Below, in pieces: positions 1 to 64,000 of a DNA stretch of 64,000 bases. The translations under genes were made by a program, and so were the position numbers. Under the pieces are notes generated by a model that made no database searches, had not been told where the DNA came from, and worked only from the letters and a program-made list of their open reading frames with translations. Origin of the DNA: Hymenobacter sp. CRA2 (GTDB lineage: Bacteria > Bacteroidota > Bacteroidia > Cytophagales > Hymenobacteraceae); contig NZ_MVBC01000003.1 in assembly GCF_002007105.1 (NCBI RefSeq), positions 1 through 64,000 of the forward strand, read 5' to 3'. Numbering within the stretch: position 1 is the first letter of the stretch; each line of letters starts with the position of its first letter.

Positions 1-122
<122 letters not shown>

Positions 123-282
123 TAAAAGTTTGTTTGCTGCCCGTAGGCAGCGATTGTCCTAGCAATCTTTTGCCGTTGCCGTTCCGAAGAACGGCGGGCT
201 GACAGGATTGGTTTGTTCGTTTCGCTTGCTTCACCGCTTGCCGCGCTTCTCAGCGCCTGGGCGGCTACTACCTTGTCGTTTT

Positions 283-301
283 CAACACTCTCTCAAAGAA
301 C
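283..301 (-). promoter_or_regulatory. boxA-like antitermination site in the rRNA leader
   Basis: The minus strand carries GTTCTTTGAGAGAGTG between the last promoter and the 16S start. It resembles the boxA core found in rRNA leaders, which recruits NusB/NusE for antitermination. The resemblance is to the core only and no boxB/boxC context was established. A short hairpin (CCGTTC-CGAA-GAACGG) follows at 179-194 and could be part of leader processing. Confidence 0.4.
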
Positions 302-365
302 GTATGACTTCCGGTTGAAGTCCGTGCCGAAGCGCGATTCGCTTCGGTATTTTCGTTTCGGGTTG

Positions 366-397
366 CAAAGCTACAAAGCTTTTTCTTCGTCTGCAAA
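366..397 (-). promoter_or_regulatory. rRNA promoter, most 16S-proximal
   Basis: The minus strand carries a -7 element TAGCTTTG (366-373) and a -33 TTTG (394-397) separated by 20 bp. This fits the Bacteroidota housekeeping consensus TTTG/TTG-N19-20-TAnnTTTG. It points toward the 16S gene. Confidence 0.6.
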
Positions 398-466
398 CCC
401 CGGGGCAACTTTTTTTCGTCGTCCCGCCTGTCAAGTTCTGGTCGGCTCGCTCTTCGAACCGGGCTG

Positions 467-498
467 CAAAGGTAGCAAACTCGTTGCCGTCTTTGCAA
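467..498 (-). promoter_or_regulatory. rRNA promoter, second
   Basis: The minus strand carries -7 TACCTTTG (467-474) with TTGC (495-498) 20 bp upstream. The sequence around the -7, GAGTTTGCTACCTTTGCA, is nearly repeated at the promoter near 660, which suggests that the promoters arose by local duplication. Confidence 0.65.
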
Positions 499-563
499 GT
501 TCCGCGCCGCTCTTTTTTTCTCGCTGGCTTTCCTCCCGCGTCCGTTTAGCAGCGAAACGAAGG

Positions 564-596
564 ACAAAGATCAGAACCTTCAAGCTGTCGTGTCAA
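564..596 (-). promoter_or_regulatory. rRNA promoter, third (one mismatch)
   Basis: The minus strand carries TTGAC (592-596), a 20-bp spacer, and GATCTTTG (564-571), one base off the TAnnTTTG -7 consensus. It sits between two stronger promoters and points the same way. Activity is less certain than for its neighbours. Confidence 0.4.
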
Positions 597-656
597 GTTC
601 CGCAGCAGCTTTTTTCACTGTCTGCGGGCCTTGCCGCCTCCTGCTGAAACGGGGTG

Positions 657-688
657 CAAAGATAGCAAACTCGTTTCGCAGTAGTCAA
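657..688 (-). promoter_or_regulatory. rRNA promoter, fourth
   Basis: The minus strand carries TTGAC (684-688), a 19-bp spacer and a perfect -7 TATCTTTG (657-664). It has the best overall match in the stack. Confidence 0.7.
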
Positions 689-760
689 GAACTTGACTGA
701 AAAACTTTTCAAGACTTCCTCATTTGAGGTTTCAGCTGGCCTTTTGCCGAACTGGGATGA

Positions 761-790
761 CAAAGGTAAGGCCCGCTTGTGCAATGTCAA
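761..790 (-). promoter_or_regulatory. rRNA promoter, most distal, overlapping the purA terminator
   Basis: The minus strand carries TTGAC (786-790) and -7 TACCTTTG (761-768), 17 bp apart. The -33 element lies inside the hairpin that ends the purA transcript, so terminator and promoter share bases. The spacer is shorter than in the other promoters of the stack. Confidence 0.5.
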
Positions 791-798
791 GCGGGCCT
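769..798 (-). terminator. Terminator-like hairpin after purA
   Basis: A 10-11 bp perfect stem (GGCCCGCTTG with CAAGCGGGCC, 8-nt loop) begins 24 bases after the purA stop. The following T tract is weak (TTACCTTTG). It probably ends the purA transcript before the rRNA promoters. Confidence 0.6.
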
Positions 799-821
799 TT
801 GCAATTATTTTCGCTTAGCGG

Positions 822-2093
822 CTAGTTTAGGTGAATCGTACTAGTTCGGTCGGGGCCGACGCTGACGATGCTGACGGGGACTTGGAGCTGCTGCTCAAGG
901 TACTGCACGTAGGCGGTCAGCTGGTTGGGTAGGGCAGCAGGGTCCGAGATATTGTCGAGGCTGGTTTGCCAGCCGGGCAGCGCAGTGTACTCGGGAGTGA
1001 GTTCCTGCAGCTCGGCGAGGTCGAGCAAGTGCTCGGTGGTGCTGCCGTCGGGGCGCTTATAGTGGGTGCAGACCTGGATTTCGTCGAAGTCGGAAAGCAC
1101 GTCGGCTTTCATGAGGTGGATTTCGCTGACGCCGTTCAGCATGATGGCGTAGCGCAGGGCCGGCAGGTCTATCCAACCGCAGCGGCGGGGACGGCCGGTG
1201 GTGGAGCCGAACTCACGGCCGGCTTGGCGGATCTTCTCCCCTACTTCGTCGTGGAGCTCCGTGGGGAAGGGGCCGCTGCCGACGCGGGTGCAGTAGGCTT
1301 TGCTGATGCCGTACACCTTATCAATGTGCTTCGGGGCAATGCCTAGGCCGGTGCAGGCGCCGGCTACTACGGTACTGGAGGAGGTGACGAAGGGGTAGGT
1401 TCCGAAGTCGATGTCGAGCAGGGAGCCTTGGGCGCCTTCGGCCAGGATGCGTTTGCCCTGGGCCAACAGGTCGTTGAGGAGGTACTCGGTATCGGTGAGG
1501 CGGAGCTGGCGGAGTTCTTCGACGGCTTCGAAGAAGATGGGTTCGGCTTCTTCAATTTCCAGCTCGCGCTGGTGGAAGTTGGCCAACTGGCGGTGACGGG
1601 CTACTGCTTCGTCGTACCGCTCTTTGAAGTTGGGGTGCAGGATGTCGCCGACGCGGAGGCCAGTGCGGCCGATTTTGTCCTGATAGGTGGGGCCGATTCC
1701 TTTTAAGGTAGAGCCGATTTTGCCGCCGCCGCGGGCTTCTTCCCAGATCCGGTCGAGCGCGCGGTGCGATGGGAGGATGAGCTGGGCTTTTTTGGAGATG
1801 TAGAGGTTGGCGGTGCCATCGACGCCGCGGGCGGTGAGCTTGCGCAGCTCTTCGCGGAAGACGACCGGGTCGAGAACAACGCCGTTACCGACTACATTAA
1901 TAATGTGCGGGTGGAAGATACCCGATGGCACCTGGTGCAGGACGTGCTTGGTGCCGTTGAAGGTGAGGGTGTGGCCGGCGTTGGGGCCGCCTTGAAAACG
2001 AGCTACTACGTCGTACGTGGGTGCAAGCACATCCACGATTTTACCTTTTCCTTCGTCGCCCCACTGGAGGCCAACGAGTACGTCTACGGGCAT
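822..2093 (-). CDS. purA: Adenylosuccinate synthetase
   Basis: Joins IMP and aspartate using GTP to give adenylosuccinate, the first step of the AMP branch of purine synthesis; cytoplasmic homodimer. The 423-aa product has normal family length. The P-loop WGDEGKGK (residues 11-18) contains catalytic Asp13, and GGPNAGHT places the catalytic His at residue 41. The IMP/GTP-binding segments GSTLKGIGPTY, STTGRPRRCGW and the C-terminal SVGPDR are all intact. It is the last gene of a minus-strand run (spoT, fur-like, STAS, purA), starting one base after the STAS stop, so it is probably co-transcribed with the STAS gene. A hairpin at 769-798 follows. Confidence 0.98.
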   Translation of the reverse strand: MPVDVLVGLQWGDEGKGKIVDVLAPTYDVVARFQGGPNAGHTLTFNGTKHVLHQVPSGIFHPHIINVVGNGVVLDPVVFREELRKLTARGVDGTANLYISKKAQLILPSHRALDRIWEEARGGGKIGSTLKGIGPTYQDKIGRTGLRVGDILHPNFKERYDEAVARHRQLANFHQRELEIEEAEPIFFEAVEELRQLRLTDTEYLLNDLLAQGKRILAEGAQGSLLDIDFGTYPFVTSSSTVVAGACTGLGIAPKHIDKVYGISKAYCTRVGSGPFPTELHDEVGEKIRQAGREFGSTTGRPRRCGWIDLPALRYAIMLNGVSEIHLMKADVLSDFDEIQVCTHYKRPDGSTTEHLLDLAELQELTPEYTALPGWQTSLDNISDPAALPNQLTAYVQYLEQQLQVPVSIVSVGPDRTSTIHLN

Positions 2094-2444
2094 TTAGTTG
2101 GCGTTTTTGAGCAGGCTAGAGGCAGCTGCTTCGTCGTCGGCAATGGTGAAGATGGAGGTGAGTTTGGTTAGCGCCAGCATCTTGCGCGGGTGCTCGGCGG
2201 GGTTGATCAGCACTAGCTCGCCGCCGCGGCTGCGGAACTTGGTCAGCAGCGACACCAGGACGCCAATGCCGGAGCTGTTGACGTAGCGGACGTTGGAAAG
2301 GTCGACGGAGCAGAGCTTTACGGCTTCGTCGCCGAGGTGCTGGTCAACGGTCTGGAGAAGTTGTTGGGAATCGGGGCTGCCAATCAGGTCGCCGGAGAGG
2401 CGCACCGAGAGGATGCCGTCTTGCAGGTTGGCGTCGGTTCTCAT
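2094..2444 (-). CDS. STAS-domain protein (anti-sigma factor antagonist-like)
   Basis: This 116-aa protein consists almost entirely of one STAS domain. The typical core DLSNVRYVNSSGIGVLVSL (about residues 48-66) contains the serine that is phosphorylated in SpoIIAA/RsbV-type anti-anti-sigma factors. In that family the unphosphorylated form binds a kinase/anti-sigma factor. No partner kinase, sigma factor or phosphatase lies in the window, so the partner is unknown. The gene overlaps the upstream fur-like gene by 4 bp and is followed directly by purA, which indicates tight co-transcription. A general STAS role is secure; a sigma-factor role is inference. Confidence 0.85.
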   Translation of the reverse strand: MRTDANLQDGILSVRLSGDLIGSPDSQQLLQTVDQHLGDEAVKLCSVDLSNVRYVNSSGIGVLVSLLTKFRSRGGELVLINPAEHPRKMLALTKLTSIFTIADDEAAASSLLKNAN

Positions 2445-2911
2445 TCAGTGTTCGTACGAGCGGCTTTGGCGCGGCAGTCGCCGCAAATGCCGTAAAGATT
2501 CAGAGAGTGGTGCAAGATATGGAAGTTCAATAACTCCCCTACCATGGTTTGGATGCCGTGGATGCGCGGGTCGCAGAACTCTACGACTTTGTGGCACTCG
2601 GTGCAGATGACGTGGTCGTGCTGGCGGTAGCCGTAGGACTTCTCGTACTGGGCGAGGTTGCGGCCGAACTGGTGCTTGCTGACGAGGTGATGCTCGACGA
2701 GCAAATCCAGGGTATTATAGACCGTGGCGCGGCTTACTTGCACGCCACGGGCTTTCATGCCGGCGTAGAGCTCTTCTACGTCGAAGTGACCGGTGCGCGA
2801 GTAGATTTCCTCCAGAATAGCGTACCGTTCAGAGGTCTTGCGCAGGCCCTTGCTTTCGAGGTAGGCAGTGAAAATCTTCTTTACCTCCTCGTACTTCTCA
2901 ACATCGAGCAT
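2441..2911 (-). CDS. Fur-family transcriptional regulator
   Basis: A 156-aa metal-dependent repressor of the Fur/Zur/PerR superfamily. The N-terminal winged helix includes a recognition segment VSRATVYNTLDLL at about residues 59-71. The C-terminal half has the metal-binding HDH motif (98-100) and two CxxC pairs, CTEC (103-106) and CGDC (143-146), which form the structural zinc site. The sequence alone does not separate Fur, PerR and Zur; the HDH and CxxC pattern fits PerR/Fur-like proteins. The gene lies upstream of STAS and overlaps it by 4 bp. The 74 bp before it contain a TATATATA tract and could hold its own promoter. Confidence 0.92.
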   Translation of the reverse strand: MLDVEKYEEVKKIFTAYLESKGLRKTSERYAILEEIYSRTGHFDVEELYAGMKARGVQVSRATVYNTLDLLVEHHLVSKHQFGRNLAQYEKSYGYRQHDHVICTECHKVVEFCDPRIHGIQTMVGELLNFHILHHSLNLYGICGDCRAKAARTNTE

Positions 2912-2985
2912 TTTGTGCTGCTATATATACTAAGGTGTACCAGCTATGTACTCGGACATGCTGAAAGGACCAACCGTTAACCGGC

Positions 2986-5193
2986 TCAGGAGCCAAACCG
3001 TTCGACGGACAGCACACCGCGCACGCGGCTGAGGCGCTGAATGAGCTTTTCGAGGTGGGCCGTGTCGTTGACGAACACCATGATCTGGCCTTCGAACATG
3101 CCGTCGTCGGAGTCGATGGTGATGGAGCGCATGTTCACTTTGAGGCTGTTCGAGATGATTTTGGTGACGTCGTTAACGAGGCCGACGCGGTCGGAGCCCT
3201 TGATGCGGATGCCAGCTAGGAAAGCCAGCTCCAGTTGCTCGGTCCACTTGGCACGCACGATGCGGTTGCCAAAGCTGGACATCAGCGTGGTGGCTTTCGG
3301 GCAAGACGTGCGGTGGATGACGATGCCCTGGTCGGTTTCGAAGCCGAACACGTCGTCGCCGGGGATGGGGTTGCAGCAGGTGGCAATGGTGTAGCGGATG
3401 TGGTCGGTGGTCTGGCCGATGACCAGCATATCCGGGCGCACGCCGCGCAGCTTCTGCACTTCCTGATCGAAGGCCTTCGGCTCCAGCATCGAGGGCGTGC
3501 GGGGCAGTGGAACAGCCGGGTCGAATAAGCTTTCCTTGATTTCGCGGCCGTCAACCTGGCCGATGGCCAAGCGGTAATAGAATTCTTGCAGGTTGTGCAC
3601 GTTGAAGTGAGCCAGCAGGCGGTTCAGGTTGTCCTGGCTGGGCTCCACTCCTATCAATTCCAAGCGCTTTTCGAGCAGGAATTTGCCGTCCTCGGCTTTG
3701 GCGCGCTTGTCGTCGCGCAGGTAGTCCTTGATGCGGGTCCGGGCTTTCGACGTCGTCACGTAGCTCAGCCACTCCTCCGTCGGGCGCTGCTTCTGCGAAG
3801 TCAGGATTTCGACCTGGTCGCCGTTGCGCAGGCGGTAGCTCAGCGGCTCCAGCTTCTGGTTGACTTTGGCGCCGAGGCACTGCAGGCCGATATGGGTGTG
3901 GATTTCGAAGGCGAAATCCAGGGCGGTGGCGCCGTCGGGCAGGATGACCAGCTTGCCTTTCGGGGTGAAGACGTAGACTTCTTTGACGAAGAGGTTCTGG
4001 CGAAACTCGTCCATGAACTCCAGGGCGCTGGAGTTGTTGGTTTCGAGCATCTCGCGCACTTTGTTAATCCACGCTTCCAGGCTGGATTCAGGCTGCACGG
4101 CACCGGTATCCTTGTATTTCCAGTGCGCGGCGTAACCTTTCTCGGCAATGTCGTCCATGCGCCGGGAGCGGATCTGCACTTCCACCCACTGGCCGGTCTG
4201 GGACATGACGGTGGTGTGCAGCGACTCGTAGCCGTTAGCCTTGGGCGTGCTCACCCAGTCGCGCAGGCGGTCGGGGTTGGGTTGGTAGAAGTCGGTAACG
4301 ATGGAGTAGACGCGCCAGCAGGCAGCTTTTTCCTGCTCCGGGGGCACATCGAGAATGATGCGAATGGCAAACAGGTCGTAGACTTCCTCGAAGGGAATGT
4401 TCTGCTTGCGCATCTTCCGCAGGATGGAGTAGATGCTCTTGGGGCGGCCCTTGATTTCAAAGTCGAAGCCCTGGGCTTTCAGCTCGTCGTCCAGCGGGGC
4501 CACGAACTCCTTGATAAAGCGGTTGCGGGCACCGCGGCTCTGGCGCACCTTCTGCGTCAGGTCGCGGAAGGTGTCGGTATCGGTGTACTTCAGGTGCAGG
4601 TCCTCCAGCTCGCTCTTGATGGCGTAGAGGCCGAGGCGGTGGGCCAGCGGGGCGTAGAGGTAGATGGTTTCCGACGCGATTTTGAGCTGCTTGTGCCGCG
4701 GCATCGAGTCGAGCGTCCGCATGTTGTGCAAGCGGTCGGCGATTTTGATGAGGATAACACGCACGTCTTCCGACAGCGTGAGCAGCATCTTGCGGAAGTT
4801 CTCGGCCTGCTCGGAGGTGCCGTAGTCGAACACGCCCGAAATCTTGGTCAGGCCGTCGACGATGCGGGCTACCTTGGTACCGAACTCGCGCTCTACGTCG
4901 GAAATTTCCCAGGGCGTGTCCTCCACCACGTCGTGCAGCAGGGCCGCCACGATGCTGGTGGTGCCCAAGCCGATTTCCTCCACCACAATCTGCGCCACGG
5001 CCAGCGGGTGCAGGATGTACGGCTCGCCGGACTTGCGGCGCATATCCTTGTGGGCCTCCAGGGAGGTGTTGAAGGCCTTTTTGATGAGCTTGGCGTCGCC
5101 ACCCTTCAGGTAGGGCTTGGCCGTGCGGAGCAGTTTGCGGTAGTGGCGCAGGATTTCCTGCCGCTCTACCTCCGGATCTATGAGAGTTGCCAT
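2986..5193 (-). CDS. spoT: Bifunctional (p)ppGpp synthetase/hydrolase, RelA/SpoT family
   Basis: Long RSH protein (735 aa) that makes and degrades the stringent-response alarmone (p)ppGpp. Domains in order: HD hydrolase (about 50-200, with HPLAVAQ and LLHDVVEDT intact, so hydrolysis is likely active), the synthetase domain (about 240-380, with GRPKSIYSILRKM, ANGYESLHTTV and YAAHWKYK), a TGS domain (about 410-470), and a C-terminal ACT domain (about 660-735). Because both catalytic sites look complete, it is a Rel/SpoT-type bifunctional enzyme. Upstream on the minus strand is a TACCTTCG element (5235-5242), a one-base variant of the -7 consensus. It heads the cluster spoT, fur-like, STAS, purA. 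Confidence 0.95.
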   Translation of the reverse strand: MATLIDPEVERQEILRHYRKLLRTAKPYLKGGDAKLIKKAFNTSLEAHKDMRRKSGEPYILHPLAVAQIVVEEIGLGTTSIVAALLHDVVEDTPWEISDVEREFGTKVARIVDGLTKISGVFDYGTSEQAENFRKMLLTLSEDVRVILIKIADRLHNMRTLDSMPRHKQLKIASETIYLYAPLAHRLGLYAIKSELEDLHLKYTDTDTFRDLTQKVRQSRGARNRFIKEFVAPLDDELKAQGFDFEIKGRPKSIYSILRKMRKQNIPFEEVYDLFAIRIILDVPPEQEKAACWRVYSIVTDFYQPNPDRLRDWVSTPKANGYESLHTTVMSQTGQWVEVQIRSRRMDDIAEKGYAAHWKYKDTGAVQPESSLEAWINKVREMLETNNSSALEFMDEFRQNLFVKEVYVFTPKGKLVILPDGATALDFAFEIHTHIGLQCLGAKVNQKLEPLSYRLRNGDQVEILTSQKQRPTEEWLSYVTTSKARTRIKDYLRDDKRAKAEDGKFLLEKRLELIGVEPSQDNLNRLLAHFNVHNLQEFYYRLAIGQVDGREIKESLFDPAVPLPRTPSMLEPKAFDQEVQKLRGVRPDMLVIGQTTDHIRYTIATCCNPIPGDDVFGFETDQGIVIHRTSCPKATTLMSSFGNRIVRAKWTEQLELAFLAGIRIKGSDRVGLVNDVTKIISNSLKVNMRSITIDSDDGMFEGQIMVFVNDTAHLEKLIQRLSRVRGVLSVERFGS

Positions 5194-5234
5194 TGGCGAA
5201 AAAGCACTGCGGGCCGCTTGCGGAAGGCGGCCGA

Positions 5235-5242
5235 CGAAGGTA
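5235..5242 (-). promoter_or_regulatory. Candidate -7 element of the spoT promoter
   Basis: TACCTTCG on the minus strand, 42 bases before the spoT start, differs by one base from TAnnTTTG. No clear -33 element was found. Similar TAnnTTCG sequences precede other genes here (for example TAACTTCG at 53206-53213). Confidence 0.3.
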
Positions 5243-5423
5243 CGAAAACCGCGCCCGGTGGGGTATCCCCTATCGGCGGAACTGTTCGGATGAACGGTTC
5301 GGCTGGGTGAAGGAATGGTTGGGACTGGCGGTACCCATTAATATAACAGTGAAATGGGGCTGGGCGTTACCGAATCATCTTTGCCTAGTTTCACACCTAC
5401 CTTTTCATCCACTAAGCGCAGCG

Positions 5424-5894
5424 ATGTTAAAATATGTTTTGACCAGTATTTTATATCTGGTCATATGCCAAAGCGGCCGCGCTCAGAAGCATCCTCAACG
5501 TGTAACAAAACTGCGCGTAGTTGAATCCGCTTTCGCAGAAGAAGCTCAATGGCTTGTTACTTCGAATTCCATTAAGGTTAAAGTATCCCACCTATTGGAA
5601 GAAGGATTTGCTGATACAGCTTTTGTGATGATGATCAGCTCGATACAACGCGACTGGCTTTTGTCTTCGTTTGATCAGAGCTATTTATCGACTATAAAAA
5701 GCGAATACAACGGAAAGAACGCGCCTCTTCATGGCTTTGGATACCATGTCGCCATATACAAAGGCCCTCACCTTGCAGTTACTGACATCTATAAATACAA
5801 GCTCATCTGTTTCTACATCTTCTGTCAACGTCTAAATCAATTGCTTCCTGCGGCGTATCGAATTGGCTATACAGATAATTACTTTAAACGCTGA
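5424..5894 (+). CDS. Hypothetical secreted protein
   Basis: A 156-aa product of unknown function. It begins with a signal peptide (MLKYVLTSILYLVICQSGRAQ), and the mature part has no motif I recognise. The reading frame is open further upstream, but ATG 5424 is chosen because it starts the signal peptide and follows a CATCTTTG -7-like element (5376-5383). The base composition is noticeably more AT-rich than that of neighbouring genes, which could reflect recent acquisition. It stands alone between the divergent spoT gene and tRNA-Leu. It is followed by a dispersed REP-like repeat. Confidence 0.6.
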   Translation: MLKYVLTSILYLVICQSGRAQKHPQRVTKLRVVESAFAEEAQWLVTSNSIKVKVSHLLEEGFADTAFVMMISSIQRDWLLSSFDQSYLSTIKSEYNGKNAPLHGFGYHVAIYKGPHLAVTDIYKYKLICFYIFCQRLNQLLPAAYRIGYTDNYFKR

Positions 5895-5900
5895 TTGAGC

Positions 5901-5950
5901 GTTCAGCCCAACGAAGCGGTAGAGATGCTTCGACAAGCTCAGCATGACGC
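5901..5950. repeat. REP-like dispersed repeat, copy 1
   Basis: Read on the minus strand it contains GTCATGCTGAGC, then CGAAGCATCTCTACCGC, then TTCGTTGGGC. This matches the left half of the element at 8461-8569, allowing a few differences. It is a single half-element in the space between the secreted-protein gene and tRNA-Leu. Confidence 0.7.
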
Positions 5951-5997
5951 TTTAATGCCAACCACGGCGGCGCCAAACCGCCAACTTGGCGCAAGGG

Positions 5998-6028
5998 TTT
6001 GATTTTCCGGCGCACTTGTTTAGCTTTG
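5998..6028 (+). promoter_or_regulatory. tRNA-Leu promoter
   Basis: TTTG (5998-6001), a 19-bp spacer, and a perfect -7 TAGCTTTG (6021-6028) lie 27 bases before the tRNA. This is a textbook Bacteroidota promoter. Confidence 0.75.
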
Positions 6029-6055
6029 CGGCCCCGCGGCAGTCGGCCGTGCAAT

Positions 6056-6140
6056 GCGGATGTGGCGAAATTGGTAGACGTGCCAGACTTAGGATCTGGT
6101 GCCGCAAGGCGTGTGGGTTCGAGTCCCTCCATCCGCACCA
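6056..6140 (+). tRNA. tRNA-Leu (anticodon TAG)
   Basis: An 85-nt type II tRNA with an encoded CCA end. Acceptor GCGGATG pairs with CATCCGC, and the D-arm TGGCGAAATTGGTAGACG is typical of tRNA-Leu. The anticodon stem CCAGA/TCTGG encloses the loop CTTAGGA with anticodon TAG, which reads CUA and other CUN codons. A short variable arm (GCCGCAAGGCG) and the T-arm GGTTCGAGTCC follow. Confidence 0.97.
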
Positions 6141-6269
6141 CTCCTCTGCTGTTTCGGCAGCAGCCTCGATGCAGGCCCTCAACACCCCGGCCCCGGTGCG
6201 TTGGGGGCTTGTTGCCTTTTTATCTAACTGGGTCCGACCGGCCCGCTTACTTTTAATTTCCGACTCGTT

Positions 6270-7598
6270 TTGGACATCACCCTCGACAAAAAAGACGAAC
6301 AGCAGGGCGCCCTGCTGACCGTGCGCCTCACGGAAGCTGACTACTCGGAAGCAGTAGAAAAGCAGATCAAAGACGTCAGCAAAAAGGCGCAGATCAAAGG
6401 CTTCCGGCCGGGCAAAGTGCCGGTTGGGCTGGTGCGCAAGATGTACGGCAAGGGCGTGCTGGTCGACGAAATCAACCGCCTGCTGAACTCGTCGGTAGAC
6501 GCTTATATCAAAGAGAACAACCTGCGTCTCATCGGCGACCCGCTGCCGGTGCCCGCCAACGTAGACTTCGACAACCAGAAGGACTACGAATTCCAGTTTG
6601 AGCTGGGCCTGATTCCCGACTTCTCGCTGCCCACCGGCGACTCGTTCGAAGTAGAGCGCCCGAAAGTGGAGCTGGACCAGAACACGCTGGAGGAGACTTA
6701 CGAGCAGATCGGCCGCCAGTTCGGCGAAAACACCAACCCCGAAACCTCGGAGTCCGGTGACTACATCTCGGGTCAGCTGAAGCAGGAAACCACCGAGTTT
6801 TCGCAGAAAGTGCTGCTGCCAACCAACAAGCTGAAGAACAGCACCGACAAGTTTATCGGCGTGAAAGCCGGTGACGTGGTGACCTTCGACCTGAAGGACG
6901 CTTTCGGCGGCGACGTGTCGGCTATTGCCAACTTCTCGGGCCTGTCGAAAGAACTGGCTGCCGGCGTGGAAGGCGAGTACACCTTCGAAGTAGAGCAGAT
7001 TCACCGTTCGCAGCACGCTGAGTACAACCAGGAGCTGTTCGACAAGGTGTTCGGCAAAGACGCTGTGACCACCCGCGAGGAGTTCGACGCCAAGATCAAC
7101 GAGACGATTCAGCAGAACTACGACCGCGAAGCCGACAACGTGCTGAACCGTCGCCTGATCGAGAAAATCGTTAACGAGACGGAAATCAACCTGCCCAAGG
7201 AGTTCTTCAAGAAATGGCTGGTAGCTGCCAACCAGGGCAAGCTGACGGTTGAGCAGGTAGAAGAGCACTACAGCGACTACGAGAAGGAACTGAAGTGGTC
7301 GTTGATCCGCAATAAAGTGGTGGAAGAGCAGGGTCTGAAAGTGTCGAACGAGGAAATCCTCGACCGCACCATGGACAAGATTCTGGCTCAGTTCAACATG
7401 CCGGAAGTAGGCGAAGAGCTGCGCGAATCGGTGCGCGGCTTCGCCGACAACTACCTGCGTCAGGAGAACGGCAAGAACTACGTACAGGAGTACGAAGCCA
7501 TTCTGGCAGAAAAAGTGCTCGAGAACCTGCGTGGTCAGATTGTTGTGAAGGACCAGCCGATGACGGCCGAGGACTTCCGGAGCAACCCGCAAGCGTAA
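6270..7598 (+). CDS. tig: Trigger factor (ribosome-associated chaperone, peptidyl-prolyl isomerase)
   Basis: A 442-aa ATP-independent chaperone that binds at the ribosomal exit tunnel. The N-terminal ribosome-binding domain carries the signature GFRPGKVP (about residues 44-51), and the C-terminal chaperone arms follow. The middle isomerase domain is divergent, as is common in Bacteroidota. The start is TTG at 6270, because the reading [11 protein letters not shown] matches the usual trigger factor N-terminus and no in-frame ATG lies nearby. It sits just upstream of clpP and clpX, the classical order. A strong terminator (7624-7662) separates it from clpP. Confidence 0.95.
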
Positions 7599-7623
7599 AT
7601 CTGCGCTGGGGTTGATTCCCGCT

Positions 7624-7662
7624 AAAAAAAAGCCCTTACTTCGTCGGAGTAAGGGCTTTTTT
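7624..7662 (+). terminator. Intrinsic terminator between tig and clpP
   Basis: A perfect stem AGCCCTTACT with AGTAAGGGCT, flanked by an A tract and a T tract, so it can act in both directions. It ends the tig transcript and means that clpP has its own promoter. Confidence 0.92.
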
Positions 7663-7731
7663 CGTACCCTTGACTCCCCGGCTATCGGCCGGTATCAGCC
7701 GTACCAACCATCTCTCCTACCTTTTCAGTCA

Positions 7732-8436
7732 ATGCTGAACAAACAGGAATTCCGCAAATTCGCCGTTAAGGGCCAAGGCCTGAGCGGCTTGGGTGTCGAT
7801 CAGTATCTGCACCACATCGAAGGGCAAAGCAGCCATTTCGTCACGAACATGACGCGCTCGGTTATCGAGGAACGCCCCACGCGCTTCGCCGAAATCGACG
7901 TATTCTCCCGCCTGATCATGGACCGTATCGTGTTCCTGGGCACGCCGGTTGACGATTACATTGCCAACATCATCACGGCCCAGCTGCTCTTCCTGGAGTC
8001 GGCTGATGCCAAAAAGGACATTCTGCTCTACATCAACTCGCCCGGTGGCTCGGTGTACGCCGGCCTCGGCATCTACGACACCATGCAATACGTGGGTCCG
8101 GACGTCGCCACCATCTGCACCGGCTTGGCCGCCTCCATGGGCGCCGTGCTGCTGGCCGGTGGCGCCAAGGACAAGCGCTCGGCCCTGCCCCACGCCCGCG
8201 TGATGATTCACCAGCCCTCGGGCGGCGTGCAAGGTCAGTCGTCGGATATTGAGATTACCGCTCGCGAAATCCTCAAGCTGAAGAAGGAGTTGTACGACAT
8301 CTTGGCCAAGCATACTGGCAAGACCTACCAGGAAGTGCACGACAACTCCGACCGCGACTACTGGATGCGCGCCGACGAAGCCAAGGAATACGGCATCATC
8401 GACGAAGTGCTGGAGCGCCACAAGCTGGAAAAGTAA
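7732..8436 (+). CDS. clpP: ATP-dependent Clp protease proteolytic subunit
   Basis: A 234-aa serine peptidase that forms the tetradecameric chamber working with ClpX. The catalytic triad is intact: Ser135 in [10 protein letters not shown], His160 in VMIHQPSGG and Asp209 in SDRDYWM, with the spacings (25 and 49) of E. coli ClpP. The start at ATG 7732 is chosen because the frame upstream runs into the tig terminator. The N-terminus is about 35 residues longer than the mature E. coli enzyme, as usual in Bacteroidota. clpX follows downstream after about 400 bp of spacer, a repeat and a terminator, so the two are separate transcription units. Confidence 0.97.
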
Positions 8437-8460
8437 CTCCGCGGCGACGCTGAAATAATT

Positions 8461-8569
8461 AGAACGTCATGCTGAACCCCGCGAAGCATCTTTACCGCTT
8501 CGTCTGAAAGTAATTTTACTCTCAGAAGTTAGCGCGCAAGATTCCTCAACAAGCTTGGAATGACGTTCT
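8461..8569. repeat. REP/MITE-like element, copy 2, with 10-bp inverted ends
   Basis: A 109-bp element bounded by a perfect 10-bp inverted repeat (AGAACGTCAT at 8461-8470, ATGACGTTCT at 8560-8569). The left half matches the repeat at 5901-5950. It has no coding capacity and lies between clpP and its terminator. Confidence 0.75.
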
Positions 8570-8661
8570 TTTTTAGTTGCTCTGGTTTTTGCTGCTGATT
8601 CGCTCAGCCAGTAATTCAGGCCGTTCGGCAACAAAGTTTTAGCGGCAGACGGCCGCACATG

Positions 8662-8714
8662 CAACCGTCTCATTCTGAATGGTAACTTCAGGGTGAGACG
8701 GTTGTTCTTTTTGT
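8662..8714 (+). terminator. Terminator downstream of clpP
   Basis: An 11-bp perfect stem CAACCGTCTCA/TGAGACGGTTG, with an inner CTGAA/TTCAG pair, is followed by TTCTTTTTG. It lies about 225 bases after the clpP stop, beyond the repeat at 8461-8569. Confidence 0.8.
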
Positions 8715-8767
8715 AGAAGCTCGACGCATCGGCACTTTTAACGATGCGCAGGGCGTTTGCGAATTCG

Positions 8768-8775
8768 TACCTTTG
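8768..8775 (+). promoter_or_regulatory. -7 element of the clpX promoter
   Basis: A perfect TACCTTTG lies 57 bases before the clpX ATG. No good -33 element is seen at the expected spacing, so the promoter may be weak or depend on an activator. Confidence 0.5.
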
Positions 8776-8832
8776 AGACTGTATCGGCCTTGGTAAGGCT
8801 AATACAGTTAGTTTTTCGACTTTCCTTCGACA

Positions 8833-10059
8833 ATGGCAGATATCACCTGCTCGTTTTGCGGCAAAAGCAAGCGCGAGGTTTCCATCATGATTTCCGGCAT
8901 CAACGCGCACATTTGTGAGCGGTGTGTCGGGCAGGCGCAGCAGATTTTGAACGAAGAGAACAAGATTCGTTCGAACTCGAAGACGCCGAAGTTTAACCTC
9001 GTGAAGCCCCGCGACATGAAGGAATACCTCGATCAGTACGTGGTAGGCCAGGATGAAGCGAAGAAGGTGCTGTCGGTGGCGGTGTACAACCACTACAAAC
9101 GTCTGATGCAGAAGCCCGCCGGCAAGGATGACGTGACGATTGAGAAATCAAACATCATCATGGTGGGCGAAACCGGCACGGGCAAGACTTTCCTCGCGAA
9201 AATGCTAGCCTCGGTGCTGCAGGTACCCTTCTGCATCGCCGACGCGACGGTGCTGACCGAAGCCGGCTACGTGGGCGAGGACGTGGAAAGCATCCTGACG
9301 CGTCTGCTGCAGGCTGCCGACTACAACGTGGAAGCAGCCGAGCGCGGCATTGTGTACATCGACGAGGTGGACAAGATTGCCCGCAAGAGCGACAACCCCA
9401 GCATTACCCGCGACGTGAGCGGTGAGGGTGTGCAGCAGGCCATGTTGAAGCTGCTGGAAGGCACCACGGTGAATGTACCGCCCCACGGCGGCCGCAAGCA
9501 CCCCGAGCAGAAGATGATTACGGTGAACACGGAGAACATCCTGTTCATCTGCGGCGGCGCCTTCGTGGGCATTGAGCGCATCATCAAGAGCCGCCTGAAC
9601 ACCAAGCCGCTGGGCTTCGCCAAGACGCTGCTGGACGAGAAGGTGGACACCAACAACTTCCTACGCTACATCACGGCCCAGGACCTGAAGCAGTTCGGCC
9701 TCATCCCCGAGCTGATCGGCCGCCTGCCGGTGCTTACGCACCTGAACCCGCTGGACAAGGCCACGTTACGCATGATCCTGACGGAGCCCAAGAACTCCAT
9801 CCTGAAGCAATACAACCGCCTGTTCGAGATGGAAGGCATCAGCCTGAGCTTCACCGACGAGGCCCTGGACTACATCGTGGAAAAGGCCGACGAGTACCGC
9901 CTCGGCGCCCGCGGCCTGCGTAGCATCTGTGAAAGCATTATGACCGACGCCATGTTCGACATGCCCTCGGTGACGGACACCACGGAGTTGATCATCGATC
10001 TGGACTACGCCCACGAGAAGTTCGAGAAGTCGCCGCTGAAGCAGCTGCGGGCGGCGTAA
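8833..10059 (+). CDS. clpX: ATP-dependent protease ATP-binding subunit ClpX
   Basis: A 408-aa AAA+ unfoldase that feeds substrates to ClpP. The N-terminal zinc-binding domain has the four cysteines C6, C9, C28 and C31. The Walker A motif GETGTGKT lies at about 112-119 (the common form is GPTGSGKT, so two conservative changes), and Walker B is [10 protein letters not shown]. The family motifs GGAFVGIE and LIGRLPV and the sensor-2 GARGLRSI are present. The length is normal. Confidence 0.98.
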
Positions 10060-10238
10060 GGACTGATATAGCTCTTCCGAGCAAAAGACCTGAGTTTAAA
10101 GGTTACTTTAACTATTGACTTTGCAATGTCCGTAGCCGGAGTTCTGGACCTCTTCTCATTTGTAAAAATGATAATAGACCAAAATTTGACGGTCATGATG
10201 ACAGCGTTCATAAGTGTAGTAGGTGGAGTAGCTCTCGT

Positions 10239-10343
10239 GGGAAGAACGGTTCCGGCTCCGTGCTAACAGGGCATTGAAAGCATAGAAGAAGTAATCTGAA
10301 TTCAGGATAGAGAGCGGAGGTTCGAGTCCTCCACTTCCCACCA
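10239..10343 (+). pseudogene. tRNA-like sequence with an intact 3' half and a non-canonical 5' half
   Basis: Positions 10316-10343 are a convincing tRNA 3' half: T-stem GGAGG-TTCGAGT-CCTCC, acceptor strand CTTCCC, discriminator A and encoded CCA. A matching GGGAAG sits at 10239-10244, or GTGGGAAG from 10237 for a perfect 8-bp pairing. The 71 nt between them do not form a normal D-arm or anticodon arm, and 105 nt is long for a tRNA without an intron. It is best read as a decayed tRNA or the scar of an element that integrated into a tRNA 3' end. A functional unusual tRNA cannot be excluded. Confidence 0.5.
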
Positions 10344-10350
10344 GACTCAA

Positions 10351-10384
10351 AAAGCCCCGGTAGAAATTTCTACCGGGGCTTTCT
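10351..10384. terminator. Bidirectional terminator between the tRNA-like sequence and lpxB
   Basis: A near-perfect palindrome AAAGCCCCGGTAGAA with its complement is flanked by A/T tracts on both sides (AAAAAG to the left, CTTTCTTC to the right). It serves the minus-strand lpxB (stop at 10409) and anything transcribed rightward. Confidence 0.9.
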
Positions 10385-10408
10385 TCGTTAGTTTTTAAAA
10401 AATTAAGC

Positions 10409-11518
10409 TCAGGCCGTCAGATACCCGACCATTAACTCCGCCGCCTTATCTGCCGCATTAGTACGGCCCAGCTTCTCGCGGATTTCGGCGTAGCCAGCTT
10501 TTACTTCGGCAATGTATTTCTCGTCGTCGAGCACCTTGTGCAGCTCGGTGACGAGGTTACGGGCAGTGAAGTCACCCTGGATCAGCTCTTTCACCACCTC
10601 GCGGTCGGCAATGAGGTTGACCAGCGAAATGTACTTGACCTTGATGAAGCTCTTGGCCAACTGGTACGACACGGCGCTGGTGCGGTAGCAAACCACCTGG
10701 GGCACATCGAATAGGGCCGTTTCCAGCGTAGCGGTGCCGCTGGTGACCACGGCCGCCTTAGCGTGGCGCAGCAGGTCGTAGGTCTGATCCGTAACGATGC
10801 GCACGTTGATGCGCTCGAAGTGACGGTAGTAGGCGGGGTCGAGGTTGGAGACGCCGGCCACCACGAACTGGTAATCGAGGAAGGGCGGCAGAATACGCAG
10901 CATCTCGAAGAGCATTTCCTCGATTTCCTGCTTGCGCGAGCCGGGCAACACGGCAATGATGGGCCGTTCGGGGTCGAAGCCGTTGCGCTGGTGGAAGTCG
11001 TCGGCCAGGGTGTGCTCGTGCACGGCATCGGCGGTGGGGTTGCCGATGTAGTCCACGTCGTAGCCGAAACGCTGATAGAATTCCCGCTCAAAGGGCAGGA
11101 TGACGAACATCTTGTCGACCAAGGCCTTGATCTTGTGGACGCGGCCCTGGTTCCAGGCCCAGATTTTGGGCGAAATGTAATAGAACACCTTGATGCCGTG
11201 CGCCTTGGCAAACTTGGCTACGCGCAGATTAAAGCCCGCGTAGTCAACCAGGATCAGGACGTCGGGTTTGGTGGCCAGCAGGTCCTGTTCACACTCCTTG
11301 AGGAAGCGCCGAAACTTGAAGATGCTGGTGGCCGCTTCCAGAAAGCCCATGATGGCCATTTCCTGGTAGCGGTGCACCATGGTACCGCCGGCTTCTTCCA
11401 TCATGTCGCCGCCCCAGCACCGAAAGTCGGCTTGGGAATCGCGCTGCTTGAGGGCGCGCATCAGGCGGGCGGCGTGGAAGTCGCCGGACCGTTCGCCGGC
11501 AATGATGTAGTATTTCAA
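10409..11518 (-). CDS. lpxB: Lipid-A-disaccharide synthase
   Basis: A 369-aa GT19 glycosyltransferase that joins UDP-2,3-diacylglucosamine with lipid X to give the lipid A disaccharide, on the inner face of the cytoplasmic membrane. The N-terminus MKYYIIAGERSGDFHAARLM carries the family AGE-SGD signature. Further motifs are MGFLEA, VLILVDYAGFN, YYISPKIWAWN and LPGSRKQEI, all diagnostic of LpxB, and SGTATLE near the C-terminus. The length is normal. It follows the QueD-like gene after a 96-bp AT-rich spacer and ends at a strong terminator. Confidence 0.97.
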   Translation of the reverse strand: MKYYIIAGERSGDFHAARLMRALKQRDSQADFRCWGGDMMEEAGGTMVHRYQEMAIMGFLEAATSIFKFRRFLKECEQDLLATKPDVLILVDYAGFNLRVAKFAKAHGIKVFYYISPKIWAWNQGRVHKIKALVDKMFVILPFEREFYQRFGYDVDYIGNPTADAVHEHTLADDFHQRNGFDPERPIIAVLPGSRKQEIEEMLFEMLRILPPFLDYQFVVAGVSNLDPAYYRHFERINVRIVTDQTYDLLRHAKAAVVTSGTATLETALFDVPQVVCYRTSAVSYQLAKSFIKVKYISLVNLIADREVVKELIQGDFTARNLVTELHKVLDDEKYIAEVKAGYAEIREKLGRTNAADKAAELMVGYLTA

Positions 11519-11520
11519 GG

Positions 11521-11611
11521 GTTAAATTGTCAAATTGTTGAATTGTTGAATGGTTGATATCTGCCAGTTCAAACACTGAATGACAGCCACTTGGCCATTT
11601 AACAATTTACC
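11521..11611. repeat. AT-rich TTGTTGAA-type short repeat before lpxB
   Basis: This spacer contains three to four overlapping copies of TTGTTGAA/AATTGTTG (11521-11555) and AACAATTTAC at 11601. The motif contrasts strongly with the GC-rich surroundings. It lies directly before the lpxB start, so it could include lpxB promoter or leader sequence. No consensus promoter was found in it. Confidence 0.4.
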
Positions 11612-11614
11612 CAT

Positions 11615-12034
11615 CTACTCGCCGTAGTACTCGACGAAGTTGCGTGGCGTTTCGTAAATCTTGATGCAGTGCAGCTTGGCCGTGCTGGTGATACGGGGCA
11701 ATTCCCGCTCCAGAATTTCCCAGAAGGCCAACGCCAGGTTTTCGGTGCTGGCGAGCTTGCCCGCCATGAACGGTACGTCGAGGTTGAGGTTTTTGTGGTC
11801 GACGTGCTGGATGATATGCTCACGAATGAGCACGCTGAGGGCTTTCAGGTCCATCACGAAGCCGGTCTCGGGCTCGGGTTGGCCTTTGACGGTGACGATG
11901 AGGTCGTAGTTGTGGCCATGCCAGTTGGCGTTGGCGCAGGGCCCGAACACTTCCTTGTTGCGTTCCTCGCTCCACGTAGGATTGTAGAGCTTGTGAGCGG
12001 CGTTGAAGTGTTCCTGACGGCTGAGGTAAATCAT
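11615..12034 (-). CDS. queD: 6-carboxytetrahydropterin synthase / 6-pyruvoyl tetrahydropterin synthase family (QueD-like)
   Basis: A 139-aa T-fold enzyme. QueD converts dihydroneopterin triphosphate to 6-carboxytetrahydropterin for queuosine synthesis, and close relatives make 6-pyruvoyl tetrahydropterin. Zinc-ligand histidines are visible in HFNAAH (about 9-14) and NWHGHNYDL (about 34-42). The catalytic cysteine is in FGPCANANWHGH and a glutamate in TSTAKLHCIKIYET. The start is placed at ATG 12034 because MIYLSRQEHFNAAH is the normal N-terminus; a longer frame would read into the permease gene. The QueD-versus-PTPS choice cannot be made from sequence alone. Confidence 0.88.
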   Translation of the reverse strand: MIYLSRQEHFNAAHKLYNPTWSEERNKEVFGPCANANWHGHNYDLIVTVKGQPEPETGFVMDLKALSVLIREHIIQHVDHKNLNLDVPFMAGKLASTENLALAFWEILERELPRITSTAKLHCIKIYETPRNFVEYYGE

Positions 12035-12110
12035 GAGCAAAGAGGCAATTAGGGGCTTAGGAACGCTGCCGCGACGCTGGCGTCGTGCCGCGCCAATCGG
12101 AACACCGTCC

Positions 12111-13115
12111 TTAAGCCCCTTTTTTCCGCAGCAAATATACGAAGAACGGTACGCCGAACAGGGCCGTGACCAAGCCAACCGGTAAGCCCGCGGGCGGATT
12201 CAGCAGGCGGGCCAGCAAGTCGCAGCCGAGCAGGAAGGTGCCGCCGAGCAGCGTACAGAAGGCTACGTTCAGCCGGCCGGTGACGCCCAGCAGTCCGCGC
12301 GTGGCATGCGGTACAATGAGCCCGACGAAGCCCAACGGCCCGCACAAAGCCACCACGCCGGCGGTAATGCCCGACGACGCCAGCAGCAGCAGCCAGCGGG
12401 TCCGGCCTACATCGAGGCCAAGGGCAGCGGCCCGCTCCTCCCCTAGCAGCAGCACGTTGAGGTGGCGGCGCAGCAGCCAGGCGGCTACCATGCCCAGCAA
12501 TACTGCCACGGCCGGCCCCCCCAGCAAGGGCCAGCCGGCCCGTTCCAGGCTGCCGAGGCCCCAGGAAATAGCGGCCCGCAGCTGCGAATCCGTTTGGGCC
12601 CGGAAGGTGATGAGCCCGCCGAAGGCATTGAGCAAAGACGACAACGCCACTCCGGCCAGCAGCAGCTGCGCCGGTATCAGACGGCCGCGCCGGGTGCCCA
12701 GGCCTATTACCAGCAGCGTAGCGCCTACGGCACCGGCTAAACACCCCAATGGCACTACCCACGGCGTGACGGCGCTGGCCGTGGGCAGTAAGATGTTCAT
12801 CACCAAGGCACCGAGCGAGGCGCCGGAGGCCGTGCTCAGCAGGTACGGGTCGGCCAGCGGGTTGTTGACCATGGCCTGCATGAGGTAGCCGCTCAGGGCC
12901 AAGCCGCCGCCGGCCAGCAGAGCCAGCAACAGGCGCGGCAGGCGCAGCTCCACCAGCACCACATGCGCGGGGTTATTGGCATCGTAGTGCTGCAGGGCTT
13001 GCCAGAAGGTAGCATAATCGGCGCCGGACACGCTGCCTACGCGCAAGCCCACGAGCAGCAGCGCGGCCGCCACGAGAGCCAACACCAAGAACAGCAGCGG
13101 CGCGCGGTGGCTCAT
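12111..13115 (-). CDS. FecCD/BtuC-family ABC transporter permease
   Basis: A 334-aa polytopic inner-membrane protein of the family that imports vitamin B12, haem or ferric siderophores. It has about ten hydrophobic segments. Family motifs include RLPRLLLALLAGGGLALSGY (about 51-70), NPLADPYLLS (87-96) and GPLGFVGLIVPHATR (about 257-271). Its start overlaps the stop of the upstream binding-protein gene by 4 bp, so the two form an operon. No ATPase gene is adjacent, which is unusual for this family. The neighbour's resemblance to BtuF suggests cobalamin or a related corrinoid as substrate, but this is inferred. Confidence 0.93.
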   Translation of the reverse strand: MSHRAPLLFLVLALVAAALLLVGLRVGSVSGADYATFWQALQHYDANNPAHVVLVELRLPRLLLALLAGGGLALSGYLMQAMVNNPLADPYLLSTASGASLGALVMNILLPTASAVTPWVVPLGCLAGAVGATLLVIGLGTRRGRLIPAQLLLAGVALSSLLNAFGGLITFRAQTDSQLRAAISWGLGSLERAGWPLLGGPAVAVLLGMVAAWLLRRHLNVLLLGEERAAALGLDVGRTRWLLLLASSGITAGVVALCGPLGFVGLIVPHATRGLLGVTGRLNVAFCTLLGGTFLLGCDLLARLLNPPAGLPVGLVTALFGVPFFVYLLRKKGA

Positions 13116-14023
13116 GAGGCAGGGTGCAGCAGGCGGTACAGCTCGCGCACCGATTCGACTATGCGCGGGCTGGGGCGGTCCATCAGGTCGCCGGTGACGG
13201 GGTAGATACGGCGCATGCGGTAGGCGGCAATGCGGCGCAGCTCAGGGTACATGCGGAAGAACGTACTGTCCATTTTGCCGAATCGGCCGCCGATGATAAC
13301 GTCGGGGTTCAGCTTCAGTACGTACTCGCGTGTCAGAGCCGGGTAAGGCTGGGGAAACTCTTCCGTCAGCGCGTTCTGCCCGCCCGCCAGTCGCATTTTA
13401 TCGGTGAAGACGGTATTGTGGCCGAAGGCGTAGATAGGGTCGGTAGAAATGATGGCCAGTGCCCGGGGGCGAGGTCCGACGGAATCGGCCGTGATGGTGG
13501 CCAGCTCGCGCGCCAGTGAATCGGTGAGTTGCCGGGCCTGCGTCTCGCGGCCGAGCAGCCGGCCCAAGTCGTTCAGGCCGCGAAATACGTCCTGCACCTT
13601 GCGGTAGCGCTGGTAGTACACGGGGATGCCCAACTGCTGCAGGCGGGCCGCATCGGCCGGGCTGGTAATGCCTTCCACGGTGAAGACCACGTCGGGGTGC
13701 AGGCCGACGAGCGTTTCAAAATCAAGCGGGTAGCTGTTCACGACGGGCTTGTGCAGCGCCGCGGCCGGATAGTCGCAAACCTGAGTGCGGCCAACGATGG
13801 TCGAGGTATCGGCCACGGCGTAGAGCATTTCCGTCATGGAAGCGGCCAGGCCCATGATACGCTGGGGGCGGGTGGGAATCGTCAGTGAGCGGCCGAGGTC
13901 GTCGCGGACGGTGCGGGGCTGGGACGCCGGGGCGGCCGGAGCCGTACGGCCGGAGTCGGTAGACGGCGAGCAGGCGGTCAGCAGCGTGCCGAACAGCAAC
14001 GGAAACAATCGTCTTGTAAACAT
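13112..14023 (-). CDS. Periplasmic substrate-binding lipoprotein, BtuF/FepB type
   Basis: A 303-aa lipoprotein (signal MFTRRLFPLLFGTLLTACS with the lipobox cysteine) that delivers substrate to the permease. It is a helical-backbone binding protein: RTVRDDLGRSLTIPTRPQRI at the start of the mature domain, then MGLAASMTEMLYA and VGRTQVCDYPAAA, which resemble cobalamin-binding BtuF. The start at ATG 14023 is set by the signal peptide. A perfect -7 TACCTTTG (14030-14037) lies only about 6 bases upstream, so the transcript would be almost leaderless. It overlaps the permease gene by 4 bp. Confidence 0.92.
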   Translation of the reverse strand: MFTRRLFPLLFGTLLTACSPSTDSGRTAPAAPASQPRTVRDDLGRSLTIPTRPQRIMGLAASMTEMLYAVADTSTIVGRTQVCDYPAAALHKPVVNSYPLDFETLVGLHPDVVFTVEGITSPADAARLQQLGIPVYYQRYRKVQDVFRGLNDLGRLLGRETQARQLTDSLARELATITADSVGPRPRALAIISTDPIYAFGHNTVFTDKMRLAGGQNALTEEFPQPYPALTREYVLKLNPDVIIGGRFGKMDSTFFRMYPELRRIAAYRMRRIYPVTGDLMDRPSPRIVESVRELYRLLHPAS

Positions 14024-14029
14024 GGCCGG

Positions 14030-14037
14030 CAAAGGTA
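14030..14037 (-). promoter_or_regulatory. -7 element directly before the BtuF-like gene
   Basis: TACCTTTG on the minus strand ends 6 bases before the ATG at 14023. With a start site 4-7 bases downstream, the mRNA would have a leader of a few bases or none. The -33 element is unclear. Confidence 0.5.
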
Positions 14038-14218
14038 GAAGGCTACTGCCCACCGGTGTAGTCCTGGGCGGGCAACACGGCCGTAGAATTTGCGCCAAGA
14101 TTAGCCGCCGCGTTTGTTTGCCCTCTGATTGTTTCCGCCCCAAACCCAGGCCTGGAAGCTGTCGGCACTGGCCGACGACGAAGGCAGCGTGCTCCAGCTG
14201 CGTGCTTTTTTCGGTCTC

Positions 14219-15130
14219 TTACATGAGGTAGAATTTCTCCGGCGCCAGCGGCTGCGGCACTTCCACTTCGTGCAGCAGCTGGCGTAGGTTGATTTCGATG
14301 GTACGCGAAATGGCCGACACCGGCGTATCGGTAGGCTTGTTGCTGAAAGGGTCCTGCAGGTAACGGGCCGTTTTCTCCAGCAGAAAAAAAGCCGATGCCA
14401 CCACCGTCAGGGCCGGAATTTCGAGCAGCCCGACTTCCTCCACCAGCGCGAACGAGAGGATGATCAGGAACAAGTAGATGAACATATGAATAAAGAGGCG
14501 GTACATCACCGGAAATACCGTGCTTTTGATGCGCTCGGCCTGCCCCATCGACTCGCAGAGGCGCACCAAGGTGTTGTCGAGCTGCACTTGCTGGTAGGCA
14601 TTGATGGCACCGGCCTGGCGCAGGCGGCGTAGGTCGTCGGCATGCTGGGCCAGCAGCCCCAGCGGCCGGTTACGCTGCGCTTCCAGCGCCTGCTGTTCCT
14701 CAGGGCTGATAAACGTGTCCAGGTCGGCCAGGCCATCCTGCCCGCGCAGGCTCCGGGCAAGGCTGTAGCACCAAGCAATCTGCCGTAGGCCCATGCGCCG
14801 CACCGGCTGGGCTTCGCTTTCCCCTCCGACCGGCTGACTATCAGCAAACTGCCGCAGCTGCAGCACCCAGGTACGGGAATCGTTGACGATGGCGCCCCAG
14901 ACCTTGCGCGCCTCCCACCACCGGTCGTACGACTGGTTCAGGTTGAAGGCCAGCAGCAGCGAAATGAAGCTGCCCATGATAGTGGGCAATTGCACCGGCA
15001 CTGGTGGCATGTAGTCCGCAACGTAGGTTTTGAGCACCACGAAAATCAGGGAGAATAACACTACCCGGGCCACGTCGCGCCGGATCTGGCGGAAGATGTA
15101 GCGGAAGGGAACCTTAGCTTCAATTAGCAT
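14219..15130 (-). CDS. Bestrophin-family ion channel
   Basis: A 303-aa member of the bestrophin (UPF0187/YneE) family, bacterial homologues of chloride channels that form pentamers in the membrane. Visible family features are an N-terminal hydrophobic helix after RYIFRQIRRDVARVV, the segment SFISLLLAFNLNQSYDRWWEARKVWGA (split here as LLLAFNLNQSYDRWWEAR) at about residues 58-85, and two further hydrophobic segments around 207-245. The C-terminus ETARYL/TDTPVSAISRTIEINL fits the family. Transported ion and physiological role are unknown. About 195 bp without a gene separate it from the binding-protein start. Confidence 0.93.
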   Translation of the reverse strand: MLIEAKVPFRYIFRQIRRDVARVVLFSLIFVVLKTYVADYMPPVPVQLPTIMGSFISLLLAFNLNQSYDRWWEARKVWGAIVNDSRTWVLQLRQFADSQPVGGESEAQPVRRMGLRQIAWCYSLARSLRGQDGLADLDTFISPEEQQALEAQRNRPLGLLAQHADDLRRLRQAGAINAYQQVQLDNTLVRLCESMGQAERIKSTVFPVMYRLFIHMFIYLFLIILSFALVEEVGLLEIPALTVVASAFFLLEKTARYLQDPFSNKPTDTPVSAISRTIEINLRQLLHEVEVPQPLAPEKFYLM

Positions 15131-15455
15131 TTTTGGTCTGTTTGCAGGTAAACGCGCTGATGCACGGCACCGCTAGAAGCTTACATGATAAGCGAGGAGC
15201 GGCAGCACTCATAGGTACGATGAGGATTTGGCTCTGGCCGGCATTTTCATCATTAAAATTGTATTAAAACAATATATCGACTTAAGTATAAGTACATAGC
15301 TGTACCTAAATCAGCCCTGAACGTGTGCGCCCAAAGGCTGACAGCAAAGGCATTACGCCACGTCACCCACGGCCTAAGGCACACCCGTGGAGCCCGAGTA
15401 CGCCCGTGCGGCGAGAAACTGCGTACTTCGCACCACAGAAAACAACTCTGAGCTT
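15131..15455. other. Gene-free spacer before hldD
   Basis: About 325 bp between divergent bestrophin and hldD. The middle (15240-15320) is AT-rich and holds direct AT tracts and palindrome-like pieces such as AAGTATAAGTACATAGCTGTAC. A TACTTCG sequence at 15424-15430 could be a variant -7 for hldD. No ORF or RNA gene is recognised. Confidence 0.5.
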
Positions 15456-16421
15456 ATGATTATCGTGACGGGTGCAGCGGGCTTCATCGGCAGCTGCCTA
15501 GTGAGCCGGCTCAATGCCGATGGCTTCAACGACGTGGTGGCGGTGGACAACTTCTCGGCCGAGAAGAAGATGCCCAACCTGCAAGGCAAGCACCTGCGCG
15601 AGTTTGTCGACCGCAACGAGTTTGTCGACTGGCTCGACAAGCATCACGAAGCCGTGGAATTCATCTTCCACCTTGGCGCGCGCACCGACACGGCCGAGCA
15701 GGACAAGGCCGTGTTCGACCTACTGAACCTGAATTACTCGAAGCAGATGTGGCAGGCCTGTGTGCGCTACCAGCTCCCGCTGGTGTACGCCTCCTCGGCC
15801 GCCACCTACGGCTCCGGCACCCTCGGCTACTCCGACGACGAAGCCCTGCTGCCGCTGCTGCGCCCCCTGAACCCCTACGGCGACTCGAAGAACGACTTCG
15901 ACAACTGGGCCGTGCAGCAGCCGGAGAAACCGTTTTTCTGGGCCGGGCTGAAGTTTTTCAACGTGTACGGCCCCAATGAGTACCACAAGGGCCGCATGGC
16001 TTCGGTGATATTCCACACCTTCCAGCAGGTGCAGCGCACGGGCTCGATGGAGCTATTTCGCTCGCACAACCCCAAGTACGCCGACGGCGAGCAGATGCGC
16101 GACTTCATCTACGTGCGCGACCTGACGGACGTGTGCGTGTTTCTGATGCACCACCGCCGCAACTCCGGCATCTATAACCTGGGTACCGGCGAGGCCCGCA
16201 CTTTCCTCGACCTGGCCCTGAACACCTTCGCGGCGCTGGATAAGACGGCGGATATCAAGTTTAAGGATACGCCGGAGGACATCCGCGACACGTACCAGTA
16301 CTTCACGCAGGCCGAGATGCAGAAGCTGCGCAGCATCGGCTACGCCCGGCCGTTTACGCGCCTGGAAGACGGCATCAGCGAGTACGTACGCGACTTTTTG
16401 CTGCCCGGCGCGTATCTGTAG
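15456..16421 (+). CDS. hldD: ADP-L-glycero-D-manno-heptose-6-epimerase
   Basis: A 321-aa extended short-chain dehydrogenase that makes ADP-L-glycero-D-manno-heptose for the lipopolysaccharide inner core. The NADP-binding motif TGAAGFIG lies at residues 5-12, the catalytic YGDSK motif at about 146-150, and FNVYGPNEYHKGRMASV, the heptose-binding signature, at about 168-184. The start at ATG 15456 is set because MIIVTGAAGFIG is the normal N-terminus. Together with lpxB it shows that the cell makes LPS. Confidence 0.96.
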   Translation: MIIVTGAAGFIGSCLVSRLNADGFNDVVAVDNFSAEKKMPNLQGKHLREFVDRNEFVDWLDKHHEAVEFIFHLGARTDTAEQDKAVFDLLNLNYSKQMWQACVRYQLPLVYASSAATYGSGTLGYSDDEALLPLLRPLNPYGDSKNDFDNWAVQQPEKPFFWAGLKFFNVYGPNEYHKGRMASVIFHTFQQVQRTGSMELFRSHNPKYADGEQMRDFIYVRDLTDVCVFLMHHRRNSGIYNLGTGEARTFLDLALNTFAALDKTADIKFKDTPEDIRDTYQYFTQAEMQKLRSIGYARPFTRLEDGISEYVRDFLLPGAYL

Positions 16422-16530
16422 CCCGGACCCCGGAAGCAGCCGGCGCCCGCCCCGCGGTGAGCATTGTCCGAAATTTTCTCTTTTTTCGGCGCTAAGGCCC
16501 GAGGTGTTCTTGGGCCGCAACGAGCTTACC

Positions 16531-17961
16531 ATGCAGCGGCGTACCATTGTCATTATCGGGGGCGGCGTGGCCGGCAGTATGCTGGCCGTGCAGCTGACGC
16601 GGCTCCCGGGTGGGCCGTGGCCGCTCGACGTGCTGCTGGTGGAAACGCGCCCGCACCTGGGGCCCGGCACCGCTTACAGCAACAACCGCCCGGAGTGGCT
16701 GCTGAACGTGCGTAGCGGGGGCATGAGCGCCTTTCCCGACGAGCCGGACCACTTTGTGGACTGGTTGCAGCAGCACGGCATCGACAACTGCCCCAATGGC
16801 TTCTGCCCGCGCCAAACCTACGGCCGCTACCTGAGCAGCCTCGTGGAAGACACGTTGGCCCAGCCGGCAGCCAACGGCGTGCGGGTGCAGTGGCTGAACA
16901 CGCGCGCCGTGGCCGCTGAGCCCGCCGCGCACGGCTGCGCCCTGCACGTAATTCTGGCCGACGGACGCCGCGTAGCAGCTGATACGGTGGTGCTGGCGCT
17001 GGGCAATTTTCCGCCGCCTATGCCCGTGCAGCCCGCCGACAGCTACCGGCAGCACCCACACTTCCACGCCAACCCGTGGGCGCCGGAAGCGCTAAGCAGC
17101 ATCAGGCCCGACGAATCGGTATTGCTGGTAGGCACCGGGCTCACGGCCCTCGATACGCTGGTGGCTCTGCACAAGCAACGGCACCGCGCGCCGATACTGG
17201 CGGTGTCGCGGCACGGCCACTGGCCCGCGCCCCACGCTTCCAAGCCCGTGGTGCCCTACCCCAACTATTACGCCGATAAGCTGGCCGGCCTGCGCACCGT
17301 AACCGAAGTACTACGGGCCGTGCGCCGCCAAGTAGCCTTGGGCGTAACGGAGGGCTTTGACTGGCGGGCCGTGCTGGACGCGCCGCGGCCGGATTTTGGC
17401 CGGATATGGGCGGCGTGGCCCCGCGAGGAGCAACAACGCTTTCTGCGGCACTTGGCCACCCGTTGGTCGACGCTACGGCACCGCAACCCGCCCGCCAACG
17501 CTGCTATTCTGACGGAGCTACTGGACTCGGGCCAGCTACAGGTGCACCACGGCTGCGTGCAGCAGATTGAGCCGCGCGGAGAGCAACTGGCCGTGGAGCT
17601 ACGCCACCGCACCCAGCACTCCTGGCTGGTGGCCGACCACGTGGTGCTCTGTACTGGGCCACTCATGGATTATCAGCACATCAACGACCCGCTGGTGACA
17701 AGCCTTCGCAATGGCGGCCTGCTGGTGCCCGACGCACTGCGCCTCGGCATCAGGACCAATGCGGCAGGAGCATTGCTGAACCAAGACGGGCAGGCTTCAG
17801 AGTGCCTGTACACGCTGGGCTCAGCGCTGCGTCCGCTGTGGTTCGAGTCGACGGCCGTACCTGAGCTGCGGCGCCAAGCTGCCGACCTGGCGGCTACGCT
17901 GGCTCAGCGCTTCACCAGCTCCAATGGGCAATTGCCCAGCGCGCTTCGGTTTGTATCGTAA
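16531..17961 (+). CDS. FAD/NAD(P)-binding oxidoreductase (NAD_binding_9-type)
   Basis: A 476-aa flavoprotein of a poorly characterised family. The N-terminal dinucleotide-binding site reads IVIIGGGVAGSML (about residues 5-17). A second NAD(P)-type site, VLLVGTGLTALDTLVAL, lies at about residues 195-211, and FCPRQTYGRYL fits the family. Substrate unknown; members are often annotated as hydroxyacylglutathione-linked or simply FAD/NAD(P)-binding. The start at ATG 16531 gives the expected short N-terminus. It stands alone after hldD with a 109-bp gap. Confidence 0.88.
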   Translation: MQRRTIVIIGGGVAGSMLAVQLTRLPGGPWPLDVLLVETRPHLGPGTAYSNNRPEWLLNVRSGGMSAFPDEPDHFVDWLQQHGIDNCPNGFCPRQTYGRYLSSLVEDTLAQPAANGVRVQWLNTRAVAAEPAAHGCALHVILADGRRVAADTVVLALGNFPPPMPVQPADSYRQHPHFHANPWAPEALSSIRPDESVLLVGTGLTALDTLVALHKQRHRAPILAVSRHGHWPAPHASKPVVPYPNYYADKLAGLRTVTEVLRAVRRQVALGVTEGFDWRAVLDAPRPDFGRIWAAWPREEQQRFLRHLATRWSTLRHRNPPANAAILTELLDSGQLQVHHGCVQQIEPRGEQLAVELRHRTQHSWLVADHVVLCTGPLMDYQHINDPLVTSLRNGGLLVPDALRLGIRTNAAGALLNQDGQASECLYTLGSALRPLWFESTAVPELRRQAADLAATLAQRFTSSNGQLPSALRFVS

Positions 17962-18087
17962 TGCTGCTGCTGGTCAGCGCGGCTTCGTAGGGGCTCGGCT
18001 TTAGCGAGCTGCAGCGTCAATTACCGTTTGGCAGGAATCGGGTGACGAGACGCATCTCAGAATAGGTCAGAAACACCGATAGGGCAC

Positions 18088-18114
18088 AAAAAAAGCGGCC
18101 CCGCAGGGCCGCTT
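18088..18114 (-). terminator. Terminator for the 88-aa protein gene
   Basis: On the minus strand, AAGCGGCCC pairs with GGGCCGCTT and is followed by TTTTTTTG. It lies 22 bases after the stop at 18137. Confidence 0.9.
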
Positions 18115-18136
18115 GATACATTCAGGTAGCGCGGAA

Positions 18137-18403
18137 TTAGGCCGCCAAGTCAGATTCGGAATAGAGCGGGCGTACCTGGGCTTCGGCAACCACTGCGGGC
18201 AGGGCTTCTACCTGCTCGGGTTCTTGGCTACGGCGCAGGGCGCGCATAAGCAGGTAGCGGTACTTCTCGGCGTCGGCCAGGGCTGTTTCCACGGCGCGCA
18301 GGGCGTCGTCGTACGTTACCACGGGCACCATTTCAGCTTCTTCACCCGTGGGATACGTCAGGTGAAAAACCGGCACATTGAGGTATTCAGCAGATGTCTT
18401 CAT
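18137..18403 (-). CDS. Small hypothetical protein
   Basis: An 88-aa acidic cytoplasmic protein of unknown function. No signal peptide or membrane segment is visible. The sequence is predicted to be mostly helical in its middle part (DDALRAVETALADAEKYRYL). It is a single-gene unit with a strong terminator. ATG 18403 is chosen because the 12 residues before it in the open frame lack a further convincing start. I do not recognise a family. Confidence 0.6.
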   Translation of the reverse strand: MKTSAEYLNVPVFHLTYPTGEEAEMVPVVTYDDALRAVETALADAEKYRYLLMRALRRSQEPEQVEALPAVVAEAQVRPLYSESDLAA

Positions 18404-18519
18404 ATGGGCTAAAAGTCTGTTGTTCAGCGTCAGTATCAAAACACAAAACCTGCCTGTCGCATTCCAAACAGACGCTTTTAACCAGCAAATTTTAGCCCTG
18501 AATCACAGTACGTTACAAA

Positions 18520-19521
18520 CTATTTTATCGACAGCACCAGCTTGCCGAACTGCTGCCCCTCGGCCATGCGGCGCAGGGCTTCTTCGCCCTCGGCCAGCGC
18601 GAATACGGCATCGATTACGGGCACGATGCGGGCTTCTTCGATCAGGGCCAGCAGGCCGGCAAAATCCTCCTCGGTGCCCATGGTGGAGCCCAGCAGATCC
18701 AGCTGCTTCCAGAAAATATGGCGCGGCGGCACGTTGGTCATGGTGCCGATAGTGCCACCGTAGAATACCACGCGGCCGCCCGGCGCGGCAGCTTCCACCA
18801 GCTGCGCTACGCCCGGCCCGGCGGCGCTATCCACGATGAGGTCGAATTGTCCGCCGGCCTGCTTTACCAGCTCTTTACCCCAGTTTTCCTGCCGGTAGTT
18901 GATGCCACCGCGCGCGCCTAGAGCCTGCGCACGTTCGATTTTGTCGGCGGAGCCGGAAGTTACCCAGACTTCGGCACCGCGGGCTACGGCCAGTTGCAGC
19001 GCCAACAGGGCTACGCCGCCACCGATGCCGGTGATAAGCACCCGCTCGCCCGCCTGCAGCCGGCCCCGCGTAAACAGCGCGCGGTAAGCCGTAGCACCGC
19101 CTAAGGGCAGCGCTGCCGCCTGCTCTGCCGACAGGTGCGCCGGGCGCGGGTGCGCGTAGCGGGCGGGCACGCTCACGTACTCGGCGAAAGTGCCGTCCTG
19201 CGGCAAGCCCAGGATTTTGAACTCGCGGCTTTGCGCCTTCGGGTTGTCGCCCCAATTATGGCCGGGGTTGATGATGACGGCCTGCCCGCGCAAAGTCTCG
19301 TCTGTACCCTCCCCTAGTTCGGCCACGGTGCCGGCCCCATCGGAGCCAAGGATAATGGGGAAGCGCAGCCCGGCGTACTGGCCCTTCTGAATCCAGACGT
19401 CGCGGTGGTTGAGGGCGGCGGCTTCCAAGCGTACCAGTACTTCGCCCGGCTGGGGCTGGGGCGTAGGCACTTCGCGCAGTTGCACGGGCTGGCCGATGCC
19501 GTCGAGAACAAGAGCTTTCAT
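18520..19521 (-). CDS. Zinc-binding dehydrogenase / quinone oxidoreductase (MDR family)
   Basis: A 333-aa medium-chain dehydrogenase. Visible motifs are ALNHRDVWIQKGQY (catalytic-domain start, about 46-59), SDGAGTV (69-75), the second proton/NADP segment GGATAYRALF, and the nucleotide-binding GIGGGVALLALQLA at about residues 155-168. It lacks the structural-zinc cysteine cluster, so it is closer to the zinc-independent quinone oxidoreductases. It is divergent to a MarR regulator with a symmetric operator between them, which suggests substrate-induced expression against quinones or related electrophiles. The substrate is not determined. Confidence 0.9.
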   Translation of the reverse strand: MKALVLDGIGQPVQLREVPTPQPQPGEVLVRLEAAALNHRDVWIQKGQYAGLRFPIILGSDGAGTVAELGEGTDETLRGQAVIINPGHNWGDNPKAQSREFKILGLPQDGTFAEYVSVPARYAHPRPAHLSAEQAAALPLGGATAYRALFTRGRLQAGERVLITGIGGGVALLALQLAVARGAEVWVTSGSADKIERAQALGARGGINYRQENWGKELVKQAGGQFDLIVDSAAGPGVAQLVEAAAPGGRVVFYGGTIGTMTNVPPRHIFWKQLDLLGSTMGTEEDFAGLLALIEEARIVPVIDAVFALAEGEEALRRMAEGQQFGKLVLSIK

Positions 19522-19570
19522 AAGAGAGTAAAAAGGCCAGTGCAGCTGGCCCAAGCGGTTTTAGCTGGTA

Positions 19571-19614
19571 GTAAACGAGGTTACGGTAAACCTGTTTACA
19601 GGAGAAACGTTTAC
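19571..19614. promoter_or_regulatory. Symmetric four-half-site operator between a MarR regulator and an oxidoreductase
   Basis: Four half-sites are arranged with exact mirror symmetry: GTAAAC (19571-19576), nine bases, GTAAAC-CT-GTTTAC (19586-19599), nine bases, GTTTAC (19609-19614). It lies between the divergent starts at 19521 and 19667. Its position and symmetry fit a dimer-of-dimers binding site for the adjacent MarR protein, which would control both genes. Confidence 0.75.
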
Positions 19615-19666
19615 AACAAAGCCCGAACGCCAAATCTTCTTGGCGCCGAAACCTACTGAAATTCCC

Positions 19667-20152
19667 ATGGCGCTTCCACTCGATCCACTATTCACCTTCG
19701 AAGGTCCGGATGCCAATCCGGGCTTCCTGCTCGCCCAGGCTACGGCGCATTGGCAACGTAGCCTGGCGCAAGTACTGGAGCCGATGAATCTGTCGCCCAG
19801 CCAGTTTCTGCTGCTGGCTACCGTGCAGCGGCTCGGTCAGCAGCCGCAGCCCGTCACGCAGGCGGCCGTGGCTCAGCACGCCCACTACGACAAAATGACC
19901 ACGAGCAAAATTGTGCGGGCCCTGGAGGAAAAAGGCTTTCTGCAGCGCCCAGCCAATGAGCAGGACGCCCGGGCCCGCAGCCTGATCCTGACGCCCGCTG
20001 GCCTGAAAACCGTGGTGCGGGCCGCCTGGGCGCTGGAAGAATTCGACCAGCAGTTCTTCGGCAAAGAAGCTACCTCACTGGTGCAAACTATGCGGGGCTT
20101 GCTGCCTTCCCAGGGCGACACCGATGCGCCTGCTGCTGCAACGGCTGCCTAA
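19667..20152 (+). CDS. MarR-family transcriptional regulator
   Basis: A 161-aa winged-helix repressor. The recognition region is TQAAVAQHAHYDKMTTSKIVRALEEKGFLQR (wHTH at about residues 63-95), followed by the wing EQDARARSLILTPAGL, which contains the family DxRxxxxxLT motif in the form DARARSLILT. The start at ATG 19667 is chosen over an earlier one because it begins the conserved part and leaves the operator outside the gene. It is divergent to the oxidoreductase. A likely role is repression of both itself and the oxidoreductase until an inducer binds. Confidence 0.92.
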   Translation: MALPLDPLFTFEGPDANPGFLLAQATAHWQRSLAQVLEPMNLSPSQFLLLATVQRLGQQPQPVTQAAVAQHAHYDKMTTSKIVRALEEKGFLQRPANEQDARARSLILTPAGLKTVVRAAWALEEFDQQFFGKEATSLVQTMRGLLPSQGDTDAPAAATAA

Positions 20153-20170
20153 AGCCAGTTCCTGCTTAGC

Positions 20171-20243
20171 CCAAACGCGCCGCTGCCGCCGCGCCCCGAA
20201 CCTACTGATCAAGCTCGGGGCGCGGCGGCAGCGGCGCGTTTGG
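20171..20243. terminator. 29-bp perfect inverted repeat between convergent genes
   Basis: A 29-bp perfect stem (20171-20199 with 20215-20243) and a 15-nt loop lie exactly between the convergent MarR gene (stop 20152) and the DCC-family gene (stop 20248). It probably terminates or blocks read-through from both sides, although neither side has a T tract. Confidence 0.7.
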
Positions 20244-20247
20244 CGGG

Positions 20248-20658
20248 TTAGACCGCCAGGAAGCGGGCTTTGAGCTCGGGGGTGGGCAGCCAGCATTCAT
20301 CTTGCTTCCCAAACCAGCGGTAACGGTTGCGGGCCACGAAGCGGTACGCGGCGTCGCGCAGGACGCGGGGCAGCACTAGGCCAGCTGCCAACAGAGGCCA
20401 GCCCCCGCCTAGGTGCCGCAGAATGCGCAGCACGGCCGTGGAATGGGTGTAAGCCCGCCCGTTTTCGATGAGCACCACGGAATCGGGGTCGTTGGGGTCG
20501 GGGTTGATGCCGGCGGGCATAAGCCGCTGCCCGGCGGCCGACTGCAGGGAAGCGAACTGGAACCGGCCTTGTGGGTCGCGGCTGATAACGAACTGCACCA
20601 GCCCGTGGCAGAGGTTGCAGACGCCGTCGAAGAGAATCACGGAGGAATTGGGAAGCAT
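20248..20658 (-). CDS. DCC-family thiol-disulfide oxidoreductase (DUF393)
   Basis: A 136-aa protein with the family signature FDGVCNLCHG at about residues 10-19, including the CxxC pair typical of the DCC family (YuxK-like). A further motif is SVVLIENGRAYTHSTAVLRIL. The function is probably redox exchange with an unknown partner. The start at ATG 20658 places the motif at the usual position; the open frame continues further upstream but lacks family similarity there. It is convergent with MarR. Confidence 0.88.
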   Translation of the reverse strand: MLPNSSVILFDGVCNLCHGLVQFVISRDPQGRFQFASLQSAAGQRLMPAGINPDPNDPDSVVLIENGRAYTHSTAVLRILRHLGGGWPLLAAGLVLPRVLRDAAYRFVARNRYRWFGKQDECWLPTPELKARFLAV

Positions 20659-20893
20659 AGCAGCGCGAGAACCAGAGCGGCCCGGGTGAGCAATACGCAA
20701 CCGCTGCGGCGCGGTTTGGTTGAGGCCGCTTACGCTATGCACACCGACAGTGAGCGTATTTGAGGCCTTAAAGTTTGCAAAAAGCGTGCACAAAAAATTC
20801 CAGTTAAAATTCATCTAGGCCTCATAAAACGGCGTATAAGCCTCCTGAACAGCGCGCCGCAACGCACTAATAATCAAACGACACCACCACGAT

Positions 20894-21268
20894 ATGAACC
20901 GTACACGCATGATCTGCATGTCGGGCGCATTCAGCGCGCTGCTAGCCCTGGGTGCCTGCGGCAACGACAGCAATTCCAACGCTGGCTCGGGCACGGGCGC
21001 CGATGCTTCCGGCACGGAAGCCGGCACTTCAACTGACATGAACACTACCGATCCGGCCTCGACGGGCATGGAGCAAAGCGGCAGCGGCGCCTCCAGCACC
21101 ACCAGCGGGGGCGGCGTGGGCAGCACGGGCGGCACTACTGGCGGCTCGACGGGCTCCGGGGCCACTACCAATGAAGCCACTACCGGTGCCTCCACGGGCA
21201 GCGGGATGAATACGGGCTCGGGCGGCGTAACCGGCGGCGGCTCGACCACCAGCGGCAGCACTACTTAA
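20894..21268 (+). CDS. Gly/Ser/Thr-rich lipoprotein
   Basis: A 124-aa lipoprotein. The signal peptide ends in LLALGACG with the lipobox cysteine at about residue 23. The whole mature part is low-complexity Gly, Ser, Thr and Ala with scattered Asn/Asp, without aromatic residues, so it is probably disordered and surface-attached. It is the first of four such genes between 20894 and 27375. It is a single-gene unit ending in a terminator at 21321-21354. Function is unknown; a glycosylated stalk or surface coat is possible. Confidence 0.75.
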   Translation: MNRTRMICMSGAFSALLALGACGNDSNSNAGSGTGADASGTEAGTSTDMNTTDPASTGMEQSGSGASSTTSGGGVGSTGGTTGGSTGSGATTNEATTGASTGSGMNTGSGGVTGGGSTTSGSTT

Positions 21269-21320
21269 CCAGTTAGCTTATCTGCTTTTACTGCAACTAC
21301 TTTTTGGAAAGAGGAGGGAG

Positions 21321-21354
21321 AAAAAGGACGTCACGCTGTGGCTGTCCTTTTTTT
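21321..21354 (+). terminator. Terminator after the first Gly/Ser/Thr-rich lipoprotein
   Basis: AAAAAGGAC pairs with GTCCTTTTTTT around an inner CAC/GTG stem, giving an A-tract/T-tract hairpin about 55 bases after the stop. Confidence 0.75.
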
Positions 21355-21505
21355 CTTTTCGGTCCACTGGCTCGCTAGCTCAACCATCACCTTTCTGCCG
21401 ATTTGTCGTAAGCCTTTGCGGGCTGCCTGCGCAGTGACTTTGGCCGCGGCGCTGCAGCTCAACTCCACCCGCTCTTGTCTTACCAACCCTCTCACCTAAA
21501 CTGCT

Positions 21506-22183
21506 ATGAAAAAGTCTGCTGCTTCCCCCCTAACGCTGCTTTCGGCAGCCGTGCTGAGCTCCTTGCTGGCGCTGGTGGCCTGCAACCGTGAAGCCACCTC
21601 CGGCGCCACTTCGGCCGGCTCGACCACCACGGGCACTACTTCCTCAGACTACAACAGCGGTAGCGGCTCGATGACACCCGCTACCACTTCGGGCACCACC
21701 ACCGGCACTACTGCTGGCACCACCTCCGGTACTACTTCGGGCACAACAACCATGGGCGGCACGGATATGACCACCACGGGCTCGACCACTTCCATGTCGA
21801 CTTCGGGCTCCACTACGATGAGCACCAGCGGTACTACCACTATGGGTACAACCACCGGCACGACCACGACAGGTACCACATCGGGCTCGACGACTATGGG
21901 CACGACCGGCTCGACTACGATGGGCACTACCAGCGGTACCACTTCCGGTACAACGATGGGTAGCACCACGGGTACCACCAGTGGCACTACCTCGGGTACG
22001 ACCAGCGGCAGTACTTCTGGCTCGACTACCAGTAGCACCACCAGCGGCTCGCGGAGCACCACGAGCGGCAGCACTACCCGCGGCACCACGTCGGGCTCTA
22101 CCACCCGGGGCACGAGCACGCGGGGTAGCTCTACTTCCGGCTCCACCACCAGCAGCACGACTCGCGGTACCACCACGCGCTAA
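21506..22183 (+). CDS. Thr/Ser/Gly-repeat lipoprotein
   Basis: A 225-aa lipoprotein. The signal peptide ends in LLALVACN with the lipobox cysteine at about residue 26. From about residue 30 to the end the protein is an irregular repeat of TSGT, TTGT and MGTT-type units; the last quarter adds Arg (TTRGTTSGS). Threonine codons ACT, ACC, ACA and ACG alternate freely. The protein is likely disordered and heavily O-glycosylatable. It is followed after 12 bases by the HTTM gene, with no terminator seen between them. Confidence 0.75.
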   Translation: MKKSAASPLTLLSAAVLSSLLALVACNREATSGATSAGSTTTGTTSSDYNSGSGSMTPATTSGTTTGTTAGTTSGTTSGTTTMGGTDMTTTGSTTSMSTSGSTTMSTSGTTTMGTTTGTTTTGTTSGSTTMGTTGSTTMGTTSGTTSGTTMGSTTGTTSGTTSGTTSGSTSGSTTSSTTSGSRSTTSGSTTRGTTSGSTTRGTSTRGSSTSGSTTSSTTRGTTTR

Positions 22184-22195
22184 TTCTTACTCACT

Positions 22196-23824
22196 TTGCA
22201 GACCTCGGCCGAATTGCTAGACCGGGCGCAAGGGCAACTTCCCGACGCGGAGGTTGCCCTTTCTGCGCCTCCGCCCTCGCCCCTCCCTCCTTCGTCGCAG
22301 CCCGCGGCGCTGCCGCGCTGGCTGGCCGTGCTGCGCCGCCCCTTCGTGGTAGATGTGCGGGCCCTGGCGCTGATGCGCATGGCCGTGGCCGCGGTGCTGC
22401 TGCTCGATCTGGGCATTCGAAGCACCGATCTGGAGGCGCACTACACCAACCTGGGCGTGCTGCCGCTGTACGTGCTCTTCGAGCGCGCCTGGAATCCCTA
22501 CGAGTTTTCGCTACACACCATGAGCGGGCTCTGGCAGGTGCAGGCCCTGCTGTTCCTGACGGCGGCGGCCGTGGCCGTAGGTCTGCTGCTGGGCTGGCGC
22601 ACCCGGCTGATGACGGTGCTATCGTGGGTGCTGCTCGTATCGCTGCAAAACCGCAACCCCATGATTGCGCAGGGCGGTGACGATTTGCTGCGCATGCTGC
22701 TGTTCTGGGGGATATTTCTACCCTGGGGCCGCGTGTGGTCGAAGGACGCGCAGGGACGGCCCTCGCCCGAACACTACAGCTACTTCAGTGCTGCTACGGT
22801 GGCCTACGTGGTGCAGATTGCCTTGGTATACGTGTGCACAGCCTTTCTGAAAAGCGGCCCGGAGTGGCGCTCCGAGGGCACGGCGCTCTACTACGCCCTC
22901 AGCCTCGATCAGGTACTGATGCCCGGCGGCCGGCTGCTGTACCCGCACTACGATTTGATGAAGGCCCTGACGCACCTCACCTGGTACATGGAGCTGCTGC
23001 TGCCGGTGCTGCTGATTATCCCGGTGGCCACGCCGTTCTGGCGCGTCGTATTCGTCGTCACTATCTGGGGCTTTCACCTGGGCATCAGCCTGACGCTGTT
23101 TGTGGGGCTGTTCTTCCTCATCAGCTTTGCCTCGGTGATGGGCCTGCTGCCGACGCCGGCCATGAACTGGCTGGAGCGGAAGTTAGGTCCGCCGGTGCAG
23201 CGCTGCGCGGGTTACCTGGGCAATTGGCGGCAACGCCTGCCGCCCTGGCAGCTGCCCTGGCAGGTACAGGTGCAAGCTGATTGGCAGCCACATGTGCGCA
23301 CCCATCGTCACTTTCGGCTGCTGCCCGCCCTGCGCGACACTGTGTTGTACGTGGTGCTGGCCTACACCGTCTGGTGGAATTTCGACGGCATCCTGAAGCC
23401 CGACTACACCATGCGCGAACCGCTGCGCTGGTTTGGCTACCTGTTTCGCACCGATCAGCACTGGGGCATGTTTGCGCCCACCGTGTTCAAGGACGACGGC
23501 TGGTACATCATGGAGGGCCGCACCAAGGACGGCCGCGTACTCGACCTGAACCGCGGAGGCCAACCGGTGACGTACGCCAAGCCGTATGCCGTGGTAGACC
23601 TGCACAAGAACGACCGGTGGCGCAAGTACTCCGAAAACTACCTTTTCGTCGACAATAGCTGGATGCGTGCGTATTACTGCAACTACCTGCTGCGCGTCTG
23701 GCACGAAAACCCCAACAACCCGCCCTTGCAACAGCTCGACGTGATATACATGAAAGAGGTGTCCTTGCCCAAGTACAAGGTGCAGGGCCCCACCCGCGAG
23801 GTGCTGTGCAGCTGCCAGCCCTAG
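22196..23824 (+). CDS. HTTM-domain membrane protein (vitamin K-dependent carboxylase-like)
   Basis: A protein of up to 542 aa with the HTTM (horizontally transferred transmembrane) domain shared with vertebrate gamma-glutamyl carboxylase. The domain begins at RRPFVVDVRALALMRMA (about 44-60), continues with DLEAHYTNLGVLPLYVLFER, and has at least six hydrophobic segments before about residue 320 and one near 390. The C-terminal soluble part contains GMFAPTVFKDDGWYIMEG. The start is uncertain: TTG 22196 is the only upstream start that keeps the whole domain, 12 bases after the preceding lipoprotein. Function in bacteria is mostly unknown. Confidence 0.85.
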   Translation: MQTSAELLDRAQGQLPDAEVALSAPPPSPLPPSSQPAALPRWLAVLRRPFVVDVRALALMRMAVAAVLLLDLGIRSTDLEAHYTNLGVLPLYVLFERAWNPYEFSLHTMSGLWQVQALLFLTAAAVAVGLLLGWRTRLMTVLSWVLLVSLQNRNPMIAQGGDDLLRMLLFWGIFLPWGRVWSKDAQGRPSPEHYSYFSAATVAYVVQIALVYVCTAFLKSGPEWRSEGTALYYALSLDQVLMPGGRLLYPHYDLMKALTHLTWYMELLLPVLLIIPVATPFWRVVFVVTIWGFHLGISLTLFVGLFFLISFASVMGLLPTPAMNWLERKLGPPVQRCAGYLGNWRQRLPPWQLPWQVQVQADWQPHVRTHRHFRLLPALRDTVLYVVLAYTVWWNFDGILKPDYTMREPLRWFGYLFRTDQHWGMFAPTVFKDDGWYIMEGRTKDGRVLDLNRGGQPVTYAKPYAVVDLHKNDRWRKYSENYLFVDNSWMRAYYCNYLLRVWHENPNNPPLQQLDVIYMKEVSLPKYKVQGPTREVLCSCQP

Positions 23825-23863
23825 CGCACCCTTCCCCGACGACTCCTTATTCCATTCCCTGCC

Positions 23864-24958
23864 ATGCCAGAAGACCACCTGAACCACCTGAAAGCGCGCC
23901 CCAACCGCGCCACCACACCCGATCTGCAGTTTGTAGCCCCCGGCGTGTGGGCCCTGCGCAACGTGTTCGTCAACCTGTTCTTTGTGCGCCAGAGCCCCAA
24001 CGCCGGTCCCTGGGTACTCGTGGATGCGGGCCTGCCTGGCGCCGCTGCCAAGATTCGGCACGCCGCCGAAACGCTGTTTGGCAACGGCGCCCGCCCGGCC
24101 GCCATCATCATGACGCACGGCCACTTCGACCACGCCGGGGCCCTCGAAACGCTGGCGGAGCACTGGGACGTGCCCGTGTATGCGCACCGCCTGGAAATGC
24201 CCTACCTCACCGGCCTCTCCAGCTACCCCCCACCCGACCCCACCGTGGGCGGCGGGGCCATGGCCTGGATGTCGGGGCTGTACCCCAAGCACCCCTACCA
24301 GGTGGGCCCGCGCGCCCACGAGCTGCCCGAAGACGGCTCGGTGCCGGAGCTGCCGGAGTGGCGCTGGGTGCACACGCCCGGCCACACGCCCGGCCACGTA
24401 TCGTTCTTCCGTGAAAGCGACCGGGTGCTGATTGCCGGCGACGCCTTCGTGACGACCAAACAGGAATCGGCCATGGCCGTGTGGGAGCAGCGCCAGGAGG
24501 TACACGGCCCGCCCAAGTACTTCACCTGCGACTGGCGCGCCGCCCGCGAATCGGTGGAGAAACTGGCGCTGCTGCGCCCCGCAGTAGCCGCTACCGGCCA
24601 CGGCATTCCGATGCGCGGAGCCGCGCTGCACCAGGAGCTGGAAGAGCTGGCTCAGCACTTCGAAGAATTGGCCGTGCCGGCGCAAGGCCGCTACGTGGAT
24701 CAGCCCGCCTTGGCCGATGAGCTAGGGGTGGTATCGGTGCCGCCGCCCGCGAGCAACCCGCGCACGCCCTGGATCATCGGGGGCCTTGCCGCCACGGCGG
24801 GCATTGGCCTGGGCATTTGGTTGCGCCAGCGTCGCCAAGGCCGCAACAAGCACGTGCAACGCTCCCGCCGCAACCGCCAGCACCACCTGGATGTGCCGGC
24901 CAACAGCTACCCCACCGTAGACCCGTTTACGCCTATCGATGAAGAAGCCGGCTATTAG
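23864..24958 (+). CDS. MBL-fold metallo-hydrolase with C-terminal membrane anchor
   Basis: A 364-aa metallo-beta-lactamase-fold hydrolase. The metal-binding motif HGHFDHAG is at about residues 85-92, and a second histidine motif HTPGHTPGH at about 170-178. The N-terminal part lacks a signal peptide. Near the C-terminus a single hydrophobic helix (GGLAATAGIGLGIWL, about 305-320) is followed by a strongly basic tail RQRRQGRNKHVQRSRRNRQ, so the protein may be tail-anchored. The substrate is unknown. It starts 39 bases after HTTM and is probably co-transcribed with it. A strong terminator follows. Confidence 0.9.
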   Translation: MPEDHLNHLKARPNRATTPDLQFVAPGVWALRNVFVNLFFVRQSPNAGPWVLVDAGLPGAAAKIRHAAETLFGNGARPAAIIMTHGHFDHAGALETLAEHWDVPVYAHRLEMPYLTGLSSYPPPDPTVGGGAMAWMSGLYPKHPYQVGPRAHELPEDGSVPELPEWRWVHTPGHTPGHVSFFRESDRVLIAGDAFVTTKQESAMAVWEQRQEVHGPPKYFTCDWRAARESVEKLALLRPAVAATGHGIPMRGAALHQELEELAQHFEELAVPAQGRYVDQPALADELGVVSVPPPASNPRTPWIIGGLAATAGIGLGIWLRQRRQGRNKHVQRSRRNRQHHLDVPANSYPTVDPFTPIDEEAGY

Positions 24959-24977
24959 TCGTTTCTCTCCAGCCAAT

Positions 24978-25015
24978 AACGCGGCCCCGCCTGGACTTGC
25001 CAAGCGGGGCCGCGT
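24978..25015. terminator. Bidirectional terminator between convergent genes
   Basis: A 13-bp perfect stem AACGCGGCCCCGC/GCGGGGCCGCGTT, 12-nt loop. It lies between the MBL gene (stop 24958) and the minus-strand ATP-pyrophosphatase gene (stop 25035). Confidence 0.85.
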
Positions 25016-25034
25016 TGCTTAGCCGTGGTGGCAT

Positions 25035-25796
25035 CTAGCGGGCTGATTCTGCCGGGTCCGGTAGCAGGTCGCAGTACCAGAAAGCGGCGCTGAACGGGTC
25101 CGGCTCGGCACGGCAACAATCAGCAGTGGCGTCCTCAGCATCGGGGGCTGCGGTGGGCTGATAAGTGCGGCGCACCTTTTCGCCGCGTTGCACCGCAATG
25201 GGCCGGCTGAAGTACGGCGCATCGTACACGAAGCTGTGGTACTCGCCGTTTTCGCCGCAGGGGTCGACGCCCGGCGGCAGGTCACGCAGAAAGTCGCGGT
25301 CCAGTTCGCGTCCGCAGAAGCTGGCGTCGAGGTGCTGCTCGTTGACGCAGACGATGATGGCCTTGAAGCCGAGGGCCAAGAACTCGGCCAGCACCTCGGT
25401 CGCGGGCTTGTGCCAGATGGGAAAGGCTGCCTGCCACCCTATGCGCGCCAACTGCTGCTCGCGGTAGACGCGCAGATCGGCCAGGTGCAGGTCGCCGAAT
25501 ATGGCCGTGCCAACGCCCTGCCGCCCCAGCTTGCTCAGGACGGTGCTCATGCGCTGCTCGTACACATCCATAGAAGGCATTTCGGGCAGCCAGATGGGCA
25601 TCAGCGGCAAGCCAATGCGCTGGGCCTGTGCCTCCAGTAGCTCCGCGCGCACGCCGTGCATGGCCACACGACGGTGATGCTCGTTGAGCGTGGTGAGCAG
25701 GTGGGTGGGGCGCAGCTGCGGGTCGCGGAGGGCATGGTACAGGCACAGGGCCGAATCCTTGCCTCCGCTCCAGCTCATCACGGCTTGGGTAGGCAT
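25035..25796 (-). CDS. ATP-pyrophosphatase family protein (DPH6/DUF71-like diphthine-ammonia ligase fold)
   Basis: A 253-aa protein of the adenine-nucleotide alpha-hydrolase fold. The PP-loop SGGKDSALCLYHAL lies at residues 10-23, and GENGEYHSFVYDAP near residue 185 is diagnostic of the DUF71/DPH6 family. Archaeal and eukaryotic members amidate diphthine on EF-2; bacterial members lack that substrate, so the actual reaction is unknown. ATG 25796 is preferred because it places the PP-loop near the N-terminus; an ATG 24 bases upstream is also possible. Confidence 0.88.
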   Translation of the reverse strand: MPTQAVMSWSGGKDSALCLYHALRDPQLRPTHLLTTLNEHHRRVAMHGVRAELLEAQAQRIGLPLMPIWLPEMPSMDVYEQRMSTVLSKLGRQGVGTAIFGDLHLADLRVYREQQLARIGWQAAFPIWHKPATEVLAEFLALGFKAIIVCVNEQHLDASFCGRELDRDFLRDLPPGVDPCGENGEYHSFVYDAPYFSRPIAVQRGEKVRRTYQPTAAPDAEDATADCCRAEPDPFSAAFWYCDLLPDPAESAR

Positions 25797-25939
25797 AGCG
25801 TGGGAATGAAACGAGGGCAAAGATGCACGGCCGCCGGCTTGCGCTTACTCTGTGCGGCGGCAGGTTAGCCATTTTTTGCGCGGCCTGCGTATAGGAATGC
25901 ACGCACACCCCTCTTCCATACCAAAACCCTGCATCTGCT

Positions 25940-26455
25940 ATGTTCTCTCCTTCTCGCGTGCTGGGCGCCGCCTTGCTACTTCTCCCGCTAGCCGCTTGCG
26001 ACAGATCCTGGGCTCCCGGCATCGACGTCACCAATAATGATTCTTTTGCTACGGTTCCGCCGGCCACGCGCGTCGATACAGAGCGCGACAGCGTATCGGG
26101 CGGCGGCAAGGCCTACCGGCCCGTGGGCACCGGCTCGCTGGCTCGCTCGTCGGCGGAGGCCATCAGCTCGCAGCCCGGCGGCGACCCAAATACTTCCAAA
26201 TTCACCGACGGCGGCACCACCGACGGTAGTAGCACCACCAGCGGCCGCAGCCTGACCAACCGGGGCACCTCCAACACGGAAGTACCGGGCACCACCCGCG
26301 GCCCGGCTACCGGCACCGGCGACGGCCGCGGCTCGCTGAATAACGCGCCGCGCCAAACCTCCCAAACGGCCGCCAGCCAAGCCGAGTCCAACGCGCCGCA
26401 ACAGGCCAAAACGGGCACTGGCAACAACAACGGCCAGAGCAACAAGAACCGGTAA
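25940..26455 (+). CDS. Low-complexity Ser/Thr/Asn/Gly-rich lipoprotein
   Basis: A 171-aa lipoprotein with signal peptide ending LLPLAACD (cysteine about residue 20). The mature part is rich in Ser, Thr, Gly, Asn and Gln, less regular than its neighbours, and contains charged residues in the first 60 residues. It is probably disordered and surface-exposed. It belongs to the group at 20894, 21506 and 26692, but is the most complex of them. A single-gene unit with its own terminator (26480-26516). Confidence 0.75.
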   Translation: MFSPSRVLGAALLLLPLAACDRSWAPGIDVTNNDSFATVPPATRVDTERDSVSGGGKAYRPVGTGSLARSSAEAISSQPGGDPNTSKFTDGGTTDGSSTTSGRSLTNRGTSNTEVPGTTRGPATGTGDGRGSLNNAPRQTSQTAASQAESNAPQQAKTGTGNNNGQSNKNR

Positions 26456-26479
26456 GCAGTAGCTCTGCTTACCTGCGGG

Positions 26480-26516
26480 GAGCCGCTTTGCCTGATGGGC
26501 AGAGCGGCTCTTTTCT
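26480..26516 (+). terminator. Terminator after the Ser/Thr/Asn-rich lipoprotein
   Basis: GAGCCGCT pairs with AGCGGCTC, with an inner TGCC/GGCA, followed by TTTTCTTT. It starts 25 bases after the stop. Confidence 0.9.
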
Positions 26517-26691
26517 TTGGCCTGAAGCTCATTTTCCGTATAACCCACGCTGAATCAGAAAGCCTTTTACAAGCTCAACTATTTGAAAATCAGTATTTTT
26601 ACCCACATAATAGGTTAGATTATAGCATGTAGAAATGCGTATAACCGGGAAGACAAAAGCATTTTTTTCATCTGTAAAATCAAATTACATC

Positions 26692-27375
26692 ATGCGTAAA
26701 CCCTGGCTTCCGCTGCTACTAGGAGCAGCCCTATGCGCTTCGCCGGCGCTTACTTCCTGCGACGACGACGATGATTCTTCGGGCTCTACTACTAGCTCGA
26801 CAACAGGTAGCACAAGCGGTACAACTTCGGGTACCACTACCGGAACTACCTCCGGCTCTACATCCGGCAGCACCACAGGCACTACGACTTCCGGTAGCAC
26901 CACTAGTACTACCGGCACGACAGGTACCACCGGCACGACAGGTACTACGGGCACGACAACAGGAACCACTAGCGGTACTACCTCGGGTACGACTACAGGC
27001 ACTACCTCTGGTACTACCAGCGGTACGACCACCGGTACTACTGGCACTACCACCAGCGGTACCACGACCGGTACTACCACAGGCACCACCAGCGGCACTA
27101 CTAGTGGAACTACAACTGGCACCACCAGCGGAACTACTACCAGCGGCACGACTACGGGCACCACGAGCGGTACAACGTCGGGTACGACCAGCGGCACCAC
27201 CACGGGCACGACTAGTGGCACCACGACTTCTGGCACGACTACAAGCGGTACCACCACGGGTACTACGAGTGGCACAACCAGTGGCACTACCACCAGCGGT
27301 ACTACTACTGGCACCACCACGGGTACGACCAGCGGCAGCACTTCCGGCTCCACTACGGGCGGTTCCACCACCTAA
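26692..27375 (+). CDS. Thr/Gly/Ser-repeat lipoprotein
   Basis: A 227-aa lipoprotein. The signal peptide ends ASPALTSCDD (cysteine about residue 22), followed by an acidic DDDDD patch. From about residue 35 to the end it is an almost pure repeat of SGTT and TGTT units with no charged or aromatic residues. The start ATG 26692 is chosen because it begins the signal peptide. The DNA repeat is imperfect because synonymous codons vary. It has its own terminator (27406-27439). Function unknown; extended, disordered and probably glycosylated. Confidence 0.75.
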   Translation: MRKPWLPLLLGAALCASPALTSCDDDDDSSGSTTSSTTGSTSGTTSGTTTGTTSGSTSGSTTGTTTSGSTTSTTGTTGTTGTTGTTGTTTGTTSGTTSGTTTGTTSGTTSGTTTGTTGTTTSGTTTGTTTGTTSGTTSGTTTGTTSGTTTSGTTTGTTSGTTSGTTSGTTTGTTSGTTTSGTTTSGTTTGTTSGTTSGTTTSGTTTGTTTGTTSGSTSGSTTGGSTT

Positions 27376-27405
27376 GGCGTTCTGCCGTTTTTAGCTTAAA
27401 ACACA

Positions 27406-27439
27406 CCAGCCCGCCGGTAATCCGGCGGGCTGGTTTTTT
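27406..27439 (+). terminator. Terminator after the Thr/Gly/Ser-repeat lipoprotein
   Basis: A 12-bp perfect stem CCAGCCCGCCGG/CCGGCGGGCTGG, TAAT loop, then TTTTTTG. Confidence 0.95.
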
Positions 27440-27560
27440 GTGGGTGAATCGGGAGTAACTACGGATAAGTACTTGTCAGCAAAACCCGTGTTTTCTGCTG
27501 CAAAATCCTGGTAAAACTGGACAGGCTGGCGGCGTATACAGCTACAAACGACCCCAGCCT

Positions 27561-27752
27561 ATGAACTCACCTCTGCCCCCCAAACAGTACTCGCGCTACC
27601 CGCAAACCAGCTCGGCGGGTAGCGTCGCCTCGCCTCGTTACACCTACAGCAGCTCCGCGTCGTGCACCGCCCAGTACCACCGCTACCGTTACGGCCGGCA
27701 CGGTCGGCTGCCGCGCGAATCCGGCTTCAGCGCTTCGCCGCAAGATCAATAA
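27561..27752 (+). CDS. Small hypothetical protein (Ser/Tyr/Arg-rich) or sRNA locus
   Basis: A 63-aa product rich in Ser, Tyr, Arg and Pro, with no signal peptide. It begins at ATG 27561, stops at 27752 and is followed after 30 bases by a good terminator, so this is a real transcription unit. Whether the protein or the RNA is the functional product is unclear. A second locus of the same style is at 35581-35754, with a similar sequence about 30 bp before (AAAAT...TG.TA...GTATAC). I do not recognise a family. Confidence 0.45.
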   Translation: MNSPLPPKQYSRYPQTSSAGSVASPRYTYSSSASCTAQYHRYRYGRHGRLPRESGFSASPQDQ

Positions 27753-27782
27753 GCGGCTCCCGCGTCAGCAAGCTTCCGCCGA

Positions 27783-27816
27783 CCGCCCTGACCGCACCAG
27801 CCAGGGCGGTTTTTTA
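27783..27816 (+). terminator. Terminator after the 63-aa locus
   Basis: CCGCCCTG pairs with CAGGGCGG and is followed by TTTTTTA. Confidence 0.9.
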
Positions 27817-27861
27817 TTGCCTGATCAGCAGCGGCCCCGCTTACCAGCCCACCAAATGCAA

Positions 27862-27894
27862 CCGGCCCCGCCACCAGTAAGGTAGCGGGGCCGG
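27862..27894 (-). terminator. Terminator after the DUF885 gene
   Basis: CCGGCCCCGC/GCGGGGCCGG stem 18 bases after the DUF885 stop at 27912, with only a weak T-rich stretch (TTGCATTTGG). Confidence 0.65.
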
Positions 27895-27911
27895 CTGCCC
27901 GATGGCAGTTG

Positions 27912-29711
27912 TTACTGCTTGGCGGCCCAGGCATCCATTTTCTGCTCCAACACGGCCAGCGGCATCACGCCGTCCTTCAGCAGCTCGTCGTGGAATTCCT
28001 GAATCTTGAACTTCGCGCCCAGCAGTTTTTCGTACTTGCTGCGCAGCTCGCGGATTTTGAGCGCACCGATTTTGTACGACAGCGCCTGCCCCGGAATGGC
28101 CATGTACCGCTCGATTTCGGCCGTGGCACCCTGCTCGTCGATGGCCTCGTTGTCCATCATGTACTTGATGGCCTGCTCACGCGTCATGCCTTTGGTGTGC
28201 ATGCCTACATCGACAACGAGGCGGATGGCGCGGTGAATTTCGTCGCCCAAAGCGCCCATGTACTGGTACGGGTCGGTGTAGAGACCTAGATCCTTGCCCA
28301 GGCTTTCGGTGTACAGGGCCCAGCCTTCGCCCATGGCTCCATACCACGCAAAGCGGCGGAACTTGGGCAAAGAGGTGTTTTCCTGCTGCAACGAAATCTG
28401 GTAGTGGTGGCCCGGAATGGCCTCGTGCAAAAACAGCGACTCCATGCCCGAGGTGGTGCGGAAAGTCTTCGCGTCGATAATCGGCACGTAGAAGATGCCG
28501 GGGCGCGAGCCGTCGGGGCTGCCCTGGTTGTACTCGGCCGAGGCGGAAGCTTCGCGGAATTCTTCGGTCTGGCGCACCTCAAACGGCGTCTTGGGCGTGC
28601 GGCCGAAGAGCTTGGGCAGGTTGGGCGTGATGCGGGCCTGAATGGCGCGGAAAGCGTTCAGCACGTCCTCGTCGGTTTTGTAGGGCGTGAATTTCTTGTC
28701 CGTGCGCATGTAGTTGAAGAAGGCGTTCAGGTCGCCTTTAAAGCCCACCGACGTCCGCACGCGCTCCATTTCGGTGCGGATGCGCTTCACCTCGCTCAGG
28801 CCCGTTTGGTAGATTTCCTCCGGCGTTTTGTCGGTGGTCGTCCAGTTGCGCACGTAGTAGCGGTAGATTTCCGGCCCGTTCGGAACGGCCGAAATGCCCG
28901 TGCTGCGGCGCGCGTGCGGCTTGTACTCCTTATCGAGGAACTCGCCGAGGCGGCGGTAGGTGGGCACCAGCTCGTTCTGGATGGCCGTGCGGTAGGCCTC
29001 CGTGATGCGCTTGCGGTCCGCTTCCGACACCGTCTTCGGAAACTTATTGATGGGCCCGTAGAACAGGCTCTTCGTCGGGTCGCTCACCACCATGGCCGTC
29101 ATCTGCGGCACCATTTTCTCCACCAGCGGGCGAGGCAGCACCACCCCGGCCCGGATGCCGCGGCGCATGTTGCTGATGGCCGTATCGGCCCACACCGAGA
29201 AACTACGCACCCGGCCCAGCCAGTTGTCGTAGTCTTCGGCCGTCTTGAAAGGCTGCACGCCTTCGCCCGAGCCGTATTGCCCCATGGTCAGGGGCAGGCC
29301 CCAAAACTGCTGAAATGGTATCATCCACGTATTGTACTTCAGCCCCTCCAGGTTCATCTGCAGGTCGTACTTGAAGATGTCGTAGCTGATCTTGTCGTTG
29401 TCCGACAGCTTTTCGCGGTCGAACTGCCCGAGCTGGTCGAGGTACTTCTGGTAGTAGTCGTGCAGCTGCTGGCGGAAGGCCGCGGTGCCGTCGTTGGGCA
29501 GCTGGTCGTTGTAGCGGTTGTCGCCCTGCGAGGTGGCGTTCAGCGGGAAGAGTTTGGCGTTTTCTTCCCAGTAGTTTTCGAGCACCGAGGCGAAGTCTTT
29601 CACTTCCGTACCGGCTTGGGTGGTGTTCTGGGTTTCGTTCTTGGGCTGGTGCGAACAGCCCATCAGCAACGCGCCGGCCAAGGCACTGGCAGCGAGAATC
29701 TGTTTCTTCAT
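27912..29711 (-). CDS. DUF885-family lipoprotein (metallopeptidase-like)
   Basis: A 599-aa protein with a lipoprotein signal (ALLMGCSHQ, cysteine at about residue 19). DUF885 proteins are relatives of M32/M3-like zinc metallopeptidases. The expected HExxH-type site is present as SLFLHEAIPGHHYQISLQ (about residues 424-441), with further family motifs AWYGAMGEGWALYTESLG and RLVVDVGMHTKGMTREQA downstream. The protein is probably exported and attached to a membrane, acting as a peptidase on unknown substrates. Length fits the family. It is a single gene. Confidence 0.92.
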   Translation of the reverse strand: MKKQILAASALAGALLMGCSHQPKNETQNTTQAGTEVKDFASVLENYWEENAKLFPLNATSQGDNRYNDQLPNDGTAAFRQQLHDYYQKYLDQLGQFDREKLSDNDKISYDIFKYDLQMNLEGLKYNTWMIPFQQFWGLPLTMGQYGSGEGVQPFKTAEDYDNWLGRVRSFSVWADTAISNMRRGIRAGVVLPRPLVEKMVPQMTAMVVSDPTKSLFYGPINKFPKTVSEADRKRITEAYRTAIQNELVPTYRRLGEFLDKEYKPHARRSTGISAVPNGPEIYRYYVRNWTTTDKTPEEIYQTGLSEVKRIRTEMERVRTSVGFKGDLNAFFNYMRTDKKFTPYKTDEDVLNAFRAIQARITPNLPKLFGRTPKTPFEVRQTEEFREASASAEYNQGSPDGSRPGIFYVPIIDAKTFRTTSGMESLFLHEAIPGHHYQISLQQENTSLPKFRRFAWYGAMGEGWALYTESLGKDLGLYTDPYQYMGALGDEIHRAIRLVVDVGMHTKGMTREQAIKYMMDNEAIDEQGATAEIERYMAIPGQALSYKIGALKIRELRSKYEKLLGAKFKIQEFHDELLKDGVMPLAVLEQKMDAWAAKQ

Positions 29712-29812
29712 AGTAGAGCAGGAAATACAAATAAGTGGGCTAAAGCTAGCTGCTTTTGCCGCACCTGCGCCGCGCTGGTCCTATTTTCTCGCGCCGGCCA
29801 GCCACAAACAAC

Positions 29813-29842
29813 AAGCCCGCGGCCGGTAGCGGCCGCGGGCTT
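29813..29842 (-). terminator. Terminator after the T9SS cargo gene
   Basis: AAGCCCGCGGCCG pairs with CGGCCGCGGGCTT around a GTAG loop, 24 bases after the stop at 29866. The T tract is short. Confidence 0.75.
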
Positions 29843-29865
29843 ACTTAAGGGGCTATTGGCCCAAT

Positions 29866-31152
29866 TTATTCCTGCAGGTAGAGCTTCTTGCTCACCACGC
29901 CGTCGGTAGTCACGGCCTGCACGATGTACACCCCGCTGCTGCTCTGGCGCAGCGGAATCTCGCGTGTCACGGTGCCGGTAGCCCCGTCGGGCAGCTTTTC
30001 GGTGTAGAGCAGGCGGCCCATGCTGTCCATCACGCGGAAGGCCTGGCACTGCGCGGCCGTTTGCATTTCCACTGTCAGGGCCGAAATGGTGCCGTACGCC
30101 GTCAGCTGCTGTTGGCCAGCACCGGCCTGCACGGCCAGCACCTGCGAGTAGTGCGCGGTACCGTCGAAGTCCTGCTGCTTGAGGCGGTAGTAGTTCAGGC
30201 CGGCGCGCATGGTGCGGTCCTGGGCCGAGTAGTCGCGGCGGGTGCTGGAGTTGCCAGCGGCGCGCACCGTCGTAATGGCTTCAAACGTGCGGCCATCCAC
30301 CGAGCGCTCCACTGTGAACGAGTCGGCGTCTTTCTCCTGGGCCGTGGTCCAGGCCAGTTGCACGGCTTTGTTCTGGAAGCGGGCCGTAAAGTCGGTGAGC
30401 ACCACCGGCAGCGGCGCGGACGTGCGGCAGGCGTCGATGGTAATGGCTTCGGCTACGCGGGTGTTGCAGCTCAGGCCATCGGTGGCGCAGCTATTCGGTG
30501 TGCCCTGCACGCACACCCGTAGGTTGGGGCCGAAAAGGCCGTTCAGGGCGCCGTTGCCCTGGGTGAGCACGCAGCCGCTGATCATCAGCGTGCCCGAGCC
30601 GGTAATAGTGGGGTTGCCCTGCCGCACCATCAGGTTGCCATCGATGTCGACGGTGGCGCCGGGTGCAATCATCAGGTCCGATTGGTTGGCCAGGGAAATG
30701 TTGCAGTTGGTGCTCAGCTCGGCAGTGGAGCTGATATCCGCATCGGCCTTATAAAAGCTCACGCTGTAGATGTCAAGCGTGCCGTCCAGATCGAGCCGGA
30801 CCATGTCAGCGCCCTGTTGTTGCCCGAAGGTGAGCGAGTTCGGGCTGTTGCCATCGGTGAGCGAGCCGGTAGGCGTGATAACCAGCTTGCCGTGGTCGCC
30901 GGCTACGGTGTAGTCCCGGTCGAGCACTACGGCCGAGTTGATGATGATAACGTTGTCGCTGGCCTCGGCCCCGCTGCGCGTGGACTGGTTGGTGGGTACC
31001 GCGGCGCCGTTGCCGGATACTATCCACGTGTTCGGGTCGCTCCAGTTACCCCCACTCGGGCGCGAGGTGTAGGTGACTTGGGCTTGGGCAGAAACAACAG
31101 CGGCCAGCGACAGAGCCGACGAAAAGGCAAAACGGAGTATGGTGGAGGTCAT
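29866..31152 (-). CDS. Secreted protein with C-terminal T9SS sorting domain
   Basis: A 428-aa surface or secreted protein. The signal peptide is MTSTILRFAFSSALSLAAVVSAQAQ. The first part (about 30-230) is a beta-rich region that resembles the G8-like/right-handed-helix passenger domains (GNWSDPNTW, then regularly spaced Val/Ile). From about residue 245 a fibronectin-like segment (VVLTDFTARFQNKAVQLAWTT) is present. The C-terminus SSSGVYIVQAVTTDGVVSKKLYLQ is a type A T9SS sorting signal. The ligand is unknown. It is the first of two T9SS cargoes in the window. Confidence 0.88.
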   Translation of the reverse strand: MTSTILRFAFSSALSLAAVVSAQAQVTYTSRPSGGNWSDPNTWIVSGNGAAVPTNQSTRSGAEASDNVIIINSAVVLDRDYTVAGDHGKLVITPTGSLTDGNSPNSLTFGQQQGADMVRLDLDGTLDIYSVSFYKADADISSTAELSTNCNISLANQSDLMIAPGATVDIDGNLMVRQGNPTITGSGTLMISGCVLTQGNGALNGLFGPNLRVCVQGTPNSCATDGLSCNTRVAEAITIDACRTSAPLPVVLTDFTARFQNKAVQLAWTTAQEKDADSFTVERSVDGRTFEAITTVRAAGNSSTRRDYSAQDRTMRAGLNYYRLKQQDFDGTAHYSQVLAVQAGAGQQQLTAYGTISALTVEMQTAAQCQAFRVMDSMGRLLYTEKLPDGATGTVTREIPLRQSSSGVYIVQAVTTDGVVSKKLYLQE

Positions 31153-31509
31153 GTGAATGCATGGTTTTGGGGAACAAAGGGTTGAAGTGGGTCATATGCA
31201 GAAAATGAGCGTGGTATTTGGTGGCTGTTACGAAAAGCTGTACTATTGAGATGAAATAAATTCGCGTTATAGTTACATATTTATATAACTATTTAAATTC
31301 GCGTTTATATTATCGTCCAATTTCCTGCGAGCCTCCGAAAAACTGAGAAAGGCTTGTATCGCCTCGTTTAAGCGCTTTCATTTGCTTGCGACGACCAAGC
31401 CAGTACAATCGCGGATTTTTGTTTTCGGAGTTATTTTTCCGTCCGTAACTAGCTGCCCAGCAGCACGCCAAGCCTACATACCGGCCTACTTCCCGCTCAG
31501 TCTTTTCGC
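31153..31509. other. AT-rich spacer with a direct repeat
   Basis: Between the T9SS cargo gene and a short hypothetical gene. It contains a direct repeat AAATTCGCGTT at 31258-31268 and 31295-31305, with a palindromic AT segment TAGTTACATATTTATA between. The base composition is far below the local GC level. It probably holds the divergent promoters. No RNA gene or ORF is recognised. Confidence 0.5.
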
Positions 31510-31932
31510 ATGGCTTCGTCCCCGGCCCTCTTTCGTCCCTACTTCCAGAATGCTGCGGCCAGCATCAGCTACGCCCCCAATGGCAACTACTTGGTGCTAA
31601 GCTGGAGTGCGGTCAAAGCCAGCCCAGAAGAGCTGCGGGCCGTGTACGAGCAGGCGCTGCGCGCCATGCAGCAGCAGGGCATCCGTAAAGTGCTCAGCAA
31701 CCACGGCGCACGTCCGCCGCTGCCGGCAGCCGTCAGTACCTGGGTGGCCGAGGAGTGGATTCCGCAGGCCGTGCGCGAGACAGGCTACTCGCACTGCGCC
31801 GTGGTCGAGAACCAGTCGGCACTAGGGCGGTTGGTAGCCCAGTCCATCGGGGCGCAGCTGCCGGGCAAGCTGCTCACTTTCCGCTATTTTCCCACGCAGG
31901 CCGAAGCCGCCGCGTGGCTGGGCGCCCGGTAG
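31510..31932 (+). CDS. Hypothetical protein (STAS/SpoIIAA-like fold possible)
   Basis: A 140-aa cytoplasmic protein without signal peptide. The pattern of a short strand LVLSWSAVKASPEELRAVYEQALRAM, followed by KVLSNHGARPPLP and a terminal helix FPTQAEAAAWL, resembles small SpoIIAA/STAS-like proteins common in Hymenobacter and relatives. I cannot confirm the family from sequence alone. Its neighbour on the minus strand, 6 bases away, is the TPR protein gene in convergent orientation. Confidence 0.65.
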   Translation: MASSPALFRPYFQNAAASISYAPNGNYLVLSWSAVKASPEELRAVYEQALRAMQQQGIRKVLSNHGARPPLPAAVSTWVAEEWIPQAVRETGYSHCAVVENQSALGRLVAQSIGAQLPGKLLTFRYFPTQAEAAAWLGAR

Positions 31933-31938
31933 CCGCGG

Positions 31939-33207
31939 TTATTTTTTGTGCTGCTTGAGGTACTCGCGGGCCTCGCGGTACTCTGCAGAATTTTTCTGGG
32001 CTTTTTCTTCCACCACGCTGTAGTAGCGGCGGGCCGTAGCCACGTCCCGCTGATCGGCGGCCAGGCGCGCCAGGTGGTGGTGGGCCAGCACGTAGAAGCC
32101 GGGGCCGGTGTCGCCGGTACTTTCGGCAAACACGATGCAGCGCTGGTAATACTCCCGGGCCTTGGCCACGTCGTCGTTGCGGTTTTCGTAGAGCCAGCCG
32201 AGGAAATAGGTAGCGTAACGCCCGCTGATGGCTTCGTAGCCCGGCAGGCCGCGGTTGAGCTTATCGAGGATGTCGCGGCTCATCCGTTCGCACTCGTCGT
32301 ACTCGCCGCGGCTGTAGCAGATCAGCGCGTAAAAGCGCTGGAAGTAGGCGTTGTCGGGGTACGTGGTGGCCAAGCTTTTGGCCACGGGCAGCGCGGCGGC
32401 GGGGTCGCCCTCATCGTTGTAGAGGATCTTCATGAGGAAGAACCGCGCCTCGGGAGCCGTGTAAAAGCCGTTATCCGCGACGTTGCGCAGCTGCTGCAGG
32501 CCCAGCTTCTTGTTGCCTTTCGGGAAGAACAGCAGCACCGGCCGCAGCAAGGGGTAGTTGTCCGCAATCCAGGGCGCGTAGTAGTTCATCAGCGCCTGCC
32601 CAAACAGGAACTCCGGGCTCAGGCCGTTGGCTTCCTGGCTTTTGGTGAGGTAATCCAGCGCGTGCTTGCTGTAGACGGTAGCCTTGCGCCAGTTGCTGCG
32701 CTCGGCGTGCAGGCGGGCGGCAAAACCGTAGGCGGCCGAGAGGAAAAAGCAGGCCTCGTAATTCTTGTCGTCGGCCCGGTACAAGGTTTCGGCCTTGGTA
32801 ATGGCCGTGTCCATGTAGGCGAAGAAAGGCTTGTCGTAGAGCTTGCTCTGCACGTTGGTGGGCACGATTTTCCACCACTGGCTCAGCCCGAGCAGGAAGT
32901 AGGCCATCGGGTGCTCGGGGTAGCGGCGGCGCAGGGAGCGGAATTGCTTTTCGGCCCGGTCGTACTTGAAGTTGTAGAGGTTGTGCACGGCCCCGTCCAG
33001 CTCCAGCTGAATGTCCCGGTCGAGCAACAGCCAGTTTTTGGTGTTCAGCGCATCGGGCAGCACCTCCACGTTGTCCAGCTGAATGTTGCGCACGGGCTGC
33101 TGGCGCGTGGTATCGGTCTTCTGTTGGGCCACGATGCCGCGGGCGCAGCCCAGGCACAGCAGCAACACGCACACGAACAGCCCGGCAGGGCGCTGAATCA
33201 GGGGCAT
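31939..33207 (-). CDS. Secreted tetratricopeptide-repeat protein
   Basis: A 422-aa protein with a signal peptide (MPLIQRPAGLFVCVLLLCLGCARGIVAQ). The mature part is helical and contains several degenerate TPR units, for example AHNLYNFKYDRAEKQFRSLRRRYPEHPMAYFLLGLS (about 65-100, shown here in part) and later SRGEYDECERMSRDIL. TPR domains mediate protein-protein contacts. Location is probably periplasmic or outer membrane. An ATG 26 bases upstream (33231 in the same frame) is also possible. No partner is evident from context. Confidence 0.85.
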   Translation of the reverse strand: MPLIQRPAGLFVCVLLLCLGCARGIVAQQKTDTTRQQPVRNIQLDNVEVLPDALNTKNWLLLDRDIQLELDGAVHNLYNFKYDRAEKQFRSLRRRYPEHPMAYFLLGLSQWWKIVPTNVQSKLYDKPFFAYMDTAITKAETLYRADDKNYEACFFLSAAYGFAARLHAERSNWRKATVYSKHALDYLTKSQEANGLSPEFLFGQALMNYYAPWIADNYPLLRPVLLFFPKGNKKLGLQQLRNVADNGFYTAPEARFFLMKILYNDEGDPAAALPVAKSLATTYPDNAYFQRFYALICYSRGEYDECERMSRDILDKLNRGLPGYEAISGRYATYFLGWLYENRNDDVAKAREYYQRCIVFAESTGDTGPGFYVLAHHHLARLAADQRDVATARRYYSVVEEKAQKNSAEYREAREYLKQHKK

Positions 33208-33392
33208 AGGGGAGCAAATCGGCAGCACCGACATAAACGCACAACGGCCGGCGGGCAGTTCGGCCCCGCTAACATACGGGACCGAGGCGTTTACGGCCTC
33301 ATCCACGGCCGAGGTTGTGGGCGCGGACATAACTATTCGGGCCAATGACCGGTTACACGGGCTTTCGTTTCCTTTTTCATTTACGTACTCGC

Positions 33393-34109
33393 ATGGAATC
33401 CATCAGCGGAAAAATTGCCCTCGTGACGGGCGCAGGCAAGGGTATCGGGCGGGCCGTGGCGCTGGCCCTGGCTCAGGAAGGCGTAAACGTGGGCCTGCTG
33501 GCACGCACCGAAGAACAGCTGCGCGAGGTGGCCCGGGAAGTGGAGGCGCTGGGCGTACGCGCCGCCATAGCTACTGCCGATGTAGCCGACCGCGCCTCCG
33601 TGGAAGCCGCCGTGGCCAGCCTGCAGCAGGCGCTAGGCCCCATCGACATTCTCATCAACAACGCCGGCACGGCGGCTTTTGGTAAGTTTCTGGAACTGGA
33701 GCCCGAAGCCTGGGAAAACATCCTGCGCGTAAACGTGCTGGGCGTGTACTACGCCACCCGCGCGGTATTGCCGCAAATGATTGAGCGGCAGAGCGGCGAC
33801 ATCATCAACATCAGCTCCACGGCCGGGCAGCGCGGCGCAGCCGTCACCAGCGCCTACAGTGCCTCCAAATTTGCGGTGCTAGGCCTGAGCGAGTCGCTGA
33901 TGCAGGAAGTGCGCAAGCACAACATCCGCGTCTCGGCCCTTACGCCGAGCACCGTAGCCACGCCGCTGGCCGCCGAGCTGAAGCTCACCGACGGTAACCC
34001 CGAAAAAGTGATGCAGCCGGAAGACCTGGCCGAGCTGATTATTGCCCAGCTCAAGCTCAACCGCCGCGTGTTCCTGAAGGAAGCCGGCCTATGGAGCACG
34101 AATCCGTAA
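33393..34109 (+). CDS. Short-chain dehydrogenase/reductase (FabG-like)
   Basis: A 238-aa classical SDR. The cofactor-binding TGAGKGIG lies at residues 12-19, NNAG at about 88-91, the catalytic Ser in INISSTAG (about 138-145) and the YSASK catalytic motif at about 155-159. The family includes 3-oxoacyl-ACP reductases and many oxidoreductases of unknown substrate, so a specific reaction is not assigned. The start at ATG 33393 gives the normal N-terminus. A terminator (34121-34157) follows. Confidence 0.93.
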
Positions 34110-34120
34110 GGCAGCAGAAG

Positions 34121-34157
34121 CAAACATGCCCGGCCGATGGCTGGGCATGTTTGTTCT
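34121..34157. terminator. Terminator between SDR and DoxX genes
   Basis: CAAACATGCCC pairs with GGGCATGTTTG with an inner GCC/GGC, then TTCTTG. It is positioned between the convergent SDR and DoxX genes. Confidence 0.85.
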
Positions 34158-34182
34158 TGTAATCACGCCAATGGGTGCCCGT

Positions 34183-34584
34183 TTATTGCGCTTTGCGGTC
34201 CAGGCAAAGGCGGTTTTGGTCGGCGTGGAGCAGGAGCAGGTAGAAAAATAAGCCGTGCACGAGTTGCGTGCCCAGCGTATCCCATTGTTCGCGCAGGCCC
34301 GTACCAAACACCAAGGCCAGCAGAATAAGCAGCCCGCCCACCAGGGCCCAGCGCGTAAACAGCCCCAGCAAGAGCAGCAGCCCTACGCTGAACTCCAGTA
34401 GTGGCAGCACCGTAGCAAAGGCTTCTACCAGCGCGCCGGGCAGCCAGGTATCGGCGAAGCTACTCACCATACCGGCCCGAAAAGCGCCCAACTTGGGTAG
34501 GCGCACCAGGCCGTGCATAAAGAAATTGGCGCCCATCAGCAGGCGGCCCAGCACAAAGGCTAGCTGCGCATTGGTCAGGTTCAT
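34183..34584 (-). CDS. DoxX-family membrane protein
   Basis: A 133-aa small membrane protein with four hydrophobic segments, in the DoxX/DoxD-like superfamily. The N-terminus AFVLGRLLMGANFFMHGLVRL (helix 1 with a conserved HG) is typical. Members are linked to redox processes or membrane quinones, but the function is mostly unknown. It lies 25 bases downstream of the flavin-reductase gene on the same strand and may be in one operon with it. Confidence 0.88.
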   Translation of the reverse strand: MNLTNAQLAFVLGRLLMGANFFMHGLVRLPKLGAFRAGMVSSFADTWLPGALVEAFATVLPLLEFSVGLLLLLGLFTRWALVGGLLILLALVFGTGLREQWDTLGTQLVHGLFFYLLLLHADQNRLCLDRKAQ

Positions 34585-34609
34585 AACTGGCGTTTAGGCT
34601 ACACTAAGA

Positions 34610-35245
34610 TTACGGAATGCGTTGGGGGCCCTGCCCTGCGCGGGCGTAGGCGTAGCGCGCCAGCGGCGTGGCGCGGTAGTAGCTTTCCAGGCCGGAGATG
34701 CACGCTGTGTCGATGGCGGCCAGGTCGAGGGTGCCGTCGGGGCGCAGGGCTTCGGGAGCTATGTACACGTGCTCCACGGTGCCGATGAGCAGCACCGTAC
34801 CGTTGAGCTTGATGGGCAGCTCCTCGGCCAGGCGCAGCCCGATGCTCACCTGGCTTTCGGCCACGTAGGGCGCGGCAAATCCATCGCGGTACACGGGGGT
34901 AAAGCCGCAGGCGTCGAACTCAGATTCTTCACGCGGAAAGTTGGCCGAGGTGTAGTGCGCCGCCCCTGCGTGCGTAGCCGGCACATGATTCAGGGTGTAG
35001 CAGCCCGTAGCCCGAACGTTTTTGTAGGTGTGGCGCGGCACCGTAGTAGGGCGCGTCACCATGCCGAGCACGGCGGGGTCGGAGCCCAGGTGCACTACCG
35101 AACTGAAAATAGCCAGGTTGGTGCGGCCCTCGTCGTCGGCTGTGCCTACGAGGTTGGCGGGTTTGTAGCCGGGCAGGGCGTTGACGAGGTTCAGTCGGTA
35201 GATTTTCTCGAAGGCGTGGAGGTCGGCGGCGGTGAAGTGGTGCAT
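34610..35245 (-). CDS. Flavin reductase-like, FMN-binding split-barrel protein
   Basis: A 211-aa protein of the flavin reductase family (DIM6/NTAB type). The pattern LGMVTRPTTVPRHTYKNVRATG, ANFPREESEFDACGFTP and SQVSIGLRLAEELPIKLNGTVLLIGTVEHVYI is typical of FMN-binding split barrels (shown in part). It probably reduces or binds FMN with NADH; the partner is unknown. Start ATG 35245 fits the length. It is followed by DoxX, so both may form a small redox unit. Confidence 0.9.
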   Translation of the reverse strand: MHHFTAADLHAFEKIYRLNLVNALPGYKPANLVGTADDEGRTNLAIFSSVVHLGSDPAVLGMVTRPTTVPRHTYKNVRATGCYTLNHVPATHAGAAHYTSANFPREESEFDACGFTPVYRDGFAAPYVAESQVSIGLRLAEELPIKLNGTVLLIGTVEHVYIAPEALRPDGTLDLAAIDTACISGLESYYRATPLARYAYARAGQGPQRIP

Positions 35246-35580
35246 GGGCAGTGGAGTATAGGTATAGTACCGCTTCGCCGGGTCATTGTTCTGCTCGCCA
35301 GTACGCCGCATTCAAGCCTTTGGCAGCCAACCGTCAGGCAGCAGTGACCCATCCGGCACGCGGCCATAGATATCCGATTCGGGCCTCAACGCCAGCCGAT
35401 ACGGCCACCGAGCCCGGCACCGGCCTCATTTGCTGCTTTTAGCCACTGCAGTAATAGCCGAATCAGCTACGCGGCGGCTGCCGACAGAAAAAAGAGAAAA
35501 TGTTGTAGCCCAGCGAGTAATTCTGCCGTATACCCAGCTTGCCTCGCCACGCAGACGAGCCGCCCGCACTTCTTACCGCT
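35246..35580. other. Gene-free spacer
   Basis: 335 bp between the flavin reductase start and the 57-aa locus. A sequence (AAAAT at 35497-35501, GTATAC at 35528-35533) resembles one before the other small locus at 27502-27539. Otherwise nothing recognisable. Confidence 0.4.
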
Positions 35581-35754
35581 ATGTTTAAGCAAACTACCGC
35601 GCCTGCTCCTATCGCGCACCAGGGCCTGCCCCCGGCCCGTCCTTCCGATCCGCTCCGTGCTCCGCGCCCGCGCCGCTCCCAGCAGCCCGGCCAGGAGCCC
35701 GAACCTGCTCAGCCCGAACGCGCGCAGCCCCGCTCCGTGGGCCGCTGGTGCTAG
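35581..35754 (+). CDS. Small Pro/Arg-rich hypothetical protein or sRNA locus
   Basis: A 57-aa product that is rich in Pro, Arg, Gln and Ala and ends in RSVGRWC. No signal peptide or known motif. A 19-bp perfect terminator stem begins 21 bases after its stop, so it is a separate transcription unit. It resembles the 63-aa locus at 27561 in size, composition and layout. The protein may be real, or the RNA may be the product. Confidence 0.4.
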   Translation: MFKQTTAPAPIAHQGLPPARPSDPLRAPRPRRSQQPGQEPEPAQPERAQPRSVGRWC

Positions 35755-35775
35755 GCAGCCTGCCACACGCCCATA

Positions 35776-35822
35776 ACAAGCGGGGCCCGGTCAGCTAACT
35801 GACCGGGCCCCGCTTGTTTTTT
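35776..35822. terminator. Bidirectional terminator, 19-bp perfect stem
   Basis: ACAAGCGGGGCCCGGTCAG pairs perfectly with its complement around a CTAA loop, then TTTTTTG. It ends the 57-aa locus and, on the other strand, the TonB/DUF4249 operon (last stop at 35840). Confidence 0.95.
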
Positions 35823-35839
35823 GTCGGCAACAGCACCCG

Positions 35840-38296
35840 CTAGCGGGCTTGTGCCACGCCCGAGGCCTTCACCTCGAAGGTGAAGCTGCGGCTGCCAGCC
35901 AGGCCCGAATCGGCCAGCCCCTGCACCACTACCACGTACTTGCCGGCCTCGTCGGACGTGTAGAACTCCAGTTGCTGCCCACTGGCGGAGGAGGTCAGCA
36001 CCTGAGGGTTCCAGTATAGCAGGTTACGCAAGTCGGGCAGGCGGCTTTGCTGCTGCTGGGCGGTGGCGTAGCGTGGGGAGTAGAATTCCCGCTCCCATTG
36101 CAGGCCCTCGTACTCCTGAACCAGGGCGCGGGCATCGGGCCGATAGCCAGCCAGGTCGCCTTTGTAGGTAGTGTAACTCACGATGCCGCTGTACATCAGC
36201 CCCGCTTGCATGAAGCGGCCATCCATTACCTCCAGCGTTTTGATCTTTAGCGGGTCCATTTTCATTACGCGGTTGATGTCGAAAAACGGCACCCCGTCGA
36301 GCAGCACCATGGGGTCATCGTCGAAGTAGGCCCCGCTGACTTTGTCGACTACCATGAAGTGGAAACCGTCCTTGCGTAGGCGCACCTGCACGCCCGGTAC
36401 GTACTCGCGCATTACTTCCTCCATCACTTTGAAGCGCGTGTAATCATCGAGCCGGTACAGCTCCGAGGCCTTGCCGTAGAGGGAAACGCTATCGGCCAGC
36501 GGCTGGGCAAATGCGCTGAGCGGTTTGCGGAAGTACGCGTTCTGGGCCTGCATCTGCAGGTGGCGCTGCGTCAGCTCGGGGCGGTACAGTTCGGGCAGGG
36601 CCAGCCCGGGCGCCGGCCGCGGTACGAACACCGCCGAAAACGGATTGTGAATTTCGAAGCGGTAGATGCTGTCCTGCCGGGTATTGGTTTGCAGCACCAG
36701 ATTTTTGGGCCCGTATAAGTCCCGCACCTCAAAGTGTACCGCGCCGTTGGCGTCACTCAATGAGCTGTACATGCGTACGGGCACGCCGGGCGCGGCCAGA
36801 TAGGCTGGAATTTGCGCCGCCGGCTGGTTGGTATGTTTATTAAACACGCGGCCCTGCACCAGGTGCCCGTTGAATTCGGGTACGTATGGCCGCGGTAGCG
36901 GGCCGCCGGCCAATACCTTGTCCCAGCTAAACCGGCGCCAGCCCTGGGTTAGCATCAGGTTGTCGGCGGCTTCATCGGCCTCAGCGGAACTATCCCGGAG
37001 GTAATAGCCGGGATTTTCGATGACCCCGGGCAAATCCGAAGTAAGCCACAGGTAGCTGCTGATATCAGCGGCGGTGGCAGCCCTAGTAGCCAGCGAATCG
37101 AGTCGGTACACGGCCACCGACAGGTTAGCCGGCGCCTCCGCGCCGGTGCCGTCGTTGGTGCGTAGGCTCAGGCTTACCTTGTCGCGGGTGCCGTACTGGC
37201 GGCGGTCGGCGGCGGCGCTGATGCTCAGCTGCGCCTTGGGCCGCTGGAAATACAGCCGCTCGCACACCGGCCGCTGCTGCGCATCGAAGGCGGTGAAATG
37301 CAGCACGCCCTCGGGCAGCCGGCTTTTGTCCAGCAGCAGTTGCCCCTGGCTGTTGGCCAGCGGCAGGCTCGTCGCCACGAAGGCCTGCTGGCCAGCATGG
37401 CCCAGCACGTATACCGGGCCACTGGCTGCGGCCGGCCCGCTGGCCCGCACCGATAAGCTCACCTGGTTCGGGCCGGCGTCGTCCAGGCTCAGCACGTAAC
37501 CCTGCTCGTTCACGGCCGGCGCCTGGCTGGTTACGGTCTGCTGCCCCGGTAATTTTACCACCGCGGTGTACGCCTTGCCTGCTTCGGTGGGCGTAAAGGC
37601 GAACCGGCCCATGCCAAACTTCAGCGTTTTGAAGCGCGCCACTACCTTATTCTGCGGGTCCAGCAGCACGCCTTCTGCGTCCAGGCCGCGGCCAGTTTTG
37701 TCGGCTACCTTGAAGCCCACCTTGCTCGGCAGGCCCTTCACCAGATTGCCGCCTTCGGGAAAAAACTGCACGTCGATGCCCGCCGAATCGGCGGCGGCAG
37801 GCAGCCGCTCCGCGAAGGTGTTGACCACCGTCACCGTGCTGTGGAAGTAATACTCCGGCCCGAAGTTTTTCATCCAGTTGGTATAAGCCCGTACCGTGTA
37901 GCGGCCCGAGGCCAGCGTGGCCGGCAGCTGAAAGGAGCCGTGCCCGGCAGCCTGCTTCAGCTCAATTTTGCCCTGTAGCACGGGCCTCTGCTTAGCGTCG
38001 AGCACCTCCACGTAGGCCACCTTGCTGAGCGGCAGCGGCTGGTGCCGGGAGCCGGCCACGGCGTAGAGCTTAAACCACATGATGTCGCCGCCCACGTACA
38101 GGCTGCGGTCGAGGTGCAGAAAGAGCTTTTCGTGCGCGTCCTGCTGGCTGTAGTTTTCAAAAGCCTGGGCTACGGGTAGCGCCGGGGCCGGCGCCTGGGC
38201 CCAGGCACCGCTGGCATTCAGCCAGGCCAGCCCAACCGCTGCGCGCAAGCCCATCCGCACGATGCCTGCCATGGTATGTGGTCGTTTCGGGTTCAT
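35840..38296 (-). CDS. Exported MG2-like protein with TonB-receptor plug-like domain
   Basis: An 818-aa exported protein with signal peptide (residues about 1-34). The first half resembles the MG2 domains of bacterial macroglobulin-like proteins: EKLFLHLDRSLYVGGDIMWFKLY (shown in part) and TVRAYTNWMKNFGPEYYF. Near residues 670-725 is a segment PMVLLDGVPFFDINRVMKMDPLKIK and VMDGRFMQAGLMYSGIVSY that looks like the plug domain of a TonB-dependent receptor, but no 22-strand barrel can follow in the remaining ~95 residues. It is the last gene of the operon 44322-35840 and starts 13 bases after the first DUF4249 stop. It may act with the TonB receptor at the outer membrane; the function is unknown. 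Confidence 0.8.
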   Translation of the reverse strand: MNPKRPHTMAGIVRMGLRAAVGLAWLNASGAWAQAPAPALPVAQAFENYSQQDAHEKLFLHLDRSLYVGGDIMWFKLYAVAGSRHQPLPLSKVAYVEVLDAKQRPVLQGKIELKQAAGHGSFQLPATLASGRYTVRAYTNWMKNFGPEYYFHSTVTVVNTFAERLPAAADSAGIDVQFFPEGGNLVKGLPSKVGFKVADKTGRGLDAEGVLLDPQNKVVARFKTLKFGMGRFAFTPTEAGKAYTAVVKLPGQQTVTSQAPAVNEQGYVLSLDDAGPNQVSLSVRASGPAAASGPVYVLGHAGQQAFVATSLPLANSQGQLLLDKSRLPEGVLHFTAFDAQQRPVCERLYFQRPKAQLSISAAADRRQYGTRDKVSLSLRTNDGTGAEAPANLSVAVYRLDSLATRAATAADISSYLWLTSDLPGVIENPGYYLRDSSAEADEAADNLMLTQGWRRFSWDKVLAGGPLPRPYVPEFNGHLVQGRVFNKHTNQPAAQIPAYLAAPGVPVRMYSSLSDANGAVHFEVRDLYGPKNLVLQTNTRQDSIYRFEIHNPFSAVFVPRPAPGLALPELYRPELTQRHLQMQAQNAYFRKPLSAFAQPLADSVSLYGKASELYRLDDYTRFKVMEEVMREYVPGVQVRLRKDGFHFMVVDKVSGAYFDDDPMVLLDGVPFFDINRVMKMDPLKIKTLEVMDGRFMQAGLMYSGIVSYTTYKGDLAGYRPDARALVQEYEGLQWEREFYSPRYATAQQQQSRLPDLRNLLYWNPQVLTSSASGQQLEFYTSDEAGKYVVVVQGLADSGLAGSRSFTFEVKASGVAQAR

Positions 38297-38308
38297 TCTT
38301 TCTAAATC

Positions 38309-39475
38309 TTAGCGCCAGAAGCTGGGGCGCACATTGGTGCCGCGCTTGCGGCAGTCCACGCATTCTGGGGTGGATGCGGTGTAGCCCAAGAGGGTGCCCT
38401 CCGCAGAATATATTCCTTCAATCGGCAACCAGACAAAGGAGGAGAAGGCCCCCCGCACGTCGCGTAAGTACACATCCCGCGTCAGCTGGCAGCTCTCATA
38501 ACCCGTGTCGAAAGACAGCCACGGGCGCGGCAGCTCGGACCGGTCGATAAACAAGCGCTTTTCGGTGGTCGAATAGGCCCCGACGTATCCCAGCACCGGC
38601 TGGTCCGGGTCGTTCAGGTCGTGCACGTTGCCGGTGAGCTGCGAGGGCAGCGGGTCGAACAAAGTGCCGATGTTCTCCGTGTTCTTGCGCAGCAGGTCCC
38701 AGTACGCGTATTCCTCGGCCGTCTGCGCGTGCTGCTTCACCAGGATGCTGTACTTCACCTGCAGCTTGGCCGAGCGCTTCGGCAACGTGGTAAGCGGCAG
38801 GCGCGACACCACCGCCTGGCCGAGCTGCGTGGTGTTGGTCAGGCGAATAGTGGTACTAGGCGCCGAGGTCCAGCAGCGATAGATGTCCTCCTGCCGAAAC
38901 TGTATCTGGTTGTTCTTCCACTCGAACAACGACCGGTGGGCCGAGGTGAATTCCCACGTCTCGTCGAAGTCCCAGCGGTAGTACTGCGCTTGGTTGTTCG
39001 CGTCGTGCGTGCTCACGTTGATTTCGACCCCATCGTCTGCGACTTGGAAGCCAAGGCTGTCGATTTCGGGCGTGATGGTAACGGCCGTGTAATCGGAAGC
39101 GTATTCGCGCCCGGCGGCGGAGAATAAATGCAGGCGGTACTTGCGGCCCGCGGCCAGGGTTTGCGCCGGCGAGGTGTAGGTACCAGGGGCTGAGGCAGCT
39201 TCATTAAGCGTAATGCGGCTGCCGGCCTCGTCCTCGATGTACACCCGCGCCCGTGCCTCTACTGGCGGCTGCCCAGTGGCTTTTACATCGAAGCTTCGGG
39301 AGAGTTTGATCGTTGAAATACCCCGGGCGTTGATGTAGCCGTCCACCACCAGGAGCCTGTTGTCGGCGTCCTTTAATTCGGGGTTAAACGGATCAATGCA
39401 GCCGGCCAGAGCCACCACTGCCCACGGCAACATCCGCGCCACCCGGCTCTGTACCTTACTGTTCAAATGTCGCAT
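38309..39475 (-). CDS. DUF4249 lipoprotein (copy A)
   Basis: A 388-aa predicted outer-membrane lipoprotein with signal ending AVVALAGCIDP (lipobox cysteine about residue 26). DUF4249 proteins are Bacteroidota-specific and occur next to TonB-dependent receptors; a SusD-like partner role is proposed by analogy, not shown. The first ~200 residues are beta-rich. It is a tandem paralogue of the next gene; a ~185-bp stretch (38571-38755) is almost identical to 39842-40026, although the rest of the genes diverge clearly. It lies between its paralogue and the MG2/plug gene in one operon. Confidence 0.9.
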   Translation of the reverse strand: MRHLNSKVQSRVARMLPWAVVALAGCIDPFNPELKDADNRLLVVDGYINARGISTIKLSRSFDVKATGQPPVEARARVYIEDEAGSRITLNEAASAPGTYTSPAQTLAAGRKYRLHLFSAAGREYASDYTAVTITPEIDSLGFQVADDGVEINVSTHDANNQAQYYRWDFDETWEFTSAHRSLFEWKNNQIQFRQEDIYRCWTSAPSTTIRLTNTTQLGQAVVSRLPLTTLPKRSAKLQVKYSILVKQHAQTAEEYAYWDLLRKNTENIGTLFDPLPSQLTGNVHDLNDPDQPVLGYVGAYSTTEKRLFIDRSELPRPWLSFDTGYESCQLTRDVYLRDVRGAFSSFVWLPIEGIYSAEGTLLGYTASTPECVDCRKRGTNVRPSFWR

Positions 39476-39579
39476 AGGCTAGTATTTCGATAATAAATAC
39501 CCTGGGTCGGCAGCGGAAACGTGAGCAAAACAGGGACGAATTATTCAAGCAATAATACCGGGTGCTGAGGCAGGCAGCT

Positions 39580-40737
39580 TCAGCGCCAGAAGCCGGGGCG
39601 CACATTGGTACCACGCAGGCGGCAATCCGTACAACCCGCCGAGCCAGAAGTATAGGCGATGATGCTACCCTGCCCATCATATAGGGCTTCGAGGGGAAGA
39701 ACCGCCGGGCTGGCAAACGCCGCCGCTACGTCGCGCACCTCCACGGTGTCAGGCGGGCTGCAGCTTTCGTAGCCGGTCTCAAACAAGCGGCCATCCTGGG
39801 GCAGTTGCGCCCATTCGATGAAGATGCGCTTCTGGGTTTCGGAATAGGCCCCGACGTATCCCAGCACCGGCTGGTCCGGGTCGTTCAGGTCGTGCACGTT
39901 GCCGGTGAGCTGCGAGGGCAGCGGGTCGAACAAAGTGCCGATGTTCTCCGTGTTCTTGCGCAGCAGGTCCCAGTAGGCGTACTCCTCGGCCGTCTGCGCG
40001 TGCTGCTTCACCAGGATGCTGTACTTTATCCGCAGCTTCTGCGACTTCGCCGGGATGGTTATCAGCGGAAGCTTTGACACTACTGTTTCGCTGAGCCGGC
40101 TAACGTCGGCTAGCCGAATGCTGGTGCTCGGCTGTGATATCCAGCAGCGGTAAATGTCTTCGCCTCGCCCCTGAAGCCGTCTGTTCACGTACTCAAGGTA
40201 CGACCTGTAAGCCGAGGTAAATTCCCACGTTTCGTCATAGTTCCAGCGGTAGTACTGCACTTGGTTGGTGTTATCGTGCGTACTCACGTCGATGACGACC
40301 CCGTTGGAGGTGGAGGCCCACGCTACCGAGTCAATTTCTGGCGTATTCAGCGCGGCCGTGTAGTCGGAGGTGTATTCCTTGCCGGCGTTGGTGAAGAAAT
40401 GCAGGCGGTACTTGCGGGCCGGGTTGAGCACCTGCGAGGGCGAGGTGTAAGTACCAGGGGCCGAAGGGGCTTCGCTAAGCGTGATGCGGCTGCCGGCCTC
40501 GTCCTCGATGTATACCCGTGCCCGCGTTTCGGTCGGGGCCTGTCCGCCGGCGCTCAGGTTGAAGGTGCGCGAGAGCTTGATGGTCGTCACGCCTTTGGTG
40601 TTGATGAACCCGTCCACCACCAGGTAGTTTTTGTTGGTGTCGGCCACCTTCGGGTTGAAGGGGTCGATACACCCGGCGGCCAGCAGCAACAGCCCCCAGG
40701 CAAGCAGGCGAGTTGTCCGGTATAATGTGCTTTGCAT
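39580..40737 (-). CDS. DUF4249 lipoprotein (copy B)
   Basis: A 385-aa lipoprotein with signal ending LLLAAGCIDPF (cysteine about residue 23). Paralogue of copy A with shared blocks such as IKLSR(S/T)F, RARVYIEDEAGSRITL and TYTSP, and an identical central tract. The gene begins 1 base after the TonB receptor stop, so the two are translationally close and probably work together. The ~100-bp spacer to copy A holds no terminator. Confidence 0.9.
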   Translation of the reverse strand: MQSTLYRTTRLLAWGLLLLAAGCIDPFNPKVADTNKNYLVVDGFINTKGVTTIKLSRTFNLSAGGQAPTETRARVYIEDEAGSRITLSEAPSAPGTYTSPSQVLNPARKYRLHFFTNAGKEYTSDYTAALNTPEIDSVAWASTSNGVVIDVSTHDNTNQVQYYRWNYDETWEFTSAYRSYLEYVNRRLQGRGEDIYRCWISQPSTSIRLADVSRLSETVVSKLPLITIPAKSQKLRIKYSILVKQHAQTAEEYAYWDLLRKNTENIGTLFDPLPSQLTGNVHDLNDPDQPVLGYVGAYSETQKRIFIEWAQLPQDGRLFETGYESCSPPDTVEVRDVAAAFASPAVLPLEALYDGQGSIIAYTSGSAGCTDCRLRGTNVRPGFWR

Positions 40738-40738
40738 C

Positions 40739-43534
40739 CTAGAAGCGGAAGTTATAAGTAACTGTGGGGATGGGTTGGCCGAAGATGGAAAGCTGGTAGC
40801 CGTTGATCTTACCGTTTTCCGATTTAAAGTAGACCGAGTACGGGTTCTTGCGCCCCGTCAGGTTGTACACGCCCACCGTCCAGGAGCTGTGGGCCAGCTT
40901 TTTCACCTTGTGGTTGCCCTCGATGTTCAGGGCCAGGTCGAGGCGGTAGTAATCCGGGATGCGGTAGGCGTTGCGGTCGGAGTAGAGCACGCGCAGCGCG
41001 TTGCCCACGTAGTACTTGGCAATGGGCAGGGTGATGGGCCGCCCGGTGCTGTAGTTGAAGTTGAGCGAGGTGCTGAAGCGGCGGCTGAAGCGGTAGTTAC
41101 CGATCATCATCACGTCGTGGGGCTTGTCGAAGTTGCTGGGGTAGTACTGCCCGCCGTTGATGATTTCCGAGGGAGCAATGCCGTTGACGCGCACCAGCGA
41201 GCGGGAGTAGGTGTAGCTCACCCAGCCGTTGATCTTGCCCGTGAGCTTGCGCAGCATCACCTCCACCCCGTAAGCCTTGCCCTGGGCGTTTATCACGTCC
41301 TGCTCGATGTTGTGATTCAGAATCAGCGAGGCGCCGCTCTTGTAGTCCACCACGTCGCGCAGCCACTTGTAGTAGGTTTCCACCGAGGCCTCGATGGTGT
41401 TGTTCTTGAAGTTGCGGTAGTAGCCCAGGGCCACCTGGTCGCCCACCTGCGGGCGCAGGTTCACGTCGCTCAGCTTCCAGATATCGGTGGGCGACACCGA
41501 GGCTGTGTTGGTGAGCATGTTAATGTACTGGCGCGTGCGGTTGTAGCTGGCCTTCACCGAGGAGTTGTCGGTGAGGGCGTACTTCACCGAGGCCCGGTAC
41601 TCCGGCCCGTGGTAGGTAGCCATTACCTGCCCCGGCTTGTAGCGCACCGTGTCCACGATGGTGCCTTCGTTGCGGGGGGCGCCGGCCGCGTAGCGCGGCA
41701 CGTCCTTCGGGCCCAGGGCGTGGTAGAAGGAGTAGCGCAGGCCCAAGGACACGGCCAGGCGCGGCGTCACGTCGATGCGGTCTGACACGTACAGAGCGCT
41801 TTCCAGCCCCTGCTCGCGGCTAAGCACATCCGTCTTCACCAGCGACTCTGCGCCCAAGGGGCGCAGGCTGCCGGGCGCCACCTGGTAGTGAATCGCGCTG
41901 CCCCCGAACTCGATGGTGTGCTTGGGATTGAGATAGTAGCTGAAGTCGAGCTGGGCACTAGTTTGGTTCAGGCTGTAGCGCAGCTCCGAGGAGTTGACGG
42001 GGTTTTTCTCGCTGCGGATGTCGTACTCGTAGTGGCTAAACGCCGTCGTGGCGACGCTGTAGAGGCGGTTGTTGTAGATGTGCTTCCACTTCAGGCTCGC
42101 GTTCTGGTTCAGGTAGCGGTACGTGGTGTCGGCCGCCAGCCGGAACTTGTCGCGGCTGAGGTAGCCGGTCAGGTACACCGAGTTCTTGTCGTTGATGTCG
42201 TAGCTCAGGTGCGCGTTCAGGTCGTAGAACGAGGCCGAGCTTTCGCGGAAGCTCTTGTTGGGCAGCCGCTGCAGCAGCCAGTCGGAGTACGAGGAGCGGC
42301 CGCTGATGATAAACGAGGCTTTGTCCTGCAGAATAGGTCCTTCCAGCATGAGGCGGCTGGTGAGCGGCCCGATGCCGCCGGCCCCACCCAGCTTCTTGCG
42401 GTTGCCCTCGCGGGTGGCAATGTCGAGCACCGACGAAAGGCGCCCGCCGTACTTGGCCGGAATGGCGCTTTTGTAGAGTTCCACGCCCTTCAGCACGTCG
42501 GGGTTGAAGGCGGAGAAGAAGCCGAACAAGTGCGAGGGGTTGTACACCGTCGCGTCGTTGAACAGGATCAGGTTCTGGTCGGTGGAGCCGCCGCGCACGT
42601 TCATGCCGGTGCTCCCCTCGCCCACCGATTTCACGCCGGGCAGGGTGAGCACCACGCGCAGGATGTCCGTCTCGCCAAACGCCGTGGGCACCTGCTTAAT
42701 GGTCTTGATGTCGAGCTTCTCCAGCCCCATCTGCATGCCCGACACGTTGCGGTCCTTTTCGCCCTCGATGACCACCTCCTTGAGCGGGGTCACGTCTTCT
42801 TCCACGTCAATCTCCAGCTTGCCGTCGTTGCGCAGCACCACCACGCGCCGGGTGTTCTTGATGCCGATGCCGCGCACCATGATGGCGTGGCGGCCCAGCG
42901 GCAGGGTCAGCGAGTAGTAGCCGAACTGGTCGGTGGAGGCCCCTACGCTCGGCGACTCCACGTACACGCTCACGCCCACGGCCGGTTCGCCAGTATTGGC
43001 ATCGCGCACGTGGCCGGCCACGGTGGCCTTGCCGCTGGGGTTGGGCGTCTGCCCGATGTCGTACACGCGGCCTTCAGCGTTGCGCTTGGTGCGGGGCTTG
43101 TTCAGCGCGTCCAGCGGGTCGTCGCCCCCGGGAGCGGTGGCTACGGATCCGTCGGTAAGCGGCTGGAAGAACATGGGCGCCAAGCCCGTTTGCAGGGCTT
43201 GGCCCGAGGTGATGTACACCCGGCTCTGCTCATCGATGGCGTAGCGCAGGCCGCCCTGCTTAAACACGGCATCGAGCACGGCGGGCAGCGGCTGCTGTTC
43301 CACCGTCAGGTTGATGCAGAGGCTGTCCACCGTCAGGGGCTCGAAGTGGAAGCGGTACTTGGTCTGGCTTTCGATCTGCTGGGCAAACTGCTCGAAGGAG
43401 GCGTTGGCAAACCGGGCGCTGATCAGGGTGTTGGTGGGCTGCTGTGCCCAGACCAGCTGCGCGCTGCCCAGTAGCCACAGCCACAGGCCCAGCCGCAGCA
43501 GCGCCCGTAGCGGATTCGAATCGTTGGAGTTCAT
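40739..43534 (-). CDS. TonB-dependent receptor with STN and carboxypeptidase-like N-terminal domains
   Basis: A 931-aa outer-membrane receptor for an unknown ligand. Signal peptide to about residue 30, an STN domain (about 35-105), a CarboxypepD_reg-like domain (AGHVRDANTGEPAVGVSVYVE, here in part, about 160-240), a plug (about 250-380, with VKSVGEGSTGMNVRGGSTDQ), and a 22-strand barrel ending in the expected aromatic residue (VTYNFRF). STN normally signals to a FecR anti-sigma factor, but none lies nearby. ATG 43534 is the start of the signal peptide. The gene is second in the operon, 17 bases after the upstream secreted-protein gene. Confidence 0.95.
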   Translation of the reverse strand: MNSNDSNPLRALLRLGLWLWLLGSAQLVWAQQPTNTLISARFANASFEQFAQQIESQTKYRFHFEPLTVDSLCINLTVEQQPLPAVLDAVFKQGGLRYAIDEQSRVYITSGQALQTGLAPMFFQPLTDGSVATAPGGDDPLDALNKPRTKRNAEGRVYDIGQTPNPSGKATVAGHVRDANTGEPAVGVSVYVESPSVGASTDQFGYYSLTLPLGRHAIMVRGIGIKNTRRVVVLRNDGKLEIDVEEDVTPLKEVVIEGEKDRNVSGMQMGLEKLDIKTIKQVPTAFGETDILRVVLTLPGVKSVGEGSTGMNVRGGSTDQNLILFNDATVYNPSHLFGFFSAFNPDVLKGVELYKSAIPAKYGGRLSSVLDIATREGNRKKLGGAGGIGPLTSRLMLEGPILQDKASFIISGRSSYSDWLLQRLPNKSFRESSASFYDLNAHLSYDINDKNSVYLTGYLSRDKFRLAADTTYRYLNQNASLKWKHIYNNRLYSVATTAFSHYEYDIRSEKNPVNSSELRYSLNQTSAQLDFSYYLNPKHTIEFGGSAIHYQVAPGSLRPLGAESLVKTDVLSREQGLESALYVSDRIDVTPRLAVSLGLRYSFYHALGPKDVPRYAAGAPRNEGTIVDTVRYKPGQVMATYHGPEYRASVKYALTDNSSVKASYNRTRQYINMLTNTASVSPTDIWKLSDVNLRPQVGDQVALGYYRNFKNNTIEASVETYYKWLRDVVDYKSGASLILNHNIEQDVINAQGKAYGVEVMLRKLTGKINGWVSYTYSRSLVRVNGIAPSEIINGGQYYPSNFDKPHDVMMIGNYRFSRRFSTSLNFNYSTGRPITLPIAKYYVGNALRVLYSDRNAYRIPDYYRLDLALNIEGNHKVKKLAHSSWTVGVYNLTGRKNPYSVYFKSENGKINGYQLSIFGQPIPTVTYNFRF

Positions 43535-43551
43535 AATGCGGCGGGAGCAGA

Positions 43552-44322
43552 TCATTTTCCGGGGGCGCTGGCTTGGTTCAGCTGATCGTAGTAAGCCGTC
43601 AGGGCCACGATGGAAGCGAGGCGTTGCTCCTTGCTGAAGGCGAGCTTCTGCTCGCTGGCGTACTTCTTCAACTCTTTTTTCCGGTCGCCGATGGCGGCCA
43701 ATACCGAGCCTTTTTTGGCCACGGGGTAATAGGTGCCGTTGCGAACAATGAAGTACCGGTCGACATTGATGAGCACCTTGTAGTACACGCGCTGCTCCAG
43801 TAAATCCTGCGTGGTCTTGCTGTGCCGGGCCAGGGCCTGCAGTCCGCTTTTTCCGGCGTACAGCACCTCATAAAAGCCCGTGGTTACCGAGCTTTCCGCC
43901 GCCGGGTCGGCCACGATGCGCTTGAACCGGTGCCCGTCGATGGTAAAGCTTTCCACCTCTTCGCTGAGCAGCATCAGCTTGACGGGGCTGTTGTAGCTGT
44001 TGGTGATCAGCACATCGAGCCGAATATCGTACTGCAGCGGAATGTTGACGAAATCGTAGCCGTTGAAGCGCACGCTCCCGTTCAGCTCCTCGTTCGACAA
44101 AAAATACTGGTGCCCCCTGGAGTTGGCGGGCAGGTAATTCGTGTACAGCAAACCGGTGTACAGCGCCGCGCCGCCCCCTACCGCCGTGAGGTAACGCTGG
44201 TGCATGTTCTGGACGGTCGAGGCCAGCAAGGAGGAATCGGCGGGTGCGGCCTGCGCCCAGCTACGGCTGCTGAGCGCAGGCAGTAGCAACAGGGTACAGC
44301 CCAGAAGTAATCGTCTACCCAT
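43552..44322 (-). CDS. Hypothetical exported protein, first gene of the TonB/DUF4249 operon
   Basis: A 256-aa protein with signal peptide (MGRRLLLGCTLLLLPALSSRSWAQ). The mature part is mixed alpha/beta with no motif I recognise. The gene starts the five-gene minus-strand operon (44322 to 35840) and is followed 17 bases later by the TonB receptor. Its position suggests an accessory role in the same uptake system. About 255 bp without a gene precede it, with no clear consensus promoter. Confidence 0.8.
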   Translation of the reverse strand: MGRRLLLGCTLLLLPALSSRSWAQAAPADSSLLASTVQNMHQRYLTAVGGGAALYTGLLYTNYLPANSRGHQYFLSNEELNGSVRFNGYDFVNIPLQYDIRLDVLITNSYNSPVKLMLLSEEVESFTIDGHRFKRIVADPAAESSVTTGFYEVLYAGKSGLQALARHSKTTQDLLEQRVYYKVLINVDRYFIVRNGTYYPVAKKGSVLAAIGDRKKELKKYASEQKLAFSKEQRLASIVALTAYYDQLNQASAPGK

Positions 44323-44577
44323 ACAAAGAGGACTTAAGCCTATTGAGAAGAAGCTACGAATGAATTAGTTAACGACGGAGCAGAAGCAGAACAAGCGGCG
44401 GGCGTAGTTGGCGAAACCTGATACAAGTGCTATCGAGCTGATGAAAGCCTTCACCGCCGGATGATGAGCAGTAAACTTATGGTTCAGGTTGCTTTGCGCG
44501 GCACTGCGCACTTATAATTCTTTAATAATTACAACTTATTGCCCACGCCCGGTGCAGTTGCCACCACCTAGCCCGTG

Positions 44578-44946
44578 TCAGACGGCCGCCACGTTTACCC
44601 GGTCGCCGTGGGCCATGGGCTGCGAGGTGACGGTGAACCACAACTCGGCGGTGGCCTGGTTCAGGATGCGGTGGCGCAGGCCGGCGGGCACGTGCAGGCC
44701 CTGGCCGGCGGTCAGCGTAAGCCACTGGCCCTCTATCTCGAAGGTGGCAGTGCCGGCCAGCACGTAGAAGAACTGCTGGGCCCGCTCGTGGTAGTGGTAC
44801 TGCTCGGCGGTGCCGGGCGGCATGCGCTCCTGAATGACGCTGAGCTCCGGGGTCTTGACCAGGTGCCAGCCGTCGCACTGGTCGCCCCAGCGGTAGTGCT
44901 CGGCGGTGGCCGTGTGGCGCAGTAGGTCGGGCAGAGGGGTATGCAT
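44578..44946 (-). CDS. Cupin-domain protein
   Basis: A 122-aa single-domain cupin. The metal-binding motif 1 is PPGTAEQYHYHERAQQFFYVLAG (part, around residues 45-67, with the His-x-His and Glu), and motif 2 is PAGLRHRILN (about 92-101). The probable fold is a small beta-barrel with a divalent metal; the substrate is unknown. ATG 44946 was preferred to an upstream ATG (44970) because of the usual N-terminal length. The gene is divergent to the BLUF gene. Confidence 0.88.
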   Translation of the reverse strand: MHTPLPDLLRHTATAEHYRWGDQCDGWHLVKTPELSVIQERMPPGTAEQYHYHERAQQFFYVLAGTATFEIEGQWLTLTAGQGLHVPAGLRHRILNQATAELWFTVTSQPMAHGDRVNVAAV

Positions 44947-45143
44947 CGGTGAATAGCGGACGTGAAGCATAAACTTAACACCTTCTGCCTCGCGCTGCGT
45001 GTGGGCGCATCCCGGGTCACTGCCAGACAGCCCAGCGGCACTTGGCTTACTCGGCAGTGCTGGCCGCCTTTCCTCTCCGACCAACGAGCTTTTTCGAACT
45101 AAAACCGCGCTGCTGCGTAACTGAGGCGGTTTTTAGCTCATTC

Positions 45144-45569
45144 ATGCACCGCATTATTTACGTCAGCACTGCCACCGAGCCGTTTATCACCGATAAGCTC
45201 CGGCAGCTGCTGCACCAGTCGCGCCTGAAGAACGCCCGCTACCACGTAACGGGGGTTTTGCTCTACCACGAGGGCCGCATCATGCAAGTCCTGGAGGGGG
45301 CGGAGGCGCCCGTGCGCTACCTATACGAGCTGATAGCCCAGGACCCGCGCCACGCCGGCGTCATCAAGATAGCCGACGAGCCGGTGGCCGCGCGCAGCTT
45401 TGCCCAGTGGCACATGTCGTACTGGGAACAGGAGCCCGATGAGCTGGCCTACGCCGCCGGCTACATTCCGCTGCAGGAGTGGCTGCTGCCCGAAGGCCGC
45501 TTCAGCGAAGCCGACCAGCTGCTGCTGGAAGCCCTGCGCGCCTTCGTAACGCCGCAATTAGCCCCGTAA
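45144..45569 (+). CDS. BLUF-domain blue-light sensor
   Basis: A 141-aa flavin-binding photoreceptor consisting of a BLUF domain and a short C-terminal helix. The residues of the light-sensing site are present: Tyr6, Asn30, Gln48 and Trp89, with the spacings of AppA (Tyr to Asn 24, Tyr to Gln 42, Tyr to Trp 83). Core motifs: RLKNARYHVTGVLLY, MQVLEG and DPRHAG. No effector domain is attached, so the signal must pass to another protein. It is divergent to a cupin gene. Confidence 0.95.
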   Translation: MHRIIYVSTATEPFITDKLRQLLHQSRLKNARYHVTGVLLYHEGRIMQVLEGAEAPVRYLYELIAQDPRHAGVIKIADEPVAARSFAQWHMSYWEQEPDELAYAAGYIPLQEWLLPEGRFSEADQLLLEALRAFVTPQLAP

Positions 45570-45673
45570 GCGGCCCCGGCCAGCGGCGGCCGGTGAATAT
45601 GCGGGGTACCGGGGCACGCTACACGTGAGCGGCTGCATCGGCAACACAGTTCAGAAGAAACCGGCCTTAACAA

Positions 45674-45706
45674 AACCGCCCGCCGAGCAAGCTCGGCGGG
45701 CGGTTG
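45674..45706. terminator. Bidirectional terminator between BLUF and CE15 genes
   Basis: AACCGCCCGCCGAG pairs with CTCGGCGGGCGGTT, loop CAAG. Minus-strand continuation is TTTTGTT, so it clearly ends the esterase gene. Confidence 0.92.
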
Positions 45707-45748
45707 TAGCATGTTGCGTACGGCGGCCCGTCACTTTGGCCGTCGCCC

Positions 45749-48166
45749 TTACTGCACCACGATGCGCTGCGTTTCCGTTACGTCGCCGGTGAAGCGCAGC
45801 AGGTACACGCCGGGCTTGAGCTGCCCGCGCGGGATGCTCAGCGTGCTCTGCTTGTCCACGCTTACCTGACTTACCGTGCGGCCAACGAGGTCCAGCACGT
45901 CGATGCGCTTGACGTGGGTGGGGTTGGCGCCCAGCTTCACCATGATCTTATCGGCGGCGGGGTTGGGGTACACCTCGATGACGTGTTTGGCGGCGGCCTC
46001 GGTAGCAGCGGTGATGCGGCAGTTGGTAGCGGCTGGCCCTTTGCCCGCAATGGCCGTGGTGGAAGTAGCAATGACCACCTTATCCAGCTGGGCGCTGCCG
46101 CCGGTGTTGTAGCCAATGGTCAGCGTGTGCGGACCCACCGTCAGGGCGCCTTCCTTCAGCTTCAGCCAGCGCCAGCCGGCCGTGGTGCCCACTTCCTTCA
46201 CGCTCACGTCGTCGATGTAGTAGGTATTTGCCACCTGCCCCATGTCGAACAGGAAGGTGGTGGAAGCCAACGACGTGGTGATGGTCCAGGTAACCTGCTG
46301 CCACGTCGTGCCGATGGTCTGGTCGGCCTGGTACTGGGGGCTGCTGGGGCCGGTGGAGAGGCGGATGGAGCCCCCGGCGTTGGCGGCCCGCACCCAGTAC
46401 GAAATCTGGTATTGCTTGCCGATGGTGGTGGGGAAGGCCGCGCTGGTTACCTGTACGCGCCACTGGTTGCCGGGCTGGGCGGTGGGGTTTACCACTTTCA
46501 TCGAGCCGGTGCCGCTGTGGGCTTCCGCCGCCACGGTGTTGGCCGTGATGGTGGCGCCGGTGGCGTTGAGCGTGGTCCAGCCGGTCAGGCCGTTCTCAAA
46601 GCCGGGGTTGGTGGCCAGCTGGCTCGTCACGGCTTGGAAGGCTTCGTTGTCCACTTTCACCCAGTAGCCATACTCCTCGGTAGCCGGTACGTTCAGGCGG
46701 GCCAGGTAATTGTAGGTGGCGGCGCTGTCCACGGTGAAGGGCATGGTCAGCAGAGCCGCGGCGGCCGTGGGGGCCGTGGTGGGGCTGCTCAGGCCGCTTT
46801 GCACCCGTACATAACCACCGTTAGAGGCCGAGGTATCAGCCATCACGCTCCAGTTGGCGCCCACCGTGGCGCATTCGGCTTCCAGCCAGTAGCGCTTGCC
46901 CAGGGGCTCGGCCTGCAGCACGGGGTTGCCGCTGCCCCACCACTGGTACCAGCGGCGGTAGTTCAGCTGCGGGTACGGGTGCACGGTAATGTTGGTGTTG
47001 GCGGCTGTGTTGCCGAGCAGAAACTTCTCCACGAAGGCCTCCACGGCCGGCTGCTGCGTAGCGGGCACGGCGCAGTGGTTGTGCGCACCGTCGATGTAGA
47101 AGCCGAACCGGTCGCCGATGCCGAAGGTGTTCCACACCTCGTGCGCGGCCCGGGCCGATACGTAAGCCGAGGGGTTGGCCAGCCATTCAAAGTCGGTGTT
47201 GCCAGTCACCAGCAGGGCGCGCGGCGCAATCATGGCCATCAGCTCGTGGTGGTCGTGCGGGAGCTTGCTCACGTTGGTACCCGCAAACTGCTGCATGTCG
47301 TCCTTGAACCAGCGGTAGTCGGTGGCGCCGAGCTTTTCCACCGCGCCCAGCGTTTCGGACACGCGCCAGGCCGGGGCTCCGCCCCCACCCGATTCCTGCG
47401 CGATGGTCAGGGCAATCCGCTCGTCGAAGGCACCCGAAAACAGGGCCATCTTGCCGGCGTAAGAGCAGCCTGTCACGGCCAGGTGGCGCAGGTCGACGGG
47501 CAGCGAGGACTGCACCAGCTCCAGGCCGTCGATGATGCGACTCACGCCCCAGGCCCAGGCGCTGTACTGGCCCGAGTTGGCCAGCGTCTGCGAGGGGTAG
47601 AGGCGGTAAAAGGGGTCGGTCTGGGCCGGGTTGCCGTAGGTCGTGACCTGGTTGTGGTTGAACTTGATGGTGGCCACGTTGCGGCTGGTAAACACCGCAG
47701 CCGGGATGCTGCCCGTGCCGCTGTTCATGCCGATGACGGCCGGAAACGGCCCGCTGCCGGTAGCAGGCAGCGTGATTTCGGAAGTCAGCGTGAGCGTCTG
47801 CCCGTTCTCGGTCACGTTCACCGTCAGCACGCCGGTATTGGCGGTGGTGCCGGCGGCGTAGCTGGCCGTGATGTTTTGGGGGCGCGGGGGCTTGGTGCCG
47901 ATTTCGTAGTTCTCGATTTCGGCCTTGATTTCGTTGCGGCGGCACTCCCAGTCGCTAAAAGCGGTGGAACGGCTCTGCCCATTGGAGCGCATAAAGGGGT
48001 CGGGCAGCGGGTCCACGGTGGGTAGCTGGTTGAAGGCCGGCAAGGTCGGGGCCGTGCAACTGCCGCCGGTGTTTTCGGTGGTGTACACCAGCGGAATCTG
48101 CTGCGCCGAAGCGCCCAGACTCAGCATGGCCAGCAGCAAGGCTGCAAGGGTATTGGTTGTCTTCAT
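45749..48166 (-). CDS. Secreted carbohydrate esterase, CE15-like glucuronoyl esterase with T9SS sorting signal
   Basis: An 805-aa secreted enzyme. Signal peptide 1-22. An alpha/beta-hydrolase domain (about 50-385) resembles CE15 glucuronoyl esterases, which cut the ester between lignin and glucuronoxylan: the nucleophile motif GCSYAGK has Ser235 (CE15 usually has Arg where Tyr236 stands), QESGGG carries Glu258, and His362/His364 lie in AHNHCAVP. Two beta-rich regions follow (about 410-520 and 525-690, carbohydrate-binding-like), then a C-terminal T9SS sorting domain (PNPAADKIMVKL ... GVYLLRFTG). A palindrome at 48534-48547 may be its operator. Confidence 0.88.
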   Translation of the reverse strand: MKTTNTLAALLLAMLSLGASAQQIPLVYTTENTGGSCTAPTLPAFNQLPTVDPLPDPFMRSNGQSRSTAFSDWECRRNEIKAEIENYEIGTKPPRPQNITASYAAGTTANTGVLTVNVTENGQTLTLTSEITLPATGSGPFPAVIGMNSGTGSIPAAVFTSRNVATIKFNHNQVTTYGNPAQTDPFYRLYPSQTLANSGQYSAWAWGVSRIIDGLELVQSSLPVDLRHLAVTGCSYAGKMALFSGAFDERIALTIAQESGGGGAPAWRVSETLGAVEKLGATDYRWFKDDMQQFAGTNVSKLPHDHHELMAMIAPRALLVTGNTDFEWLANPSAYVSARAAHEVWNTFGIGDRFGFYIDGAHNHCAVPATQQPAVEAFVEKFLLGNTAANTNITVHPYPQLNYRRWYQWWGSGNPVLQAEPLGKRYWLEAECATVGANWSVMADTSASNGGYVRVQSGLSSPTTAPTAAAALLTMPFTVDSAATYNYLARLNVPATEEYGYWVKVDNEAFQAVTSQLATNPGFENGLTGWTTLNATGATITANTVAAEAHSGTGSMKVVNPTAQPGNQWRVQVTSAAFPTTIGKQYQISYWVRAANAGGSIRLSTGPSSPQYQADQTIGTTWQQVTWTITTSLASTTFLFDMGQVANTYYIDDVSVKEVGTTAGWRWLKLKEGALTVGPHTLTIGYNTGGSAQLDKVVIATSTTAIAGKGPAATNCRITAATEAAAKHVIEVYPNPAADKIMVKLGANPTHVKRIDVLDLVGRTVSQVSVDKQSTLSIPRGQLKPGVYLLRFTGDVTETQRIVVQ

Positions 48167-48722
48167 TGGGTTGGGAATGAGTTAGGTAAAGCAGAGGCAG
48201 AAAGGCCAACGGCGGGCCGTTGGCACGGGGCGGTGGTAGTAGCTCAGGCGGGTTGGGGCATAGGCAGATTGGGTAAGCGGAGCAGAAGCAAGTGAGCAGT
48301 GCCGGCACCGGCTGGCGTAGTCACTCAGCGCCGGCACAAGTGCGCGGCAGAGGCTGCGCGGCAACAGAGTCGCACAGCCATAGTACAATTGCCGATCTAC
48401 CCACCAGCAGGTAGCCCCTCGCAGCTAGCGAAGGCCCTGACGTGAGCAAAAACCGGTTTATGAAGGAATTTAACAGCCTCCCAAAATGAGCCAACACCCG
48501 GCAAGCGCCGCAGATAAATGAAAGTACCGCAACCGTTTCCGGAAACGTTTGTATACCATCCGGCGCAAAAAGAATGTATATGCTGCGCTACCCATGCGTG
48601 TCTTGATAACCCACCATCGTCAAACCAGGATGCAGCCTATCCGCAGTTGCTATAGTTCAATTCTCTACAACCTAACGACCTGAAGTGTAGAGCGGGAATC
48701 CGAAAGATGTTCGGCGCATTTT
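48167..48722. other. Spacer upstream of the CE15 gene
   Basis: About 550 bp with no ORF of note. It contains the palindrome CGTTTCCGGAAACG at 48534-48547 (LacI-type operator style), and AT-rich sequence before it. It ends at the left boundary of the 233-bp MITE. Confidence 0.5.
48534..48547. promoter_or_regulatory. 14-bp perfect palindrome, possible operator
   Basis: CGTTTCC-GGAAACG is a perfect 14-bp palindrome within AACCGTTTCCGGAAACGTTT. LacI-type regulators bind such sites. It lies about 370 bases upstream of the CE15 start; no regulator gene is nearby. Confidence 0.4.
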
Positions 48723-48955
48723 GAACGTCCTGCCCAGCGCAGTGGAAGCGCAGGCAGGCGTAAGCCAAGCATTTCTCGCGTCGTCAGGCTCCCCTCTCCT
48801 GTTCGGAGAGGGGGTCGGGGGGTGAGGCCCAACGAAGCCAGCGAGATGTCTCGGCTGCGCTCGACATGACGTGCTATTTGAGTAGTTCAGGCAAAACAGC
48901 AGGGGGTGCTTGTCTTACGCCTGCCTGCGCTTCCACTGCGCTGGGCAGGACGTTC
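48723..48955. mobile_element. MITE with 42-bp perfect inverted ends and candidate TTTT target duplication
   Basis: A 233-bp non-coding element. The left end (48723-48764, starting GAACGTCCTGCCC) is the exact reverse complement of the right end (48914-48955). TTTT stands on both sides (48719-48722 and 48956-48959), as a 4-bp target duplication would. Inside are a CCCCTCTCC/GGAGAGGGG hairpin and a REP-like repeat (48827-48875). It has no transposase, so it must be moved by a partner in trans. The right end lies 90 bases before the HelD start. Confidence 0.8.
48827..48875. repeat. REP-like repeat, copy 3, inside the MITE
   Basis: Contains CCCAACGAAGCCAGCGAGATGTCTCGG and CTCGACATGACGTGCT (in parts). 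It matches the halves at 53101-53148 and 58601-58648. Confidence 0.6.
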
Positions 48956-49044
48956 TTTTCGGCTTTGCCAGTCGGTCCCTCCCCTGCCTCTTCTACCTCG
49001 ACGCTTCCGCAGCCCGGAATTTGCTGGCATCTTTGGGGTTCCTT

Positions 49045-51108
49045 ATGCAAGAACTGCCCGTGATGAACGCCACCGAACAGCAAGAGCGAGAATACCTGGA
49101 GGAAATCAAGGAGAAGCTGACGCTGGCCGTCAAGCGCGTGGACGACGCCGTGCGGCAGTACTCCACCGAGCTGCGGCAGAAAAAGCAGTATATCCACGAG
49201 CACCAGTCGGGCATGGACGACGCCGACATGGTGGCCGCCGAGCAGTCCATCAACCGCATGGCCTACACCGGCGAGGGCGCCGTGGCCCGCAAGCGCCGCC
49301 TGCTCAAGCTGGTGCAGTCGCCCTACTTCGGCCGCATCGATTTCGACACGTCGAAGCAGGGCAGCACGCCGGTGTACATCGGGGTACATTCCTTCCTCGA
49401 CGAGCAGCAGCGCCAAAACCTGATCTACGACTGGCGCGCCCCTATTTCGTCCCTGTTCTACGACTTCGAGCTGGGCGATGCGTCCTACGCCTCCCCCACC
49501 GGCCCGGTGCAGGGCCGCATTGCCTTGAAGCGGCAATACCGCATCCGCGACGGGCGCATGGAGTTCATGCTCGACAGCGACGTGAACATCCACGACGACG
49601 TGTTGCAGCGCGAGCTGGCCAAGTCGTCGGACGACAAGATGAAGAACATCGTGGCCACGATTCAGCGCGACCAGAACGCGGTGATTCGTAACGAGGACGC
49701 GTCGGTGATGGTGATTCAGGGCGTGGCCGGCTCGGGCAAAACGTCCATTGCCCTGCACCGCATCGCCTTCCTGCTCTACCGCTTCCGCGACACCATCCGG
49801 GCCCAGGACATCCTCATCATTTCGCCCAACAAGGTCTTCGCCGACTACATCTCCAACGTGCTGCCCGAGCTGGGCGAAGAGCACATTCCGGAGCTGGGCA
49901 TGGAGGAGCTGGCGGCTGATCTGCTCCAGGGCCAGTACCAGTTCCAGACTTTCTTCGAGCAGGTATCGGCGCTGCTGGAGAAGCACGACGCGGCTTTTAT
50001 CGAGCGGATTCGGTTCAAGTCCTCGGCGGAGTTTCTGACCCAGCTGAACCAATACCTGCTGCACGTTGAGAACAACTACTTCAGCGTGGCCGACCTGCGG
50101 GTGGGCCGCACCGTGGTGCCCGGCGTGTTTATCCAGCAGAAATTCAAGGCCTACCACCGCGTGCCCCTGCTCAAGCGCTTCGGGCAGGTGGCTAATGACG
50201 TGCGGGCCTACGTGCGCGACAAGGCCGACCGTAAGCTCACCGGCGGGGAGAAAGCCGCCATCGGGGAAGGCATTCCGCGCATGTTCCGCTACGCCACCGT
50301 GCTGGAGTTCTACCGCGACTTTTACCGCTGGGTCGGCCGGCCCGAGCTGTTCCGCTTCGATGGACAGCGGCCCCTGGAGTACGCCGACGTGTTTGCCCTG
50401 ATCTATCTGCGCATCCGTATGGAGGGCCTCACGGCTTACGAGCACGTGAAACACCTGCTGGTGGACGAAATGCAGGATTACACCCCGGTGCAGTACGCGG
50501 TGCTCTCGCGCCTGTTCCACTGCCGCAAGACCATCCTGGGCGACGTGAGCCAGACGGTGAACCCCTACAGCGCCTCCTCGGCCGAAACCATCGAGCGGGT
50601 CTTCCCGCAGGCCGACGTGGTCAAGCTCTACCGCAGCTACCGCTCCACCGTCGAAATCACCGCCTTCGCCCAGCGTATCAGCCCCAACCCGCATATCATG
50701 CCGCTGGAGCGCCACGGGCCCGAGCCCGCCGTGACGCGCTACGGCAGCCCGGCCGAGGAGCTACAGGCCATTCAGGCGCTGGTGACGGCCTTCCGCAATT
50801 CGGGCAACCATTCGCTGGGCATCATCTGCAAAACCCTGCGCCAGGCCGCGCAGGTGCACGAGGCGCTGCAAGGCCCCGGCGTGCATCTGCTCACCGAGGA
50901 GTCCACGGCCTTCAAGGAGGGCGTCATCATCACCACGGCGCACCTGGCCAAGGGCCTGGAATTCGACGAGGTCATCGTGCCCATGGCCTCCGCCCGCAAC
51001 TACCACACGGAGGTCGACAAGAGCATGCTCTACGTGGCCTGCACCCGCGCCATGCACCGCCTCACGCTCACCTACACCGGCGAGTTGACGGGGTTCTTGT
51101 CGGCTTGA
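49045..51108 (+). CDS. helD: HelD-family ATP-dependent helicase / RNA polymerase recycling factor
   Basis: A 687-aa superfamily 1 helicase-like protein. The N-terminal coiled coil (about 5-65), then a HelD-type insertion with YIGVHSFL and DWRAPISSLFYDF (about 105-135), Walker A GVAGSGKTS near residue 230, the Walker B-like LLVDEMQDYTPVQY (about 470), and motifs QTVNPYSSA-like and LAKGLEFDEV in the C-terminal half. HelD removes stalled RNA polymerase from DNA in Gram-positive bacteria; the function in Bacteroidota is inferred. The start at ATG 49045 or 49063 is not decidable. A CATCTTTG -7-like element lies at 49028-49035. Confidence 0.92.
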   Translation: MQELPVMNATEQQEREYLEEIKEKLTLAVKRVDDAVRQYSTELRQKKQYIHEHQSGMDDADMVAAEQSINRMAYTGEGAVARKRRLLKLVQSPYFGRIDFDTSKQGSTPVYIGVHSFLDEQQRQNLIYDWRAPISSLFYDFELGDASYASPTGPVQGRIALKRQYRIRDGRMEFMLDSDVNIHDDVLQRELAKSSDDKMKNIVATIQRDQNAVIRNEDASVMVIQGVAGSGKTSIALHRIAFLLYRFRDTIRAQDILIISPNKVFADYISNVLPELGEEHIPELGMEELAADLLQGQYQFQTFFEQVSALLEKHDAAFIERIRFKSSAEFLTQLNQYLLHVENNYFSVADLRVGRTVVPGVFIQQKFKAYHRVPLLKRFGQVANDVRAYVRDKADRKLTGGEKAAIGEGIPRMFRYATVLEFYRDFYRWVGRPELFRFDGQRPLEYADVFALIYLRIRMEGLTAYEHVKHLLVDEMQDYTPVQYAVLSRLFHCRKTILGDVSQTVNPYSASSAETIERVFPQADVVKLYRSYRSTVEITAFAQRISPNPHIMPLERHGPEPAVTRYGSPAEELQAIQALVTAFRNSGNHSLGIICKTLRQAAQVHEALQGPGVHLLTEESTAFKEGVIITTAHLAKGLEFDEVIVPMASARNYHTEVDKSMLYVACTRAMHRLTLTYTGELTGFLSA

Positions 51109-51253
51109 GAGCAGGTTTTGTTGAAAGTGGCTCTCGGCCGCCCAAAAGCCTGCTGCGCGCCAAATCTCCGAAAACCCACTTAGCCGAGAAAAGGAAGTTT
51201 GGCATCCTGAAGGCGAGCTACTAGCCGCCCAAGTTGCCTGAAGGGAAAGAAGA

Positions 51254-51289
51254 AACAGCCCGCCGGAGTGCGCTACCCGGCGGGCTGTT
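51254..51289 (+). terminator. Terminator downstream of helD
   Basis: ACAGCCCGCCGG pairs with CCGGCGGGCTGT, 11-nt loop, weak T-rich end (TGCTC). Begins 146 bases after the stop. Confidence 0.8.
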
Positions 51290-51423
51290 GCTCTCAGGGG
51301 TGGGAGTTCATCAGGGCGCGTTGAGCTTCGCTCCTGGCTAGTGCATAAGAAATAATCAGCCCCGCCTACTACCTGCGGAGGCCCGCTTGACCGCCACGAA
51401 GTACTGGTTAACCAATCGTATAG

Positions 51424-52314
51424 CTAACGAATCTGCAGCAGATGGGCTAGTTCTTGGTGCACCGTTGGGGCAAACAAAATCTCGTGTTCGAGCCCCGCGA
51501 GCGTGACGAACTTGGTCGTGGGATTCTGTTGGTGCAGCGCGCGCCAGTACGCCCAACTTAACCGCACGGGCGTTACCGAATCGGCGGTGCCCACCACCAG
51601 CGTTACGGGTACGGTACGGGAAACCTTCGGGACTAGGGCCTGAGGCGACAAGCTGGTGACAGGCTGCTCCCAAACCGCCCCTCCGTGTAGCTGCTGCATG
51701 TGTTGCCGCCAGCGGGGGACGTCGCAGGGGCAAGAAGCCAGCAGCGCTGCATCCACGGCGGCGGGGTATTGGGCCAGCACATCGGCCACGATGGCGGCTC
51801 CGCCGGAATGCCCCACCGCTACCACCCGCCGCGCCTTGTAGCGCCGTTTTAATTGCGCCATTCCGCCCGCCACCGCCCTGATTACCTCGGGCGTGTAATT
51901 GTCGCCTACTGCTTCGCCGCGGATACCCGCGGAACGGTGACCTTGCGGGTCCGTGTAGCCGGGGCGCAACAACCCGACGGCTACCACATCGGCATGCTTC
52001 GCGGCCACTTGCTTGGCAAAGGCATACTGATAACCGGGTTTATTGAACGGAGCATCGCCATGCACCACGACCACCAGCACGGGATGGGCCGACACCTGGG
52101 TATTACGGTAGGCCTGCACGTATAAGCGCTGCCGGTTCCGGCCTACCCAGGCGGAATCCCCAGCACTGGCAGCGGCAGAAGAGGAAGCGGGCTGGTACGC
52201 GGCAGGGGGCTGATGGCAGCTACCGAGCAGGGCAATCAAGCCAACAACAATTACCAGCCGGATTGACCCGGACAAAGCAGGTAGTTGCATCGTCGCTACG
52301 GCAGTTTTCGACAT
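51424..52314 (-). CDS. Alpha/beta-hydrolase lipoprotein
   Basis: A 296-aa exported hydrolase. The signal peptide ends LIALLGSCHQ with a lipobox cysteine. The catalytic serine is in VVAVGHSGGAAI (nucleophile elbow), the acid is probably in VVGTADSVTPV and the histidine in AGLEHEILF. An internal ATG (52290) gives a 288-aa form that still has the signal peptide. Substrate unknown; resembles prolyl-oligopeptidase-like or esterase hydrolases of about 300 aa. A DUF6624 remnant lies upstream. Confidence 0.88.
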   Translation of the reverse strand: MSKTAVATMQLPALSGSIRLVIVVGLIALLGSCHQPPAAYQPASSSAAASAGDSAWVGRNRQRLYVQAYRNTQVSAHPVLVVVVHGDAPFNKPGYQYAFAKQVAAKHADVVAVGLLRPGYTDPQGHRSAGIRGEAVGDNYTPEVIRAVAGGMAQLKRRYKARRVVAVGHSGGAAIVADVLAQYPAAVDAALLASCPCDVPRWRQHMQQLHGGAVWEQPVTSLSPQALVPKVSRTVPVTLVVGTADSVTPVRLSWAYWRALHQQNPTTKFVTLAGLEHEILFAPTVHQELAHLLQIR

Positions 52315-52499
52315 AGGTAAAGCTGAGAGCGATACAATGAGCACTTGCACTATCGCTGCAAGTATATGCTTTAGTAAACGGCTCCGGGCGCCCATTGCCA
52401 CCGAGTACGCCGAGCTGAGCAGCAACAACGTTAAGGGCAAAGGCAGCGCGAGCAGGTGCAGGACGTGCTGATGGCCCTCAAAAGCCTGATGCACGCCAG

Positions 52500-52850
52500 C
52501 TATTCCCATACCCCCCCGGGCAGAGGCTGAAACTCGGGATGCGCATCGGCGTGCTGCACCATGAGCCAGAAGTTGTGGGAGCTGGTTTTGCCCACCTGCC
52601 GGACGCCGGGGAAGCCGTACTGCCGCACGATGCGCTCTAGCACAGGCTGGTGGCGAGCATAGTTGGCCTTTTCCACATCCACCAAGTTGCGGCCCGCGCT
52701 GTCGGGCTGCTGGCGAAACATTTGCTGCATGGGCCACTGATCCACGTAGGCCAGGCTATCCAGCGTCTTGCTGAGGCGGGGGTATTGAAGTTGGGCGGCG
52801 GCCGGCAGGGAGCACGCGGCAGTCAGGAGTAGGATAAGCGGCAGCTTTAT
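52500..52850 (-). pseudogene. DUF6624-like protein remnant without a normal start codon
   Basis: A 116-codon frame, translated KLPLILLLTAACSLPAAAQ then LSKTLDSLAYVDQWPMQQMF, matches the start of DUF6624 proteins: signal peptide, then VRQVGKTSSHNFWLMVQHAD and HADAHPEFQ. The expected initiator position (52848-52850) reads ATA instead of ATG. After HPEFQ the frame diverges and stops after 7 residues, where family members continue for about 80 more residues. It is therefore a truncated, probably dead gene. A downstream GTG (52745) would give only an 81-residue piece. Confidence 0.7.
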
Positions 52851-52930
52851 GGGACGAGAATAATTATGGCTCTAGCAACGTGGGTAGCGGTCAAAAATAG
52901 GGGTTTACTTGCCCAAGCCTCCAATCATTT

Positions 52931-53032
52931 GTCATCCTGAGCTTGCGAAGGACCTTCTCACGTTCTATAGTAATTTACTGATGCCTGCCGTTCACGCGTG
53001 AGAAGGTCCTTCGGCTAGCGCCTCAGGATGGC
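52931..53032. repeat. REP-like repeat, copy 4, long hairpin
   Basis: A 102-bp element with inverted arms of about 32 and 36 bp: GTCATCCTGAGC ... GAAGGACCTTCTCACG (left) with CGTGAGAAGGTCCTTCGG ... CTCAGGATGGC (right). It shares the GTCAT-CTGAG start with copies 1 and 2. It would form a long imperfect hairpin in RNA or single-stranded DNA. Confidence 0.8.
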
Positions 53033-53100
53033 AATTCCGGAATTCATTCCCCCTTCCTTCTCTGGAGAGGAGGCCGTGCCCCGTGGGGGTCCCTTGAGGC

Positions 53101-53148
53101 GCAACGTCAGCACGCGAGATGTCTCGACTGCGCTCGACATGACGTGCT
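53101..53148. repeat. REP-like repeat, copy 5
   Basis: AGCACG at 53109-53114 pairs with CGTGCT at 53143-53148 around GAGATGTCTCGACTGCG. The core is shared with copies 3 and 6. Confidence 0.65.
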
Positions 53149-53238
53149 AGAGTTTTCACGAACCAGCCAACTACCCCTGCTCCATCCAAAACGCCCCATC
53201 TGCGCTAACTTCGCAGCGGACCCAATTCCCATCCCGCT

Positions 53239-56433
<3,195 letters not shown>

Positions 56434-56453
56434 GCCCCTTTCGCTTTAGGCAA

Positions 56454-56491
56454 AGCAGCGCCCGGTCCCGCAAGGCCGGGCGCGGCTGTTT
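56454..56491 (+). terminator. Terminator after the GH3 fusion gene
   Basis: GCGCCCGG/CCGGGCGC stem with AGC/GCT extension, followed by GTTTGT; 21 bases after the stop. Confidence 0.75.
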
Positions 56492-56722
56492 GTACAGACC
56501 AGTCCTAAGCAGGGATTCCGAAGCAATTCTCTTGCATCTATTATCCGCGCAAACAAAGCGTGACGTACCCAAGATGCGGAACGTACCCGTTTTCCGTCAG
56601 CGGCCATAAGACCAAACAGCTCGCTGCAACTTTATACCTCCCGAAGCACTCTTAGGCACAGCCCCCGCAATAAGTGAGGTGCGGCCCATGCTGCCTAGTC
56701 TCGCTCCTATCCCGACCCTGAT

Positions 56723-57382
56723 ATGCTACGCTCCGTATCCCTTTTCGCTTTAGCCACGGCCCTGCTCTTCTCCGCCTGCAGCCGCGACGAAACCAATGTG
56801 CCGCGCTTCAAGCTCACGGAAGAGCAGAAGCAGTGGAGCACGCCCTACCGCGACAACGCCGAGTGGCGCTTCGATGCAGGCCTGGGATACCAGCGCGTGT
56901 ACCGGGCCGAAGGCTTCGCAACGGAGGATTTTCGCTTTGTCGAGCACCACGCCCGGCGCGCCACCTACTACCGCGAGCAGCAGGCGGCCCAGCTCCAGCG
57001 CGTGGACTCGGTGTATCAGCCGGCCACCTCGATTGAGAACTACCGATACTTCATGCCGTTTGAGCTCCGCGCGGATGTAGCCCCGGAAACGCGCCGAAAC
57101 CCGGATTACGATGCGTTCGGGGCGACGCTGGTCTGGCACAACGCCGAGCTGAAGCTGCCATTGACCGAGCTAGCCAACGGCGAGGATCTGCCCACCGGCT
57201 GGACGCTGCACCCGACCTACACCGTCGGCGGTATCAGCTATACCAACGTGCTGGAATTCGTGCCCAGCACCTGGTTGTACCCGGCCAACGCAGCCTACAA
57301 TGCGGTGCAGGTTTTCTATTCCCGCGAGCGGGGCGTACTGCAGTTTAAGGAGCGCGGCGGCACCGTCTGGACGCGCCGGTAG
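56723..57382 (+). CDS. Hypothetical lipoprotein, paralogue of 61571-62230
   Basis: A 219-aa lipoprotein, signal ending LLFSACSRD (cysteine about 19). The mature protein begins with LTEEQKQWSTPYRDNAEWRF, mirrored by LSAPEQEWATPYRLGQEWRF in the paralogue at 61571; both end in SGAVWTRQ/GGTVWTRR and have 219 aa. Further shared pieces are RVYYTKENGVVRF/QVFYSRERGVLQF and LPTGW/LPTGV. No known domain. It stands alone, with the aldo/keto reductase gene 106 bases downstream. Confidence 0.8.
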   Translation: MLRSVSLFALATALLFSACSRDETNVPRFKLTEEQKQWSTPYRDNAEWRFDAGLGYQRVYRAEGFATEDFRFVEHHARRATYYREQQAAQLQRVDSVYQPATSIENYRYFMPFELRADVAPETRRNPDYDAFGATLVWHNAELKLPLTELANGEDLPTGWTLHPTYTVGGISYTNVLEFVPSTWLYPANAAYNAVQVFYSRERGVLQFKERGGTVWTRR

Positions 57383-57488
57383 CCACCTGCGTTTTGTGTT
57401 GCAGAAGCCGGGGTTTGTATACCCCCGCGGCGGTGAACGGGCCGGACCTTTGTCGGGCAAGACATTCACTTTAATTCTGCACCACACC

Positions 57489-58484
57489 ATGAACACCATC
57501 AAACGCGTCGCCTTGGGCAGCCAGGGCCTGGAAGTACCCGTGGAAGGGCTGGGCTGCATGGGCATGACCAGCGGCGTAAGCGGCATGAGCGTGTACGGCG
57601 AGGCCGACGAAGCCGAAAGCCTGGCCACCCTGCACCGCGCTCTGGAGCTGGGCATCAACCTGCTCGACACGGCCGACCTGTACGGCCCCTGGCACAACGA
57701 GCGGCTGGTGGGCCGCGCCATTGCCGGCCGCCGCCCGGAAGTCATCCTCGCCACCAAGTTCGGCTTCGAAGTCGACGACGCGGGCAACTGGACGGGCCAG
57801 CTCAACGGCCATCCCGACTACGCCCGCAAGTGCATCGAACGCTCCCTGCGCCACCTCGGCACCGACTATGTGGACCTCTACTACCTGCACCGCGCCGACC
57901 CGCAGGTGCCCATCGAGGAGAGCATCGGTGCGATGAGCCGCTTCGTGGAGGAAGGCAAGGTGCGCTACCTCGGCGTGTCGGAAACGCCGCCCGAGCTGCT
58001 GCGCCGGGCCCACGCCGTGCATCCCATCACGGCCCTGCAAACCGAATACTCGCTCTTCGACCGCGGCGTGGAGGAAACCGGCGCCCTGCAAGCGGCCCGG
58101 GAGCTGGGCATCGGCTTCGTGGGCTACTCGCCGCTGGGCCGCGGCTTTCTCTCCGGCGACATCAAAACGCCCGACGACTTCGAACCCAACGACTCGCGCC
58201 GCTTGTTTCCGCGCTACCAGGGCGAGAACTTCTACAAGAACCTGGAGCTGGTGAATAAGCTGAACGCGCTGGCCGCCACCAAAGGCGTCACCTCGGCGCA
58301 GCTCGCGCTGGCCTGGGTGCTGGCGCAGGACGTGGTGGCCATTCCGGGCACCAAGCGCCGCAAGTACCTGGAGCAAAACGTAGCGGCGGCCAGCCTGGAG
58401 CTGAGCGCGGCCGAGCTGGCCGAGCTGGAGACCATTATGCCGGTGGGCAGCGCGGCCGGCGAGGCGTACCCGGCCATGTTCTAA
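57489..58484 (+). CDS. Aldo/keto reductase
   Basis: A 331-aa NADPH-dependent oxidoreductase of the AKR superfamily. Catalytic Asp and Tyr in LLDTADLYGPWHNERLVGRAI (Asp, Tyr about 58-63), Lys in ATKFGFEV (about 88), His in DLYYLHRADP (about 121). The C-terminal NADP-binding motifs GTKRRKYLEQN fit the AKR7/13-like group. ATG 57489 is preceded by GACCTTTG (57445-57452), one mismatch from the -7 consensus. Substrate unknown. Confidence 0.95.
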   Translation: MNTIKRVALGSQGLEVPVEGLGCMGMTSGVSGMSVYGEADEAESLATLHRALELGINLLDTADLYGPWHNERLVGRAIAGRRPEVILATKFGFEVDDAGNWTGQLNGHPDYARKCIERSLRHLGTDYVDLYYLHRADPQVPIEESIGAMSRFVEEGKVRYLGVSETPPELLRRAHAVHPITALQTEYSLFDRGVEETGALQAARELGIGFVGYSPLGRGFLSGDIKTPDDFEPNDSRRLFPRYQGENFYKNLELVNKLNALAATKGVTSAQLALAWVLAQDVVAIPGTKRRKYLEQNVAAASLELSAAELAELETIMPVGSAAGEAYPAMF

Positions 58485-58543
58485 GGCATAAGCTTTTTGT
58501 GTTGGAAATGCCTCCCTGAGCGCCTATCCGGAAAGTCCAGGTC

Positions 58544-58648
58544 GTCATGCCGAGCGCAGCCGAGGTATCTCGCTGGCTAGTATGCTTCTCCTTGAGTTAC
58601 TATCGGGCATCAGCACGCGAGATGTCTCGACAAGCCCGACATGATGGC
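58544..58648. repeat. REP-like repeat, copy 6
   Basis: GTCATGCCGAGC ... GAGGTATCTCGC on the left and GCACGCGAGATGTCTCGAC ... GACATGATGGC on the right form inverted arms. The right arm matches copy 5 (GCACGCGAGATGTCTCGAC). Confidence 0.7.
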
Positions 58649-58682
58649 CTATTTCAGCCGGTGCCGCTTTGGCGGGTAGGCG

Positions 58683-58860
58683 CTAAGCGCTTAGGATCAG
58701 GTTTCCGTTTGGACAATGCTCCCCTAAGCGCTTAGGATCGGGGTTTCCGTTTGGACAATGCTCCCCTAAGCGCTTAGGGGAGCATTGCCAGTCGCGCAGC
58801 GCTTGGCTAGGGCCTTAGGGGCGCGTTGCCGATTGGGAAATGCCCCGCTAAGCTTGTAGG
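58683..58860. repeat. Tandem palindromic array with 41-42-bp period
   Basis: Unit 1 (58683-58723) and unit 2 (58724-58765) are nearly identical: each starts with the perfect palindrome CTAAGCGCTTAG, then GATC-GG-TTTCCGTTTGGACAATGCTCCC. Unit 3 begins the same way at 58766 but then runs into the reverse complement, giving a 32-bp perfect palindrome (58756-58787). Decayed copies continue to about 58860 (CTTAGGGGCGCGTTGCC, AATGCCCCGCTAAGC). No promoter or ORF. Confidence 0.8.
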
Positions 58861-58968
58861 CAGGCGTTTGCCGAACTCCCGGGCCGGCGTTATTGGCTGC
58901 GCGGCCAAAGCGCCGGCGGATACGACATAAGCGCCCGATGGCGTACTTGCCAGCCTAACGAAACGACA

Positions 58969-59847
58969 ATGGACTATTCGGTTGGCTACTGCGCCCTGGA
59001 AGTAACGGATGCGGCGCTAGGCCTCACTTTCCCGCTGGCGGTGCTCTACCCCACGGATGCGCCCGCTGCCCCTGCCAGCGTGGGCATGTACACCCTGAAC
59101 GTAGCCGCCGACGCGCCTGTGTCAGCCGGGCTTTTTCCGCTGGTGCTCCTCTCACACGGCACCGGCGGCTCGGGTCTGGTGTACCGCTCGCTGGCTTATT
59201 ACCTAGCCCAGCACGGCTTCGTGGTGGGCTTGCCCGAGCACCCGCACAACAACCGTAACGACAACAGCTGGGCCAATACCCTGCCGAACCTGGAGGCCCG
59301 CCCCCGCCACCTGCAGCTCGCCCTCGACGCCCTGCTTGCCGACACCCGTTTGGCCTCCGTCCTCAAGCCGGACGCCGTAGCCCTCATCGGCCACTCGCTC
59401 GGCGGCTACACCGCCCTAGCTCTGGCCGGCGGCCAGCCCGTGGTGCCGCCGCAGTGGACGCCCGACGATAAGCCGCATCCGATATCCGTGCCGGCAGCCG
59501 ATGGGCGCGTGAAAGCCCTGGTGCTGCTGGCTCCGGCCGTGCCCTGGTTTCAGGCCGAAGGCAGCCTGCGGCAAGTGGAAGTACCAGTTCTGTTGGCCGT
59601 CGGGGAGCAGGATGAACACACGCCACCACAGCAGGCCCAAATCGTGGTGCGCGGTGTGGCCGACGCGGCTTCGGTCGACTTCCGGGTTATTCCCAACGCG
59701 GGGCACTTTGCCTTTCTGACGCCGTTTCCGCCGGCGCGGGTGAGCCCGGCGTTTCCGCCCTCGCAGGACCCGCCCGGCTTCGGCCGGGCGCGCTTCCACG
59801 AGGCGTTTTTCCCCGAAGTGCGTGCTTTTCTGGCCCGTTATACCTGA
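58969..59847 (+). CDS. Alpha/beta-hydrolase (dienelactone hydrolase / PAF-acetylhydrolase-like)
   Basis: A 292-aa cytoplasmic hydrolase. Motifs: LSHGTGGSGLVYRSLAYYLA (oxyanion loop, about 62-81), ALIGHSLGGYTALA (nucleophile Ser in GHSLGG, about 144), LLAVGEQDEHTPP (acid) and IPNAGHFAFLTPF (His). Resembles the predicted dienelactone hydrolase group. It is followed 17 bases later by the AraC regulator, which probably controls it, and preceded by the palindromic array. Confidence 0.9.
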   Translation: MDYSVGYCALEVTDAALGLTFPLAVLYPTDAPAAPASVGMYTLNVAADAPVSAGLFPLVLLSHGTGGSGLVYRSLAYYLAQHGFVVGLPEHPHNNRNDNSWANTLPNLEARPRHLQLALDALLADTRLASVLKPDAVALIGHSLGGYTALALAGGQPVVPPQWTPDDKPHPISVPAADGRVKALVLLAPAVPWFQAEGSLRQVEVPVLLAVGEQDEHTPPQQAQIVVRGVADAASVDFRVIPNAGHFAFLTPFPPARVSPAFPPSQDPPGFGRARFHEAFFPEVRAFLARYT

Positions 59848-59864
59848 AAGCCTGTTAGTAGCTT

Positions 59865-60782
59865 ATGAAACCTGCCGCCCAGCCTTTCCGCCTGCTCGCC
59901 TCGGTGAGCGACTTCACGGTGCACTTCGGCTTTCCGCCCCCGCTGCACCCGATGTTCACGGTCATCGATTTGGCCAATCACCGCACCCCGCCCCCGATGC
60001 AGGGCGCGGCACTGCGGCAGCTCTACATCATTTCGCTGAAAAAAGGCCTGAAAGGGCAGCTGCGGTACGGTCGGCAGGCCTACGATTTCAGCCAGGGCGT
60101 GCTGGGCTTCTACGCCCCGGGGCAGCTCTGCGAAGGCAACGACTCGCTCGACCTCTCCGAAATGAGCGGCTGGATGCTGGTGTTTCACCCCGACTTGCTG
60201 CTGCGGCACCCGCTGGCCCGCAACATCACCACCTACGGTTTCTTTTCCTACGAAGTGCACGAGGCCCTGCACCTTTCGGCGGCGGAAGAACAGATGCTCG
60301 ACGGGCTCATTAACAGCCTGCGGCAGGAACACGCGCAGCCCGTTGATGCCTTCACCCAGGACGTGCTCGTGTCGCAGCTCGACGTGCTGCTGAGCTACGC
60401 CAACCGCTTCTACCACCGGCAGTTTCTGACGCGCCGCGCGGCCGAGCACGACCTGCTTACCCGCTTCGAGGCGCTGCTGACGGCGTACTTCAACCAGGAA
60501 AACGCCGAACAGCCGCTGCCCACGGTGCAGTACTTCGCCGACGCGCTGCACGTGTCGCCGGCCTACCTGAGCGACATGCTGCGTGCCCTCACCGGCCAAA
60601 ACACCCAGCAGCACATTCATCAGGCCCTGATTGCCAAAGCCAAGCTGCTGCTGCGCGGCACGGCCCTGAGCATCAACGAAACGGCGTACCAGCTGGGCTT
60701 CGAGTACCCGCAGTACTTCAGCCGGCTTTTCAAAAGCAAGACCGGCCTCACGCCCGCGGCGTTTCGGCTGTCGGTGCATTAG
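59865..60782 (+). CDS. AraC-family transcriptional regulator
   Basis: A 305-aa regulator. N-terminal cupin-like sensory domain (about 30-180), then a C-terminal AraC DNA-binding domain (about 205-305): first helix-turn-helix VQYFADALHVSPAYLSDML, second ISINETAYQLGFEYPQYFSRLFKSKTG (in parts), matching the AraC signature with the final TPAAFR. Directly follows the hydrolase gene, so it may regulate it. Convergent with the DUF2059 gene. Confidence 0.93.
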   Translation: MKPAAQPFRLLASVSDFTVHFGFPPPLHPMFTVIDLANHRTPPPMQGAALRQLYIISLKKGLKGQLRYGRQAYDFSQGVLGFYAPGQLCEGNDSLDLSEMSGWMLVFHPDLLLRHPLARNITTYGFFSYEVHEALHLSAAEEQMLDGLINSLRQEHAQPVDAFTQDVLVSQLDVLLSYANRFYHRQFLTRRAAEHDLLTRFEALLTAYFNQENAEQPLPTVQYFADALHVSPAYLSDMLRALTGQNTQQHIHQALIAKAKLLLRGTALSINETAYQLGFEYPQYFSRLFKSKTGLTPAAFRLSVH

Positions 60783-60789
60783 GCCCGGG

Positions 60790-60803
60790 CCGCACCGGTG
60801 CGG
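60790..60803. terminator. Short perfect palindrome between convergent genes
   Basis: CCGCACCGGTGCGG, a 14-bp perfect palindrome between the AraC stop (60782) and the DUF2059 stop (60826). It may terminate transcription; no strong T tract. Confidence 0.4.
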
Positions 60804-60825
60804 GGTGTTTCGGCGGTGCAGGAGG

Positions 60826-61311
60826 CTACTCCTGCACCACTTTCATTTTGTTCATGATGGCCTGCTGCAGCTCGGGCATGTGCTCCTGCATGCGACGCTG
60901 CCCGATTTCGATGCCGGCGCCCATCAGCGTGCCCTGCTTACCCACAAACTTCTGCCCCGTGGAGGAGGCGTAGAACTTCTTGAGGTCCTTCAACTCCTTT
61001 TCCGAAAACTCGCGGGCGTACAGATCCACCATGTCGTCCTTGAGCGAAGCCCAGCTCATGTACTTGGTGAGGAAGCTGCGCATTTCGGTTTCCACGGGCT
61101 TCAGCTCGGGGCGCTGCACCAGCTGGGCCGTCACCATCTGGTCGAGGGCGTTGTCGGTGGTTTTCTCCATCTGCATCACGGTCAGCAGCTCTTCGGCGGC
61201 TTTGCGTTGGGGGGCGGGCACCGGCGCCGTGCTGGCCGAAGCCGTAGTTTGGGCCGAGGCGGCCGGGGCGGCTAGCAGCAAGCCAGCGGCGAGGATGAGC
61301 AACTGTTTCAT
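60826..61311 (-). CDS. DUF2059-family exported protein
   Basis: A 161-aa exported protein. The signal peptide is MKQLLILAAGLLLAAPAASAQ. The DUF2059 domain is visible in the middle: YAREFSEKELKDLKKFYASSTGQKFV (about 100-125, in parts) with the conserved helix-turn FSE-EL--L--FY-S-TG. Function of the family is unknown; it is found in the periplasm. ATG 61311 begins the signal peptide. Confidence 0.9.
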   Translation of the reverse strand: MKQLLILAAGLLLAAPAASAQTTASASTAPVPAPQRKAAEELLTVMQMEKTTDNALDQMVTAQLVQRPELKPVETEMRSFLTKYMSWASLKDDMVDLYAREFSEKELKDLKKFYASSTGQKFVGKQGTLMGAGIEIGQRRMQEHMPELQQAIMNKMKVVQE

Positions 61312-61570
61312 ACCTGCTGGTACGGGAGCCGGCCGCAAATGGCCGTAGGGCCGAACCGGTAAGCAACCTTTTGGATCGGGCTGGTATCTGTACCAGTGAA
61401 TTCCGCCCGCGCAGCGCCTCGCTTATTCGGCGCGCCGACGGCGGACATTAGGCCTTTCGTATTCTGGCTACCACATGGTTATGCGATTTACACGCGCTGC
61501 GCTACGCCCCATCTTTGCATCGTTGGCTTGCTGCGGCGGCCAGCCTGCCACCCCGCTCCTGCCTTCTGCC

Positions 61571-62230
61571 ATGAAAACCGTCTTTACCCTGTTGCTGCCA
61601 GCCACCGCCAGCCTGCTCCTCTCCAGCTGCAATACCGGCCTTGTGCCCGGGCTTGATCAACAGGAACAAGAACTGCCGCAGTACCAGCTCAGCGCCCCCG
61701 AGCAGGAATGGGCCACGCCCTACCGCCTGGGGCAGGAATGGCGCTTCCGCAACGAGCAGGGCTACGAGCGGCGCTACCAGGTGAAAGGCCTGTCGGACCA
61801 GCAGCTGCCGGGCCTGGTCACGGGCACTAAGCGCGTGGGCTACTACCAGCAGGGCCTCGGGGCCCGCCTGGAGCGCGTGGATTCCAGCTACGTAATGCGG
61901 GCCGACAACGTGCAGTACACCGCCCGCTTTAGCATGACGGCTGCCATACCCAAGGCCGCGCAGCATGAGCCGGCAGCCTCCGCCCAGCTCGATTGGGGCG
62001 GGGTGCACCTGGCCCTGCCCGCCGCCGACGATTTTGCGCACCTGCCCACGGGCGTGCGCCTGTTGCCCACGGCCCGGTTTGGCGGCCGCACCTACTCGAA
62101 TGTATTGGAGTACGCCCGCATGGAGCCCCAGGCCCCCGGCCAGTGGCAACTGCGGCGGGTGTACTACACGAAGGAAAACGGCGTCGTGCGCTTCGAGGAA
62201 GTGAGCGGCGCCGTCTGGACGCGGCAGTAA
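61571..62230 (+). CDS. Hypothetical lipoprotein, paralogue of 56723-57382
   Basis: A 219-aa lipoprotein, signal ending SLLLSSCNTG (cysteine about 20). Same length and same overall layout as the protein at 56723: LSAPEQEWATPYRLGQEWRF near residue 40, RRVYYTKENGVVRFEEVSG near the end and the C-terminal VWTRQ. The two genes lie about 4.8 kb apart. No domain is recognised. Start ATG 61571 begins the signal peptide. A terminator-like hairpin follows. Confidence 0.8.
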   Translation: MKTVFTLLLPATASLLLSSCNTGLVPGLDQQEQELPQYQLSAPEQEWATPYRLGQEWRFRNEQGYERRYQVKGLSDQQLPGLVTGTKRVGYYQQGLGARLERVDSSYVMRADNVQYTARFSMTAAIPKAAQHEPAASAQLDWGGVHLALPAADDFAHLPTGVRLLPTARFGGRTYSNVLEYARMEPQAPGQWQLRRVYYTKENGVVRFEEVSGAVWTRQ

Positions 62231-62264
62231 CGGCCGCGTTCGAATGGTGAGTGAAAATGGTGAA

Positions 62265-62297
62265 GCAGGCGGCACCCCTTGGGGCCGCCCGCTTTGC
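62265..62297 (+). terminator. Hairpin after the 219-aa lipoprotein gene
   Basis: GCAGGCGGC/GCCGCCCGC stem (one mismatch), then CTTTGCGTTT. 34 bases after the stop. Confidence 0.6.
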
Positions 62298-62568
62298 GTT
62301 TAGGCCTGTAGGTTCTTGGCCGGATTGGGTGCGAAAAAGGCCGATAGGTGGGGCACAAGGCCAGGCACCAGCAGGCGCAATAAACAGAACGCCCCGTCCC
62401 ATCACGATTGGGCTACCGGCTATTGAAATATACCCAGCGGAAAAGCACTACAATTAATTCCTGCTCAACGCTATTAAATCCTCGTTATCTTCCAAATTAT
62501 GAATAACTTGTGCCGCCCAAACTGCGGGCATGGTCTATTTCTCTTCTTTTACCTTCTATTGCACGCCT
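62298..62568. other. Gene-free spacer
   Basis: About 270 bp before the last gene. The part 62430-62520 is AT-rich and probably holds its promoter, but no consensus element is clear. Confidence 0.4.
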
Positions 62569-63774
62569 ATGCGCGCTACTTCTACCCTTCTTGGAATTGC
62601 CCTGTTGCTATCCGCCGCTGCGAAGGCTCAGAGTATTGATCCACAAAAAATCACCTTCGACTACGTGCGCTTGCCGCTGGTAGCCGTGCCCGCCGGCACC
62701 CACACCTTCATGCCCGAGGTAGTGCTGCGCTACGAAGACGCCGTGAAGCAGCAAAAGGCTGACCGCGAGCAAGCCGTCACCGACGCCAAAGCCAAGGCGG
62801 AAAAAGAGAAACAGGAGTACAAGGCGCAGTCGTTTGGCGCCAAGGCCCTGAACCGCATCGTACTTGATGAGCGTAAGCCCGGCGACGCCGTCATCCCGCC
62901 CGCCGACTACACCGCGCAGGTGTACGACGCCAAGACCCTGGCCTCGACGTACGTGAGCCTGAGCGGCCTGCAACGGGCGCAGGGCACCGACGGTGACCTG
63001 CGCGTTACGGTGAGCGTTGATGGCTTCACGCAGGGCCCCATCACCCCGCTGGCGGTGCAGGGCACCCAGGTAAAGCTGGGCGGAGTATCCACGGGCGACG
63101 GTATCCGGCACGCCTACGAAGTGTCGTATAAGCTGCCCATCGCGGTGAAGGTGACGGCCAAGGACGGCACCGTGCTCCTCGACGAACTGGTGGAAGCCAC
63201 CAACACCTACACCAAAGCCAAAACCGAAGCTTTTGCCACGGAGGAAGGCCTGAACAAGTACTGGCGCGCCAACCAGAATGCTTTCATGCGCCAGCTGGAC
63301 GAGACGCAGCTGAAGGCCAACATGAAGCTGGCCACCGAGTACCTGGATAACAAGCTCGGCCAACGCCCCGTCACCCGCAACACCTCCATCGTGGTGGTAA
63401 CGGACAAGAAAGTCAACTACGACGAATTCCCGCAGGCCTATGAGAAGGCCCTGATGGGCTACAAGCTGCTGGCCGACCCGAGCCGCACCGCCGACGCCCA
63501 AAAGCAGATCGGCGAAGCCATAGCGCTGTGGAATAAGGCGCTGGCCGAGTCGAACCCCAAGGACAAGAAAGCCCGCATCGACGAAAAGGTAACCGCCGCC
63601 ACGCTCTTCAACGCCGCCGAGGCCAACCTGTGGCTCAACAACTTCGACGAAGCCGAGCGGCTGCTGGCCAAGCTGAAGCTGCTGGACATCTCGCGCTACA
63701 ACGAGCTGGCCAAGGAGCTGAGCGTGGTGGTGCAGGACCAGCGCACCCGCTACACCGTCAACAAGAAAAGCTAA
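62569..63774 (+). CDS. Hypothetical secreted protein with TPR-like C-terminal half
   Basis: A 401-aa exported protein. Signal peptide (MRATSTLLGIALLLSAAAKAQ), a first domain that is beta-rich, an Lys/Glu/Gln-rich coiled-coil-like stretch (EDAVKQQKADREQAVTDAKA, about 55-80, in part), and a C-terminal helical region with TPR-like repeats (AATLFNAAEANLWLNNFDEAERLLAKL, in part). I do not recognise a named family. The start at ATG 62569 begins the signal peptide. A strong terminator follows. Confidence 0.8.
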   Translation: MRATSTLLGIALLLSAAAKAQSIDPQKITFDYVRLPLVAVPAGTHTFMPEVVLRYEDAVKQQKADREQAVTDAKAKAEKEKQEYKAQSFGAKALNRIVLDERKPGDAVIPPADYTAQVYDAKTLASTYVSLSGLQRAQGTDGDLRVTVSVDGFTQGPITPLAVQGTQVKLGGVSTGDGIRHAYEVSYKLPIAVKVTAKDGTVLLDELVEATNTYTKAKTEAFATEEGLNKYWRANQNAFMRQLDETQLKANMKLATEYLDNKLGQRPVTRNTSIVVVTDKKVNYDEFPQAYEKALMGYKLLADPSRTADAQKQIGEAIALWNKALAESNPKDKKARIDEKVTAATLFNAAEANLWLNNFDEAERLLAKLKLLDISRYNELAKELSVVVQDQRTRYTVNKKS

Positions 63775-63819
63775 GCCTGCGGCGGCGCCCTGCACCGCCA
63801 GCTGCTTGGTAATTCCAGC

Positions 63820-63857
63820 AAAGACGTCCCGGCCATACGGCCGGGACGTCTTTGCTT
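63820..63857 (+). terminator. Terminator after the last gene
   Basis: AAAGACGTCCCGGCC pairs with GGCCGGGACGTCTTT around ATAC, then GCTTAT. 45 bases after the stop. Confidence 0.92.
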
Positions 63858-64000
63858 ATAGGCCCGGGATTGCGCGGTTGCCGAAGCTCAAAGCCGAGCA
63901 TCCTGGCTGCGCATGAGTGGGCAGGCGCAGAGGAGCGGGCAAAATCCGTAGCTTACCTCCTACGCTCCTGGTTCCCATCTCACACGCTTTGTTCTTATGC
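63858..64000. other. Window tail
   Basis: No gene can be assigned. An ATG at 63997-63999 could be the start of the next gene, which leaves the window. Confidence 0.3.

Follow-up and report, generated by a model that had tools for sequence, protein, structure and literature searches.

Among the closest described systems is the BT2172-BT2173-type pair, in which a receptor adjoins a DUF4249 protein and the two are proposed to be working partners according to the available text of PMC11003636, which also cites a 2023 preprint on TonB transporter lids whose title gives DUF4249 a lid role. The operon described here has in common with such pairs the receptor and the adjoining DUF4249 protein, and differs by adding an STN domain and two further proteins of 256 and 818 amino acids (E256 and P818). 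The SusCD/RagAB systems likewise share with the operon an NTE-like domain, a Ton box, a plug, a barrel and a lipoprotein partner, whereas the operon receptor falls below the cut-off of the SusC/RagA model TIGR04056, the partner is DUF4249 instead of SusD, and there is an additional plug-bearing protein. A partnership between DUF4249 proteins and receptors has already been proposed in print, and no description of an operon that also holds E256 and P818 was found in the literature searched, which comprised open papers. A Riemerella gene of natural transformation whose product has a CarboxypepD domain was set aside as a relative, as the accessible text of PMC8459023 mentions neither DUF4249 nor a plug, and the 'plug domain-containing' label of PorF in the available part of PMC12704123 was uninformative, as were the accessible portions of PMC3387259, PMC7881567 and PMC7568257.

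The window, a stretch of 64,000 nucleotides from Hymenobacter sp. CRA2, contains the five genes and the predicted features collected in Table 1.

Table 1. Genes, predicted domains and terminator-like element of the operon, numbered by position in the window.
Feature	Position	Strand	Description
E256	44322-43552	minus	256 aa; first gene of operon
TonB-dependent receptor	43555-40739	minus	938 aa
Ton-box-like motif LKEVVIEG, receptor residues 258-265	42761..42784	minus	PLKEVVIEGE, 14.6 bits
Receptor plug, residues 293-372	42440..42679	minus	Pfam PF07715
DUF4249 lipoprotein B	40737-39580	minus	385 aa; Pfam 182.8 bits; lipobox-like AAGC
DUF4249 lipoprotein A	39475-38309	minus	388 aa; Pfam 183.5 bits; lipobox-like LAGC
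P818	38296-35840	minus	818 aa; macroglobulin-like, exported-looking, plug-like domain, no barrel
MG2 domain, P818 residues 57-140	37877..38128	minus	Pfam PF01835, E 1.8e-6
CarboxypepD_reg/NTE-like domain, P818 residues ~476-552	36641..36871	minus	profile match to the receptor's domain
Plug-like domain, P818 residues ~612-716	36149..36463	minus	model and alignment
C-terminal beta domain, P818 residues ~725-810	35867..36124	minus	model; retained in short operon forms
Hairpin	35818-35775		stem of at least 20 pairs, 21 bp past the last stop (P818); terminator-like

The open reading frames all lie on the minus strand in the order that had been described by a sequence-only reading of this DNA. Of the gaps of 1 to 105 bp that it had listed, the tight spacing stands and the figures do not quite, the E256/receptor junction being a 4-bp overlap and the remaining spacings 1, 104 and 12 bp. 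Judged by this spacing, the five genes are probably co-transcribed. Upstream of E256, a promoter scan gave nothing convincing (3 sites in the region, with 2.0 expected) and a pattern scan no exact promoter match; the T-run of the hairpin beyond P818 favours the plus strand.

The operon is conserved in many Bacteroidota, and its gene order recurs far beyond chance. In a scan of genome records, 68 of 79 loci had the order E256, receptor, one to three DUF4249 genes and P818, so that the shared gene order for which the sequence-only reading had called held across genomes. Because another 6 of the 79 loci are short of DUF4249 alone, E256, receptor and P818 represent the constant core, and a DUF4249 lid from the same operon would not be obligatory. 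DUF4249 is the least constant gene, with 0 to 4 copies. The run that holds the receptor ends in P818 at 78/79 loci, and a single locus (L206, a MAG) has an operon-type P818 but none of the remaining genes. In a second set, whose genomes overlap those behind the scan, the core was found in 24/24 operons from 23 regions, with DUF4249 present in 23 of the 24; the operon was also found in 16 of 20 additional regions chosen through E256 matches. Across 40 regions, no enzyme or transporter family repeatedly adjoins the operon, nor does a regulator family, and the recurrence of flanking-gene families is mainly between pairs of close relatives. Distant relatives occur on 10 plasmid records, in all cases at an identity below 60%.

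The receptor consists of STN-like, CarboxypepD_reg-like (NTE), Ton box, plug and barrel regions, the barrel (83.6 bits), the plug (33.5 bits) and the CarboxypepD_reg-like domain all exceeding their Pfam cut-offs. The STN domain that had been assigned to it falls below the Pfam threshold in the window's own receptor; among 18 operon receptors, 14 show it at E<=1, the best match having an E of 2.5e-7. With a matrix built from solo proteins that join MG and plug domains (see below) and a threshold of 6 bits, a Ton-box-like motif was detected in 67 of 77 receptor rows, including the receptor of the window. With plug, barrel and a Ton box before the plug, the predicted protein has the make-up of a TonB-dependent transporter; the plug is its best conserved domain (mean column identity 0.85). 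Both DUF4249 proteins, which are 64% identical (alignment A4), score far above the Pfam cut-off of 28.5 bits and carry lipobox-like motifs by a simple pattern. They adjoin the receptor as their BT2172-BT2173 precedent does, in keeping with the partner role proposed for them earlier. The comparison with a SusCD-style set, in which DUF4249 would take the place of SusD, needs correction, as the receptor reaches 42.2 bits against the NCBI cut-off of 368.25 for TIGR04056, and in Pfam the two lipoproteins match DUF4249 and no SusD family. A sequence search gave no solved relative for them.

In the case of P818, the earlier description of an MG2/plug-like protein without a barrel was borne out, with the MG2 match of the window's protein lying under the Pfam cut-off (28.6 versus 32.8 bits). 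MG2 was recovered in 28 of 29 relatives at E<=0.01 and in 21/21 close relatives at E<=1. A fold search with the entire model returned results filled by macroglobulins, the comparisons including E. coli A2M (4ziq; Z 21.8, 319 residues, rmsd 5.0) and C5b (4e0s; Z 20.0, 425 residues, rmsd 5.4). Outside the plug-like domain, P818 is accordingly modelled as a macroglobulin/complement-type scaffold, with a best Z of about 22, a feature that had been overlooked. P818 would thus share MG2 and a multi-domain scaffold fold with alpha-2-macroglobulin and complement C3-C5; in contrast to A2M, it is far shorter, has a plug-like domain before its last beta domain, and lacks the thioester motif CxEQ, which occurs in 0/68 rows (repeats between sets counted) and whose absence speaks against a thioester protease trap. 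The NTE-like domain matches that of the receptor over 27 columns (E 4.7e-5, probability 68%), and Pfam CarboxypepD_reg is found in 8 of 29 relatives. The best conserved parts are the first MG domain, the pre-plug, the plug and the C-terminal domain. Short P818s of 542-625 aa from the operon lack the middle MG domains and retain the MG2, NTE-like, plug-like and C-terminal parts, suggesting that the plug-like end is the part that the operon keeps. A truncated SusC fossil is not supported, given the conserved C-terminal domain that long and short forms alike have after the plug.

The ancestry of the plug-like domain is revealed through solo relatives of P818, which have the same architecture, can be aligned across the full length, and lie in regions without the operon in 17/17 cases. 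Pfam Plug gives no score for P818 of the window; of its close relatives, 8 out of 21 are matched at E<=1, with 0.0024 as the best value. In profile comparisons, the operon plug matches the solo plugs at E 3.7e-14 and a profile of the latter matches SusC at E 3.6e-18, whereas the direct match to the plug of its own receptor is weak (E 8.5e-4 over 56 columns, about half the domain; probability 24%). The entire alignments behave similarly, with operon P818s (A3) against receptors (A5) giving E 0.0087 and a probability of 4.6%, and solo relatives (A6) against receptors giving E 1.2e-7 and 94%. These comparisons argue that the domain is homologous to TonB receptor plugs by way of the solo relatives, from which it appears to be inherited. 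The plug similarity on which the sequence-only reading had staked its proposal therefore held, with the span corrected from residues 670-725 to that in Table 1; its suggestion of a mimic, taken as a copy of the cognate plug, is unsupported, because the operon plug is closest to the solo proteins. In a tree, the operon P818s form a single clade on one side of a 100/100 branch. A further difference, previously overlooked, is that a Ton-box-like motif precedes the plug in 23/23 solo relatives and reaches 6 bits in 0/97 operon-type P818s.

Taken at a probability of roughly 0.42, our preferred reading is that the operon encodes a TonB-driven uptake system in which E256 and P818 are periplasmic partners, with P818 docked at the inner mouth of the receptor. 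The DUF4249 lipoproteins would be exchangeable surface lids above the barrel, and the receptor, with its own Ton box and plug, would be powered by TonB; since operon P818s have no Ton box, TonB would pull the receptor only. By eye, both E256 and P818 have signal-peptide-like N-termini, and P818 has no lipobox by a simple pattern; both would be exported, most likely to the periplasm, P818 without a lipid anchor. E256 matches no Pfam family, and its fold has no Foldseek match at E<=0.001 and a best Z of 4.6 in a second-look search, which is not evidence that the fold is new. P818 would act as a dedicated partner on the inner side of the receptor, its plug-like domain docking where the barrel opens to the periplasm or on the receptor's plug/STN region, and its scaffold taking up or holding cargo, or guarding the mouth during displacement of the receptor's plug. 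SusC plugs exit the barrel upon lid closure, as described in the available text of PMC7782687, and a second plug would thus have a task. As the receptor retains its own plug, P818 would not be required for its closure. A separate periplasmic Plug also seals SprA of the T9SS (accessible part of PMC7463736), and the likeness of P818 to this protein at the periplasmic end of a barrel is a functional analogy only.

The solo relatives share the architecture of P818 with no operon nearby, so a plug-like domain alone does not imply a partner barrel, and P818 may instead bind cargo or serve as a scaffold in the periplasm as a component of the uptake system, with a plug-like domain that is left over as an adaptor fold and makes no contact with the barrel. 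The drift of the operon plug from true plugs, evident from the Pfam Plug matches above, points the same way, but the short forms retain this end while lacking the middle MG domains, and the pre-plug and plug are well conserved; we hold this explanation to be possible, on the doubtful side. The tight pairing with a single receptor type, and N-termini like those of exported proteins on two partners of which P818 has no lipobox, would also suit assembly factors for receptor folding and insertion or for export of the DUF4249 partner. This is unlikely, as the Bacteroidota BAM subunits in the available text of PMC12611786 differ (compared by description alone), and neither E256 nor P818 has a match next to three further DUF4249-receptor loci of this genome.

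Signalling by the STN domain of the receptor through E256 and P818, together replacing an anti-sigma factor, strikes us as quite improbable. Sigma and anti-sigma families gave no match to either protein, and the E256 model has, by eye, no membrane-anchor-like helix beyond the signal peptide, despite the presence of STN in most operon receptors, its description as a signalling domain in the accessible part of PMC7782687, and the lack of a recurrent regulator family beside the operon. Very improbable is an export or surface-assembly system, where the receptor would move P818 or another protein outward: PopC secretion in Myxococcus requires a TonB-dependent transporter (available text of PMC6434023), but P818 has neither a sorting tail in Pfam nor a lipobox, and DUF4249-receptor pairs are proposed as transporters with partners in the available text of PMC11003636.

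The uptake reading can be extended to the solo relatives, in a joint proposal that is rather unlikely to hold in all its parts. Bacteroidota would possess a family of barrel-less proteins in which a Ton box and a plug are joined to a macroglobulin-type scaffold, acting as TonB-linked periplasmic devices with no pore of their own. One branch would have lost the Ton box, entered a DUF4249 receptor operon and become a trans-acting second plug, which would seat in the barrel once the receptor's plug is pulled out, handing cargo to the scaffold and keeping the membrane sealed.

How TonB transporters let large cargo past the plug of the receptor without unsealing the outer membrane is, to our knowledge, an open question. 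The receptor described here, whose gene is nearly always accompanied by that of a second plug protein without a barrel, represents a natural test system for this question, and the larger family of proteins that have a Ton-box-like motif and no barrel would widen the range of presumed TonB targets.

The genes of the operon are spaced by -4, 1, 104 and 12 bp in transcription order, so three junctions agree with the gaps of 1 to 105 bp given in the sequence-only reading, whereas the first, at -4 bp, does not. A hairpin of 20 or more pairs lies 21 bp past the last stop of the operon, with a T-run on the plus strand. Approximately 255 bp separate E256 (the exported-looking protein of the first gene) from the end of the nearest upstream ORF on the minus strand. 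Also upstream is a gene for an 805-aa secreted protein, to which Pfam assigns a glucuronyl-esterase-like domain, CBM_4_9, and a Por secretion (T9SS) sorting tail. Elsewhere in the 5.88-Mb genome (45 contigs) are three further DUF4249-receptor loci (contigs C3, C11 and C42). E256 has no match in the genome outside this operon, and P818, the 818-aa product of the last gene, has a single second match at E<=1e-5, on contig C1, where a DUF4249 match was not found.

Coordinates of the operon genes and of the upstream secreted-protein gene in the window
Feature	Position	Strand
805-aa secreted protein	45749-48166	minus
E256	44322-43552	minus
Receptor (TonB-dependent)	43555-40739	minus
DUF4249 B	40737-39580	minus
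DUF4249 A	39475-38309	minus
P818	38296-35840	minus

At E<=1e-120, P818 is matched in 160 of the 204 genomes of the family, and at E<=1e-5 in 45 of the 198 genomes of a phylum sample. Forty regions were compared: 20 were chosen to span genera of the family, and the other 20 surround remoter P818 matches. The 23 regions with a close P818 (L044-L066) hold 24 operons. Every one of these keeps the order E256, receptor, P818, and one to four DUF4249 genes are present in 23, the lone exception being L046 with none. Gene clustering found the operon genes throughout these regions, the flanking families being common mainly to close-relative pairs (L044/L045, L050/L056, L052/L063, L057/L061, L059/L060). 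In the other 17 regions, around remote P818 relatives, profiles find no E256, DUF4249 or same-strand receptor; in L079 a receptor fragment lies 9 kb away on the opposite strand. A scan of named records, chosen by P818 similarity, gave 79 loci from the best 80 of 579 confirmed stretches, mainly from Hymenobacter and Pontibacter and from genomes partly shared with the 40-region set. The order E256, receptor, one to three DUF4249 genes, P818 is found in 68 loci, and E256-receptor-P818 in six (L135, the same locus as L046, and L137, L140, L147, L148 and L189). A contig end cuts three (L179, L200, L201), one has its receptor in two frames (L167:6010-8762, between E256 and DUF4249), and one, from a MAG, has P818 alone (L206). 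The expectation that the genes are conserved together is thus borne out. Among the named-record matches listed, the closest P818 relative is that of Solirubrum puertoriconensis (66% in the best segment).

Searches with E256 gave matches in 43 of 296 genomes. Twenty regions were taken from the listed matches, a set that is not a random draw because several were chosen for a P818 match already seen nearby, and that takes in a minority of the matches below 70 bits. Sixteen contain the operon (in L124 as E256-receptor-P818-DUF4249), and four contain E256 alone: L127 (80 bits), L130 (75), L131 (72) and L133 (47). The score alone separates no groups, because L125, at 70 bits, holds the operon, unlike L127, L130 and L131. 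Tandem operon pairs occur at L053 and L114, and L116 contains, besides its operon, another receptor-DUF4249-P818 set that lacks an E256 and whose P818 is cut at the region end.

N-termini resembling signal peptides were seen by eye on E256 and P818. In the window's E256, LLGC stands at the start of the hydrophobic stretch, a pattern present in 8 of 77 rows; we take this for a piece of a normal signal peptide, although E256 may instead carry a lipid anchor. The E256 model is confident (pLDDT 87.2), yet it has no Foldseek match among solved structures at E<=0.001 (best second-look Z 4.6), and the sequence has no PDB match at E<=1 and no Pfam family better than E 0.039, that in single members. 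For P818, no lipobox was found in 68 rows from overlapping sets, and the pattern within the first 60 residues in 6 of 80 rows, the window protein not among them, represents chance matches.

On its predicted structure, P818 is a macroglobulin-like protein. The AlphaFold2 model from 29 sequences has a mean pLDDT of 81.6 and a pTM of 0.78, and all 50 Foldseek matches listed belong to A2M, to complement C3, C4 or C5, or to close kin of these (E 5.9e-16 to 7.7e-12). They have low global TM-scores (0.1-0.3) and large rmsds, which probably reflects a different domain arrangement. Second-look alignments with E. coli A2M (Z 21.8, 319 residues, rmsd 5.0) and C5b (Z 20.0, 425 residues, rmsd 5.4) cover almost the whole model, and MG2 is recognised in the sequences of 28 of the 29 relatives. 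No CxEQ thioester motif was found in P818, which, judged by the domain orders of macroglobulins, is presumably too short for a thioester domain; its plug-like domain presumably sits at about the position of their bait or anaphylatoxin inserts. Mean column identity over 80 rows is highest in the pre-plug segment (0.75), followed by the first MG (0.59), plug-like (0.58) and C-terminal (0.57) domains, the helical stretch before the NTE-like (CarboxypepD_reg-like) domain (0.52), the other MG and NTE-like domains (0.44-0.49), and the linker before the plug (0.33).

The plug resemblance proposed for P818 stands by way of its solo relatives, the macroglobulin-plug proteins outside the operon, and not through the window protein itself, in which Pfam found no plug. 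Among 21 close relatives, Pfam Plug appears in eight at E<=1 (best 0.0024), and in the PDB at E<=1 their profile matched C3/A2M but not a receptor. The 29 wider relatives include 14 with Plug (best 5.7e-12) and 14 matched by the NCBI SusC model (best 2.9e-27); a profile of 23 solo relatives matches SusC at E 3.6e-18, in an alignment that covers the Ton box and continues into the plug. Compared by domain, the operon plug matches the solo plug at E 3.7e-14 (prob. 98, 106 columns), and the solo plug matches the cognate receptor's plug at E 1.4e-6 (prob. 90), which makes the P818 plug homologous to receptor plugs by transitivity. A mimic copied from the receptor is not supported, as the operon plug matches that of its cognate receptor at only E 8.5e-4 (prob. 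24, 56 columns), against controls of 0.22 (reversed), at least 0.088 (eight column shuffles) and 0.011 to 0.25 (five unrelated domain pairs). These scores indicate that the plug came down from the solo family.

The solo family (L012-L033, L035, L067-L083) is barrel-less, with a Ton-box-like motif; its members are often several per genome, sometimes in tandem (L073, L074), and in the 17 remote regions none adjoins an operon. Neighbours of the 23 solo rows were checked in wide regions for 14, and within their own loci (approximately 1.5-kb flanks) for all; a receptor was near only L035, where a fragment lies tail to tail with it and is encoded by the other strand. The Ton box of SusC is given as DEVVVTG in the portion of PMC7782687 available. 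A pre-plug block of this character was spotted by eye in solo proteins and then matrix-scored, with an arbitrary threshold of 6 bits set before scoring. In leave-one-out scoring all 23 solo proteins reach it (mean 14.7, lowest 6.2), whereas none of 97 operon-type P818s does (maximum 5.9; the window's P818, those of the 79 loci including operon-less L206, and 17 from E256-picked regions). PLKEVVIEGE of the window receptor scores 14.6 bits, and of 77 receptors 67 are at or above the threshold. Shuffled controls reach it in 13% of solo and 3/97 operon regions, and single matches therefore mean little, but the contrast between the two types is clear. In a tree of 51 proteins (midpoint root drawn, two solo rows long-branched, composition deviating in 19 rows), a 100/100 branch parts 23 operon P818s from 28 solo ones. 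Fourteen short operon forms split into two groups, which implies repeated loss or gain of the middle MG domains, the plug-like end being kept.

The window receptor has its barrel, plug and CarboxypepD_reg-like domain above Pfam cut-offs. Its proposed STN domain was missed by Pfam at E<=1, but is found in 14 of 18 operon receptors at that threshold, with FecR_C in seven. Mean column identity (77 rows) is 0.85 in the plug, 0.78 in the Ton-box linker, 0.68 in the barrel, 0.64 in the NTE-like domain and 0.43 in STN, and overall 0.44 for DUF4249 and 0.33 for E256. A lipobox-like pattern is present in the two DUF4249s of the window (18/23 alignment rows; 87/95 in a wider set), and five cysteines, including the lipidated one, are invariant in 23/23 rows; two of the four non-lipidated ones form a C-terminal CxxC motif. 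DUF4249 is absent from 6 of the 79 loci (best 80 of 579) and elsewhere reaches four copies, which suggests an exchangeable, cargo-specific part. We propose it as partner of the operon receptor by analogy with BT2172-BT2173, for which the available part of PMC11003636 proposes a DUF4249 protein as receptor partner.

According to the parts of the sources available, the plug is absent from the barrel of SusCD when the lid is closed (PMC7782687), and the open T9SS barrel is sealed by a separate Plug (PMC7463736). We infer that P818 would be a trans-acting partner at the inner mouth of the receptor barrel, where it would receive cargo or guard the opening; such a partner would fit a receptor with a constant exported, plug-bearing companion lacking a Ton box. 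P818 may instead be a plain scaffold or binding protein, or may have a role in receptor assembly, or the system may signal through STN. Of the open papers searched, a single one names DUF4249, and none brings together alpha-2-macroglobulin, Bacteroidetes, TonB and plug. As far as that search reaches, the operon is a previously undescribed version of the known receptor-partner transporter, and the proteins that combine a plug and a Ton-box-like motif without a barrel may go beyond that type.
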